Assembly (NCBI GenBank): GCA_021737275.1
Contig: JAIPEE010000031.1
Location: forward strand, 1 to 48,238
Direction: 5' to 3'
DNA from: Desulfobacterales bacterium
GTDB lineage: Bacteria; Desulfobacterota; Desulfobacteria; Desulfobacterales; JAIPEE01
DNA: 48,238 bases
The notes below the pieces were generated by a model. That model was not told where the DNA came from and did no database searches. It saw only the letters and a program-made list of their open reading frames with translations. Shown one piece after another: positions 1 to 48,238 of this stretch; within the stretch, counting starts at the first letter, position 1; each line of letters begins with the position of its first letter. The translations under genes were made by a program, and so were the position numbers.

Positions 1-93
1 CCTCAAGGGCAACTTACCCTGACGATGAGCGCAAATAAAGCAGTTCGAAAAGATCTTCTTCATTTTCTCGACGTGTTGCAAAAAGCAGCATGA
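1..93 (+). CDS. C-terminal end of an unidentified protein (partial)
   Basis: Frame 1 is open from the window edge to a TGA at 91-93 and gives 30 residues ending in DVLQKAA. The stretch is amphipathic (residues such as VRKDLLHFLDVLQK) and looks like a terminal helix. It is too short to assign to a family. It converges with the minus-strand ygiQ gene, whose stop lies 41 bases further on, so a real gene end is plausible, but a chance open frame this short cannot be excluded. Confidence 0.4.
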   Translation, partial: PQGQLTLTMSANKAVRKDLLHFLDVLQKAA

Positions 94-134
94 TATACTG
101 AGAAAAAAGTTAAAATTTTATGCAACATTAGGGT

Positions 135-1961
135 TTATTTTGTTAATTTACCCAGCAACTTATCTGCGATGTCAGATTTATTCAGGTGGGCAAGTGTCTT
201 ACGAATCAATTGCCGGTTTTCCTTTTTATACCAGAAAAAGAACCGTCGCTGGTCTTTTTTATCCGGTACACTTACAGCCGTATAAACCTTTTTCATTGTA
301 TAGGGATGATATTCTGAGTAGTAGATCACACTCGAAAGTGTCATCGGCGTGGGTGTAAAATCTTGTATCTGCTCAAGTTTATATCCCAGTTTTTTTGTCT
401 CAAGAGCAAGATTAGCCATATCCGTGATTTCTGATCCGGGGTGGCTTGAAATAAAATAGGGTATCAATTGTTGTTTTAGCCCTGCCTTTTTGCATATCTG
501 ATCGAATTTTAACTTAAACGCTTGAAAGGTTTTAAAAGGGGGTTTTCGCATAATTTTTAGCACATCTTCGGATGTATGTTCCGGTGCAACTTTCAAACGG
601 CCCGAAACATGGTGTTTGATCAGGGTCTCAGTATATTCATCATAATGATTAAGTTTACTCTCTTCTCTATTTTTTGTAATAAGCATGTCATGACGAATGC
701 CGCTTCCCACAAATGCTTTCTTTACTTTCGGATGTGCGGATACACTTTTATAAATATCAATTAATGGTTTATGATTTGTATCAAGGTTATTGCAGATAGC
801 CGGATAGATACACGATGGCCTTGTACATTTATCACACGTTGACGGATCTTTACCGCTCATCATATACATATTGGCCGACGGACCGCCAAGATCACTGATA
901 TACCCTTTAAAATCAGGCATCCGGACAACCTGTTCAACTTCATACATGATAGAAGATTTTGAACGACTGCTAATGAATTTTCCCTGGTGTTCGGATATTG
1001 TACAAAAGCTGCATCCCCCAAAACACCCCCGATGCAAATTAATGGAAAACCGGATCATTTCAAATGCAGGGATGGCACCTCTCTTTTTATATTTGGGATG
1101 AGGGAGACGTGTATACGGTAATGCAAATGATGCATCAATCTCCTTTTCGGTCATTGTTTTATATGGCGGGTTAATAACCAGTGTCCGGCTTCCAACATTC
1201 TGAGCCAGACGTTTTGTATTGCATCGGTTTGACTCCTGCTCGATATATTTAAAGTTTTGAGCAAATGTTCTTTTACTTGTTATGCATGATTCATGGGAAG
1301 CCAACTCGAAAGTTTCCCATTTTTTATTTTTGGGAAGCGGTTCCGATTGCGATTGAAGAAATGCTGTTTGTGAAATTGTTTTAAGTGATGAAAAAGGAAC
1401 ACCTTTTACCAGCAGCCTGGCAATTTCCCGAAGGGGCTGCTCGCCCATTCCATAAATTAAAAGATCGGCACCACTATCGACAAGTATGGATGGTTTTAAC
1501 TGGTCGGACCAGTAGTCGTAATGGGTCACCCGCCTTAACGAAGCTTCAATTCCACCGATGATAACCGGTACATCCGGGAAAAGTTTTTTCAATATTTTGG
1601 AATACACCGTAGCCGCATAATCGGGACGAAAACCGGCCTTCCCGCCGGGCGTGTATGCATCAGTTGATCTGAGCCTTTTAGTTGCAGTATAATGATTGAC
1701 CATCGGATCCATGCATCCGGATGAAATACCGAAAAACAGTCTTGGCTTACCCATCTTTTTAAAATCACGAAGATCATCCTGCCAGTTTGGTTGTGGAATT
1801 ATGGCTACTCTGAGTCCTTCTGATTCCAAAACCCTGCCGATCACAGCATGCCCGAATGACGGGTGATCAACATAGGCGTCACCGGAAATAAGAATTATGT
1901 CCAATTCATCCCAGCCCCGTGCATCAACTTCTTTTTTTGTGATCGGCAACCATCCGGTCAT
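135..1961 (-). CDS. ygiQ: YgiQ family radical SAM protein
   Basis: This is a 608-residue member of the YgiQ (UPF0313) radical SAM family. The N-terminal third (to about residue 250) has the family's cobalamin-binding-like fold, with motifs such as ISGDAYVDHPSFG near the start and GGIEASLRR around 136-144. The radical SAM core carries the canonical CxxxCxxC cluster motif at C313, C317 and C320, which should bind a 4Fe-4S cluster and S-adenosylmethionine. A further cysteine group lies downstream (CDKCTRPSCIYPAIC), as is typical of the family. The length fits the shorter anaerobe versions; the E. coli protein is longer. The ATG at 1961 is preceded by AGGAG at a slightly long spacing. The family's physiological reaction is not known. 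It appears monocistronic. Confidence 0.93.
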   Translation of the reverse strand: MTGWLPITKKEVDARGWDELDIILISGDAYVDHPSFGHAVIGRVLESEGLRVAIIPQPNWQDDLRDFKKMGKPRLFFGISSGCMDPMVNHYTATKRLRSTDAYTPGGKAGFRPDYAATVYSKILKKLFPDVPVIIGGIEASLRRVTHYDYWSDQLKPSILVDSGADLLIYGMGEQPLREIARLLVKGVPFSSLKTISQTAFLQSQSEPLPKNKKWETFELASHESCITSKRTFAQNFKYIEQESNRCNTKRLAQNVGSRTLVINPPYKTMTEKEIDASFALPYTRLPHPKYKKRGAIPAFEMIRFSINLHRGCFGGCSFCTISEHQGKFISSRSKSSIMYEVEQVVRMPDFKGYISDLGGPSANMYMMSGKDPSTCDKCTRPSCIYPAICNNLDTNHKPLIDIYKSVSAHPKVKKAFVGSGIRHDMLITKNREESKLNHYDEYTETLIKHHVSGRLKVAPEHTSEDVLKIMRKPPFKTFQAFKLKFDQICKKAGLKQQLIPYFISSHPGSEITDMANLALETKKLGYKLEQIQDFTPTPMTLSSVIYYSEYHPYTMKKVYTAVSVPDKKDQRRFFFWYKKENRQLIRKTLAHLNKSDIADKLLGKLTK

Positions 1962-2068
1962 ATAGGATAATTCTCCTGATTTTCCATTAACTGACTTATG
2001 GCTAATATGTTTAACAAATTAAGAGATTTAGGGCAAGTATATCATTTTTTCTTATAAAATAATGAAGA

Positions 2069-2101
2069 AACCCGACCCTTGAGAGTGGAGAGGATCGGGT
2101 T
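2069..2101 (-). terminator. Candidate terminator after the HD-GYP gene
   Basis: On the minus strand AACCCGAtCC pairs with GGGTCGGGTT around a 13-base loop and is followed by TTTCTTC. It lies about 30 bases beyond the HD-GYP stop. The stem has one imperfection and the T tract is interrupted, so it is a moderate candidate. Confidence 0.55.
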
Positions 2102-2131
2102 AATATATTCGAACAATAAACGACAAAAAGA

Positions 2132-3626
2132 TCAGGCTGTCTCACGTGTAAGAAAAACAGCAGGCTGTATACCAAAGTTACCGGGGTGAAAGCTTTCAAT
2201 AACCTTTTTAAGGTGTTTGCCGGTTCGAGAGTTTTTTATGGAAAGATCAACCGCTTCACCCTTAATATACTTTCCCTCCCGGCTCTCATCTTTTTTGATG
2301 AGAATGATTTTTGGCAGATCATTTTCATCAATACCGGGCGGTTCTTCCACAATACCGAGTTCTCCACTATCAAGTTTTACGACCGTACCAATTGGATATG
2401 CACCCATCATATTTATAAACGCCTTTAACAGAAGCGGATCAAAATCTTTTCCAATTTTATCTGTCATTAGTTTCAATGCACGATCCGGGCTTAAAGAATG
2501 TTTACGATATTTTCGGGGAGATGTAATCGCATCAAAACAATCGGTTATCGTCAAAATGCTACCGAACAGACTGATGGCCTGTTTTCCATCCACATACGGA
2601 TAGCCGGTAAGGTCAAATTTCATATGGTGTTCTATTGGTGGTAAAAGAAATGGACGATTTAAGTTTTCTGGGTGCATTCATTTTAATAATATGACGAACA
2701 CTATCAAGGGAATGCTGTTGCATTCTTTCAAATTCATCATCATTCAGTTTTCCGGGTTTATTCAATATTTCCTGGGGAACATCTACTTTTCCCAGATCAT
2801 GGAAAAGACCGCATATTCCCAGTTTGAGCAATGGCTCTTTAGACAAACCAATATATTTTCCCAGGCACATGGAGAGAATGGCAACATTCACTGAATGTGT
2901 ATATGTATAGTCATCATAATCCTTGATTGTACTCATGCTGATTAAAACAGGATCATCTTGCAGAACAAGCTCAACCATATTCTGAACCATCCGAATTGAT
3001 TTACGGATACCGGCTGGTTTTCGAGCTGCAATCTTGGTTACAACTTCTTTTATTGAACTTAACGCATAAGAGTAAGAGATTTTGGCTTTTTTAATCTGCT
3101 CCGCCTTTTTGGATAAAGCAATTTTTTCAAGTGATGCACTTTCTGAACCGGTATCCTGTCTGTGGAGAATTTCGGTCCAGATAAATTCTGATTGCTGAAT
3201 CCGGTCAAAAATATACTCCTGGGGTTCATCCTTTTTACCGGCATTATAAAACATACGGACAAACTCAAGAACCTGGTGCATCTCGGCTTCAATAATTGAA
3301 GGATAGAATCGAATCCCCTGAATCTGCCTCTTTTCAATAAGCTGAATAATCTCCTGCATTACACCGGAAAGTTCTTTACGGAAATAGAGTTGTTCATCCT
3401 GAAGGTATATTCGGCCGGTTGAAATCTGAATGTCTACAACATCGGAATCTTCAAAACAGGTGTTCAGTGAATTAAGAAAATTATTGAGACATGATTTAAC
3501 TGTCTGGTTTTTATCATCATGCACTCTGGCGGTTTGAATCAATCTGTAAAATCCGTTAACCAGATCCTCCCTCAGTTGTTTTAACTCAATATCAGATTTA
3601 ATTTCAGATTTTTTGTTATCATTCAT
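2132..3626 (-). pseudogene. HD-GYP domain phosphodiesterase-like protein, frameshifted
   Basis: Two minus-strand reading frames together make one HD-GYP protein of about 495 residues. The first (3626 to 2613) has an N-terminal domain of about 180 residues and the first half of the HD-GYP domain: YTHSVNV with H244, HDLGK at 276-280, and H305. The second frame (to 2132) carries the rest: EHHMKFDLTGYP, then DCFDAITSPRKYR, then a C-terminal tail. The switch falls between 2613 and about 2677. Removing one T from the TTTCTTTT run near 2650-2657 (minus strand) would join them as KSSILLPPIEHH, a smooth family-like sequence. HD-GYP proteins usually hydrolyse cyclic di-GMP. Here the usual HHERxDGxGYP is HHMKFDLTGYP, so activity is uncertain even if the frame is restored. 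The ATG overlaps the stop of the upstream HEAT gene by one base (TAATG). A sequencing error or a true lesion are both possible. Confidence 0.85.
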
Positions 3627-5350
3627 TATTGGTTACCCTCCACACATTTATAGGCTTTTCTAACCGTTGGAATTAAACTTTTAGATGCTTTTTTCAGCAA
3701 ATCATCCGCGGTTTTGAGAGAGAGTCCCTGCAAGGCAATACAGGCGCCCTGGCGGTGTAGAAATCGCCGGGCACTGATATTAAATTTTTCCTTAAAAAGG
3801 ATATCAGATAAATATTCGATCGAATAATCGGAACCACATTTACCCAGTACCCTGTAGCAATCTAGAATATACGGGTTACAGTCATTTTTGGAATCAGGGC
3901 TTGTGAGACGATTTAATAACAGTTGTTCAATATCTTGGTTTCGCTGTCTGCCCATAAATTTTAAAAGAAGTTGTTTTACCTCATCGTCAGGATCATCCAA
4001 AAGGAAAAACAGTTGATTTATATTATCAAAACCTTTTTTAATTAAGGCCTTTAGTGCATCTTTACGTGCACGTTCAGATGGATGGCGTAATATCCTTAAT
4101 AGCATTTTGACTGCAGAATCACCTTCTATCCGATTCAAAACAAAGGCAATATTTCGGGCAACTGATGTCTGGGGGTTGGAAAGAAGTTGTTGTAACGGCA
4201 AATTGTCCAGTCTGGCCTGTTGCGTGATTACATCAATAATCATCACACGCAAAGGCTCGGAAGAAATTTTTGACAACATCGGCAGCAATGATAATATACA
4301 TTTCGGCCTCAAAAACATGAGTATTTGCCTTAACACATTATGGAGCGTTGCATCCTGCGGGGGAATTGCCGGCCAGAGGCATTCCAGTACTTTAATAAAC
4401 TTATAGTCTGAGATATCCTGATAAAACTTTTCGATAAGCGACTGCGACCATGGATAAGCGTTTTCAAGATCCCCTCTGATTTTTCCAAGGTTTTTCAAAA
4501 ACAATAATACTTCAATAAACTCACTTTCTATAAGGGCCTTTCCGAGTTCCTCTTTCATGAATTCAAGGATATTTGAAAAGTCGTTTTCTTTATCCTGTTT
4601 CCGCAAAATATATAAAAGTACATCAAAAACATCTTCTGCGGATTCTTTTTTAATCTCCTCAGCAACTCTCATCTGAAGCAGATTTTTTTCATCTTCGCTT
4701 AACCGCCAGTCGTTTACATCTATAATGTTTAAAGATACATTCAGTAAAGGATTTTTTATATTACTGTCACCACCGGAAACTACCGGGTCCGCCTCATCTT
4801 TTCCTTTAAGCCTGAACCCTTCCATCTCGCCCTGACGTTCCAGAAAAAGATCATATAGGGGTTCAGCTTCCCACAACATATCTGTGGCGAGATATTCAAA
4901 ATTCGATAAATTCATATCCCACAGAGCTGTTACCAGGTCGCCTTCAGGCTCTTCCTGAGATGCCGCATGCTGGTTTATAACCCTCAAAATGCCTGAGAGT
5001 TCCTCTTGTTCAATCCCCTGATTAAACGCTATACGTTGAATTCCATCTTTGTAGAAAATGAAAGCAGGGTTTGTTTCATCAGCTTCGCCCTTAAAAACAA
5101 CCTCTTCTTCAAATAAAAAATGATCGTTTTTTACGTAAATCTGAAGGCATTGATGTTTTTCCAAAAAACCGGTTAACCGATTTTCAAGATTTGAAACCGA
5201 TGATACGGACGCTTCATGGCCTTCAGGATAGAGGGAAATATTTTTTAGTGCCAGTGAAAAAGTAGAGATAATATTTTTTACAGTTTGCAGTGTTTGAGGG
5301 TCTGAAGTAATTTTCCGGGGTGACGCTTTTTCTTGCATTTTGATTTGCAT
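3626..5350 (-). CDS. HEAT-repeat protein with an N-terminal domain like that of its HD-GYP partner
   Basis: This 574-residue soluble protein has two parts. Residues 15 to about 200 form a domain with SLYPEGHEA followed by predicted strands (LQIYVKND, FLFEEEVV); a similar layout (IQISTGRIYLQDEQLYF) opens the adjacent HD-GYP protein. Residues from about 320 onward are alpha-helical HEAT-like repeats, for example LLRILRHPSERARKDALKAL and LFFLLDDPDDEVKQLLLKFM. No catalytic motif is visible. It is translationally coupled to the HD-GYP gene (one-base overlap), so the two probably form a signalling or scaffold pair. Its ligand is unknown. The ATG at 5350 is used, though the one at 5338 is an alternative, as neither has a strong ribosome binding site. 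Confidence 0.8.
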   Translation of the reverse strand: MQIKMQEKASPRKITSDPQTLQTVKNIISTFSLALKNISLYPEGHEASVSSVSNLENRLTGFLEKHQCLQIYVKNDHFLFEEEVVFKGEADETNPAFIFYKDGIQRIAFNQGIEQEELSGILRVINQHAASQEEPEGDLVTALWDMNLSNFEYLATDMLWEAEPLYDLFLERQGEMEGFRLKGKDEADPVVSGGDSNIKNPLLNVSLNIIDVNDWRLSEDEKNLLQMRVAEEIKKESAEDVFDVLLYILRKQDKENDFSNILEFMKEELGKALIESEFIEVLLFLKNLGKIRGDLENAYPWSQSLIEKFYQDISDYKFIKVLECLWPAIPPQDATLHNVLRQILMFLRPKCILSLLPMLSKISSEPLRVMIIDVITQQARLDNLPLQQLLSNPQTSVARNIAFVLNRIEGDSAVKMLLRILRHPSERARKDALKALIKKGFDNINQLFFLLDDPDDEVKQLLLKFMGRQRNQDIEQLLLNRLTSPDSKNDCNPYILDCYRVLGKCGSDYSIEYLSDILFKEKFNISARRFLHRQGACIALQGLSLKTADDLLKKASKSLIPTVRKAYKCVEGNQ

Positions 5351-5621
5351 CAGGGTTTTCCGTTATATAATTTTGGTACTGCTCAAATCTAAAAGTTATT
5401 AAACATAATATTTATCTTTCTTTTGAAAACCAAAACAAGGTTTTCCGAATTATCTGATATATTCATCCGGTTAAAATTTTTACATGCCTTGTACGCGTAT
5501 CAAAAATCTAATTTTTAGAGTTACTCTGTATATATAACATACGTCAAATTGAGTGGCAAGAATATGTTTAAAGCGTTTTATCTTTCTAAATAAATTTCGT
5601 TCGGGTATCCATGCCAATTTT
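5351..5621. other. Non-coding stretch between the HEAT gene and the corrinoid remnant
   Basis: AT-rich sequence upstream of the HEAT-repeat gene. It presumably holds that gene's promoter, but I found no convincing -35/-10 pair or hairpin. Confidence 0.4.
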
Positions 5622-5753
5622 TCAGGTAGCCGGTAACTGATGCCATGCCGGTGCAACAGCGCCTGGTGCATCAGCACTGTAGCCGTCAACATTAATTTTA
5701 TCGGCATAGGCCCGAGTTACAGATGCTCTTCCACTAAAAACGTTGGTATCCAT
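5622..5753 (-). pseudogene. Remnant of an MttC/MtbC-type corrinoid protein (C-terminal end only)
   Basis: Directly after the mttB stop (5761-5763) a short open frame of 43 codons includes SVTRAYADKINVDGYSADAP followed by GAV. This matches the extreme C-terminus of the B12-binding domain of methyltransferase corrinoid proteins, which characteristically reads GGAPVT..(Y/F)A.(K/E)IGADGYA.DA..AV. The cobalt-ligating DxHxxG motif, the four-helix domain and everything before the last strand are absent. The tail after GAV (APAWHQLPAT) no longer looks like the family's closing helix. I infer that an mttC-like gene lay downstream of mttB and was lost by internal deletion. It is not expected to be functional. 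Confidence 0.65.
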
Positions 5754-5760
5754 TATCGTT

Positions 5761-7194
5761 TCACTTATACTTTTTGGCTCGCTTACAAATCTTTTCCAGC
5801 TCTTTTTCCACATCTTCTCCAAGTGTTAACGGCCGGTGATTTTTTAAGATATCTTCAACTTTTTCTCCGGCCTCTTCCATCATCGATTTTTTACCGGCAG
5901 CCTCCCATGTCTCATACGAATCATGGAGACCAAAACTGCTCATGTACCACTCTCCGTCACGTACCGCCTTAACGGTAGACATTTCAGTAAGAAAGTTACC
6001 GTTGGGGCCAACCTTATCAATAACATCATCCAGCCACTTATCTTCCTCTGTCACAATTCCACGATGAGCACGGACATTCATTCTGAAAATTTCAGCATCA
6101 ATAATGAGCTGCTCCAGGCTGAGTATCATGGAACCGCCAAGTAAACCTGGCCCTACCAGTAAATCCGGCCAGGCCAGAACCGGCATCATGATATTCAGTG
6201 ACCGCTCATAACTTGACTGAATGCCTGGCATATGCTGATCTGTCGTAAAGCCGGTCGCCTGAACCGGCAAATTGTAATATCTGCCCATCTCCGTTGCAGC
6301 AGCACCCAGGATTGAATTTTCTATGGCACCGCTGCCGTACTTTCCGGTTCGGGGATTCATGACCGAAAACTCTCCCGCATAAATAACAGGTGTTCCAGGT
6401 GAGGCCGCCTGTAAAAGACATAAAATGGATAACACCTCACAATTCCCCTGAATAATTGTTGATATCAGACTTGCCGGCGCGGTTGCTCCCATGAGTGGCA
6501 AGGTTTCAATTGCAACCGGTATATCCCATCCTGTTAATTCCAGATAGGCATCTGTGTAAGGGCCGTCTATAAACAGCGGAGACTCCGGGCAGAGCAGAAA
6601 AGAAAAAGGGTGTGTTTTCCGAATTGTATCCTTGTCTCCGAAAACAGTTTGCATAACCTCAAGCAACCACGGTGCCTGTTTTGGTGAATAGATGACATCC
6701 TGGATATGTTTTGAAAAATTTCTGAACAGAAGCCTGAGATATGAGACATAATCCCCGATTGTAGTGCCCCTGTCTGCAGCATCCACCATAGTCCAGTAAA
6801 CACCTACTTCGTCCAGTGCATCACCGATTATGGTTGCTTCAAGCCAGTCTTGCATAGTGGCCGTCCGACGTTCACCGGTTTTACGATCCAGAGTCATCGT
6901 CGCTTCACCATCTAAGACAAGTTTGCAATCTCCCCCGTTCATCTGAAGCACTGAGTCAGGCCTGCGAGCACCTAAACCAAATTCCTTGGGGGCAAGTCGA
7001 ATGGATTCCTCAACCAGATCACGCGGATAACGAACCATATGCGTGTTCTCATCAACATCTGCTCCGGCTTTTTTCAAAAATTCACGACCTTTAAAGGTAT
7101 CCACTTTGACACCGGTGCGAGAAAGAATCTCAAGGGATCTTTCATGAACCTTATCCAACTCTTTATTTGACAATACCTTTAGTAATGATTCCAT
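5761..7194 (-). CDS. MttB-family (non-pyrrolysine) trimethylamine/betaine-type methyltransferase
   Basis: At 477 residues this is a full-length member of the MttB superfamily. It opens with the characteristic LSNKELDKVHERSLEILSRTG and contains GARRPDSVL, a DGEATMTLDRKTGERR segment, and SFLLCPESPLFIDGPYTD. No in-frame amber codon interrupts it, so it belongs with the non-Pyl enzymes that demethylate quaternary amines such as glycine betaine, proline betaine or carnitine and pass the methyl group to a corrinoid protein. The substrate cannot be read from the sequence. It is the last gene of a three-gene operon, 15 bases after the SDH-like gene. Its ribosome binding site is weak, suggesting translational coupling. 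The corrinoid gene expected downstream survives only as a fragment, so a partner protein must come from elsewhere. Confidence 0.9.
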   Translation of the reverse strand: MESLLKVLSNKELDKVHERSLEILSRTGVKVDTFKGREFLKKAGADVDENTHMVRYPRDLVEESIRLAPKEFGLGARRPDSVLQMNGGDCKLVLDGEATMTLDRKTGERRTATMQDWLEATIIGDALDEVGVYWTMVDAADRGTTIGDYVSYLRLLFRNFSKHIQDVIYSPKQAPWLLEVMQTVFGDKDTIRKTHPFSFLLCPESPLFIDGPYTDAYLELTGWDIPVAIETLPLMGATAPASLISTIIQGNCEVLSILCLLQAASPGTPVIYAGEFSVMNPRTGKYGSGAIENSILGAAATEMGRYYNLPVQATGFTTDQHMPGIQSSYERSLNIMMPVLAWPDLLVGPGLLGGSMILSLEQLIIDAEIFRMNVRAHRGIVTEEDKWLDDVIDKVGPNGNFLTEMSTVKAVRDGEWYMSSFGLHDSYETWEAAGKKSMMEEAGEKVEDILKNHRPLTLGEDVEKELEKICKRAKKYK

Positions 7195-7209
7195 AAAATA
7201 CTCGACTGG

Positions 7210-8427
7210 TTAATCTTCATAAAACTCAACCGTAACACCAAGTTTAGCAAGCTCATCAAAGTAGTATTTGCGTGCCTCGGAATTTAATGCCTCCGGTGTA
7301 ACAGCACCCTTAGCAGTAATGACATCGTTAACCATAGTTTTTGTAAATACGGCTGCACATTGACCTGTGCTATATGACTCATGGCTCAGGCCTGATTTTT
7401 CAAATGCCTCCTGAAGGCCGGGAGCAATCGCATAGGCATCAATGGTAACATCCTTACCGTCTCTTGTACCGATTACTCTTGCCAGAAAAGCGCCATCTTC
7501 AGAAACCATTCCCTCATCAATAATGGCCCGGATCTCTTCAGGATACTTGGGTGCCGGTGGTGAAGCCGCAATAATAACATCAAATGGCGCAACTTTTACG
7601 CCTTTAACATCAATGGGTTCATGCGAAAGAAGGCCCATTTTATAAAGTTCCTGGGATTTTATTACAGAAGGACCGCCATATTTGAAAGATATATTTTTTA
7701 CACCCTTAAGATATTTATCGGCCAGAAGGCCCATTGATACAGGTTCATCGTGTGCGTGGTCAAACATGCATATCTCTTCATCAATTCCTCTGAATTTCAT
7801 CATAACAGGCCGATTGAAAGGTTTGCCTTCTACAATCTTACCGTCAATATAACTGTAGGTTTCCATACACATATCACCCAGAGCGATCTCAGGAGACCAC
7901 CAGAACAGGACATGTTTTTTCGATACAACGGCATCGTAAATATGAATTTCAATGGTATCGACCGTATCAAGCCGATCAACAGCCTCCCTTGTCATTACAT
8001 TGCTTAAGCCCGGTGCCGAACCTGTGCCGATTAATGCAGTAAGACCTTTATCTTCAAACATTTTACTCCAGTTTAGCAGAACATTTTTATAACCTGCAAC
8101 ATAATCATCACCAACCGAATAGGGACCTGCCATATCCTGATAATTGGCGTCTACTGCAAGGGCCGCTTCCATGATAGTGAAGTTAAAATCTGTTGTACAA
8201 CCGTTTACAATAAGGTCTGCACCCTCGGCTACGGCGATTACACTTTTTACATCTCTTGCATCCACCTGAACAGCTTTTGCTTTAGTCAGTGTATCTTCAA
8301 GAGATTTAGCTGCCTTGAAATCATAGTCTGCACAAACAATCTCAGACACGACGGGATCTTCATCCAGTCGTTTGGCAATCGTACTTCCCTGTGCACCAAC
8401 ACCAATAATTACAATTTTCTTACCCAT
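7210..8427 (-). CDS. Saccharopine dehydrogenase-family NAD(P)-dependent oxidoreductase
   Basis: This 405-residue protein begins with a Rossmann nucleotide-binding motif, IVIIGVGAQGSTIAKRL (residues 4-20). ADYDF follows at the end of the second strand, where an acidic residue suggests NAD preference. The VDARD segment and the TGSAPGLSN motif (about 134-142) are typical of the saccharopine dehydrogenase and carboxynorspermidine dehydrogenase group, which oxidise or reduce C-N bonds of opine-like secondary amines. It sits between two MttB-family genes, 58 bases after the first and 15 before the second. A strong GGGAGAG precedes its ATG. I infer that it acts on the demethylated amine produced by the flanking methyltransferases, or on a related amino acid; the actual substrate is unknown. 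Confidence 0.85.
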   Translation of the reverse strand: MGKKIVIIGVGAQGSTIAKRLDEDPVVSEIVCADYDFKAAKSLEDTLTKAKAVQVDARDVKSVIAVAEGADLIVNGCTTDFNFTIMEAALAVDANYQDMAGPYSVGDDYVAGYKNVLLNWSKMFEDKGLTALIGTGSAPGLSNVMTREAVDRLDTVDTIEIHIYDAVVSKKHVLFWWSPEIALGDMCMETYSYIDGKIVEGKPFNRPVMMKFRGIDEEICMFDHAHDEPVSMGLLADKYLKGVKNISFKYGGPSVIKSQELYKMGLLSHEPIDVKGVKVAPFDVIIAASPPAPKYPEEIRAIIDEGMVSEDGAFLARVIGTRDGKDVTIDAYAIAPGLQEAFEKSGLSHESYSTGQCAAVFTKTMVNDVITAKGAVTPEALNSEARKYYFDELAKLGVTVEFYED

Positions 8428-8485
8428 GTTTTCTCTCCCGTTTAAAATTACAGTTTTATTTTATCAAGAACATATCACACTAATA

Positions 8486-9916
8486 TTAAAGTTCTTTGTC
8501 TGCTTTTATCATAATTTCATCAAGCGTTCCGATAACATCATCCGTCAATGGATTTTTCCGGGGGGCTGAAAGTATATCGCTGACCTTATCTCTTGCCCTG
8601 TCATAGATATCCGGTTTTCCAAGCTCCAGCCAGTTTTCATACGGCAGTCTTACTGAAAGATCAGGCACCATAAACTCATCACTTCTGCATGCCTTAATTG
8701 TACCGGGTGACATCAGAAAATGGCCGCCCGGCTCTGCTTTTTTAACATCTTCAAAATATTTTTTCTCATCACATACATCCACACCATCCTTGATGCGTTT
8801 GCAAAGCTGAGCAATTTCATGATCGACAACAATCTGATCCAGAGCAACAATGTTACTCGTTTCAAGGCCGCCAAAACCTACGATCATGTCAACACCATTT
8901 AACACAGCCGGTAAATTGGTTACCATTTTTTCGATAACTGCCTGTGGGCCGGCATCACATGCATCTGTTGCACAGGCTGACTGGGTTGTGGGTATGCCAT
9001 AATGTTTTGCCATTTGACATAATGCGCTGTTCATCAAAGCCATTTCCGGAGAACCTGTTAAAAAGCTGCCTCTTGAAAAGTCTGTATTCCCCACTGCAAA
9101 TCCAAAAATCTGCGGTGTCCCCGGCTCAGCCATCTGAAAAAGAACCAGAGATGACAATGCTTCAGCATTTGATACGGCAATATTGCTGTAAAGGCTTGCC
9201 GGTCCTGTTGAACCGCAGGCGCACATGGGAAGAGATAAAATCGGGATATGGTATTGGACCAGCTCCAGATAAGCATCTGTCATATGGTCTTCATGCACAA
9301 GGGGAGGAACTGTACAATATGTTACAGAACAGATTTTACGCTCTTTTATGGCATCTTCACTACCCAGAATAGCCGTTAGCCCTTCAATCAGAAAAGGCAC
9401 CTCTGACGGATGATGAAGCTCATCTTGAATATGCTTGGATATATATTTAAAACTGGAAAGAAACGTTCTGATACAGGTAGAATTTACGGGGAAGTCATGA
9501 ACCGTAACATTGGGCCATACCAGCTTACAAAGATCAAGCTCCTCGCATATTTTGAAACTGTCAGCCAGATCCTTTTCAATGGCTTCACGCCTTTCACCTG
9601 TTTTAAAATCCTTCATAAATGTCGCCATCCCGTCAAGAATATAACCCGTGTGCTGCGATGGCAGTGCAAAGTCATTTACCCGGTTACGGGCACCAAGTGT
9701 ATAGAATTTCGAGGCTGTTTTAAGTGATTCATTAACCATATCTTCAGGAATTCTGGCAATACAGTTATCCCAATCAACAAGCGCCCCGCTATCTTCCAAT
9801 ATTTTCAGTGCTTTTTTACTGGTAAATTTAGCACCAACTTCTTTTAAAACCTCAAGACTCAAGCTATGAATCTTCCGGACCTCTTCTTCTGATAATACCG
9901 AAAATTGTGCCTGCAT
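8486..9916 (-). CDS. MttB-family (non-pyrrolysine) methyltransferase, first gene of the operon
   Basis: This 476-residue MttB homolog begins LSEEEVRKIHSLSLEVLKEVG. It contains the family segments LGARNRVNDFALP, DGMATFMKDFKTGERRE, STGPASLYSNIAVSNAEALS and GTPQIFGFAVGN. It is clearly paralogous to the gene at 5761-7194 but divergent from it, so the two probably accept different substrates or successive methylation states. There is no amber codon inside. The start is well supported by GGAAAGGAGAGAAT before the ATG. It is the promoter-proximal gene. The 190-base leader and the control region upstream (sigma-54 candidate, twin dyads) are described separately. Confidence 0.9.
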   Translation of the reverse strand: MQAQFSVLSEEEVRKIHSLSLEVLKEVGAKFTSKKALKILEDSGALVDWDNCIARIPEDMVNESLKTASKFYTLGARNRVNDFALPSQHTGYILDGMATFMKDFKTGERREAIEKDLADSFKICEELDLCKLVWPNVTVHDFPVNSTCIRTFLSSFKYISKHIQDELHHPSEVPFLIEGLTAILGSEDAIKERKICSVTYCTVPPLVHEDHMTDAYLELVQYHIPILSLPMCACGSTGPASLYSNIAVSNAEALSSLVLFQMAEPGTPQIFGFAVGNTDFSRGSFLTGSPEMALMNSALCQMAKHYGIPTTQSACATDACDAGPQAVIEKMVTNLPAVLNGVDMIVGFGGLETSNIVALDQIVVDHEIAQLCKRIKDGVDVCDEKKYFEDVKKAEPGGHFLMSPGTIKACRSDEFMVPDLSVRLPYENWLELGKPDIYDRARDKVSDILSAPRKNPLTDDVIGTLDEIMIKADKEL

Positions 9917-10119
9917 ATTCTCTCCTTTCCCAATCCCTGAATTCTTAAAAATTATGAAATTTAAAAGTCCCGGCCTAATGGCAGAAAAAGGGAGGTGTGT
10001 CGGCCATAACTTTTTCAGTCAAATCCAGGAAAAGGGATTAACCTGGATACGCTGTTTTCTCTTAAATACATTCTTTGCATAATGTTAAATTCAATTTTTA
10101 AATAATCTGATCGAATTAA

Positions 10120-10135
10120 TGCAAGCCGGATGCCG
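10120..10135 (-). promoter_or_regulatory. Candidate sigma-54 promoter for the mttB operon
   Basis: Read on the minus strand, CGGCAT-N5-TTGCA has the exact GG-N10-GC spacing and matches 9 of the 11 fixed positions of TGGCAC-N5-TTGCA. Transcription would begin near 10109 and give a leader of about 190 nt before the mttB ATG at 9916. RpoN control is a plausible fit for inducible amine catabolism. It was found by eye and not scored against the genome background. Confidence 0.6.
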
Positions 10136-10219
10136 GATCCGTTTTTTTGATAATATTACATTTAGTTTCAATATCTTATGCTTTTTAATATCTAATCCCA
10201 GAAAAAGCACCACCCATTT

Positions 10220-10262
10220 AAATGGCTAAATGGCCAATGCCTGTATGGTCATTTAGCCATTT
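10220..10262. promoter_or_regulatory. Twin dyad within a 17-bp inverted repeat: candidate activator site (UAS)
   Basis: Two arms of 17 bases pair with a single G-T mismatch around a 9-base spacer. Each arm also holds its own dyad: TGGC-N6-GCCA at 10223-10236 and TGGT-N6-GCCA at 10246-10259. Their N6 cores are reverse complements of each other (TAAATG and CATTTA), and the centres are 23 bp apart, about two helical turns. The sites lie roughly 90-140 bp upstream of the sigma-54 candidate, the usual position for an enhancer-binding protein. They also lie just before the -35-like TTGACA of the divergent ADH synthase gene. No T run follows, so a terminator is unlikely. Confidence 0.55.
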
Positions 10263-10270
10263 GAGAAATA

Positions 10271-10300
10271 TTGACATCTTCATAAATATCCTGTTTGTAG
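10271..10300 (+). promoter_or_regulatory. Possible sigma-70 promoter for the ADH synthase gene
   Basis: A perfect TTGACA sits at 10271-10276, but the -10 region 17-18 bases later (TTTGTA or TTGTAG) is poor. It is 60 bases before the ATG at 10337. The strong -35, weak -10 combination next to the twin dyad suggests activator dependence, if it is a promoter. Confidence 0.35.
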
Positions 10301-10336
10301 AACATTATATTAAAAAACAATTATAAGGAGTTCATC

Positions 10337-11146
10337 ATGTTCAGTATTGGTAAAGAAATTCGTATGGAAAGAATTATGAACCGGGAGACCGGAAAAACAG
10401 TTATTGTTCCCATGGACCATGGCGTAACTGTCGGACCCATTTTTGGCCTGGTGGATCTTGGAAAAGCCGTTGATATGGCAGCTGATGGTGGCGCAAATGC
10501 CGTAATCGGCCACATTGGCCTTCCAAAATATGGCCATAGACAGCATGGTAAAGATGTCGGACTGATTCTTCACCTTTCAGCCTCGACCGTTCTTTCCACG
10601 CGCCCCAATAAAAAGGTACTGGTGAATACGGTAGAGAATGCACTTCGCATGGGTGCAGACGGTGTATCCATCCATGTAAATGTCGGTGGTGACAGCGAAC
10701 CTGAAATGCTTGAAGATTTTGGAAGAATAGCAGTTGAGTGCAACTACTGGGGCATGCCCCTTATTGCAATGGTATATCCCAGGGGACGGAATATTGCAGA
10801 TGACAAAGATGTGGACGTTGTGAGGCATGCGGCCAGACTTGGGGCCGAACTGGGGGCCGATTTTATCAAAACAAATTATACAGGTGATCCCGAATCCTTT
10901 TCAAAGGTTGTAGAAGGTTGCCCCGCACCCATCCTGATTGCCGGCGGCAGTAAACTGTCTACTGAAGAAATGTTTAAATCCATTGAAGGGGCAATACAGG
11001 CTGGTGCAAAAGGTCTTTCCATCGGAAGAAATGCTTTCCAGAGCAGCGATCCGGCCCTTTTCATTAAAGCAGCCGGTTCCATTGTGCACGAAAATCTTTC
11101 TGCAAAAGAGGCGCTTGAAATGTTTAATGCAGACAGGAATAACTGA
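10337..11146 (+). CDS. 2-amino-3,7-dideoxy-D-threo-hept-6-ulosonate synthase (ADH synthase; DhnA/LsrF aldolase family)
   Basis: This 269-residue TIM-barrel class I aldolase has the residues expected of ADH synthase: D27 in VPMDHG, Y147 in AMVYPRG, and the Schiff-base lysine K178 in GADFIKTNY. The phosphate-binding loop lies in ILIAGGSK and SIGRNAFQ. The family condenses a dideoxy-hexosulose phosphate with aspartate semialdehyde to begin the alternative route to 3-dehydroquinate and aromatic amino acids, found in methanogens and many sulfate reducers. The partner enzyme, 3-dehydroquinate synthase II, is not in this window. Fructose-bisphosphate aldolase or LsrF-like activity is the alternative. 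The start is supported by AAGGAG upstream. The gene is divergent from the mttB operon. Confidence 0.82.
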
Positions 11147-11213
11147 TATGGTTTAGTTGCAGGATCTCTATTTCCAGCAAAATCTATCACTATTGTCTTA
11201 TGTAACCAATCTA

Positions 11214-11237
11214 TAGCCGGACCGCCTGGTCCGGCTA
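11214..11237 (+). terminator. Hairpin after the ADH synthase gene
   Basis: TAGCCGGACC pairs perfectly with GGTCCGGCTA around a GCCT loop. It is followed by ATATTTGTT, only a weak U tract. It lies between the ADH synthase stop and the EamA gene and could act as a terminator or attenuator. Confidence 0.6.
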
Positions 11238-11259
11238 ATATTTGTTAATTCAGGTATCT

Positions 11260-12099
11260 ATGCGCGGTATAATTCTGATTCTGTGTTCGGGCATTTCTTT
11301 TTGCGTAATGTCGGGACTCATAAAATATGCATCTGATATAAGTTCATTCAAAACAACACTTTTCCGTTTTATAATCGGACTGGGGCTTTTAGGAACAGCC
11401 GCTCTTTTTAAAAAAATTGAACTGAAATTTGTTAATAAGACAGTTCTTTTTATCAGGGGCCTTGTTGGCGGAACGGCTGTTTTTTTATTCTTTCTCTCCA
11501 TCTCAAAATTGGGAATGGGCAAGGGAACTGTTATCTGCTATTCATATCCGATTTTTGCAAGTATTCTCAGTGCTGTTTTTTTACATGAAAACGTTCCTCC
11601 GGTGAAGTGGGCGGCCATTTTTTTTGCCTTTATCGGCATATATCTTCTGGCTTCACAAAAAGATCCGGATTCAAATATATTATTATCATTCGGCATTTAT
11701 GAAATTCTGGCCATTACGGGAGCAATCCTGGGCGGTACTGCCATTGTTCTGGTTAAACACCTTCATAGCACCGACTCCACCTATGCCATATTTTTTGCAC
11801 AGTGCGTTGTCGGTCTGTGGCTTGTTGTCATACCGGCCAATGTATTCCCCAGCTCAAGCGGTTATTCAAGCGGTATACTGCTACTTCTGATTGGAATAAC
11901 CGCTGCAACCGGCCAACTATTAATGACCGAAGGATATCGTCATGTCACCGTTTCAACAGGATCTATTCTGGCCATGATGGTACCCGTTTATAATATGCTG
12001 ACCGGCATTCTGATTTTCAAAGAACCGCTAACCGTCATGGCCATTACAGGCTCTGTAATAATTCTGGGCTCGTCATCATTTGTATTGCTGAAAAAATAA
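11260..12099 (+). CDS. EamA-type (DMT superfamily) membrane transporter
   Basis: The protein has about ten hydrophobic segments arranged as two repeated EamA halves: residues 1 to about 135 (starting GIILILCSGISFCVMSGLIK) and about 145 to 279. Typical family features are GTAVFLFFLSISKLGMGKGTVICYSYPIF-like helix 3-4 and a second copy around VTVSTGSILAMMVPVYNMLTG. EamA proteins generally export metabolites or amino acids; the substrate is not predictable. I chose the ATG at 11260, preceded by CAGG, over an in-frame TTG at 11242, because the hairpin just upstream leaves little room. It is 114 bases after the ADH synthase gene. Confidence 0.85.
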   Translation: MRGIILILCSGISFCVMSGLIKYASDISSFKTTLFRFIIGLGLLGTAALFKKIELKFVNKTVLFIRGLVGGTAVFLFFLSISKLGMGKGTVICYSYPIFASILSAVFLHENVPPVKWAAIFFAFIGIYLLASQKDPDSNILLSFGIYEILAITGAILGGTAIVLVKHLHSTDSTYAIFFAQCVVGLWLVVIPANVFPSSSGYSSGILLLLIGITAATGQLLMTEGYRHVTVSTGSILAMMVPVYNMLTGILIFKEPLTVMAITGSVIILGSSSFVLLKK

Positions 12100-12212
12100 C
12101 AACTACAAAATGCTAATTCCATATTGACTTTTATCATAATAAACATAATAATATTAAACAGTTTTAAATACTGTCTTTCATTATATATCCCATATATTCA
12201 ATTATAAAATGA

Positions 12213-12344
12213 TACCTTTCCGGTCGAATAATTGAAGCGTTATTAAATTTTTACGTCTATAAAAAAGGCTTGGAAAAAATAAAAAAATCAGGTCAGCTTG
12301 AAAAAATTTTAACACATAAGGAGTTGATCTCTTTCTTGATTTAG
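12213..12344 (+). pseudogene. C-terminal remnant of an amino-acid-type solute-binding protein
   Basis: After a TGA at 12210 the frame is open to a TAG at 12342. From 12258 it encodes YKKGLEKIKKSGQLEKIL, which has the shape of the last helix of SBP_bac_3 proteins. It also resembles the end of the intact binding protein just downstream (YDKGMKRLKKSGRLDEIYIKYG). No start or upstream body is present. I read it as the remains of a duplicated binding-protein gene. The rest of the 12100-12401 interval is AT-rich with no further gene seen. Confidence 0.6.
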
Positions 12345-12401
12345 TTTTATTAATTTTATAAGAAAATTTAATTATATTTTGAAATAATGCAGGAGGATAA
12401 A

Positions 12402-13130
12402 ATGAAAAAGTTTTTTCTGGTTCTTGTAATATTGATTTTTGCTTCCAGTACTTATGCTGCCGGTATCAAAGAAGTTAAACTGGTTACTCAAGAGTGGTCC
12501 GGTTATACACAATCGGACGGCTCCGGTCTCTATTTTGAAGTGCTCAAAGAAATTTTTGAAGCTGAAGATATTGAAATAAAAATTACACTGGTTCCATGGA
12601 ATGAAGCCATTGAGACTGTCATCGCAACTGGAGATGCGTTGGTTGGGGTGAGCACCTTTAATGAATTTGAGGGTCTTATTCAGGGAAAATGGTTTATAGA
12701 TACCGGATACGTAACCATTGTTTATAAAAAAGGAACAAACTTCTCAGGGGAATCATCTTTAAAGGGAAAAACCATCGGGTGGTTAAAAGGTTATAATTTT
12801 GGCCAACAAATTAGTCTTGATAGTATGGACTATGAACGCTATGAACTGGAAAGTCTTGATTCCGGGATGACGATGTTAAAAAATAGCGCTATCCATTTTT
12901 TATTGGGTTATAAAACCAATCTAATTGAAGCGGCAAATAAAGCAGGTATCGATCTTACCGGGTTCGAGTTAGTTAGATTTCTTGAAGAGGACACCACTGT
13001 TGCTTTTACGGACGATTCTCGTGGAAAGAAACTTAGAAAAATTTATGATAAAGGCATGAAACGTCTTAAAAAATCCGGAAGGCTTGACGAAATCTATATA
13101 AAATATGGATATGACGGATATGTAAAGTAA
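12402..13130 (+). CDS. Periplasmic solute-binding protein, family 3 (amino-acid type), orphan
   Basis: The 242-residue product starts with a signal peptide (MKKFFLVLVILIFASSTYA, cleavage expected near residue 19). An SBP_bac_3 fold follows: WSGYTQSDGSGLYFEVLKEI near the start, a hinge region containing LKGKTIGWLKGYNFG, and the closing helix KGMKRLKKSGRLDEIY. Such proteins bind polar amino acids or other small molecules for ABC uptake or signalling. No permease or ATPase gene lies nearby, so its partner is elsewhere or it acts as a sensor. I chose the ATG at 12402, not the in-frame one at 12387, because AGGAGG sits 6 bases before the former. A strong terminator follows, so it is a single-gene unit. 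Confidence 0.88.
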   Translation: MKKFFLVLVILIFASSTYAAGIKEVKLVTQEWSGYTQSDGSGLYFEVLKEIFEAEDIEIKITLVPWNEAIETVIATGDALVGVSTFNEFEGLIQGKWFIDTGYVTIVYKKGTNFSGESSLKGKTIGWLKGYNFGQQISLDSMDYERYELESLDSGMTMLKNSAIHFLLGYKTNLIEAANKAGIDLTGFELVRFLEEDTTVAFTDDSRGKKLRKIYDKGMKRLKKSGRLDEIYIKYGYDGYVK

Positions 13131-13156
13131 AATTTATTCTTCCATATAATACGATC

Positions 13157-13196
13157 AGGATTCTCTGTGCAGTGATACAGAGAATCCTTTTTTTAT
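13157..13196 (+). terminator. Rho-independent terminator after the binding-protein gene
   Basis: AGGATTCTCTGT pairs perfectly with ACAGAGAATCCT around an 8-base loop and is followed at once by a seven-T run. This is a textbook intrinsic terminator 27 bases after the stop. Confidence 0.93.
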
Positions 13197-13231
13197 AAGT
13201 TATTGTACATAAATAATTTGGAGATGGATCA

Positions 13232-14215
13232 TTGACTGAAAATAATAGTAAATTTGATGTATTTTTTTATGAAGCTTTTGCCGAAGAAGAAAAAGCGCTG
13301 AGACATTATCTGAAATCGGATATCAAGGCCGGTTTTACATGGAAAACAATACAAGAGTATAATGTGAGCACGTCCCCGGCACCCGTTATCAGCATCAGAA
13401 CCCAGTCTGTCATTCCTGAAAGCTGGTCGACCCGGCTATCGGCTATATTAAGCAGAAGTACCGGCTATGATCATATTAGAGACTACATTCAAAAGACCGG
13501 TGCCAATATAAAAACAGGCCATCTCCCAAAATACTGCAGCCGTGCTGTTGCTGAGCAAGCCATGCTTTTATGGATGAATCTTCTCAGAAAAATTCCACAG
13601 CAGACAAGAAACTTTTCTACTTTTCACCGGGATAATCTGACGGGATATGAAACAGAAAATAAAACATTACTGATTGTCGGTGTCGGTAATATCGGTTTTG
13701 AGATCTCAAAAATTGCCAACAGCCTGGGGATGAATGTGTTTGGTGTTGATATTGATCAAAAACACCGCTCCATCAAATATGTATCTCTTGAATACGGGCT
13801 TAAAAATTCCGATATCATCGTCTGTGCCATGAACCTGACTTCTGAAAATAGCGGCTATTTCAGATATGATGTGCTTAAAAATGCAAAAAAGGGTTCAATA
13901 TTTATCAATATTTCAAGGGGTGAATTCTCGCCTGCTGCTGATATTCTCAGACTTGTTGACGAAGCGCATCTGTCCGGTGTTGCCTTAGATGTTTATAATA
14001 ATGAAAAAGAGCTTGCGATCTCTCTTCGTGAAAAGAAACCCAGCAGCAATGAAGAGGTTCTTGCGACGCTTAAACTTTCAGAATATCTTAATGTCATCCT
14101 GACACCTCATAATGCATTTAATACACTTGAAGCTGTAGAAAGAAAGGCTGCCCAGAGTATTGAGCAGATAGAAAACCTGTTTGCACATGATTTTTTTCTA
14201 TGGCCTGTACCTTAG
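13232..14215 (+). CDS. D-isomer-specific 2-hydroxyacid dehydrogenase family protein
   Basis: This 327-residue protein has the D-2-hydroxyacid dehydrogenase layout. The substrate-domain segment STGYDHI comes first, then the NAD-binding motif GVGNIGFEISKIANSLGMNVFGVD (GxGxxG plus a closing aspartate, so NAD is expected), then NISRGE with the catalytic arginine, a glutamate in the following region, and TPHNAFNT with the catalytic histidine. It would interconvert a 2-keto acid and a D-2-hydroxy acid; substrate unknown (phosphoglycerate, lactate and glycerate types are all possible). The start is a TTG at 13232, preceded by GGAG at good spacing. It stands alone between two terminators. Confidence 0.87.
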   Translation: MTENNSKFDVFFYEAFAEEEKALRHYLKSDIKAGFTWKTIQEYNVSTSPAPVISIRTQSVIPESWSTRLSAILSRSTGYDHIRDYIQKTGANIKTGHLPKYCSRAVAEQAMLLWMNLLRKIPQQTRNFSTFHRDNLTGYETENKTLLIVGVGNIGFEISKIANSLGMNVFGVDIDQKHRSIKYVSLEYGLKNSDIIVCAMNLTSENSGYFRYDVLKNAKKGSIFINISRGEFSPAADILRLVDEAHLSGVALDVYNNEKELAISLREKKPSSNEEVLATLKLSEYLNVILTPHNAFNTLEAVERKAAQSIEQIENLFAHDFFLWPVP

Positions 14216-14240
14216 ACGGTAATAGGACAACGTCGATTAA

Positions 14241-14274
14241 AAAGCCCCGGAGTTGTAAGTATCCCGGGGGCTTT
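14241..14274 (+). terminator. Candidate terminator after the hydroxyacid dehydrogenase gene
   Basis: AAAGCCCCGG pairs with CCCGGGGGCTTT, with one bulged base, around an 11-base loop. Only a short T run (CTTTATAAG) follows. It could serve genes on both strands. Confidence 0.65.
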
Positions 14275-14301
14275 ATAAGACAAATTCTGATATCTGCTTT
14301 G

Positions 14302-14458
14302 CTATATCTTTAATACACGCTCAGCAAATTCCTGATCCTGAATCAATGGAAAAAACAACCACATCTCCCCACGTATAAAACCTTTTTATAATATGTGAAA
14401 TAATATCGCAAACCGTTCGCTCATCATCAAGAACTATTACATCCAGCCCGTCCGCCAT
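14302..14458 (-). pseudogene. Internally deleted response regulator (receiver domain remnant)
   Basis: A good AGGAGAT site and an ATG at 14458 start a product reading MADGLDVIVLDDERTVCDII. This is the first strand and helix of a CheY-like receiver, including the acidic pair DD that binds Mg. The frame reaches a TGA at 14321 after 45 codons. A second frame in the overlapping sequence gives LIQDQEFAERVLKI and ends in TAG at 14302; it reads like the closing helix of the same kind of protein. The phosphoacceptor aspartate and the middle of the domain are missing. I infer an internal deletion with a frame change. It lies 20 bases upstream of the larE stop. Confidence 0.6.
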
Positions 14459-14478
14459 AACTTATCTCCTTAAATAAT

Positions 14479-15291
14479 TTAAAGCGTTCGATTCATACTG
14501 CCCTGAAGATATCCTTCCAGATCAAGCGAAACAAAAGAGAAACCCAGCGCTTTGATCTTTTCAAAAACGATCGTCCTGATGGGTTCGTTCATAATTTTCG
14601 AGATATCTTCCGGCAACAACTCAATTCTTGCAATTTCACCATGGTGGCGAACCCGGCAGACAGCAAAGCCCTGGTCCATTAGAATCATCTCTGCATTTTC
14701 AATCATTTTAATTTTTTCAATGGTAATTGGAGACCCATAGGGAATACGGGTTGCCAGGCAGGCCATTGCCGGCTTGTTCCATGTTTTGAGTCCCATCTCT
14801 TTTGATAACTCGCGAATATCGGCTTTTGAAAGATTAGCGTCTATAAGTGGAGCAGCAACACCCCTCTCCCCTGCAGCCTTAAACCCTGGACGATAATCAT
14901 TCAGATCATCGACGTTCGCGCCATGGGCGATATGATTGATACTATTATCGGAAGCAATTTCTGTGATTTTATCAAAGAGCATTTTTTTACAGATATAACA
15001 CCTGTCGCGCGTGTTATTTAAAAATGCGTTGTCGTCCATCTCCTTTGATTTAAAAACAATATGCCTTATGCCATTTTCATTGGCAAACTCTGAGGTCCTG
15101 CCAATTTCACGAACCGGATGAACAAGAGATTTTGATGTAACGGCAATGACATTATCCCCAAGAGCAGTTTGTGCGACTGAAAGCAATAATGTACTGTCAA
15201 CACCACCGGAAAAGGCAACTGCCAGAGATTTATACCCCTCAAGTATTTTTATCAGATCAGTTTTCTTTGTTTCTAAAGAGTTCTTATTCAT
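14479..15291 (-). CDS. larE: LarE-type ATP-dependent sulfur transferase, iron-sulfur-type cysteine set
   Basis: The 270-residue protein has the PP-loop SGGVDSTLLL (28-37) that adenylates the carboxylate of the nickel-pincer precursor, and the GANVDDLNDYRPG segment typical of LarE. LarE supplies sulfur for the nickel-pincer nucleotide cofactor of lactate racemase and related enzymes. Besides the conserved cysteine in MACLATRIPYG (C178), it has a CxxC pair, C98 and C101, in RDRCYICKKMLF. The three-cysteine pattern is the one known from LarE proteins that hold a 4Fe-4S cluster and can transfer sulfur catalytically rather than sacrificing the cysteine. No larA, larB or larC is present in the window. 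The ribosome binding site is weak. Confidence 0.88.
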   Translation of the reverse strand: MNKNSLETKKTDLIKILEGYKSLAVAFSGGVDSTLLLSVAQTALGDNVIAVTSKSLVHPVREIGRTSEFANENGIRHIVFKSKEMDDNAFLNNTRDRCYICKKMLFDKITEIASDNSINHIAHGANVDDLNDYRPGFKAAGERGVAAPLIDANLSKADIRELSKEMGLKTWNKPAMACLATRIPYGSPITIEKIKMIENAEMILMDQGFAVCRVRHHGEIARIELLPEDISKIMNEPIRTIVFEKIKALGFSFVSLDLEGYLQGSMNRTL

Positions 15292-15579
15292 CTCAGAATT
15301 ATTACAATCTGTATACCGTTATCCGGTCAGAAAACCACCAGACAGAATTTATAAGTGGATATGAATATTTTCCATATGATAAATGCGCAATAATTTCAAG
15401 TTATTTGAATGTATCGTGTTTGTGGGATATTCTTCCATGCAAAAATAATTATACGGCGATACGGAAATTTGTCTTTAATTTCTATTCGCTGTTTGGAAGA
15501 ATCTTTTTATTGAATTTTTCTTTTTAACCGGTTAAATATATATATAATATTACACGTCTATGAATTTGGGGTATTTTTA

Positions 15580-16152
15580 ATGAAAGAAACTAGTAAATTC
15601 CTTATTATCGGGAGTCTTATCCTTATAGCCGCTGTCTCTTATGTCAGCAATAAAAATAAGGATCGATATTACTTAATTGCGAAACACGGCTCTGTTGAAA
15701 TCTGGCAAGGCGCCTTTGCCCCGATAGGTAAAAATCGCCTTACCATTTTGCCCGGTTTACAATTAAAAGATCCCATAAAAAATGCTTATACAAAAGACCA
15801 GGTGTTTCCTTTGGCTTCTTCTTACTACATCAATCGTGCGGATGCCCTTCTCGGTGCACCGGGCATGCCGGATTTTGAAGGCATTATATCCGACCTGAAC
15901 AAGGCGCTTCATTACGCTACAGATGAAACGCACTTGAAAATTGCAAATGAACGTCTGAATAGTATAAATCTGATGTTTATTATGTATAAAGCTGATGTAG
16001 CGCTTATAAAGGGGCGTTTGCCTGATCTTGAAACAGCGCTTTCCGCATTATCCGCCGTCAATCCGGAAACACTCAGTCAGGAGCAGTTCACGCTTGTCTC
16101 TCACAAGATATCATCCATCAGAAAACTGATAGCGTCCATCAATAAAATGTAA
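15580..16152 (+). CDS. Membrane-anchored protein of unknown function
   Basis: I do not recognise this 190-residue protein. It has a short positively charged start, then one hydrophobic segment (FLIIGSLILIAAVSYV, residues 7-22), then a soluble part predicted to face outward. The soluble part has a strand-rich stretch (DRYYLIAKHGSVEIWQGAF) followed by helical sequence with regular leucines and alanines (about 95-188), resembling a small TPR-like or coiled region. It ends 14 bases before the convergent oppF-like stop. The ATG at 15580 has no strong ribosome binding site. A real gene is likely from its length and composition. Confidence 0.65.
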   Translation: MKETSKFLIIGSLILIAAVSYVSNKNKDRYYLIAKHGSVEIWQGAFAPIGKNRLTILPGLQLKDPIKNAYTKDQVFPLASSYYINRADALLGAPGMPDFEGIISDLNKALHYATDETHLKIANERLNSINLMFIMYKADVALIKGRLPDLETALSALSAVNPETLSQEQFTLVSHKISSIRKLIASINKM

Positions 16153-16166
16153 ACAGGTTACACGCA

Positions 16167-17144
16167 TCAATAGAGATGACACATTACATCTCTTCCTGAT
16201 ATATTTCTAATAGAAGGATTTTTTTTTCTGCAGATATCTTTGACATCAGGACATCGGGTATGAAACCGGCAACCGGCCGGCGGATTGGATGGTGATGGCA
16301 TCTCTCCATGCAATATGTTTTTTTCACTTTTGGATAGACCGGGTACAGGCACAGCATTTCTGAGCGCTTTTGTATAGGGGTGAAGCGGATGATCAATGAT
16401 ATCAATGGTTGATCCAATCTCTACAATCTGACCCAGATACATCACCCCGGTTCGATGTGAAATATTTCTGACAACGCTCAAATCATGAGAGATGAAAAGG
16501 TATGAAAGGTTGTATCGTTCACGAAGATCCATCAGAAGATTAATCACCTGCGCCTGAACCGATACATCCAACGCACTGACCGGTTCATCGCACACGATAA
16601 AATCCGGTCTCAATGAAATGGCTCTTGCAATATTTATCCGCTGTCGCTGTCCGCCGGAAAATTCATGCGGATAACGATATAGCGCATCTTTATCAAGGCC
16701 CACTTCTTTTAATAATTTTGTGGCATGTTGATCTTTTGAACCCTCAATCATTTTAAAAGTAGAAAGCCCCTCGGTAATCAGATCCAGAATGTTCATGCGC
16801 GGATTAAGAGATGACACCGGGTCCTGGAAAATAATCTGCATTTTTTTTCGAAGTCGCCTTCTATCTTTTCGACTGAGCAGATCAAGTCTCTTTTTCTGAA
16901 ATAAAATATCTCCTTCCTTTGCTCTTTCAAGCCCCAACAGTGTCCGGCCAAGTGTGGTTTTCCCACAACCGGACTCACCGACAATACCCAGTGTCTCTCC
17001 ACTGAATATTTCAAGATCAATTCCATCAACAGCCTTGATATATCCTGCAGTCTTTTGAATAACGCCTCGTTTAACGGGGAACCAGGTCTTCAGCCCCCTT
17101 ACCGTTAGCAGGGGCTCCTGATTATGTACTTTTTCCTTAATCAT
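16167..17144 (-). CDS. Oligopeptide-type ABC transporter ATP-binding protein (OppF/DppF-like)
   Basis: This is a 325-residue ABC ATPase with Walker A GESGCGKTT, signature FSGGQRQRINIARA, Walker B DFIVCDEPVSALD, and the C-terminal oligopeptide-transporter extension carrying cysteines in GCRFHTRCPDVKDIC. I chose the ATG at 17144 because ATGATTAA makes an 8-base overlap with the stop of the preceding oppD-like gene; the longer upstream frame lies inside that gene. It is the last gene of the transporter operon. With its neighbour it corresponds to the two halves of the fused E. coli YejF. Confidence 0.92.
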   Translation of the reverse strand: MIKEKVHNQEPLLTVRGLKTWFPVKRGVIQKTAGYIKAVDGIDLEIFSGETLGIVGESGCGKTTLGRTLLGLERAKEGDILFQKKRLDLLSRKDRRRLRKKMQIIFQDPVSSLNPRMNILDLITEGLSTFKMIEGSKDQHATKLLKEVGLDKDALYRYPHEFSGGQRQRINIARAISLRPDFIVCDEPVSALDVSVQAQVINLLMDLRERYNLSYLFISHDLSVVRNISHRTGVMYLGQIVEIGSTIDIIDHPLHPYTKALRNAVPVPGLSKSEKNILHGEMPSPSNPPAGCRFHTRCPDVKDICRKKNPSIRNISGRDVMCHLY

Positions 17145-18138
17145 TATTTTTTCCCAATAACAATTCTTCTGCCATAAAACATGCCGACCTGTGCCCGCCG
17201 CCAAGTTCAACAAGAGGTGGAATGGAGCTTCCGCACTGCTCAGTCACATGTGAACACCTGTCCTGAAAATGACATCCTTTGGGATAATTAAGTGGCGAAG
17301 GCACCTGTCCGGGAATTGCGCTAAGCCTTCCGGCTTCACCCGTCAGCTTTGGAATGGAGTTAAGAAGCCCCTGTGTATAAGGATGTGCCGCTTTTCCAAA
17401 AATATCTTCCAGTGTACCCTCCTCGGCAATTCTTGATGCATACATAACGATCACTCGATCACACATCTCCCAGATAACACCCATATCATGTGTAATAAGC
17501 AAAACGGCTGTATTATTTTCACGCATTTCTCTTATAAGAGAAAAGACTTGTGCCTGAATAGTTACATCAAGCGCTGTGGTCGGCTCATCAGCAATAACAA
17601 TATCAGGCCTCATCAGTAAAGCCATTGCAATCATAACGCGCTGCTGCATCCCTCCGGAAAGCTGGTAAGGATAAGCATGCATTCTTGCCCCGGCATCCGG
17701 TATTTTTACATCCCTGAGGCTTTTTTCTGCAATTGCCCACGCCTCTTTTTTATCTATATCCTGATGCAGCAAAAGTGCTTCCACCATCTGTTTTCCAACC
17801 TTATGCAGGGGAGACAAGGCTGCAGACGGTTCCTGGAAAATCATACTGATCGCCCTGCCCCTGATATCTCTGAGTCTTGAGGGATCTATTTCCAAAAGGT
17901 TCTCTCCTTTAAAAAAGATCTCTCCTTTTTCAAATACGGCAGGCGGCGTTGGAATCAGCCTCGGAATACTCATGCAAGTTACAGACTTCCCGCAGCCGGA
18001 TTCACCCACCAGTCCAACGATTTCTCCTTTTTCAAGATAAAATGAGACATCATCAACCGCTCGAAAATATCCTTCATCCGTATCAAAGGCTACAGACAGA
18101 TTTTTTATTTCAAGTAATTTGTTGAATTCAGAAGTCAT
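17137..18138 (-). CDS. Oligopeptide-type ABC transporter ATP-binding protein (OppD/DppD-like)
   Basis: The 333-residue ATPase has Walker A GESGCGKSV, signature LSGGMQQRVMIAMAL, Walker B DIVIADEPTTALD, the H-loop in LLITHDMGV, and the C-terminal region GCHFQDRCSHVTEQC. It powers peptide import together with OppF through the two permeases encoded just upstream. It begins 23 bases after the YejE-like permease and overlaps oppF by 8 bases. Confidence 0.92.
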   Translation of the reverse strand: MTSEFNKLLEIKNLSVAFDTDEGYFRAVDDVSFYLEKGEIVGLVGESGCGKSVTCMSIPRLIPTPPAVFEKGEIFFKGENLLEIDPSRLRDIRGRAISMIFQEPSAALSPLHKVGKQMVEALLLHQDIDKKEAWAIAEKSLRDVKIPDAGARMHAYPYQLSGGMQQRVMIAMALLMRPDIVIADEPTTALDVTIQAQVFSLIREMRENNTAVLLITHDMGVIWEMCDRVIVMYASRIAEEGTLEDIFGKAAHPYTQGLLNSIPKLTGEAGRLSAIPGQVPSPLNYPKGCHFQDRCSHVTEQCGSSIPPLVELGGGHRSACFMAEELLLGKNND

Positions 18139-18161
18139 TTCCTGTTTATTTTTTCCTCTTT

Positions 18162-19772
18162 TTAGTCAAGCCTTGTATACCGTTTGGGATCGTACGCATT
18201 CCGTATTCCTTCTCCGACAAAAACACCAAGCAGCATAACAAGAAAAAGTGCCATGGATGGGTACAAAATCAACCACCATGCCCACCGGTACTGCTGAGCC
18301 TGAAAGAGCAACTCGCCCCAGCTTGGTGTCGGCGGAGGCAACCCGAAACCGAGATAATCAAGCGCAGCCAGTGACCCAATTGCACCAACAAGAGAAAAAG
18401 GGAAGAAGGTAATAACCGGCACCATGGCATTGGGCATAATGTGTTTAAATATAATTCTTGATGAAGAAACCCCCATACACTTTGCAGCCTCAACAAACGG
18501 CTGTTTCCTGAGACGTAAAAATTCTGCACGGGTATAATAGGATATTCCGATCCAGTTAAATAAGCCGTAACAAAGCATCAGTATAAAAAAATGACGGCCA
18601 TATACCGACCCGATCAGTATCATCACGTACAGAAATGGAATTGCGCTCCAGATCTCAATCAGGCGCTGAGCGGTTATATCTGTCACACCGCCATAATACC
18701 CCTGAATTGCACCTGTAAAAATACCGAGCACCATAGAACAGACAACCAGAAGTATACCAAAAGAAAGTGAAGTCCTCAGGCCGTATAAAATTCTGGCCAT
18801 TACATCTCTGCCGGCACTGTCAATGCCCAGGATATGTTTTCCCACCGGCTCAAAAGGAAATCGCACATCTTTTTTTTCAAACAGGACCCTGTATCGTTTG
18901 CCGTCAATTCGCTGAGAAATGGAATCGACCGGGCCCATAAACCGGCTAAGGACATGATCACGTATCTCATTTTTATCTTCAAACGGCAGCTTGGTCCAAA
19001 CAGTAACCGCAGATGGCGTTGTTTTCTTTTTTATAATTTCAGCTTCGGGGTTAAACATGATCTTCATCGGTTCAATCTGTTCTTCTTCAAATCTGAATGT
19101 CAATCGAACCGTATCCGGGTTGGTGCTCCTTTTCTTAAAAGCAGACAGGGAAATAAGTACTTTTTTTCCTTTTAAAAGTGTCTCCTTTTCCTGAATTTTT
19201 GGTGCATCTCGGTTATCAAAACGCAGCCTTATTGCATCAATAATGCTATCGGGCAAATTCACAAATGAATCTAAGGTGCTGCCTGTTATCTGGTCTGTGC
19301 TGCTGTCAACTACCGCATCAAACGATACATGCCGTACAATTGTGCCATCCGGCTTGATATTTACATTTCCGATAACCGGCAGGGGACTCAATACGGCTGT
19401 AACAACATCTGAGAGATCAATGGATGACGGGTCTATACTTTCATAAGGACCATAGGGAAAAGGCGGAAAAAGCATGAAGTTGCCTTTGTTTTCCATGAAT
19501 GCCGGGCTCTCATTTATTTTTTTATAGTCGGGACGCGTATTCCGGCCGTTTTGAAGAAAAACATCTTCGGGATAAAATTTTACTACGGGAAAAAATGACT
19601 TATCATTGTATCTGACAAAAAGAGGCATATTATTACAAACCAGCTCAGAAAAAAGGCTGATTACAAAAAGCGCCAGAAGAAACCAGAGTGAATAGTATGC
19701 CCGCCTGATCTCCTTGAAGCGATTGATGCGCTTGATGGTCATCGAATTCATTCTGTTCAGGATAAAGCGCAT
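18162..19772 (-). CDS. YejE/OppC-like ABC permease with an enlarged periplasmic domain
   Basis: At 536 residues this permease is far longer than the usual 300-350. TM1 (about 29-48, SLWFLLALFVISLFSE) is followed by some 265 extracytoplasmic residues. Its end resembles the YejE linker (KRYRVLFEKKDVRFPF, then HILGIDSAGRDVMARI) before five further helices and the EAA-type loop EAAKCMGVSSSRIIFKHIMPN that contacts the ATPases. The added segment contains two LP..I/E repeats-like stretches (LPDSIIDAIRLRF and LPFEDKNEIRDHVLSRF) and no domain I can name. It is 9 bases after the YejB-like gene. It probably imports oligopeptides or peptide-like compounds. Confidence 0.88.
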   Translation of the reverse strand: MRFILNRMNSMTIKRINRFKEIRRAYYSLWFLLALFVISLFSELVCNNMPLFVRYNDKSFFPVVKFYPEDVFLQNGRNTRPDYKKINESPAFMENKGNFMLFPPFPYGPYESIDPSSIDLSDVVTAVLSPLPVIGNVNIKPDGTIVRHVSFDAVVDSSTDQITGSTLDSFVNLPDSIIDAIRLRFDNRDAPKIQEKETLLKGKKVLISLSAFKKRSTNPDTVRLTFRFEEEQIEPMKIMFNPEAEIIKKKTTPSAVTVWTKLPFEDKNEIRDHVLSRFMGPVDSISQRIDGKRYRVLFEKKDVRFPFEPVGKHILGIDSAGRDVMARILYGLRTSLSFGILLVVCSMVLGIFTGAIQGYYGGVTDITAQRLIEIWSAIPFLYVMILIGSVYGRHFFILMLCYGLFNWIGISYYTRAEFLRLRKQPFVEAAKCMGVSSSRIIFKHIMPNAMVPVITFFPFSLVGAIGSLAALDYLGFGLPPPTPSWGELLFQAQQYRWAWWLILYPSMALFLVMLLGVFVGEGIRNAYDPKRYTRLD

Positions 19773-19781
19773 AGTATTTTT

Positions 19782-20825
19782 TCAGTTTTCCTGGAAGTTT
19801 ATTCTTGGGTCAATAATGACATACATAAAATCAGAAAGGATGTTCCCGATTAAGCCCAGTATTGATGTAAGTGATAAAATCCCCATAAATACCGGATAAT
19901 CCCTGCCAACAATTGCTTCAAGGCTCAACCGGCCCATCCCCGGGATTTCAAAAACCTGTTCTATGATCACTGACCCGGCAAACATGACCGTCAGTATTGC
20001 ACCAAAGCCTGTTGCAACAGGAATCAGAGAATTCCTGAATGCATGGTGCCATATTGCTCTTGAAAAACTGCCGCCTTTTGAAAGAACGGTACGGACATAA
20101 TCCCTGCCTATCTGTTCAAGCAGCGAATTCTTCATCAAAAAAGTTAACACGGCAAAATTTCCAACCATATAGCATATGACCGGTAAAAACATATGCATAA
20201 AAATATCTTTTGCCTGTTCTGGAAATGTCATGGTTTCAAACCCGTCGGAATGGAATCCGGATACAGGAAAAATATCCCACAATTCATCAACTGTGCCACA
20301 GAAAAACATCTTAAGCACCATTCCGAAAGCAAAGGCAGGTATCGCATAACCGATGAACACAATTATACTTGAAGTAATATCAAACGATTTGTCATGCCTT
20401 AAGGCTTTTAAAATGCCAAGGGGAATACAGACAAGGTAGGTCAGGATAAAACCGGTTATACCAAAGATAAGCGACACCTGGAATCGCTGACTGATGATTT
20501 CCCAGGCTGTTTTATTAGGATATTTGTATGAAGCCATTTTCATCCCCAGGCGGTCCTTAACAAGCCACTGCCAGTATCTTTTATGAAAAGGCTTATCAAA
20601 ACCAAAATGTGCTTCAATGGCTTTTCGCTGTGCTTCGGAAATTGAAGTGCCGGTCTCAACACCCCTTGCGGATTCAGCAGATCCGATACCCTTCATCTGC
20701 ATAATGATCTGCTCGACAGGCCCGCCCGGTACGAACTGGATTAAAGCAAAGCATAGAAGCGTAATCCCGATAAACGTAGGAATTACAAGAAGAAATCTTC
20801 TAAAAAAATAGCTCAGTCTTTCCAT
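19782..20825 (-). CDS. YejB/OppB-like ABC permease
   Basis: The product (347 residues from the chosen start) opens with MERLSYFFRRFLLVIPTFIG and has the OppB hallmark VPGGPVEQIIMQMKG. It also has about six membrane helices and the cytoplasmic loop RDYVRTVLSKGGSFSRAIWHHAFRN for ATPase docking. I placed the start at 20825 because this matches the usual N-terminus; the open frame extends upstream to an ATG at 20918, with sequence unlike the family. It is the first gene of a four-gene operon, yejB - yejE - oppD - oppF. No SBP_bac_5 binding protein gene precedes it, unlike the E. coli yejABEF arrangement. Confidence 0.9.
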   Translation of the reverse strand: MERLSYFFRRFLLVIPTFIGITLLCFALIQFVPGGPVEQIIMQMKGIGSAESARGVETGTSISEAQRKAIEAHFGFDKPFHKRYWQWLVKDRLGMKMASYKYPNKTAWEIISQRFQVSLIFGITGFILTYLVCIPLGILKALRHDKSFDITSSIIVFIGYAIPAFAFGMVLKMFFCGTVDELWDIFPVSGFHSDGFETMTFPEQAKDIFMHMFLPVICYMVGNFAVLTFLMKNSLLEQIGRDYVRTVLSKGGSFSRAIWHHAFRNSLIPVATGFGAILTVMFAGSVIIEQVFEIPGMGRLSLEAIVGRDYPVFMGILSLTSILGLIGNILSDFMYVIIDPRINFQEN

Positions 20826-21215
20826 AAGTATTGTCAGGCCTGTGATGGTTAAGAAGTACTTCTGATCATTATTTTCAATATTGATTTTATTTATACAATT
20901 AAACCGTAAATTTATCAAGATGCGAAATGCCCATCAGTCAAGGATTTATTGAAATACTTTTAACACCGGAAAATCGTCTATGCTGAAAATTGATGAAATT
21001 TTTCACGAATAAAGCATACCGGGATTGACATTTAATAAGAACTTGATGTATGAACGTACAATAATTTCGATAAAATTCGGTTTTTTCATTACCATTTCAC
21101 TTAACTTTAATGGGTATCGGATTGTAATTACCCTGTAAATACGTTTCATATTGGCCGATAAGATGTACAAAGCCTTGTGAAACCGGTTACTAAACGATTG
21201 GTTAAAATTAGTAAT
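20826..21215. other. Divergent intergenic region between the transporter operon and the STAS-like gene
   Basis: This stretch should hold the promoters of both flanking units. On the + strand TTGACA at 21025-21030 and TATGAA 18 bases later make a fair candidate. I saw no convincing minus-strand promoter and no hairpin or gene remnant. Confidence 0.4.
21025..21054 (+). promoter_or_regulatory. Possible sigma-70 promoter upstream of the STAS-like gene
   Basis: A perfect TTGACA, an 18-base spacer, and TATGAA (4 of 6 matches). The leader to the ATG at 21216 would be about 155 bases. Confidence 0.35.
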
Positions 21216-21617
21216 ATGTTTAATATTAGGGCAGACATAATAAAAAACAGGCTGTACATAACCTTAAAGGGTTATATAAATGATGACCTTGTTCTGTCAG
21301 CCTCTGAAAAAACAAGAACTGAAATCAGTAAACTCATTGATGGTTTTGATGTGATCACTGAAATATCTGAATTTTCACCCGGCACGCAGACCGCCGCCCG
21401 GGAGCTGATTAATATTCAGGAGCTCTTGAAAGAGCAGGGGGTCAACAGGATTATCCGTATTACCGGCAAGAATATTGAACAGGTTGTAAGTAAAATCCAG
21501 TTTGACAGGGCATCAAGGGTTTCGGGTATAGAGGCTGAAACAGCCGGATCCGTGGCCGAAGCCGACAGAATGCTTGACGAAAGTATTTATACAATTGATG
21601 ATATACACGAAGATTAA
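21216..21617 (+). CDS. Small STAS-like protein of unknown function
   Basis: The 133-residue soluble protein begins MFNIRADIIKNRLYITLKGY and continues with GFDVITEISEFSP and INRIIRITGK-like strands alternating with helices. That pattern resembles SpoIIAA/STAS-type domains used in anti-sigma antagonists and related regulators; the assignment rests on this layout only. I preferred the ATG at 21216, matching a natural domain start, over the in-frame GTG at 21177; neither has a clear ribosome binding site. It precedes the FapA-domain gene by 90 bases in the same orientation and may be cotranscribed with it. Confidence 0.65.
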   Translation: MFNIRADIIKNRLYITLKGYINDDLVLSASEKTRTEISKLIDGFDVITEISEFSPGTQTAARELINIQELLKEQGVNRIIRITGKNIEQVVSKIQFDRASRVSGIEAETAGSVAEADRMLDESIYTIDDIHED

Positions 21618-21707
21618 ACAGCTCTCTGCCGCATACAGGTAGTCTGAAGTATTTGAGTTTTTAATTGTTGTTGTTTTTACTGTGATCTTATTAAAAAAGG
21701 ATTTATC

Positions 21708-23891
21708 ATGTCCGGATCAGGTTCTATCGCAACATCTTGTTCAAATTGTAAAACAATCTACAAGGTCTCTGATAGTTTAATTGGGAAATATGTAACCTGT
21801 AAAAGATGTAAGACCAAATTTGAAATAATTAAATCCAATCAGAACCGGCAATATGACCCTACGCTATACCCTGCAATATGTAACCTTGCTGTTAAATACC
21901 AATTCATAACACCCAAACAGCTCCAGGATGCTGCTGTTGTTCAAAAAGCACTTTCAGGTACGGGAAATCCACCTCCGCTTGAAGGCCTTTTGCTGACAAA
22001 AGGTATGATAACGACTGAACAGTTAGAAAAGCTCCAGGCGACCATGAAGTATTCAGAAGAAAGACAGCTCGACAAAAAGTTTGGAGATATTGCTATCGAA
22101 TATGGCGTCATCACCAAAGAGGTATTTGAAAAGGCACTTCAGGCCCAGGTAATCGCATTCAAGGAAGAGCAGATATGTCAGTTATTAGGTGATATTCTTG
22201 TTGAGTCAGGGGCAATGACTGAAAAACAGCGCGACGCCATTCTCATCGAACAAAAACGGCTTCAGGATGAAAAAGAAGCGATGATTGATGATATTGAAGA
22301 TGATGATGCCGATGTGCCTTTGGCTGAACTTGACCTGACTGTCTCTGAAGATAAAATGAAAGCCTTCATACAACTTAAAAAAGGTAGCGAAGGCAGAATT
22401 ACCTTAAAACAGATTACGGGCCTTCTGGAAGAGAACAACATTACACACGGCATGGTCGCTTACGATGCCATCAGAAGTTATATGAATAACCATGATGCCC
22501 ATGGATCACCATTTAAAATTGCCGAAGGATCTTCTCCCTTTCAGGGAAGAAGCGCTGAAATTAAATATCATTTTGAAACTGAATATATTAAATCAGGCAC
22601 AGTTACTGAAGATGGCCAGATAGACTTCAAGGACAGGGGAGAGGTACCTCATGTGAATGAAGGTGACCTTCTGGCTGAAAAGACACCAAGAGTTAAAAGT
22701 GAATCAGGTACCGATGTTCATGGAAACCCGGCGCCTGTAAAGGAAGCAAAAGATATTAAACTCAAGGGAGGCCCCGGTACAACTGTTTCGGAAGATGGTC
22801 TCAAAATTTTTTCAAAAGCAACAGGCCAGCCAAAATTGCTGTTTGACGGTAAAATCACCGTTATGTCCGAACTGAAGATTAAGGGTGATATCGGCCTTGA
22901 AACAGGCCATGTTGAGTTTGAAGGTAATATTACGGTTACCGAAACAATTCAGTCCGGCTTTAAAGTTAAAGGCGGCAATCTTCAGGCAAAGGAAATCCTT
23001 AGCTCAGAAATCAACACCAGCGGTGATATAAAAGTTATTGGCGGTATCATTGGTTCAACAATCAAGGCCAGAGGTAATGTAACGGCTAAATATATTAAAG
23101 GTGCAACAATTCAGGCATACGGTGATGTTACCGTCGCCAAAGAAATTATAGATGCCAATATTATCTCCGGTGGAACCTGTTCAGTAAAGACAGGTAAGCT
23201 TATATCATCTGAGATCATTGCCAAAAAAGGTATCTTTGTAAAGGATATCGGCACGGAAATGTCCAATGCCTGCAAACTCACAGTAGGTATAGATATAATT
23301 GCTGAGCTCAAAATAAAGAGTACCGAAGAAAAAATTGCTGAAAAATTTGAACTGATTGCCGGTCTTACTGAAAAAAAAGATGCGTTCAGTCTTGAACTTG
23401 AGGAAACACATAAAAAAATTGCAGCGCTCGCTCAAATTCAAGACAAGGCCATGCAGAGTCAACGCAAACTAAATGAAATAATAAAAACCTTAAAAGAATC
23501 CGGCGATGAGGAAGCCCTTACCAAAAACCATTCACTTCTGGAAGATCTTGAGAAAAAAGTAAAAGCCGCTGATGAGGAAACAAACACAATGTTTAACCGC
23601 CAGGATGAACTGAATGATGAAAACGACAGCATCTTGGCAGAGATAAATGCGATTCATGAAATTATTCATGATCTGAATGATGAAAAGGAAGCCATTGTTG
23701 CCTGGTCAAAACAGGAAAAAGCAGTTGCCCTTGTTGATGTTGGCGGCATAGTTTATGTTGGTACAAAAATCATCGGCCCGAACGCAAGAACAACTCTGCC
23801 GGATACCGTTAAACATTCACAGTTCAGAGAGGTTCATAATGTTGATTCTGAATCAAACAGAGAGTATGAAATAAAAGTTTTTCCAAAATAA
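21708..23891 (+). CDS. FapA-domain (DUF342) protein with N-terminal zinc ribbon
   Basis: The 727-residue protein has four regions. A MJ0042-type zinc ribbon lies at 11-34 (C11, C14, C31, C34). Next comes a region with repeated helical motifs of the type PKQLQDA / TTEQLEKL / TKEVFEKALQAQ / TEKQRDAIL (about 65-180), each preceded by an LL.KGMI-like turn. The FapA core follows, with GTDVHGNP and a right-handed beta-helix rich in repeated G.I..E.I.S.I.. turns (about 375-515). A coiled coil lies at about 535-680, before a short C-terminal domain. FapA proteins are poorly understood and have been linked to surface or polymer-related functions in some bacteria. No signal peptide or membrane segment is visible, so it is probably cytoplasmic. 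Confidence 0.85.
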   Translation: MSGSGSIATSCSNCKTIYKVSDSLIGKYVTCKRCKTKFEIIKSNQNRQYDPTLYPAICNLAVKYQFITPKQLQDAAVVQKALSGTGNPPPLEGLLLTKGMITTEQLEKLQATMKYSEERQLDKKFGDIAIEYGVITKEVFEKALQAQVIAFKEEQICQLLGDILVESGAMTEKQRDAILIEQKRLQDEKEAMIDDIEDDDADVPLAELDLTVSEDKMKAFIQLKKGSEGRITLKQITGLLEENNITHGMVAYDAIRSYMNNHDAHGSPFKIAEGSSPFQGRSAEIKYHFETEYIKSGTVTEDGQIDFKDRGEVPHVNEGDLLAEKTPRVKSESGTDVHGNPAPVKEAKDIKLKGGPGTTVSEDGLKIFSKATGQPKLLFDGKITVMSELKIKGDIGLETGHVEFEGNITVTETIQSGFKVKGGNLQAKEILSSEINTSGDIKVIGGIIGSTIKARGNVTAKYIKGATIQAYGDVTVAKEIIDANIISGGTCSVKTGKLISSEIIAKKGIFVKDIGTEMSNACKLTVGIDIIAELKIKSTEEKIAEKFELIAGLTEKKDAFSLELEETHKKIAALAQIQDKAMQSQRKLNEIIKTLKESGDEEALTKNHSLLEDLEKKVKAADEETNTMFNRQDELNDENDSILAEINAIHEIIHDLNDEKEAIVAWSKQEKAVALVDVGGIVYVGTKIIGPNARTTLPDTVKHSQFREVHNVDSESNREYEIKVFPK

Positions 23892-23921
23892 ACATATTTG
23901 TACGGTTAGTGAATTTCAGGT

Positions 23922-25487
23922 TCAAGAAAGATTTTTACCATAACCGCCACCGCCTGGCGTTTCAATTCTCACGCAATCATTTTCTTTAAGTATCTGATGA
24001 AATTTGGCAGGCGCAGATTCTGTCTTACCGTCATGCTTAATAAAGTTTTTACCAGCCATGCCGGCACATCCGCCAGACAGGCCATATGGTGCTCTGCTTC
24101 GTCTTTCCGACAATACAGTTACTTCCGCACCTGAAAGCAGCTTGATCTCCCTGACAATCCCATTACCGCCGTTATACGTTCCCTTTCCACCGGAATCTTT
24201 TCTGATTGAATATTCAGTAACCATGAACGGATAACTGTATTCAAGTGCTTCCACCGGTGTATTCAGGGTGTTTGTCATATGAGATTGAACGGCATCGGCA
24301 CCATGACAGGAAGCTGATGCGCCCATCCCGCCGCCTATGGTTTCATAATAGGCAAAGGGGCCATTATTTTTATCGACACCCCCGATAGCAACATTATTCA
24401 TGGTTCCCTGGGATGCTGCCGGGATTCTTTCAGGAACTGCTTTTGAAAGTGCGCCCAACAGGACATCTACGATCCTTTGTGATGTTTCGACATTTCCACC
24501 TGCTACGGCTGCAGGAGAAACCGCATCGACCAAAGTCCCTTTTCGGGTTTTTATGGTAACCGGCCTGAAACAACCGGCGTTAGTGGGTATATTTTCACTA
24601 ATAAGTGATCTGAACACATAGTATACGGCTGAAAGTGTTATAGCATATACAGCATTCACACATCCATCCACCTGAGCACCGGTCCCTTCAAAATCAACAA
24701 TGGCACTTTCTCCGTCTATCCGGATCTCTGCCCTGATCCTGATAAGCCTGTTCCCGCATCCATCATCATCCAGAAAATCTTCAAAGCCATAAGTTCCATC
24801 AGGAATATCTTGAATTGTTCGGCGCATGATCCTTTCTGAATAATTCATAAGCGCTTTAGCATAATGGTTTACCGTGTCATTTCCATATTTTTTGACAAGG
24901 CCTCTTATTCTTTTCTCACCGGTTATATTGGCCATAAACTGTGCAGAAAAATCACCTTCACGCTCAACCGGTGTCCGGACATTATTTAAAATGAACTGCA
25001 TCACCGATTCAACACGTTTACCGTTTTTCATAATTTTAACAGGTGGAATAATCAGGCCCTCCTGATAAATTGATTTTGAAAGCGGCATTGAACCCGGGGC
25101 AATACCGCCAACATCAGCATGATGTGCCCGGTTTGCTGTAAAATAGTCGGGTGTATCATTATTTATAAATACAGGCGAAATAACCGTAATGTCCGGAAGG
25201 TGTGTACCGCCCTTGTATGGATCATTAAGTATGGCCATATCCCCGGGATCAAAGGTAATATGAGCTATGGCCGACCTGACGGAAAGCCCCATAGAGCCAA
25301 GGTGCACTGGAATATGTGCCGCCTGTGAAATCATGTCCCCATTTTTATCAAAAACCGCACAGGAAAAGTCCTGGCGCTCTTTAATATTGGGGGAAAATGC
25401 CGTTCTCTTAAGCGTAACGCCCATCTCCTGAGCAATAGCGGCAAATCGATTTTTAAAAATTTCAAGAAGTATCGGGTTTTCAGTCAT
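23922..25487 (-). CDS. hyuB: Hydantoinase B/oxoprolinase family subunit (HyuB)
   Basis: The 521-residue protein shows the HyuB signature series: FAAIAQEMGVTLKRTAFSPN and ERQDFSCAVFD near the start, HIPVHLGSMG, ILNDPYKGGTHLPDIT, FTANRAHHADVGG, and a glycine-rich C-terminus (GGCAGMAGKN, ETPGGGGYG). HyuA and HyuB together form ATP-dependent hydantoinases, 5-oxoprolinases or, with extra subunits, acetone/acetophenone carboxylases. The substrate cannot be decided here. It follows hyuA by 25 bases. No racemase, carbamoylase or transporter gene is adjacent to settle the role. Confidence 0.93.
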   Translation of the reverse strand: MTENPILLEIFKNRFAAIAQEMGVTLKRTAFSPNIKERQDFSCAVFDKNGDMISQAAHIPVHLGSMGLSVRSAIAHITFDPGDMAILNDPYKGGTHLPDITVISPVFINNDTPDYFTANRAHHADVGGIAPGSMPLSKSIYQEGLIIPPVKIMKNGKRVESVMQFILNNVRTPVEREGDFSAQFMANITGEKRIRGLVKKYGNDTVNHYAKALMNYSERIMRRTIQDIPDGTYGFEDFLDDDGCGNRLIRIRAEIRIDGESAIVDFEGTGAQVDGCVNAVYAITLSAVYYVFRSLISENIPTNAGCFRPVTIKTRKGTLVDAVSPAAVAGGNVETSQRIVDVLLGALSKAVPERIPAASQGTMNNVAIGGVDKNNGPFAYYETIGGGMGASASCHGADAVQSHMTNTLNTPVEALEYSYPFMVTEYSIRKDSGGKGTYNGGNGIVREIKLLSGAEVTVLSERRSRAPYGLSGGCAGMAGKNFIKHDGKTESAPAKFHQILKENDCVRIETPGGGGYGKNLS

Positions 25488-25512
25488 ATGACATCTTCAT
25501 CCCTCACGGTTG

Positions 25513-27483
25513 TTATAAAATTGAAATCACCAAATTATCAAACCCATCTACGGTAAAGTCAGTAGAGGGCGGGATAACGATAGTGCTTGAATACTCAACA
25601 ATAATGGCCGGTCCCTTTATTATATTTCCAGATCTGAGCCTTTCTCTTAATAAAACCATTGTGGATACATTCACCCCTTCAAAGATAACATCCTTTTTCA
25701 TGATAACAGCATCATTAGAAAAATTGCCTGAAAATAGTGTCTGGCTGACAGGTCTCTTTTCTTCTTGCCGCCCAATCGCCCTCAGCCTGACATTCACAAT
25801 TTCAATTTCCTTATCCCTGTTACTGTAACCGTAGTTTTGTTTATGCTGGTCATGAAAGGCTTCCATATATGTTTCACTGAATGGTACCATCAGCTCATAG
25901 GACTGCCCCCGATACCTCATATCAAGATATTTTTCCAGAATAACCGATTGCCGGGGAACGCCCTCTTTCTCCAGATCCTGAATTGAGCAGTTTTCAAATT
26001 CTTCAAAAACAGATGCCATATTATCATGTTTACCGATTTCACTTCTGAGCATAACGGTCTGTGAATAGTCCTTGATAATATCTGCCGTCAACATACCCCT
26101 TGCGGACAGTATTCCCGGATTGGCAGGAATAATGATCTTCGGGATATTCAGCATTCTCGCCAGAAAGACAGCGTGCATGCCCCCAGCCCCACCAAAGGAA
26201 ACAAGAGAAAATTCAGCAGGATCAAATCCCTTTTCTACTGATATCACCCGAATAGCATTTTCCATTGCGGTATTGGCAACCGTCAGAATACCTTCGGCCA
26301 ATTCAATGGGTGTAATTCCTGCTTCTGCTGCCATGGTATCAAAATACCCCTTGAGCCGTTCCGGAAGTATACGCATATCCCCCCCAAGAAAATGTTCAGG
26401 TACCATTCGCCCCAAAAACAGATTTGCATCCGTCACCGTAATCATCTCTCCGAATCCATAACAGATCGGGCCGGGATCTGCGCCGGCACTTTCCGGTCCG
26501 ACCTTTAGTGCACCGCCTGAATCCAGGCACGCAATTGACCCGCCGCCTGCACCAACCGTATTTATATCCAGCATTGGCGTCTTAACAGGAAAACCTGCCA
26601 CAAAAGATTCCATCGTCAAAGGGAGATGGTCATTTATCAGGGCAACATCTGTGGATGTTCCACCCATATCAAATGTTATAAGCCGGGTATGCCCTGCCGT
26701 CTTTCCAATCTCATATGCACCGACAACACCGCCGGCCGGGCCGGACAGGATGGTTCTGACCGGTTCATTTGCGGCTGTAGTCGATGAAATACTGCCGCCG
26801 TTGGATTGCATGATCCGCAATCTTTGAGTGCTTTTATTTTTACCGATCTCATCGATATAGTGTTTCATTTTCGGCATAACGTAGGCATTTATGACGGTTG
26901 TGGCGGTTCTTTCATATTCACGAAATTCTGCCAGAATTTTATGTGACAGGGATATGGGTAAATTGAGTTCGGACAGCACTTCTCCAATTCGTACCTCATG
27001 CGATTTGTTTTCAAACGAAAACAGCAGCGAAACGGCAATTGACTCAAAATCTGTTTTTTTTAATATTTCCCGAAGTGCAGCGAGCTCTTTTTCATCCAGA
27101 TCGTCAAGAATTTTACCGCGCTTGTCCATTCGGCATTTCACACCAAATCTCCGTTTTTCCGGAACCAGACACGTTTTCTTTAGATAGTCCAGCGCATATA
27201 AATCGAGTCTGTTTTGCCGCCCTATCTCCAGGATATCTTCAAATCCCTTATTTGTTATAAGAACAGTCGATGCACCTTTTTTTTCAAGAAGCGCATTGGT
27301 CGCTACCGTGGATCCATGAACAATCTCGACGGGCTTTTCCCCTGCAATATGCCGTATACCCGCAAGAACAGCCTCTGCAGGATTTGAAGGTGTTGAAAGA
27401 CATTTGTATACACCCCATCCGGTATCATCTTTATATATAAAATCCGTGAATGTTCCTCCGGAATCCACACCAATCAGAATCAT
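25513..27483 (-). CDS. hyuA: Hydantoinase A/oxoprolinase family subunit (HyuA)
   Basis: The 656-residue ASKHA-fold ATPase begins with the phosphate-binding motif IGVDSGGTFTDF (4-15). It contains VHGSTVATNALLEKKG, the central RIMQSNGGSIS, the second phosphate motif TFDMGGTSTDVAL, and NTVGAGGGSIA. The HyuA subunit activates the substrate carbonyl with ATP and works with HyuB. The start is supported by AAAGGT eight bases before the ATG. It is the first gene of a two-gene operon. Confidence 0.93.
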   Translation of the reverse strand: MILIGVDSGGTFTDFIYKDDTGWGVYKCLSTPSNPAEAVLAGIRHIAGEKPVEIVHGSTVATNALLEKKGASTVLITNKGFEDILEIGRQNRLDLYALDYLKKTCLVPEKRRFGVKCRMDKRGKILDDLDEKELAALREILKKTDFESIAVSLLFSFENKSHEVRIGEVLSELNLPISLSHKILAEFREYERTATTVINAYVMPKMKHYIDEIGKNKSTQRLRIMQSNGGSISSTTAANEPVRTILSGPAGGVVGAYEIGKTAGHTRLITFDMGGTSTDVALINDHLPLTMESFVAGFPVKTPMLDINTVGAGGGSIACLDSGGALKVGPESAGADPGPICYGFGEMITVTDANLFLGRMVPEHFLGGDMRILPERLKGYFDTMAAEAGITPIELAEGILTVANTAMENAIRVISVEKGFDPAEFSLVSFGGAGGMHAVFLARMLNIPKIIIPANPGILSARGMLTADIIKDYSQTVMLRSEIGKHDNMASVFEEFENCSIQDLEKEGVPRQSVILEKYLDMRYRGQSYELMVPFSETYMEAFHDQHKQNYGYSNRDKEIEIVNVRLRAIGRQEEKRPVSQTLFSGNFSNDAVIMKKDVIFEGVNVSTMVLLRERLRSGNIIKGPAIIVEYSSTIVIPPSTDFTVDGFDNLVISIL

Positions 27484-27741
27484 ATTTTAACCTTTATAAA
27501 TGCGTTAACAGTTATAAATTTAATTATTTATCATAAACATTCATTTAATCCAACAGGTGAAAAATGGTATTGTTAGGTTGGTAGAAAGGTGAACCTTGTA
27601 AAAAGTTTTTTAACTTAAATCATATACCCTGAACTGAGTTTACTATCAGATTTTGGTAAAAATTAAGGTGATCAGGCAGCTCGCCTTCGCTCAGTTAAGC
27701 TTCGAGGCGGTTGGTTTTCATTTCATAATGAAACGAAAGAC
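27484..27741. other. Intergenic region between hyuA and the rpsI terminator
   Basis: This should contain the hyuA promoter. I saw no strong -35/-10 or sigma-54 match, no remnant and no long hairpin. Confidence 0.35.
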
Positions 27742-27774
27742 AAAAAAGGGGGAACAGAAAAATCTGTTCCCCTT
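27742..27774 (-). terminator. Rho-independent terminator of the rplM-rpsI operon
   Basis: On the minus strand AAGGGGAACAGA pairs with TCTGTTCCCCCTT around a TTTT loop and is followed by a T run. It lies 25 bases after the rpsI stop. Confidence 0.92.
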
Positions 27775-27799
27775 AATATTTTTAGAAAATATGACCGAA

Positions 27800-28195
27800 T
27801 TAACGTTTTGAGAACTGGAAACGTGCTCGTGCACCCTTCTGGCCGTATTTTTTTCTCTCTTTTGCTCTTGGATCTCTTCTGACAAATCCTGCCTTTTTCA
27901 ACTGAGATCGGAGTTCCGGGTTTGCTTCCATAAGCGCTCTTGTAATACCATGTCTGATGGCACCGGCCTGGCCGGTAATACCGCCGCCAATTACACGAAT
28001 GTTAATATCATAGGCATCCGCTGCATTTGAAAGCTCAAGCGGCTGCATGATAATGGATTTTGCTGTAGAAACAGTAAAATATTCATCAAGTGCTCTGTTA
28101 TTAATAACAATTTTACCACTTCCGGGTTTTATCCATGTACGAGCGATCGCTCTTTTACGTCTTCCGGTTGCGTAATATACGTTTTCCTTATTCAT
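27800..28195 (-). CDS. rpsI: 30S ribosomal protein S9
   Basis: The 131-residue product reads [21 protein letters not shown] near its start and has [19 protein letters not shown]. It ends in the basic tail [19 protein letters not shown], whose last residues reach the P-site tRNA in the ribosome. I set the start at the ATG at 28195; a TTG 15 bases earlier would add MSGYF, which the family lacks. It follows rplM by 20 bases, the usual L13-S9 operon. Confidence 0.98.
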
Positions 28196-28215
28196 AAAAT
28201 ACCCCGACAAAATTA

Positions 28216-28650
28216 TTAAATGGTAACAACTTCAGGCTGTTGAGCCTCATGCGGATGATCACTTCCCGCATATACCTTAAGTTTTTTATTAAGTTTTGAC
28301 CCCAGTCTGTTTTTCGGAAGCATACCTTTTACAGCAAAACGAATAAGATCTTCAGGTCTTTTCTCCAGAAGCTTTTCTGCTGTTATTTCTTTAAGGCCAC
28401 CAATAAAACCGCTGTAGCTGTAATATTTTTTTTGCTCAAGCTTATTGCCGGTAAGGGCAATCTTTTCAGCATTGATGACAATAACACTGTCACCCGTATC
28501 TGCATGTGGTGTATACATTGGGTTGTGTTTCCCTCTCAGACGGGAAGCAACAGTTGTTGCAAGCCTTCCGAGAACGGCGCCTTCTGCATCAATGATACAC
28601 CACTTATCCTGATTATCAGAATCTTTTGCGCTATATGTGTATTTTTTCAC
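28216..28650 (-). CDS. rplM: 50S ribosomal protein L13
   Basis: The 144-residue protein has the L13 features [40 protein letters not shown]-like [14 protein letters not shown], and the late [19 protein letters not shown]. It begins with GTG at 28650, nine bases after AGGAG. It is the first gene of the rplM-rpsI operon and has a clear promoter upstream. Confidence 0.98.
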
Positions 28651-28682
28651 TGTTTCTCACTCCTGTTAAAATGAATTCAGCC

Positions 28683-28711
28683 TTTGTAATGAATTAATAT
28701 AGTAGTGTCAA
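28683..28711 (-). promoter_or_regulatory. Sigma-70 promoter of rplM-rpsI
   Basis: On the minus strand TTGACA, a 17-base spacer, and TACAAA (4 of 6 matches) lie 33 bases before the GTG. Position and spacing fit a housekeeping promoter. Confidence 0.65.
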
Positions 28712-28912
28712 GGAAAAAAGTCCTGCAAGGCCTATAAAAATCACTTGGAAGACATTAAGCGGTTGAAGAATATAAATATCTTAAAAAAATAATGATTTAC
28801 AATATAAAAATGTTATTATTTTCATAAAGATTATCTCAACGTTCAATTGACAGCATGGACATTTTCAAATATAAAATTTTTATACATAATATTTAAATAA
28901 CCAAAGTGACTT

Positions 28913-29521
28913 ATGACTAAAAATATTGAAATTGAAGTGAAATTTTATCTACCTGATATCAGCCTGATACGAGAAAAAATCATCTCCTTTGGTGCCGAGA
29001 GTTCCGGCCGGCATTTTGAATCCAATATCCGGTTTGATGATCAAAACAACAGCCTGATCAAAAACAAATCATTGCTAAGGCTTCGTAAAGATACAAAAAA
29101 TAAGTTAACATTCAAAACCGTAATTCATGATACAGATAATCAGTTCAAGGAACTTGCTGAACTTGAAGTGGATGTCAGTGATTTTTCCACCATGAAACAA
29201 ATTCTTGAATCACTTGGCTATCACAAGGCCCAGTCCTATGAGAAATGGCGTGAAACGCTTATTTTGGGAAGTACATCTTTCTGTATCGATGAAATGCCGT
29301 TTGGTTATTTCCTCGAAATTGAAGGCAACAAGGATGATATTCTGATGCTTTCAAAAAGACTCGGGCTTAACTGGGATAAACGAATCATTGTGAACTATCT
29401 CAATATGTTTGATATGATCAAAAACAGATTCGGCCTTGATTTCATTGATTTAACTTTTAACAACTTTGAATCGGTCAATATTGATCTTTCTGAAATGGCC
29501 GATGATTTTTTAGTTAATTAA
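28913..29521 (+). CDS. CYTH-domain protein (class IV adenylate cyclase/CyaB-like)
   Basis: The 202-residue protein starts with the ExExK signature of CYTH domains (E6, E8, K10 in NIEIEVKFYL). Alternating charged strands follow (SLLRLRKDTKNKLTFKTV, ELAELEVDVSD, WRETLIL, GYFLEIEG), forming the triphosphate tunnel. Members are adenylate cyclases, thiamine triphosphatases or inorganic tripolyphosphatases; which one cannot be said. The FLEIEG motif near residue 143 is shared with CyaB-type proteins. It is followed after 14 bases by the EEP-family gene, so they are probably cotranscribed. Confidence 0.88.
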   Translation: MTKNIEIEVKFYLPDISLIREKIISFGAESSGRHFESNIRFDDQNNSLIKNKSLLRLRKDTKNKLTFKTVIHDTDNQFKELAELEVDVSDFSTMKQILESLGYHKAQSYEKWRETLILGSTSFCIDEMPFGYFLEIEGNKDDILMLSKRLGLNWDKRIIVNYLNMFDMIKNRFGLDFIDLTFNNFESVNIDLSEMADDFLVN

Positions 29522-29535
29522 AATAGCAGAGTATC

Positions 29536-30309
29536 ATGTCTCCAGTTTCCTGTATTACAATGAATATGCGGTTTGGTCTTGCTAAAGATGGTCCAAACTC
29601 ATGGAAAAACCGAAAGCGATCTGTAAGTGCCCTCTTTGAGAATTATGCTGCTGATTTTATCTGTGTTCAGGAGGCAAATAATTTTCAGACAAATTTTCTG
29701 AGTACGGTGCTGAAGGATTGTAACTATATTGGGGAAAGAAAGCCTGCACCGGAATTCTGGCAAAATAACATCATTTTTCATCACCATTCATGGATATGCA
29801 CCCATAAGGAACATTTTTTTTTAAGTCTGACACCGGATATTCCCAGCCGCCGGCCTGATAGCCGATGGCCACGACAATGCACGCTGGGTATCTTTACAAA
29901 AGCCGGTCGGTCAATTCTCTTTATCAATACACATTTTGATTTTGATGAACCGGTTCAAACCGAAAGTGCCAGAATGATCATGACACGACTGGGAAATTTG
30001 CCTGCTAATATTCCGGCCGTGCTAATGGGTGATTTTAATTGCCCACCGACATGTCCGACACATCAGGTATTTACAGGGCATCATGATAAAATCAAAACTG
30101 ACGGCCCCTTTTTTACCAATATTTTTAAAAGCCCGCAACCCGGCACAAGGCATGGTTTTACCGGTAACTCAAGCGGTGACCATATTGACTGGATCCTCTT
30201 TCGTGGCAATCTCACGCCGACCAGGCATATGGTTATACAGTTTAACCGGGACGGCTGTTATCCATCAGATCATTTTCCGCTGTATGCCGCTTTTGAATTT
30301 ACGGCATAA
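29536..30309 (+). CDS. Endonuclease/exonuclease/phosphatase (EEP) family hydrolase
   Basis: This 257-residue protein has the EEP metal and catalytic motifs in order: TMNMRFG near the start, FICVQEAN (metal-binding glutamate), FINTHFDFD (histidine), LMGDFNCPP (aspartate and asparagine), GDHIDWILFRG, and SDHFPLYAAF at the end (aspartate and histidine). The family cleaves phosphodiester or phosphomonoester bonds in DNA, RNA, inositol phosphates or sphingolipids. No signal peptide is visible, so it is probably cytoplasmic. It follows the CYTH gene closely. Confidence 0.88.
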   Translation: MSPVSCITMNMRFGLAKDGPNSWKNRKRSVSALFENYAADFICVQEANNFQTNFLSTVLKDCNYIGERKPAPEFWQNNIIFHHHSWICTHKEHFFLSLTPDIPSRRPDSRWPRQCTLGIFTKAGRSILFINTHFDFDEPVQTESARMIMTRLGNLPANIPAVLMGDFNCPPTCPTHQVFTGHHDKIKTDGPFFTNIFKSPQPGTRHGFTGNSSGDHIDWILFRGNLTPTRHMVIQFNRDGCYPSDHFPLYAAFEFTA

Positions 30310-30329
30310 CCGATAAAGATATCCTTGAT

Positions 30330-31091
30330 TTACAAGGCTATGTTTTTCAGCTTCTCCATCCTGGTAAGCATCTTTTCATAATGGCTGCCCTTCCAGTAAA
30401 TTTTACCGCAATCAGTACACTGATGAAAGGTATGATAATAAAGCTTTGTTTTAGGCTCCAGACAATCAAGAATTTTATGTTTGTCAACCGGACAGAGATG
30501 TCCATTGCAACTCATGCAGCGCTTGAACGGTTTGATAGTGGAATAAAGATCAAATCGCCTGAGCACCTCTTTCAATTGTGTTTCCGGGTCAAAGGATCTG
30601 ATCCGGTATCCATGTGTAATCACTTTTGCGTAAAGCAGACACCGGTCCCTTGTTAAGATTATCCGATTTTCCAAAACACCAATATCGATAATTTCCGGAT
30701 CATCATAATCATTCCGATAAAGCACGTCAAAACCGAGCATTCGCATCAGCCGCGCCAATTTACCGAGATGCACATCCAAAATGAATGCACTGTTTCTAAG
30801 GGGCCTGTCTCTCAACTTTTCAATCGGGGAGATATCAACGTTTTCAAAGACAGGATAGACGGAAACACTATCCTCATCCATCAGATGATAATCAAATCCA
30901 ACGGACCGGCCATTTACCAGGATAAGGTCAACTTCGGTATGAGGCACGCCCTGGGCCTCAATAGCACCCTTTATGGAAGGATGGCCATTGAAATAATAAG
31001 GAGTCGTCAGCTTATATCTGGACGGTGGCAAAAAATCATTAAGTTCTTCATAAAACCGGAACTGTGCCAGGTTTTGATAATGTTTTCCCAT
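30330..31091 (-). CDS. Mut7-C ribonuclease-like (PIN-fold) protein with N-terminal ubiquitin-like domain
   Basis: The 253-residue protein has two parts. Residues about 8-95 form a ubiquitin-like (Mut7-C_ub) domain, with RFYEELNDFLP, GHPSIKGAIEAQGVPHTEVD and LMDEDSVSVYPVFE. Residues about 98-250 form the Mut7-C PIN-like domain, with FILDVHLGKLARLMRMLGFD, YDDPEI, LTRDRCLL, and a zinc-ribbon-like set of cysteines, CMSC and CTDC. Such proteins are thought to be ribonucleases related to the C-terminal domain of metazoan Mut7 (EXD3). The conserved aspartates in LDVHLGKLAR and in LTRDR are present. It converges with the EEP gene. Confidence 0.87.
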   Translation of the reverse strand: MGKHYQNLAQFRFYEELNDFLPPSRYKLTTPYYFNGHPSIKGAIEAQGVPHTEVDLILVNGRSVGFDYHLMDEDSVSVYPVFENVDISPIEKLRDRPLRNSAFILDVHLGKLARLMRMLGFDVLYRNDYDDPEIIDIGVLENRIILTRDRCLLYAKVITHGYRIRSFDPETQLKEVLRRFDLYSTIKPFKRCMSCNGHLCPVDKHKILDCLEPKTKLYYHTFHQCTDCGKIYWKGSHYEKMLTRMEKLKNIAL

Positions 31092-31134
31092 GTCGGTCCA
31101 TCAATTATTTAACACTGAAAAATAACGCTGAAAA

Positions 31135-31836
31135 TTATGGCAAAGAGATGGCATCAACATACTGCATTATAGCTTTAAACAGAGATGCGCTATGGCCAAT
31201 CTGTATATACGCCTCTTCTTCCGTGATCAGCCTTGCTTCATTTTCAACTTTATTACCCAATTGGATAGAAAAATTGGCGATTCTGGCAATCTCGTCAGCC
31301 AGATCCTTTTCAGAATTAATGGTTATGGAATAAATTTTAATCTTTTCAAGCGATTCTAAAACCCGGTCATTTACAATGCTGTCCGTCCTTTTATGGTAGG
31401 TTCGGTTGTATTCATTGTAAAAGGTATTATGAAGGGGTTGAGACAAATCACCCACATAGTGCGCACAAAACGCCAAATGGTATTCCCCGTATTTCTCTCT
31501 TTGCCGGTCCTTTTTATAATCTCTCAAAGAAGCAATAATGGCACCATAAAGATGTCCCCTGTCATCAGTTTTATTATATAAATCGGCCTGTTTAAGAACC
31601 ATCTCCGGCGTAATAACCGTACCGGGTGGATTATTTGAATAATGGTTATACCGCTCTATGAAGCCGGCTTTTATTTTTATCATATCGGCGCCGGCCGCAT
31701 TATACCATTTATAATATTTTGCAGCTTTTGCGATGGCAAGATGCGTCTCATCATGCCATGCAAAGGAATAGTTCGGTAAAATAGTAACAAAAAGTAAAAC
31801 AACCGTTAACCTGATATAAAACCTGATAAGCGTCAT
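31135..31836 (-). CDS. Secreted S1/P1 nuclease or zinc phospholipase C-like protein
   Basis: The 233-residue protein has a signal peptide (about 1-26, ending SFA) directly followed by WHDETH. In this superfamily the mature N-terminal tryptophan itself coordinates zinc, so W27 and the nearby histidines fit. The second metal motif, HLAFCAHYVGDLSQPLHN, matches the family's HxxGDxxxPLH. The trinuclear zinc enzymes of this fold hydrolyse phosphodiesters in nucleic acids or phospholipids. It is therefore probably a periplasmic or exported hydrolase. It is monocistronic; the gene ends 43 bases before the start of the Mut7-C gene on the same strand. Confidence 0.85.
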   Translation of the reverse strand: MTLIRFYIRLTVVLLFVTILPNYSFAWHDETHLAIAKAAKYYKWYNAAGADMIKIKAGFIERYNHYSNNPPGTVITPEMVLKQADLYNKTDDRGHLYGAIIASLRDYKKDRQREKYGEYHLAFCAHYVGDLSQPLHNTFYNEYNRTYHKRTDSIVNDRVLESLEKIKIYSITINSEKDLADEIARIANFSIQLGNKVENEARLITEEEAYIQIGHSASLFKAIMQYVDAISLP

Positions 31837-32144
31837 GATTTCTCCTGAAGTTTAATTTGAGCAGACTTTATAATATTAAAATAATCAGACCGAATATATC
31901 AAGCGTATAATATTTTTTTTAAATATTAATCGTACGTGTACTCGGTTTTCAATTTAGAACAAATTCACCGGAAAACGATGACCATACCACCCGAATATCA
32001 GTGGAGATGGTTTAAATACAAGATCTAAAGAATTATGATTAAAAGTAAACTTACGATTAAGAAAAAATGATCAGTCATAAAGCTATTTACAGGTTCACGT
32101 ATGCCCCCCTTGTAATATAAATAGAGGTGTTTATATTGTTAATT
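31837..32144. other. Divergent intergenic region before the ClpX-like/heme operon
   Basis: About 300 AT-rich bases upstream of both the secreted hydrolase gene and the ClpX-like gene. It must contain both promoters, but no good -35/-10 pair, sigma-54 match or hairpin stood out. Confidence 0.35.
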
Positions 32145-33929
32145 ATGAGTGACTTACGCAATGACAAAAAGCCGGGCCATGAAGAGCTTGAAAAAGAAAT
32201 TAGTGATTTCCTCTCCAGAAAGTTTGGGGATGAAGGCAAACTGATTCAACCTGTTGTTATGCCCGAAAAAGCGCTGCTTGAAAAGGACGCCAACGGTTCC
32301 GACAAAAAAGAGAGGCCTGTCAATTTTGACCTTAAACCTGAAGAACTGGTCTCCTATCTTGATCAGTACATTGTTAAGCAGGACAAAGCCAAGGCTATTC
32401 TTGCGACTAAAATCTGTACTCATTTCAACAGGATAAAACATACTGAATCCGGACAGAATCTGACAGGAAACATGGTTGGCCGGATTAAAAATAATGTATT
32501 AATGATCGGGCCCACCGGTGTCGGCAAAACATACATGATCAAGCTGATTGCTAATAAAATAGGTGTACCCTTTGTCAAAGGTGATGCCACCAAATTCAGT
32601 GAAACCGGTTATGTGGGAGGTGATGTAGAAGATCTGGTACGTGATCTTGTCCGTGAAGCCGACAATAATATTGAACTGGCCCAGTTTGGAATTATCTATA
32701 TTGATGAAATTGATAAGATAGCCTCAAGCGGAAATACCATCGGGGCAGATGTCTCCAGAACCGGAGTTCAGCGTGCACTCCTTAAGCCCATGGAGGAAAC
32801 TGATGTTGAGCTCAAGGTGCCCCATGACCCGATCTCAATGATGCAGGAAATTGAGCGTTACCGTAAAACCGGTGAAAGAGACAGGGCCACTGTTAATACA
32901 AGAAATATCCTCTTTATCATGAGTGGTGCGTTTTCAGAGATTAGTGATATCATCAGCAAACGTATTGCCGATCAAAGTATTGGTTTTGGTGCGAACATTT
33001 CAAAACCCCGGGATCGTGATAATGTATTACAGCATCTCCGTTCAGAAGACCTGAGTGCATTCGGGTTTGAATCGGAATTTGTCGGCCGCTTACCGGTAAG
33101 AGCTGTTTTTGAAAAACTGACTGAGGATGACCTTTACGAAATTCTGAAGAATCCGAACAATCCGGTTATACTCGGTAAAAAACTTGATTTTGCGGCATAT
33201 GGTATTGATATCAAGTTCGATGATGAACTGCGTCGACACCTTGCGAAACAGGCATTTGAAGAAAATACCGGTGCCAGGGGGCTTGTCAGCGCAGTTGAAA
33301 CAGCCCTGCTTCTTTTCGAAACAAAGCTCCCATCTACAACTGTCAATACTTTTCCGGCTACGGTTTCAATAATTGAAAATCCGGAAGATACCCTCAACAA
33401 TCTTATTACTGCAGCAAAAGAAGGAGCGTCGGACGAGCTTTATGATAAGCTTGCTGAAGAAGAAAAAAAGCTTATCGGAGACTACCTGGCAGCCAACCGG
33501 AAAATGCTTTTGGATAAGCACGGCCTTTCGCTTACACCTTCACGGATTGAGCTTGTAGCAACCTTTTACTGTTCATCAATAATGGATATCGGGCAGGCTG
33601 TTTCAAAAATAAAACTTTATTATGATGAAATTAAAAAAGTGGAATTGTCTTTTTATGAAAAACATGACATGAATCTGATTTTGGAAGATGACGCGATTGA
33701 TTTTATCATCGGCCGGTTTATTGGTTCATCGCTGACTGCAAGCATCCTGCTTAATCAACTTTCAACCGATTTTGAACTGGGGCTGAAACTGATCAGGGAT
33801 AAAACCGGAAAAAGCCGTTTTTTTATAAGTAAGCAGGCGTTTTTAAACCCGGATATATATTTGAATGAACTGATAAAACATGAGCTTGAAAACGAGAATA
33901 AAATTCAAGATAAGGATAATATTATATGA
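32145..33929 (+). CDS. ClpX-like AAA+ unfoldase with long C-terminal extension, no zinc-binding domain
   Basis: This 594-residue AAA+ protein has a ClpX core: Walker A GPTGVGKT (122-129), pore loop ETGYVGGD, Walker B IIYIDEID (183-190), the IGF tripeptide (279-281) that docks ClpX onto ClpP, box VII FVGRLPV, and sensor 2 GARGL (376-380). It differs from housekeeping ClpX in three ways. The N-terminal C4 zinc domain is replaced by about 60 charged residues. The RKH-loop region carries a different, longer insert (about 222-250). About 185 extra residues follow the small AAA domain. The last codons overlap the ahbC start (ATGA), so the operon continues into heme synthesis. I chose the ATG at 32145; a GTG at 32127 is in frame. 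A role in remodelling heme-pathway enzymes is inference only. Confidence 0.85.
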   Translation: MSDLRNDKKPGHEELEKEISDFLSRKFGDEGKLIQPVVMPEKALLEKDANGSDKKERPVNFDLKPEELVSYLDQYIVKQDKAKAILATKICTHFNRIKHTESGQNLTGNMVGRIKNNVLMIGPTGVGKTYMIKLIANKIGVPFVKGDATKFSETGYVGGDVEDLVRDLVREADNNIELAQFGIIYIDEIDKIASSGNTIGADVSRTGVQRALLKPMEETDVELKVPHDPISMMQEIERYRKTGERDRATVNTRNILFIMSGAFSEISDIISKRIADQSIGFGANISKPRDRDNVLQHLRSEDLSAFGFESEFVGRLPVRAVFEKLTEDDLYEILKNPNNPVILGKKLDFAAYGIDIKFDDELRRHLAKQAFEENTGARGLVSAVETALLLFETKLPSTTVNTFPATVSIIENPEDTLNNLITAAKEGASDELYDKLAEEEKKLIGDYLAANRKMLLDKHGLSLTPSRIELVATFYCSSIMDIGQAVSKIKLYYDEIKKVELSFYEKHDMNLILEDDAIDFIIGRFIGSSLTASILLNQLSTDFELGLKLIRDKTGKSRFFISKQAFLNPDIYLNELIKHELENENKIQDKDNII

Positions 33930-35113
33930 TTGGAATATCAAAACTATACTGTGGAACGGTTGAGCCGTCCGATGCACTGCGCTATGGACGGCAATCCGGC
34001 AAAATGCCCTCTCACCTGCTGCAGTTTTCAAAAGACAAAAAACCCGTTATTGTCTGGAATACTACCCGGAGATGTAATCTGAAGTGCGTTCACTGTTATG
34101 CACAGGCGGATGATCGTGAATTTGAAAACGAACTGACAACCGAAGAAGGCAAAAAACTTATTGATGATCTTTCTGAATTCGGCTCACCGGTTATGCTCTT
34201 TTCAGGTGGAGAACCGCTTGTCAGAAAAGATCTGCCTGAACTGGCCGATTATGCGGTTCAAAAGGGTATGCGGGCTGTTATTTCCACTAACGGCACCCTG
34301 ATCACTCCGGCCGTTGCAAAGAATCTCAAGGAGATCGGCCTCTCCTATGTGGGCATCAGTATAGACGGTATGGAAGAAATTAATGACCGCTTCCGCGGCG
34401 TAGCCGGAGCTTACCGGAAAGCACTTGAAGGTATCCGAAACAGTCAGGATGCCGGTATCAAGGTTGGCCTTCGGTTTACCATAAATAAATTTAATGTCGG
34501 TGAAATCTCACAAATATTTGATCTGCTTGAAAAAGAAGAGATTCCAAGAGTCTGTTTTTATCACCTGGTTTATGCAGGACGCGGTTCGAAACTGGTTGAA
34601 GATGATCTTTCCCATGAAGAATCCAGAAAAGCGGTAAATCTGATTATGGATCGCACAAGAGATCTGCATGACAGGGGGAAGGCCAAAGAAGTTTTAACTG
34701 TAGATAATCATGCAGATGGCCCATTTCTCTATCTTAGAATGAAACAAGAAGATCCGGAACGCGCCAAAGAGGTGCTTGAACTGCTGGAAATGAATGAGGG
34801 CAACAGCTCCGGCCGGGGCATAGGGTGCGTTAGCTGGGATGGCAGTGTCTATGCCGATCAGTTCTGGCGGCATCATAATTTTGGAAATATTCGCCAACGG
34901 CCATTCTCGGAAATCTGGACAGATACGTCCGAACCGCTGATGGGTAAACTTAAAGAGAAAAAGAAACACGTAAAGGGACGGTGTGCAGAGTGTAAATGGC
35001 TTGATATCTGCGGCGGTAACTTCAGAGTTCGCGCTGAAGCAGTATCAGGTGATGTATGGGCACCGGATCCGGCTTGTTATTTAACTGACGAAGAAATTGG
35101 ATTGGGAGAATAA
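33926..35113 (+). CDS. ahbC: AhbC, 12,18-didecarboxysiroheme deacetylase (radical SAM)
   Basis: The 395-residue radical SAM protein has the cluster motif C50, C54, C57 in RRCNLKCVHCYA and the GGEPL motif that contacts SAM. It also has a C-terminal auxiliary-cluster cysteine set (GRCAECKWLDICGGN and the later ACYLTD). The start MIGISKLYCGTVEPSDALRY and the neighbouring hemB and ahbD identify it as AhbC. AhbC removes the acetate side chains of 12,18-didecarboxysiroheme to give Fe-coproporphyrin III in the siroheme-dependent heme route of sulfate reducers and archaea. It is translationally coupled to the ClpX-like gene, and hemB follows after 3 bases. Confidence 0.92.
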   Translation: MIGISKLYCGTVEPSDALRYGRQSGKMPSHLLQFSKDKKPVIVWNTTRRCNLKCVHCYAQADDREFENELTTEEGKKLIDDLSEFGSPVMLFSGGEPLVRKDLPELADYAVQKGMRAVISTNGTLITPAVAKNLKEIGLSYVGISIDGMEEINDRFRGVAGAYRKALEGIRNSQDAGIKVGLRFTINKFNVGEISQIFDLLEKEEIPRVCFYHLVYAGRGSKLVEDDLSHEESRKAVNLIMDRTRDLHDRGKAKEVLTVDNHADGPFLYLRMKQEDPERAKEVLELLEMNEGNSSGRGIGCVSWDGSVYADQFWRHHNFGNIRQRPFSEIWTDTSEPLMGKLKEKKKHVKGRCAECKWLDICGGNFRVRAEAVSGDVWAPDPACYLTDEEIGLGE

Positions 35114-35116
35114 AAG

Positions 35117-36091
35117 ATGCTGTTTCCTGACTACAGACCGAGGCGTATGCGAAAAACCGAAGCGTTCCGCCGTATGATTCGTGAGACAAAACTTTCAGTT
35201 GACGATTTTATTCTGCCGCTTTTTGCAATAGGCGGTAAGAATGTTAAAAATCCAATCAAATCCATGCCGGGGCACTTTCAATTATCCCTGGATAATCTTG
35301 TAAAAACAGCAAAAGAGGCTTTTGACGCAGATATTCCGGCCATTATGCTGTTTGGCGTACCGGACAAAAAAGATGCACTGGCATCCAGTGCCTATGCAAA
35401 AAACGGTATTGTGCAGAAAGCCATAAAAGCAGTAAAAGATAAACTTCCGGATCTGGCGGTTATTACCGATGTATGCCTCTGTCAGTATACGGATCATGGC
35501 CATTGCGGTTTTGTCGAGGGTAATTATGTTGATAATGATACATCCCTTGAACTGATTGCAAAGACAGCTCTTTCCCATGCCAATGCCGGTGCGGATATGG
35601 TGGCCCCATCAGATATGATGGATGGCCGCGTTGCTGAAATAAGGGGTACGCTGGATGAAGATGGTTTTTCAGACATTCCGATCATGGCCTATTCTGCAAA
35701 ATACTGTTCCGCTTATTACGGACCGTTCAGACAGGCCGCAGATTCTGCACCGCAGCATGGTGACAGAAAGTCTTACCAGATGGATCCGGCCAATTCACTT
35801 GAAGCCATCCGTGAAGCAACAATGGATATTGAAGAAGGCGCAGATATCCTCATGGTGAAACCGGCACTTCCCTATCTTGATATTATCAGCAAGATCAGGG
35901 ATGAAAGTGATCTTCCGCTCGCTGCATATAATGTCAGTGGTGAGTATGCCATGGTCAAGGCTGCAGAAAAGATGGGATGGATAGACGGACAAAAAGTAAT
36001 GATGGAGACACTGACATCAATCAAACGGGCCGGTGCGGATATCATTCTTACCTATCATGCCCTTGAAGCGGCAAAAGTGCTTAACGATTAA
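35117..36091 (+). CDS. hemB: Delta-aminolevulinic acid dehydratase (porphobilinogen synthase)
   Basis: The 324-residue enzyme condenses two 5-aminolevulinates to porphobilinogen, the first common step to siroheme, heme and cobalamin. The two active-site lysines are visible: K195 in [15 protein letters not shown] and K248 in [13 protein letters not shown]. The cysteines of [14 protein letters not shown] (C120, C122, C130) mark the zinc-dependent type. It starts 3 bases after ahbC with GGGAGAAT as ribosome binding site, and ahbD follows, so the cluster makes both the early precursor and the final heme. Confidence 0.97.
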
Positions 36092-36155
36092 ATTAAAACA
36101 CTAAAATCTACAGGGTACAGGCTAAAGCGCCTGTATTCCTTTATGGAATAAAACG

Positions 36156-37262
36156 ATGAGACCGGATCATAAACACGAATCAAAAAAACCAACTCATGGC
36201 CATCTTCAGGAAAAAGAAAAAAATGCTTCCCTCAGGCTGGTTGCATGGGAAACTACAAGAAACTGTAATCTCGAATGTGTTCATTGCCGCGCATCTGCAA
36301 CAAAAGGCCCCTTTACAGGGGAACTGACAACAGAGCAGGGTATCACCCTGATGGATCAAATTGCTGAAGTAGGCAAACCGATTATTATTCTTACCGGCGG
36401 TGAGGTTTTATTGCGTCCGGATATTTTTGAAATTGCCAAATACGGCAATGAAAAGGGACTCCGCATGGTAATGTCGCCCAACGGCACACTGATCAATGAA
36501 GAAAATACCCAAAAGATGCTGGACGCCGGTATTAAAAGAATCAGTGTCAGCCTGGACGGTGCCACAAAAGAGGTCCATGACAAGTTCCGTGGCGTTGAAG
36601 GTGCGTATGACAGTGCCATAAATGGTATTCATATCGCCAAACAAGCCGGTATTGAGTTTCAAATTAACACCACTATCTCCAAAGCAAATCTCAAGGAAAT
36701 CCCGAAAATTCTTGCCCTGGCTGAAAAACTCGGTGCTGTGGCCCATCACATTTTTCTCCTTGTACCAACCGGACGCGGAAAATATATTCTTGATCAGGAA
36801 ATTGATGCACAGGAATATGAAGAAACATTAAACTGGTTTTATGATCAGCGGGATAAAACACCGCTGCAGTTAAAGGCCACATGTGCTCCGCACTATTATC
36901 GGATACTCAGACAGCGCGCCCGTAAAGACGGTAAAACGGTTACCTATGAATCTCATGGTCTTGATGCCGTAACACGCGGATGTCTGGCCGGAACAGGTTT
37001 TTGTTTTGTATCACACCGGGGTATTGTTCAACCCTGTGGATTTCTGGATCTTAATTGTGGTGATGTGACCCGAGCGTCATTTGCAGACATCTGGGAATCC
37101 TCAGAAAAATTCAATACGCTTCGTAATTTCAGTAAGCTGGAAGGCAAATGCGGCGTCTGTGAATATAAACGTGTTTGTGGCGGCTGTCGCGCCCGTGCTT
37201 ATGAAGCTACAGGAGACTATATGGCTGAAGAGCCGCTTTGCAGTTATCAGCCTGAGCGTTAA
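36156..37262 (+). CDS. ahbD: AhbD, heme synthase (Fe-coproporphyrin III oxidative decarboxylase, radical SAM)
   Basis: The 368-residue radical SAM protein has C37, C41, C44 in TTRNCNLECVHCRAS, the GGEVL SAM motif, and a C-terminal SPASM-like auxiliary cluster region (GFCFVSHRGIVQPCG, then CGVCEYKRVCGGCRARA, then EPLC). AhbD converts the two propionates of Fe-coproporphyrin III to vinyls, giving heme b without oxygen. The order ahbC-hemB-ahbD fits this role. The related nirJ-type proteins are the main alternative. The nearby histidine-rich start (RPDHKHESKKPTHGH) is common in AhbD. Confidence 0.92.
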   Translation: MRPDHKHESKKPTHGHLQEKEKNASLRLVAWETTRNCNLECVHCRASATKGPFTGELTTEQGITLMDQIAEVGKPIIILTGGEVLLRPDIFEIAKYGNEKGLRMVMSPNGTLINEENTQKMLDAGIKRISVSLDGATKEVHDKFRGVEGAYDSAINGIHIAKQAGIEFQINTTISKANLKEIPKILALAEKLGAVAHHIFLLVPTGRGKYILDQEIDAQEYEETLNWFYDQRDKTPLQLKATCAPHYYRILRQRARKDGKTVTYESHGLDAVTRGCLAGTGFCFVSHRGIVQPCGFLDLNCGDVTRASFADIWESSEKFNTLRNFSKLEGKCGVCEYKRVCGGCRARAYEATGDYMAEEPLCSYQPER

Positions 37263-37425
37263 TATTTACCTGTAATCTTTTAACATGTTAACACTTCCTA
37301 TTCAGATTGACCTCAGCGGAAGTGTTTATGGATAAACTGACGTTTTTGTCCGAACAATATGTCTTAACAGGCTCCATCTCATTAATTTCATTAAGCTTTT
37401 ATTTAACACCGATTCAATTAAAATA

Positions 37426-37455
37426 TTGACATATTTCACCTTATAAGGCTTAATA
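37426..37455 (+). promoter_or_regulatory. Possible sigma-70 promoter for the CBS/ACT gene
   Basis: A perfect TTGACA at 37426 is followed 18 bases later by TTAATA (or by TAATAT at 19). This gives a leader of about 145 bases to the start at 37606. The rest of the 37263-37605 interval shows no gene. Confidence 0.4.
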
Positions 37456-37605
37456 TAGTTACATATCGCAAAGATCCATCTCATTTTTGTATAGTTGACA
37501 GCTTATCCCGACAATCAGAATCTGGACGCCGGCCGGATTTATTTTTTGAGATATGCGCCGATATATATACTTTTTGGGTTAACCCGCTTAACAAAGGATT
37601 TCACC

Positions 37606-38211
37606 TTGAAAATAAAAATGCTCATGATCCAGAATCCTATTACCGTTACAAAACATACATCTATTACCGACGCCATTGAGCTCATGAAAACCAACTCTAT
37701 TCGACACCTCCCCGTGGTATCTGAGCGTAATGAGCTTTCCGGCTTTTTAACACTTGCAGATTTAAAACGCGCCCTTATCCCGTCAATGGTTTCCGATCTC
37801 ACCCTGGCCGATATCATGATTCAAAATCCAATCAAGCTTAGCCCCGATGATGATATCGAATTTGCAGCCCAACTTATCTATAAAAACAAGATCAGCGGTA
37901 TGCCTGTGGTAGAGGCCAAAAAACTTGTCGGCATTATTACCGAAACAGATATTCTCAGGACCTTTATCGACATGATGGGTATTTTGACAGCCAGTTCACG
38001 CATAGATGTTGAGATAAAGGCTGACCCGAAACAGTTCAAAAATGCACTTCAGATTATAAATGATTATGGCGGTGATATTATTAATGTAGCAATGACAGCT
38101 CAAAAAATCGGCACAAGGACTTATTACTTCCGACTGATGTCATGTAAAACAGATAACATCTGTAAAGCATTAGAGGATAATGGTTTCAAAGTTCTGGAAG
38201 CGACAGATTAA
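37606..38211 (+). CDS. CBS-domain pair with C-terminal ACT-like domain
   Basis: The 201-residue protein contains two CBS motifs in tandem: MIQNPITVTKHTSITDAIELM with SIRHLPVV, then MIQNPIKLSPDDDIEFAAQLI with ISGMPVVE (residues about 4-125). An ACT-like domain follows (about 133-200; VEIKADPKQFKNALQIINDY). Such proteins sense adenosine nucleotides and a small ligand, often an amino acid. The best start is a TTG at 37606 with AAAGGA seven bases upstream; the frame is open back to 37495 but that extension (ILFGLTRLTKDF) is not family-like. It appears monocistronic. Confidence 0.88.
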   Translation: MKIKMLMIQNPITVTKHTSITDAIELMKTNSIRHLPVVSERNELSGFLTLADLKRALIPSMVSDLTLADIMIQNPIKLSPDDDIEFAAQLIYKNKISGMPVVEAKKLVGIITETDILRTFIDMMGILTASSRIDVEIKADPKQFKNALQIINDYGGDIINVAMTAQKIGTRTYYFRLMSCKTDNICKALEDNGFKVLEATD

Positions 38212-38431
38212 CGGAGAAAAAACTCATTTTAATGCTGAGAAATTTATATTTCTACCCAAACTGACGGCACGTCTGCAACATTTTACTTTAGGCAATTGAC
38301 TTTTCTACCGGATATCAGGTATAAACACCTGTAAATTAGATATTTTCTTTACATTTTATTACATTAAAAATCACGTTTATTTTTGATAAAAACGACCTTA
38401 AAAAATCAGACGAAAGGAGAAAAAGCTGCTG
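38212..38431. other. Intergenic region before the rubredoxin-DUF2231 gene
   Basis: AT-rich region of 220 bases. I saw no hairpin, remnant or strong promoter; the downstream gene has a strong AAAGGAG site at its end. Confidence 0.3.
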
Positions 38432-39052
38432 ATGAAAAAATGGAAATGCACTGTCTGTAATTATATTCATACCGGTGATGAACCGCCGGATATATGCCCT
38501 GTTTGCGGAGCAGATAAAAGTAAGTTTTCTGAAGTTATCGAAGAAAAGCCCGATTCTGTGAATCCTGAAACAACCGTTGCTGAAAAAGATGTTGACGCAC
38601 CATCAAATATACTGATTGATCTGATCCTGAGCAATCACCTCCATCCCATATCTGTCCATATCCCCAACGGCGTCCTTCCGGTTGCCGTTTTTTTTATGTT
38701 CTTCGCAGCACTGTTTCATGCTGCAGGTTTTGAAAAAGCAGCATTTTACAACCTGATATTTGTTTTGATTTCAATGCCGTTTGTATTATTCACAGGGTAC
38801 ATTGAATGGAAAAAGCGTTATAATAGCGCCCTTACCCGATTTTTTATTATTAAAATCGGATGCGCCGGCATCGTCCTTTTGATGCTTCTTATCATTATCC
38901 TCTGGCGGATTCTAAACCCGGATGCGGTATTTGCAGGTTCAGCCGGACGCTGGATATTTCTCCTTTTTCACATTGTTATGCTTGGTGCTGCAGGCATAGC
39001 AGGCCATTTGGGAGGAAAACTGGTATTTGGAAAAAGTGATGAAAAGTCATAA
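38432..39052 (+). CDS. Rubredoxin-like domain fused to a four-helix DUF2231 membrane domain
   Basis: The 206-residue protein has a rubredoxin/rubrerythrin-type iron site (CTVC at about 6-9 and CPVCGA at about 22-27) followed by an acidic linker. The membrane part has four hydrophobic helices (about 73-95, 100-120, 132-157, 166-190), with histidines in helix 1 ([12 protein letters not shown]) and helix 4 ([18 protein letters not shown]) as in DUF2231 proteins, where they may bind heme. It may act in electron transfer at the membrane. AAAGGAGAAAAAG precedes the ATG. Pyruvate kinase follows 56 bases after it. Confidence 0.83.
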
Positions 39053-39108
39053 TTTAAAATGCTGATGACTTTAAAACAGCACTTTTGTTTGCCATAGGAA
39101 CATGTTTC

Positions 39109-40515
39109 ATGAAAAAAACAAAAATCATAGCAACCATCTCAAATAACTGTGATACCGCTTTATTGACAAAGCTCTATGAGGCGGGAATGGATGTTGTGAG
39201 ATTGAATACAGCCCATCAGACCACTGATGACGCAATGGTGGCAATAGAAAAGATCCGCGCGGTCTCTGACCGGATTGCTATTATGGTTGACACCAAAGGG
39301 CCTGAGATACGAACGACACCGATAAAAGAGGATATCATCGTTAAAACAGGCGATCACCTTTATATCAAAGGGGCGGGAGATGAATTGAGCTCATCTGAAT
39401 GTATTTGTGTTACCTATGATGGTTTTGTTAATGATCTGAATGTGGGTGACATGATTTTAATTGATGATGGTGATGTAGAACTTCTTGTTGTTGAGAGAGT
39501 TGATGACAAACTAAAATGTGAAGTACGAAATGACGGTATTATAAAAGGGAGGAAAAGTATAAATGTCCCTTCCGCTTCAATAAGCCTGCCCGCCCTCACA
39601 CCTAAAGACGAAAATTTTATCCGGTTTGCAGCTGACAATGACCTTGATTTCATCGCCCACTCTTTCGTCAGAAACAAGCATGATGTTCTCGCTGTTCAGA
39701 AGATTCTTGATGAAAAAGAAAGTCCTGTTAAAATTATAGCAAAAATTGAAAACCGGAAAGGCATCGATAATATTGATGAGATTCTTGATCATGCTTATGG
39801 TGTTATGGTTGCCAGGGGGGATCTTGCCATTGAGATTCCTACAGAAAAAATACCGTTAATCCAGAAGCGTCTGGTAAAAAAATGTATTGAGCGAAGAAAA
39901 CCGGTTATTATAGCAACCCAGATGCTCCAGTCGATGATCAACGCGCCCAGGCCTACAAGAGCCGAAGTTTCAGATGTCGGAAATGCCTGCATGGATGGAA
40001 CAGATGCGGTCATGCTGTCCGGCGAAACCGCTTATGGGAAATATCCACTTGAATCTGTTCAAATGATGACAAAAATCGCTCTGGAAATTGAAAACGGCTA
40101 CGATACTTTTCATAATACCCCATATGAAATTGAAAATGATGTAACCAGCTATCTGGTAAAGTCAGCAGTGAAGGCATCAATGAGACTGAACACAAAAGGG
40201 TTGATAGCAGATTCAATCAGCGGCAGAACAATCAGGAACCTTGCCGCCTACAGAGGTAAAAACCTCATATATGCCCAGTGCTATAACAAACGCGTTGTGC
40301 GGGAACTGTCCCTTTCATATGGTGTTCATGCAGAGTTTATTGAATTGGATCTAACCAGCCACGAATTTCTTAACAAAACCTTGAACAGGTTGATTGATGC
40401 AGGATTTTTTAGCAAGGATGACCTGATTACTGTCCTGGCCGGTAGTTTCGGCTCCGACGTGGGCGCGTCATTTATTGAAATCAGCACTGCTCAAAAACTG
40501 CTCACTTTGAGATAA
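39109..40515 (+). CDS. pyk: Pyruvate kinase
   Basis: The 468-residue enzyme converts phosphoenolpyruvate and ADP to pyruvate and ATP. It has the DTKGPEIR motif, KIENRKGIDNIDEI with the catalytic lysine KIE, GVMVARGDLAIEIP, the helix ATQMLQSMINAPRPTRAEVSDVGNA, and MLSGETAYGKYP. The N-terminal motif usually written RxNxSHG is RLNTAHQ here, as in some archaeal and deltaproteobacterial members. There is no C-terminal PEP-utilising domain. I chose the ATG at 39109 (AGGAAC upstream) rather than the in-frame TTG at 39085. Confidence 0.95.
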   Translation: MKKTKIIATISNNCDTALLTKLYEAGMDVVRLNTAHQTTDDAMVAIEKIRAVSDRIAIMVDTKGPEIRTTPIKEDIIVKTGDHLYIKGAGDELSSSECICVTYDGFVNDLNVGDMILIDDGDVELLVVERVDDKLKCEVRNDGIIKGRKSINVPSASISLPALTPKDENFIRFAADNDLDFIAHSFVRNKHDVLAVQKILDEKESPVKIIAKIENRKGIDNIDEILDHAYGVMVARGDLAIEIPTEKIPLIQKRLVKKCIERRKPVIIATQMLQSMINAPRPTRAEVSDVGNACMDGTDAVMLSGETAYGKYPLESVQMMTKIALEIENGYDTFHNTPYEIENDVTSYLVKSAVKASMRLNTKGLIADSISGRTIRNLAAYRGKNLIYAQCYNKRVVRELSLSYGVHAEFIELDLTSHEFLNKTLNRLIDAGFFSKDDLITVLAGSFGSDVGASFIEISTAQKLLTLR

Positions 40516-40600
40516 GTCAAATGGAAATACGTGAAGTCTTTTATTTCCGATCATTCAAATAATCATTATTATTATTTAATAATACTTTAGGAGTAACATA

Positions 40601-41680
40601 TTGAAATCTGTAAAAGGATATCTTGAAATACTGGACAAGGGTTTTGGCTTCTTACGTTCCATTGAAAATAATTTTATACCGAATCCTGTTGATCCTTTTA
40701 TACCAACCGGCCTGATCAAAAAATTCCAGCTTCGCGAAGGAAGTTTAATTGAAGGAACCGGTGTTGCCGGTGATCCGAAAAGTAACAATTTAAAACTCGA
40801 TAACATTGAAACAATCAACGGAATTCCATTTGAAGAGAGCCTGAAGATTGAGCCGCTCTGGAATCAGACCAGTATCAATCCGGATGAGAGGCTTCATCTG
40901 ACACAGGGCCCCGAAGATCTCATGGGAAAGGCACTTGATATTGTTGCCCCCATTGGAAAAGGCCAACGCGGACTTATTGTCTCACCACCCAAATCCGGTA
41001 AAACCACCATCATGCGTCATATGGCCAATTCCATTGTCATTAACAACCCTGATATAGCGGTATTCGTTCTTCTGGTTGATGAACGGCCTGAAGAGGTAAC
41101 AGATTTTAAAAGAGGGCTTCAGGGTGCCCATGTGTTGTTTTCATCATCTGATCAGACTATTTCTCACCATATGCGCATGACCAGAATGGCCATGCACACT
41201 GCTATCCGCTGTGCAGAAGCAGGGCAGGATACTGTCGTTTTTATTGATTCCCTGACAAGAATGTCTCGTGCTTTTAATGTAGAAACCAATAGTCATGGCA
41301 GAACCATGTCCGGCGGCCTTGGTGCAAATGCACTGGAGATGCCGCGTAAAATTTTCGGTGCGGCACGTAATATTGAAAACGGCGGATCCCTGACTGTTAT
41401 TGCAACCATTCTGGTAGAAACCGGCAGCAGAATGGACGACATTATCTTCCAGGAATTCAAAGGCACCGGTAACATGGAGCTTGTTCTCAGCCGAAAATGT
41501 GCTGAGCAGAGAATTTTTCCGGCCATCAATATCAACCAGTCCGGTACACGTAAAGAAGAGCTTCTGCTTTCCAAAGATGAATACGATATGGCTATCAAAT
41601 TTCGACGTATTTTAGCGCAGCAGGATGAAGTATCTGCCATATCGGATCTCCTGGATCATATCCAAAACAGAGGTGAGTAA
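40601..41680 (+). CDS. Short Rho-type transcription termination factor (lacks N-terminal helical domain)
   Basis: At 359 residues this is about 60 shorter than E. coli Rho. It begins at the cold-shock-like RNA-binding domain (VKGYLEILDKGFGFLRS). The Rho ATPase follows: Walker A PPKSGKTT (about 128-135), LLVDERPEEVTDF, Walker B FIDSLTRMSRA, the Q-loop region NSHGRTMSGGLGANAL, GAARNIENGGS and GTGNMELVLSR. The secondary-channel loop carries Arg where E. coli has the Q-loop lysine. The C-terminus is also truncated relative to E. coli. It starts with TTG at 40601 after AGGAG. It may be a second Rho paralog rather than the housekeeping one; I cannot see the rest of the genome. It converges with the dehydratase cluster. 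Confidence 0.9.
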   Translation: MKSVKGYLEILDKGFGFLRSIENNFIPNPVDPFIPTGLIKKFQLREGSLIEGTGVAGDPKSNNLKLDNIETINGIPFEESLKIEPLWNQTSINPDERLHLTQGPEDLMGKALDIVAPIGKGQRGLIVSPPKSGKTTIMRHMANSIVINNPDIAVFVLLVDERPEEVTDFKRGLQGAHVLFSSSDQTISHHMRMTRMAMHTAIRCAEAGQDTVVFIDSLTRMSRAFNVETNSHGRTMSGGLGANALEMPRKIFGAARNIENGGSLTVIATILVETGSRMDDIIFQEFKGTGNMELVLSRKCAEQRIFPAININQSGTRKEELLLSKDEYDMAIKFRRILAQQDEVSAISDLLDHIQNRGE

Positions 41681-41739
41681 GCGCCATAAATGTTCAGGTT
41701 TAAAAAAGTTACCTGGTATGGGTCAATGACAATGGCTAT

Positions 41740-42111
41740 TTAAATCTCTTCCAAAGGCATTCTTTTTATGAGTCTTGCTGCGTTGATACCCAGGAGGCGG
41801 GCCTTACTTAAATTGACTTGATCTTTTGATATCTGAATTACCGGATGTTCTTTGGGCAAATTGCCCTGATGGAGAACAATCGCATTGGCAGAACAGCAAA
41901 TACCCACATCAAAAACTGATTTGTTTGCCGCTTGCTGGGCCAGACCATTGATATCCTCGTCATGAAATTCTTCACTTATAATAGTATGCGGCAATCCCTC
42001 TTCTTCAAGCCCATATATGATTTCTTTCGCCTGCATCATATTTTCAGCTCCTTCTTCAACAATAATTACGACCCCCACAAAACCGGATGATTCATATGAT
42101 ATAATACTCAT
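41740..42111 (-). CDS. Diol/glycerol dehydratase reactivating factor, small subunit (DdrB/DhaG/PduH-like)
   Basis: The 123-residue protein has the DdrB features EEGLPHTIISEEFH, ANKSVFDVGICCSANAIVLHQGNLP and ARLLGINAARLIKRMPLE. This subunit swaps with the dehydratase medium subunit so that damaged cobalamin can leave the enzyme. Its ATG overlaps the stop of the large reactivase gene by one base (TAATG), so it is translationally coupled, and it is the last gene of the cluster. Confidence 0.92.
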   Translation of the reverse strand: MSIISYESSGFVGVVIIVEEGAENMMQAKEIIYGLEEEGLPHTIISEEFHDEDINGLAQQAANKSVFDVGICCSANAIVLHQGNLPKEHPVIQISKDQVNLSKARLLGINAARLIKRMPLEEI

Positions 42112-43943
42112 TAAATTGCCTCATCTTTTTGACAAAATGAGAGAATTAACCCGGTAGCCACCGCATTTCTAGGCCCTAACTTTCCCCGAATATTGCCTCT
42201 TCCTGTTATGACACCATAATTTATCAGTAAAAATTCAGAAATAATTCCTGGAATTTCAAAATCTAAAGCACTCCCTCCCAAAAGGACAATTTCATGTATC
42301 AAACGAAGATTCCGGTTTGGCGTAATACGTTTCAATGCCCTTACGACATTATTAATAAATATCTTTTTTTTCATCTCTTTGCGAACTGAAATCAGCTTTT
42401 CGAGAAGAATATCTTTGGGTAACGGAATCATCTCACGGTCTTCTTTTAAAATGACAACCCGGCCTAAAAGGTTTCCGCTTAGCGGGTTTTTGAAAAATTT
42501 CAAACTCCCGTCTTCAAGTTTTATGTGAAACAGGCTTTCCACTTTTGCGGCAGGAAATATTTTTATATCCTCAGCCAATGAAATATCGTGAAGATCCAGC
42601 TCAGAATCAATCAGCATTGTAAGCATATCTCCGGCACCGGCTAAATGAACGAATTTCACATTTCCTTTTGAATCAAAGCCCGCAGCATCAATAGAGCCGG
42701 CCCCCATATCCAGAATAACTAGTGGTTTTTCGACACCCGGAGTCGTTAGTGCGCCCAGCAGCGCCATTCGAACTTCAGTCCCGCCAATATTTACAGGGAC
42801 TTTGGATTCGTCTCTTAATTTAATCACCAGATCCTGCATCAGTGATTTGTCTGTCCATACCATTGCCGCTAAACCAACAGCTTGATTCCGGCTGTACTCT
42901 CCGGCAATTCCCCCTTTAACCTTTTGTGGAACAATGGTATCAACGGCAAAGAGATCCTGTACTTTAATACTTTCCAGAGGTTGATTGTTTATGTCTCCCA
43001 GTGTTTTTTTGATCTTGGACAGCATCCCGCCAACCGATGTACCCGGCTCCCCATAAGCATCCTCTAAAGGCGCCACTTTTTCAACGGTGGACATGATCTC
43101 TTCCGCTCCTGATACCAAGTCAACTTCATGTGTATATTTTTGTCCTGAAATAAACAATTTGCCGGCGGGGATTTTTCTCTCTTTTATTCCGCCTTTGGGC
43201 GTCTGTATCACAACTGCAGATCTGTTGCCGATTAATGATATGGCGATGGGCGCTATCTTTCTGGTTTGTTCACTGTTTAGGCCAAAGAGAGTCGCAATGC
43301 CATACGGATTACAAAGTTCAGTAATGGTTCTCCCGGCTTCGACAACCTCTACCGCAGCAGGCAGTCCTACGGGAACGTCTTCTATCTGATTGATTTCATC
43401 AACAATAGGAATAACGTTTGCTACTCTTTTCGCGATTAAGACACCATCATCCTTCTTTACAATAGCCCCCTGAACATCGATTTTATTTTTGAAGGCTTCA
43501 TTTATTATCTGGGCTGCCTGGTCAAAGGATACCTCCTCAGGAATGATTGGAATAACCTTTTCAGCAGGCAGACATTGAGACAGATCATCTATTCGAACGG
43601 TTTTCCCTGTCCCAAGACCAAGGCCACCGGGCGTTGACGGATTATGACCAATCATTGCAGATTCGGTAATTATCGTTTCCGTCAAAGTTGCCATGGCAAG
43701 TTCACCAATGACCGGTATGGCTTCATTTATGCAAATTACATCAACATTATGTAATTCATAGGATGTTTTTTCCAGGGCCAGTAATAATGCCTTCATAACA
43801 CCCTGGATATTTTCTGCTGTCCCTTTAATTCCTGTTGTTTTGACAATATCACTGCTTAAAAAAAGCAATTCTCCATTTTCCTGACAGGCGATTGCCACTT
43901 CAGTTGTACTGTTACCTATATCAACACCAGCTAATATTCTCAT
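42111..43943 (-). CDS. Diol/glycerol dehydratase reactivating factor, large subunit (DdrA/DhaF/PduG-like)
   Basis: The 610-residue Hsp70-like ATPase starts with ILAGVDIGNSTTEVAI, the actin-fold phosphate-1 motif. It contains GHNPSTPGGLGLGTG, GEPGTSVGGML, VILDMGAGSIDAAG (phosphate-2 motif), and GGSALDFEIPG. With the small subunit it expels inactivated B12 from the dehydratase, using ATP. I chose the ATG at 43943 with GGAG upstream; a TTG two codons earlier is in frame. It follows the small dehydratase subunit by 30 bases. Confidence 0.94.
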   Translation of the reverse strand: MRILAGVDIGNSTTEVAIACQENGELLFLSSDIVKTTGIKGTAENIQGVMKALLLALEKTSYELHNVDVICINEAIPVIGELAMATLTETIITESAMIGHNPSTPGGLGLGTGKTVRIDDLSQCLPAEKVIPIIPEEVSFDQAAQIINEAFKNKIDVQGAIVKKDDGVLIAKRVANVIPIVDEINQIEDVPVGLPAAVEVVEAGRTITELCNPYGIATLFGLNSEQTRKIAPIAISLIGNRSAVVIQTPKGGIKERKIPAGKLFISGQKYTHEVDLVSGAEEIMSTVEKVAPLEDAYGEPGTSVGGMLSKIKKTLGDINNQPLESIKVQDLFAVDTIVPQKVKGGIAGEYSRNQAVGLAAMVWTDKSLMQDLVIKLRDESKVPVNIGGTEVRMALLGALTTPGVEKPLVILDMGAGSIDAAGFDSKGNVKFVHLAGAGDMLTMLIDSELDLHDISLAEDIKIFPAAKVESLFHIKLEDGSLKFFKNPLSGNLLGRVVILKEDREMIPLPKDILLEKLISVRKEMKKKIFINNVVRALKRITPNRNLRLIHEIVLLGGSALDFEIPGIISEFLLINYGVITGRGNIRGKLGPRNAVATGLILSFCQKDEAI

Positions 43944-43973
43944 TAACAATGACTCCGGGCAATTTACCGAAAA

Positions 43974-44393
43974 TTACTTTTTCAAAAAACCTCTCTCTTC
44001 ATATGCCGCACACGCTTCTCTCACTAACTCAGCGTTTAGAACAGCATTATACGATTGTTCCAACTCATCTGCAATCCGGTTTAGTTCTTGTTTTGTACAC
44101 CTGAAGGGCCTTAACAAATTATATATTTCCATAATCTTTTCATCAGGCATATTACACAATTCAGCAGCCCTCCGGAAACTTTTTCCCAGAAATTTTCTTT
44201 TCGATTTTTCTGCGACTTCAGCTTGTAACAGCAATGTTTCAGGTGAAATTCGGATATCATTTTCAGTAATTTCACCGCTTCTAACGGAATCAAGCGTAAT
44301 TTCATCAAGGCGCTTACCGGTGAGTGTTTTTATCATTTCCGGTTTTTTAGTTCCAAAAGGGTAGTCTTGTATATTAATTTCGATTTTTTTCAT
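43974..44393 (-). CDS. B12-dependent diol/glycerol dehydratase small subunit (PduE/DhaB3-like)
   Basis: The 139-residue protein follows the small-subunit pattern: YPFGTKKPEMIKTLTGKRLDEITL-type start, RISPETLLLQAEVAEKSKR, FRRAAELCNMPDEKIMEIYNLLRP, and YEERGFLKK at the C-terminus. It is needed to complete the active dehydratase. It starts 6 bases after the fused large/medium gene, and a strong GGAGGT lies in that gene's last codons at good spacing. Confidence 0.94.
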   Translation of the reverse strand: MKKIEINIQDYPFGTKKPEMIKTLTGKRLDEITLDSVRSGEITENDIRISPETLLLQAEVAEKSKRKFLGKSFRRAAELCNMPDEKIMEIYNLLRPFRCTKQELNRIADELEQSYNAVLNAELVREACAAYEERGFLKK

Positions 44394-44399
44394 CTCAAT

Positions 44400-46667
44400 C
44401 TACCTCCGTCTGTTGAAGTGAGCTTTAAGTTCAGTACATCCTTTTTCCGGATCAACACTCTCTTCTTCTACTTGTTGGAGCATCACTACTTTTGGAAATG
44501 CCCTGGTTCTGAAAACCAACATTTCATCGTTCCATGAGACAGGTACTGTGGAAGGACATTTCCCCTTAGCATAAAGGGCAGCGTTTTTTCCAATTTTTCT
44601 ATATTTATCAAGTGTTAAAAGCGGGGCAATTGAAAATAGCTCCAAATTATCAAGGGGAGGTAAATCTTTATGCTGAATGACAGTCGTGCCCTTTGATTGA
44701 ATCCCTATTGCTACCCCTGAGCCACTAAGCTTCGAAGCTATTGACCCGATCATTCCTAAATCAGTCGAATTTTCAACTCTGATAATTCTGGCATTTATAC
44801 CCTCTTCTTCAATTCCGGCCAGTATTTCATAAATTACATCTCCAACATATAAATCGGAAAGGGTTTTATTCAGCGCTTTTCCAAAGGCAGGACTGATTCC
44901 AATTACAACTTCATAAAGTTTGTTTTCTTTCGAAACAATATCGACTTCTTCTAAAACCATTTCCAGGGCGCCTTTTGAATTTTCCTCCAAACTTTGTGCT
45001 TTTATAAGATCATCAGGGCTTATAGCCTGACGAATATCTTTAATTTCTTCCCATCTTTCTTTACCCAACCGATATCCGGTTCCAGGCCCCGCATAATCAT
45101 TATTATCATTAACCGCACTTAAACATTTCATTCCTTTTTTAAAAATAGCTGCTGTTTGAAGATAATCTCCGGCAATTCTCTGTTTTATAAATCCTAATAA
45201 CTGCTCCGCAATTTCATTTTCACCTGCTTTCAAAAAAGCGCTTAGCAAATCAACCAGCGTAATATTATTTTTGATAATTTCTTCAGACATTCTGATGTTA
45301 TCATTCATATTTCTGTCAATATCATCACTGGAATGGGCATAGATAACTTTTTCTATTTGTTCATCAGTATATCTCGGTAAATCCAATTCTTCGCAAAGAA
45401 TTTGTATTGCCCTTGCCGCTTTTGATCTTACCTGTATATGTTCTTCTTCAGTCAGAGACTTAAGCGTGGCATCCACTTTAAAATCTCTCTGGATCGCGAT
45501 TTCATCATCAAGATCTTGTACATTAAATCCGGCGCCGCCAAACATATTGTCCATTATACTTGTTGCCCCGAAACCGGAATGAATATAATCTGTGCCTGTA
45601 ATAATCCATGGTAACATATGAGCCGCATTTCTTGTTTTTGAACCTGACCAGATGCCATCACATCCACTGGCACATTCCAGATCCCACAACATTGCGATCA
45701 GATTCTCTGCCATTGTAACATAGTGGCCCGAAGGAAGTGCTGAAGAAATATATACACAGTCAATGCCTCCATTTTGCACGCCCTGGCAACCGGCGCCGCG
45801 AATGATAGCAATGCATCTTGCTTCCAGATATAACATTGATTTGCCTTCAGCTTCTCCCATTAAAGCTTCTGATCCGGATCCGGAAGTGAATCGATTTTTT
45901 ATTCCCCGTGACAGGTAAGCGGATGTTAAAAACATTTTAGACCAGGGAGAGTCATCCCCATATTGAAATACTTTTTCGGTACCATATACGGAAAGCGTTT
46001 CAGCGTATGTCGTAAACCCGCGCATACCGATAGATAATTCCAGCAACTCTTCAACCGAACATTGTGTTAGGACACCCTGCCGGCCAATTTGTGATCCAAT
46101 TAAAATTCCAAGCGCCGTAGAAAGAGCGTGTCGGGAAACCCCTACCGTTGTTTCAATTTCATCAAATCCTGTAAGGGCTGCTACGGCTGCATCCGCTGCC
46201 AGTAAAGCAGGATCATCTTTTCTGTTACAGACATGAGCCTGGTTTGCCGGCGTCTTTCTTGTCCTCATTTTTTGAACAGCCATCATTATCTCGACAGGAT
46301 TAAGATATGAAACAATCTCAACTAGTTTTGCAGGCGTCATGCCTGCTGTAAACCTTACGATCTCAGATCTTGGAACATTAATATCAATTATTTTTCTTGC
46401 AAATTCAAGAGAATCGACAGCCATTGCCTCTTCTGCCATATCCGGATCAATTGCATATTTTGCAATAAATTTATCTATCAGATCAAACTCTTGATCAGGT
46501 TTATTGTCCATCTCAACAATCCGGCCATCAACAATCCTGATACTTGGTTTTGGGTCATCAGGACCCGACATTGTTTTTAATCCTATCTCAGGAATTTCGT
46601 GTATAAAGGTATCTTTATTAACCTCCAGTGTTTCATAATATTCATAACGCTTGGACCTTTTTGACAT
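44400..46667 (-). CDS. B12-dependent diol/glycerol dehydratase, large and medium subunits fused
   Basis: This 755-residue protein is a head-to-tail fusion. Residues 1 to about 555 match the TIM-barrel large subunit (PduC/DhaB1): VRFTAGMTPAKLVEI, TTVGVSRHALSTALGILIGSQ, LYLEARCIAIIRGAGCQGVQ, GAGFNVQDLDDE, and ending PGTGYRLGKERWEEIKDIR. Residues about 580-755 match the medium subunit (PduD): VVIGISPAFGKALN, GIEEEGINARIIRV, LSGSGVAIGIQSKGTTVIQ, APLLTLDKYRKIGKNAA. The fused part lacks the N-terminal PduD extension that targets microcompartments. The enzyme removes water from 1,2-diols or glycerol, using adenosylcobalamin. The ATG is preceded by AAGGAG. It ends with TAG. Confidence 0.94.
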   Translation of the reverse strand: MSKRSKRYEYYETLEVNKDTFIHEIPEIGLKTMSGPDDPKPSIRIVDGRIVEMDNKPDQEFDLIDKFIAKYAIDPDMAEEAMAVDSLEFARKIIDINVPRSEIVRFTAGMTPAKLVEIVSYLNPVEIMMAVQKMRTRKTPANQAHVCNRKDDPALLAADAAVAALTGFDEIETTVGVSRHALSTALGILIGSQIGRQGVLTQCSVEELLELSIGMRGFTTYAETLSVYGTEKVFQYGDDSPWSKMFLTSAYLSRGIKNRFTSGSGSEALMGEAEGKSMLYLEARCIAIIRGAGCQGVQNGGIDCVYISSALPSGHYVTMAENLIAMLWDLECASGCDGIWSGSKTRNAAHMLPWIITGTDYIHSGFGATSIMDNMFGGAGFNVQDLDDEIAIQRDFKVDATLKSLTEEEHIQVRSKAARAIQILCEELDLPRYTDEQIEKVIYAHSSDDIDRNMNDNIRMSEEIIKNNITLVDLLSAFLKAGENEIAEQLLGFIKQRIAGDYLQTAAIFKKGMKCLSAVNDNNDYAGPGTGYRLGKERWEEIKDIRQAISPDDLIKAQSLEENSKGALEMVLEEVDIVSKENKLYEVVIGISPAFGKALNKTLSDLYVGDVIYEILAGIEEEGINARIIRVENSTDLGMIGSIASKLSGSGVAIGIQSKGTTVIQHKDLPPLDNLELFSIAPLLTLDKYRKIGKNAALYAKGKCPSTVPVSWNDEMLVFRTRAFPKVVMLQQVEEESVDPEKGCTELKAHFNRRR

Positions 46668-46722
46668 AGCCGGTCTCCTTTTTAGTTCATATTCTTGAAA
46701 TTTTTCTGCCTTTAGAATTAAA

Positions 46723-46747
46723 TACCCCGCTGCAAGCAGTCGGGGTA
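46723..46747 (-). terminator. Hairpin between the GldA-type gene and the dehydratase genes
   Basis: TACCCCG-CTG and CAG-T-CGGGGTA form a 10-pair stem with one bulged base around a CAAG loop. It lies 68 bases after the gldA-like stop. Only ATTTAATTC follows on the minus strand, so it is a weak terminator that could let some transcripts continue into the dehydratase genes. Confidence 0.5.
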
Positions 46748-46814
46748 TATAGAACCAATATGGGCATAAGTTATAAATTAAACACGTTTAGTTACTTTTC
46801 TCAAAAAGTAAAAA

Positions 46815-47936
46815 TTAACATTCATTCGACTTTTTTTGTTTCATATAATTTTTTGCAATTGAATCAGCAGCCCAGATAGCATCCGCCACCATTTCAGATG
46901 TTACCGGAAACCATGTTGCATGTATAGTTTCTTCCGGAGCAGTAGCTACTTCCGCCACTTTTTTTATAGTTTCTCTATCCGGGCTATAAATATGAAGATC
47001 CGCCATACATACCGGCAGTCCCACAGCAAGGCAGAAGTCAAGAACTTCGTATAGATCTTTTGAGGGCCGGCCTTCAAGCACCAATTGAACAATGGTTCCG
47101 AACGCAACTTTCTGTCCATGATATGTCTTGGAAGATTCACTCAAAACAGTAAATCCATTGTTAACCGAGTGTGCGGCCGCACATCCACCGCTTTCAAATC
47201 CCAGGCCACTGAGAAGCGTATTCGCCTCAATTACAGCCTCCAGCGAAGGTGTTACCGCTTTCAGATCATTTGATATCTTTGCTGAAACACCATGTTCCAG
47301 CAAGGTATCATAACAAAGCCTGGCCAATGCCATGGCTGAAAGAGTTGGAGGAAAAGCACCGTTGAGGACATTAGGTTTATTGCTTCTCAGACAGGTGTCT
47401 GCCTCCCAATAAGTTGCCAGCGCATCACCCATCCCGGAAACCAGAAAAACAGGAGGCGCATTGGCTATAATTTTGGAATCTACTAAAACACAATCCGGAT
47501 TCCTTTTTAAAACGATCTCTTTTTCAAAAACACCATCTGCTGTATAAATAACAGCTTCACGGGAACAGGGTGCATCAGTTGCAGCCGTTGTAGGAACAAC
47601 GATAATAGGAATGTTTATCTCATGAGCGATAACTTTTCCGGTGTCAATAGATTTGCCACCGCCAATGGCAATTACTACATCCAGTTCAGAGCCCTGACAA
47701 ATATCGGTAAGCCTTTTAATCTCATCGTCACAGCATTCGCCGCCAAATATTTCCTGATGAAACACGATTCCTTTTTCATCAAAGCTTTTGGAAATCGCAT
47801 CACTGCAAACAGACCAGGCGGTTTTACCACCTAAAATCAAAGGTTTATTTCCCAAATCAGAAACGTACTTGCCAATTGAAGAAATGGAATCAGGACCTTG
47901 AATATATGTCCCGGGTGCTAAAAATATTTGACTCAT
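46815..47936 (-). CDS. GldA-family glycerol (polyol) dehydrogenase
   Basis: The 373-residue iron/zinc-dependent dehydrogenase has the NAD-binding motif IAIGGGKSIDTGK, PTTAATDAPCSREAVIY, the metal ligands in SGMGDALATYWEAD, and two histidines in GGCAAAHSVNNG and YHGQKVAFGT. GldA enzymes oxidise glycerol or 1,2-diols to the ketone. Together with the dehydratase downstream it suggests glycerol or a related diol is oxidised in one branch and dehydrated in the other. AGGAGATATAAA precedes the ATG. No dihydroxyacetone kinase is seen in the window. Confidence 0.92.
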   Translation of the reverse strand: MSQIFLAPGTYIQGPDSISSIGKYVSDLGNKPLILGGKTAWSVCSDAISKSFDEKGIVFHQEIFGGECCDDEIKRLTDICQGSELDVVIAIGGGKSIDTGKVIAHEINIPIIVVPTTAATDAPCSREAVIYTADGVFEKEIVLKRNPDCVLVDSKIIANAPPVFLVSGMGDALATYWEADTCLRSNKPNVLNGAFPPTLSAMALARLCYDTLLEHGVSAKISNDLKAVTPSLEAVIEANTLLSGLGFESGGCAAAHSVNNGFTVLSESSKTYHGQKVAFGTIVQLVLEGRPSKDLYEVLDFCLAVGLPVCMADLHIYSPDRETIKKVAEVATAPEETIHATWFPVTSEMVADAIWAADSIAKNYMKQKKSNEC

Positions 47937-48048
47937 TTTATATCTCCTGCTGAATACAACAATTTAAGCAATCTTTCGGCAAAGCACTCAGATTCTGTCA
48001 AAGCCTAAAGAATGTGGTATTATGTACCTAACTAAAAAAATCATACGA

Positions 48049-48086
48049 TATTGGCATTTGCCGGATAATCCCGGCAAATGCCAATA
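48049..48086 (-). terminator. Perfect 16-bp inverted repeat between the partial gene and gldA-like gene
   Basis: TATTGGCATTTGCCGG pairs perfectly with CCGGCAAATGCCAATA around a 6-base loop. On the minus strand a seven-T run begins about 9 bases after the stem. It may be the terminator of the upstream gene, or an operator for gldA. Confidence 0.6.
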
Positions 48087-48101
48087 ATAAACGTAACTAA
48101 A

Positions 48102-48238
48102 TTAATAATCTTTCGGAAGTTCCGGATATCTTACATCTGCAAGACGAGCCTTTCCATCCTCAATGATCGTCGTATAACAATCATATACACCCTGTCGGGC
48201 TATCCCATATGATTTTTCTCCACGGAAGGTGGCTTTTC
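48102..48238 (-). CDS. C-terminal part of an unidentified protein (partial at window edge)
   Basis: The minus strand is open from the window edge to TAA at 48102-48104, giving 44 residues that include RGEKSYGIARQGVYDCYTTI and end ADVRYPELPKDY. The composition looks like a real soluble enzyme C-terminus, and the hairpin that follows supports a gene end. I do not recognise the family. It is the gene upstream of the gldA-like gene and may belong to the same pathway. Confidence 0.6.
   Translation of the reverse strand, partial: KATFRGEKSYGIARQGVYDCYTTIIEDGKARLADVRYPELPKDY

Follow-up and report, generated by a model that had tools for sequence, protein, structure and literature searches.

A ClpX-like unfoldase gene at the head of a putative heme-synthesis operon in a Desulfobacterales bacterium

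The clpX-like gene and its product

We analysed a stretch of 48,238 nucleotides from a Desulfobacterales bacterium, which is referred to in its whole length as the window. It contains a gene for a ClpX-like AAA+ unfoldase that appears, from the gene order, to be the head of a putative operon with ahbC, hemB, and ahbD, since the ORF on its 5' side is divergent. The products of the three following genes scored above the cut-offs of their models: AhbC with TIGR04546 (772 bits vs 650), HemB with NF006762 (513.5 bits vs 297), and AhbD with TIGR04545 (555.3 bits vs 500). An earlier reading of the DNA letters, hereafter the sequence-only reading, had stated that the stop codon of the clpX-like gene overlaps the start of ahbC by ATGA and that hemB and ahbD come next, and this arrangement was confirmed (33926-33929). 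The hemB gene starts 3 bases past ahbC, and ahbD lies 2.2 kb past the clpX-like stop. In-frame alternative starts were observed 5' of the clpX-like ORF (GTG at 32127 and TTG at 32136), and its exact start is therefore uncertain. The interval 32145-35113, to which the sequence-only reading referred, spans both the clpX-like gene and ahbC. The features are as follows.

32145..33929, + strand, clpX-like gene, ClpX-like AAA+ unfoldase of 594 aa, first in the putative operon (ORF, domain matches)
32178..32234, + strand, N-terminal helix, aa 12-30, in place of the ClpX zinc domain (model helix, of low confidence there; conserved residues)
32508..32531, + strand, Walker A GPTGVGKT, aa 122-129 (sequence motif)
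32607..32618, + strand, pore loop 1 GYVG, aa 155-158 (in 147/147 sequences)
32691..32714, + strand, Walker B IIYIDEID, aa 183-190 (sequence motif)
32787..32900, + strand, longer conserved loop replacing the RKH region, aa 215-252 (alignment)
32979..32987, + strand, IGF, the ClpP-docking tripeptide of ClpX, aa 279-281 ([ILMV]GF in 147/147 sequences)
33117..33428, + strand, first small (sensor-2) domain, about aa 325-428, TGARGL intact (domain matches, model, alignment, hhalign)
33438..33617, + strand, predicted helical insert, about aa 432-491 by the alignment gap (model, alignment)
33606..33863, + strand, predicted degenerate second small domain, about aa 488-573, without the GAR motif (fold match, hhalign)
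33926..33929, + strand, ATGA, clpX-like stop overlapping the ahbC start (read directly)
33926..35113, + strand, ahbC, 12,18-didecarboxysiroheme deacetylase (TIGR04546 above cut-off)
35117..36091, + strand, hemB, porphobilinogen synthase (NF006762 above cut-off)
36156..37262, + strand, ahbD, heme b synthase (TIGR04545 above cut-off)

The clpX-like protein matched AAA_2, AAA, and ClpB_D2-small above the Pfam cut-offs. Its best NCBIfam matches were ClpX models, yet both curated cut-offs were missed (307.5 vs 359 and 277.8 vs 370.75 bits). The nearest solved relatives by sequence were ClpX chains, and in structural alignment, too, the full-length model (mean pLDDT 74) fitted ClpX chains best, such as 6wrf_F (Z 19.0 over 227 residues at 3.5 A, within model residues 62-315). 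The likeness to ClpX (TIGR00382 / PRK05342) consists of the AAA+ large and small domains, GYVG, the Walker and sensor motifs, and [ILMV]GF, whereas the zinc N-domain is lacking, the RKH region is replaced, and a second, degenerate small domain and a helical insert are predicted in addition. HslU (TIGR00390) shares the AAA+ fold and has a small domain resembling this second one, but it matched the clpX-like protein more weakly (172 bits vs a cut-off of 362.45).

Motifs were counted in 147 sequences of at least 520 residues, namely that of the window and those of 146 loci of the same phylum. The Walker motifs, GYVG, sensor 1, the arginine-finger region, and sensor 2, present as GAR in the clpX-like protein, were nearly or fully invariant. 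ClpX docks on ClpP through its IGF tripeptide, and the corresponding position was IGF in 107, LGF in 23, MGF in 11, and VGF in 6 of the sequences. The ClpX core was complete including IGF, as had been read. The loss of the zinc domain also held: no cysteine was found within residues 1-60 of the clpX-like protein, four or more cysteines occurred among the first 60 residues in only 1/147 family members, and a conserved N-terminal helix motif stands at this place. ClpX recognizes tags with its RKH loop. This loop, whose region had been described as different, was absent from the clpX-like protein, and a longer loop, KVPHDPxS..., was found instead, in which H227 (137/147), D228 (147/147), P229 (136/147), T242 (144/147), and G243 (147/147) were conserved. 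A study on Myxococcus xanthus also states the role of RKH in tag recognition for ClpX (PMC11423568).

The C-terminal extension had been regarded as new. Indeed, neither Pfam nor, at E <= 10, the PDB sequences yielded a match for the last 195 residues. When the extension was modelled in isolation, using an alignment of 20 sequences, the mean pLDDT was 88, and Foldseek alone found nothing for this model at E <= 0.001. VIA-align, which ranked Foldseek's candidates only, aligned residues 100-182 of this model (aa 491-573) best with a ClpX small domain (Z 7.8, middling by the tool's own scale, 82 residues, 2.6 A); small domains of ClpX, HslU, ClpB/ClpC, or Lon made up most of its top-ranked structures, although a handful of different proteins, DNA polymerase epsilon subunit B and RuvBL among them, also appeared there. 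Furthermore, in hhalign, whose E-values apply to single pairs, the segment aa 478-590 matched the first small domain of the clpX-like protein at 97.1% (E 6.8e-11) and a set of 60 small domains from canonical ClpX at 93.3% (E 2.7e-07), and three other segments of the clpX-like protein used as controls gave 1.2%, 0.3%, and 32.3% (E 0.043, 0.21, and 0.00048). A new fold is disfavoured by the structural alignment to small domains and by the hhalign match to the first small domain. Taken together, the extension is best read, from sequence and model, as a degenerate duplicate of the ClpX small domain, in which the sensor-2 arginine is lost, plus a helical insert of about 60 residues, which was missing from the aligned Verrucomicrobial and Latescibacterial relatives. 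Such a tandem small domain would by itself be an unusual AAA+ architecture.

The source genome also encodes a 415-residue clpX with the zinc-domain cysteines, adjoining clpP. The clpX-like protein is accordingly not the sole ClpX of the organism, and it shared 41% identity with the ordinary ClpX over its aa 53-398. One ClpP was detected by TIGR00493; PF00574 also matched, weakly, two more open frames, 444 and 314 aa long. hslU with hslV was present separately. Ordinary ClpX was found in 52/58 genomes of the order at E <= 1e-60 (own genome included) and above cut-off in 7/7 Verrucomicrobial or Latescibacterial genomes tested. Six genomes of the order had neither a detected clpP nor clpX (the latter at E <= 1e-60), and five of the six keep the clpX-like gene; the [ILMV]GF tripeptide was present in all four that were read among these five.

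Distribution and gene neighbourhoods of the family

Using a profile of the C-terminal extension, we detected the clpX-like family in 187/395 genomes of the window's phylum (completeness >= 80%) and in 25/115 genomes sampled from the phylum to which a Verrucomicrobiales genome belongs. It was also found in one Latescibacterota genome and one genome labelled Poribacteria; in a mixed-origin genome set including the latter, 2/9 carry it. Within the order (58 genomes, own included), the paralogue was observed in 54 at E <= 1e-60, near full length in 52 and as pieces in 2. Judged by sequence, the clpX-like protein is a member of a deep paralogue family of ClpX.

The conservation of the neighbourhood was examined at 150 loci, which were the window and 149 loci from other genomes of the phylum, 37/187 family-positive genomes being outside the sample. 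Each locus was sorted by which gene lay on the same strand no more than 1.5 kb downstream, with ahbC, hemB, and a DnaJ-type gene considered in this order. ahbC was found at 75 loci, hemB without ahbC at 18, a DnaJ-type gene at 36, and none of the three at 16; the remaining 5 were unreadable (contig end 4, no match 1). ahbC or hemB is therefore downstream in 93/145 readable loci. A LonB-like protease gene followed the DnaJ-type gene in 10 of the 36 DnaJ loci, the protein family being assigned on a single example of either gene, and in no locus of the 150 did DnaJ occur together with ahbC or hemB. Counted over 46 families (by family code), ahbC was found in that of the window and 22 others, hemB in 8 further, and DnaJ in 10, so that the ahbC/hemB link, mostly with short gaps, extends over 31 families in all. 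Two of these contexts were never seen within a single family; one family (f108) had 6 loci with ahbC and 2 with none of the three. Within the order, ahbC was within 1.5 kb downstream in 49/54 genomes with the paralogue, the exceptions being G024, G031 (ahbC at 2.6 kb), G033 (contig ends), G040, and G041, and two further genomes (G025 and G049) had ahbC without the clpX-like gene.

In the AhbC context, the next same-strand ORF overlapped by 4 bases in 18/63 loci. The downstream sharing of 97.6% in this context is fixed by how the loci were sorted. On the upstream side, the proportion of between-family locus pairs with a gene in common was 1.1% for the AhbC, 17.4% for the HemB, and 0.7% for the DnaJ context. 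Since the upstream genes of the AhbC context are hardly shared, hitchhiking at such depth is unlikely there, and it is less well excluded in the HemB context, where the upstream side is partly shared. In the protein tree, made by a quick search with no bootstrap, one side held the rows of tetrapyrrole context (103 rows, with 7 'other' and 4 unreadable among them; SH-aLRT 88, which is below the tool's starred level) and the other side held the DnaJ-context rows (39 rows; SH-aLRT 92). The context changed 12 times on the tree vs 74.3 in shuffles, a contrast of which near-copies explain part.

Outside this sample, 34 loci were taken from 20 of the 25 positive Verrucomicrobial genomes, L048-L059, Poribacteria, and G567, and 31 gave an ORF. 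AhbC, HemB, AhbD, DnaJ, and Lon were found at positions -2 to +3 in none of these 31 except G567, a genome labelled Deltaproteobacteria, in which the family gene has hemB at +1. Judged by gene order and the tree, one branch has a real heme link of old date and operon-like form, and another branch pairs with chaperones. The recurrence of the pairing across many families hints at a dedicated way of controlling the heme pathway.

The presence of AhbC itself was scored at E <= 1e-150, which gave 209 genomes of the phylum, 182 above and 27 below the curated cut-off. Among the 395 genomes, 126 had both the family and AhbC and 125 had neither; the family occurred without AhbC in 61, and AhbC without the family in 83. 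Accordingly, AhbC was absent from 61/187 family-positive genomes and the family from 83/209 AhbC-positive genomes; together with the DnaJ-type genes at 36/150 loci, these counts show no strict pairing of the two. The odds ratio of 3.1, which is uncorrected for relatedness and includes the 27/209 AhbC assignments under the cut-off, was given little weight as proof of an AhbC link. In G024 and G041, which keep the clpX-like gene before hemB, no AhbC was found and AhbD reached only 101 and 85 bits at best vs the cut-off of 500. A service to AhbC alone is unsupported, being weakened by these two genomes and by the loci with only hemB.

Several loci carry possible partner genes. A small receiver-like gene was observed between the clpX-like gene and hemB or ahbC in 18 loci (11 in the hemB context and 7 in the ahbC context). 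At what we take to be the position of the usual phospho-acceptor Asp, the 17 receiver-like proteins with a correct ORF had R (10), E (6), or S (1). The receiver-like protein of L138 matched Pfam Response_reg above cut-off, and at L285 a receiver-like match lay at -2 on the opposite strand. CpdR consists of a single receiver domain. It is described as a ClpXP adaptor of Caulobacter (PMC8119881). Furthermore, a 70-73-residue CxxC protein was encoded directly downstream in 3/5 readable loci of two families (f97 and f127), and a PpiD-like gene was found at +2 in L156, with a protein of similar start in L210.

Possible functions of the clpX-like protein

The motor motifs and the docking tripeptide are kept and the recognition parts are changed. 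These features indicate that the clpX-like protein is probably an unfoldase able to serve ClpP, with substrates other than those of ordinary ClpX. The likeliest reading, which we put forward tentatively, is that of an alternative unfoldase which docks on ClpP, has a substrate set separate from that of ClpX, and was recruited to tetrapyrrole synthesis in the window's branch. The protein would form a ring docking on the cell's ClpP beside ordinary ClpX and would take its own substrates, presumably chosen by the new loop and the extra domain. The product of a neighbouring gene, either the receiver-like protein without the phospho-acceptor Asp or a J-protein, may help to choose them in some lineages. 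In the window's branch, production of the protein might be tied to that of AhbC and HemB so that the amount or condition of tetrapyrrole enzymes can be adjusted, a proposal that is less certain than the others.

The depth of the ahbC/hemB link favours such a tetrapyrrole role in the window's branch. The sequence-only reading had gone further and suggested a possible dedicated chaperone or regulated-proteolysis factor for the siroheme-dependent heme enzymes. Neither of the two conditions that it named as refuting, an occurrence mostly away from ahb/hem genes and a single ClpX in the genome, was borne out, given the ahbC/hemB neighbours at 93/145 loci and the ordinary clpX beside clpP. The proposal was nevertheless too narrow: the loci with DnaJ/Lon neighbours, the members from other phyla, such as the Verrucomicrobial ones without a heme neighbour, and the genomes without AhbC, G024 and G041 among them, show that a tetrapyrrole role would not be that of the whole family, and many AhbC-positive genomes do without the family. 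A more specific version, in which a ClpX-type protease motor with two small domains is devoted, within one deep branch of sulfate-reducer relatives, to the control of tetrapyrrole synthesis, with its specificity set by its loop, extra domain, and neighbour-encoded partners, as a separately arisen counterpart of mitochondrial ClpX and ALAS, is rather unlikely. Mitochondrial ClpX acts on ALAS (PMC8361296), activating it by partial unfolding (PMC7077987). Both cases tie a ClpX-type motor to heme synthesis, but the enzymes differ, ALAS is outside the clpX-like operon, and a common origin of the heme link has no support here. The mitochondrial case sets a precedent for the logic and is not evidence.

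The same observations can be explained in other ways. It is possible, if somewhat doubtful, that the protein is a general stress or quality-control unfoldase docked to ClpP and that its place before ahbC or hemB is an old arrangement without a functional link. The DnaJ-type and LonB-like genes, the PpiD-like gene and its similar-start counterpart, the Verrucomicrobial loci, and the retention of the gene in G024 and G041 without AhbC and AhbD are consistent with this explanation. So is a candidate relative, M. xanthus ClpX3 (MXAN_2743), described in PMC11423568 as an extra ClpX without the N-domain and the RKH motif, isolated in the genome, whose loss weakens growth at 36 C; it shares both absences with the clpX-like protein, as compared by its description only. 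An unlinked arrangement, however, fits poorly with an ahbC/hemB link in 31 families, mostly with short gaps, and with the hardly shared upstream side of the AhbC context.

ClpP might also be dispensable. The overlap of the clpX-like gene with ahbC and the mitochondrial precedent of activation by partial unfolding (PMC7077987) would suit a remodeller working without ClpP, by which AhbC, HemB, or some other enzyme of tetrapyrrole synthesis is partly unfolded and so activated, for example in cofactor loading. The joint lack of clpP and clpX in five genomes with the clpX-like gene, unless due to assembly gaps, speaks against ClpP docking; because clpP and clpX are neighbours, a gap in which both were missed together explains it as well as real loss. 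The docking tripeptide in 147/147 sequences, and in four of those five genomes, suggests selection for docking, and we consider such a remodeller quite unlikely. That the protein is merely the diverged ordinary ClpX of the organism is extremely improbable: its best matches are ClpX models and chains, but both NCBIfam cut-offs were missed, and the zinc-domain clpX beside clpP in the same genome rules this candidate out.

Our search of open-licence papers found no description of the clpX-like family or of clpX with ahbC, which does not prove that none exists. The substrate range of ClpX is usually thought to be widened by adaptors. The preferred reading, an alternative ClpP-docking unfoldase, would differ in this respect: a widespread second ClpX with intact motor motifs, a conserved docking loop, and entirely different recognition parts could add a substrate channel into the same ClpP. 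The HemB/AhbC link in 31 families points to a concrete, testable substrate set, and a tetrapyrrole link would open up to study how the siroheme-dependent heme route, of which little is understood, is controlled.

Upstream gene and heme-synthesis context

One divergent ORF was found upstream of the clpX-like gene, with a Pfam score for S1/P1 nuclease of 25.5 bits, below the cut-off of 29.5.

Window 31135-31836, minus strand: ORF with sub-cut-off resemblance to S1/P1 nuclease

When AhbC and AhbD were searched for in genomes G024 and G041 (loci L012 and L039), neither was found, and hemB immediately follows the clpX-like gene in both.

Genomes without detected clpP and ordinary clpX

Searches for ordinary clpX (E <= 1e-60) and for clpP (TIGR00493) found neither gene in G013, G018, G026, G049, G050, and G055, possibly owing to assembly gaps. 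The clpX-like gene is retained in these genomes, G049 being the exception.

Other neighbours of the clpX-like gene

A small receiver-like gene was observed immediately downstream of the clpX-like gene at L134-L136, L138, L140, L143, L229, L238-L240, L244-L246, L252, L256, L261, L264, and L272. In the ORFs read, excluding L143, where the ORF was miscalled, R, E or S occupies the usual place of the phospho-acceptor Asp (17/17); because of this replacement, the usual phosphorylation of these proteins is unlikely.

At L156 (7819-9914), L210, and L243, the clpX-like gene is followed by one encoding a CxxC protein of 70-73 residues. Next comes a PpiD-like peptidyl-prolyl isomerase gene at L156, and at L210 a protein with a similar start.

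In a different branch of the family, the clpX-like gene is followed in turn by genes for a DnaJ-type protein and a LonB-like protease (L124-L127, L129, L161, L173, L174, L179, and L266), and this row is a proteostasis cluster.
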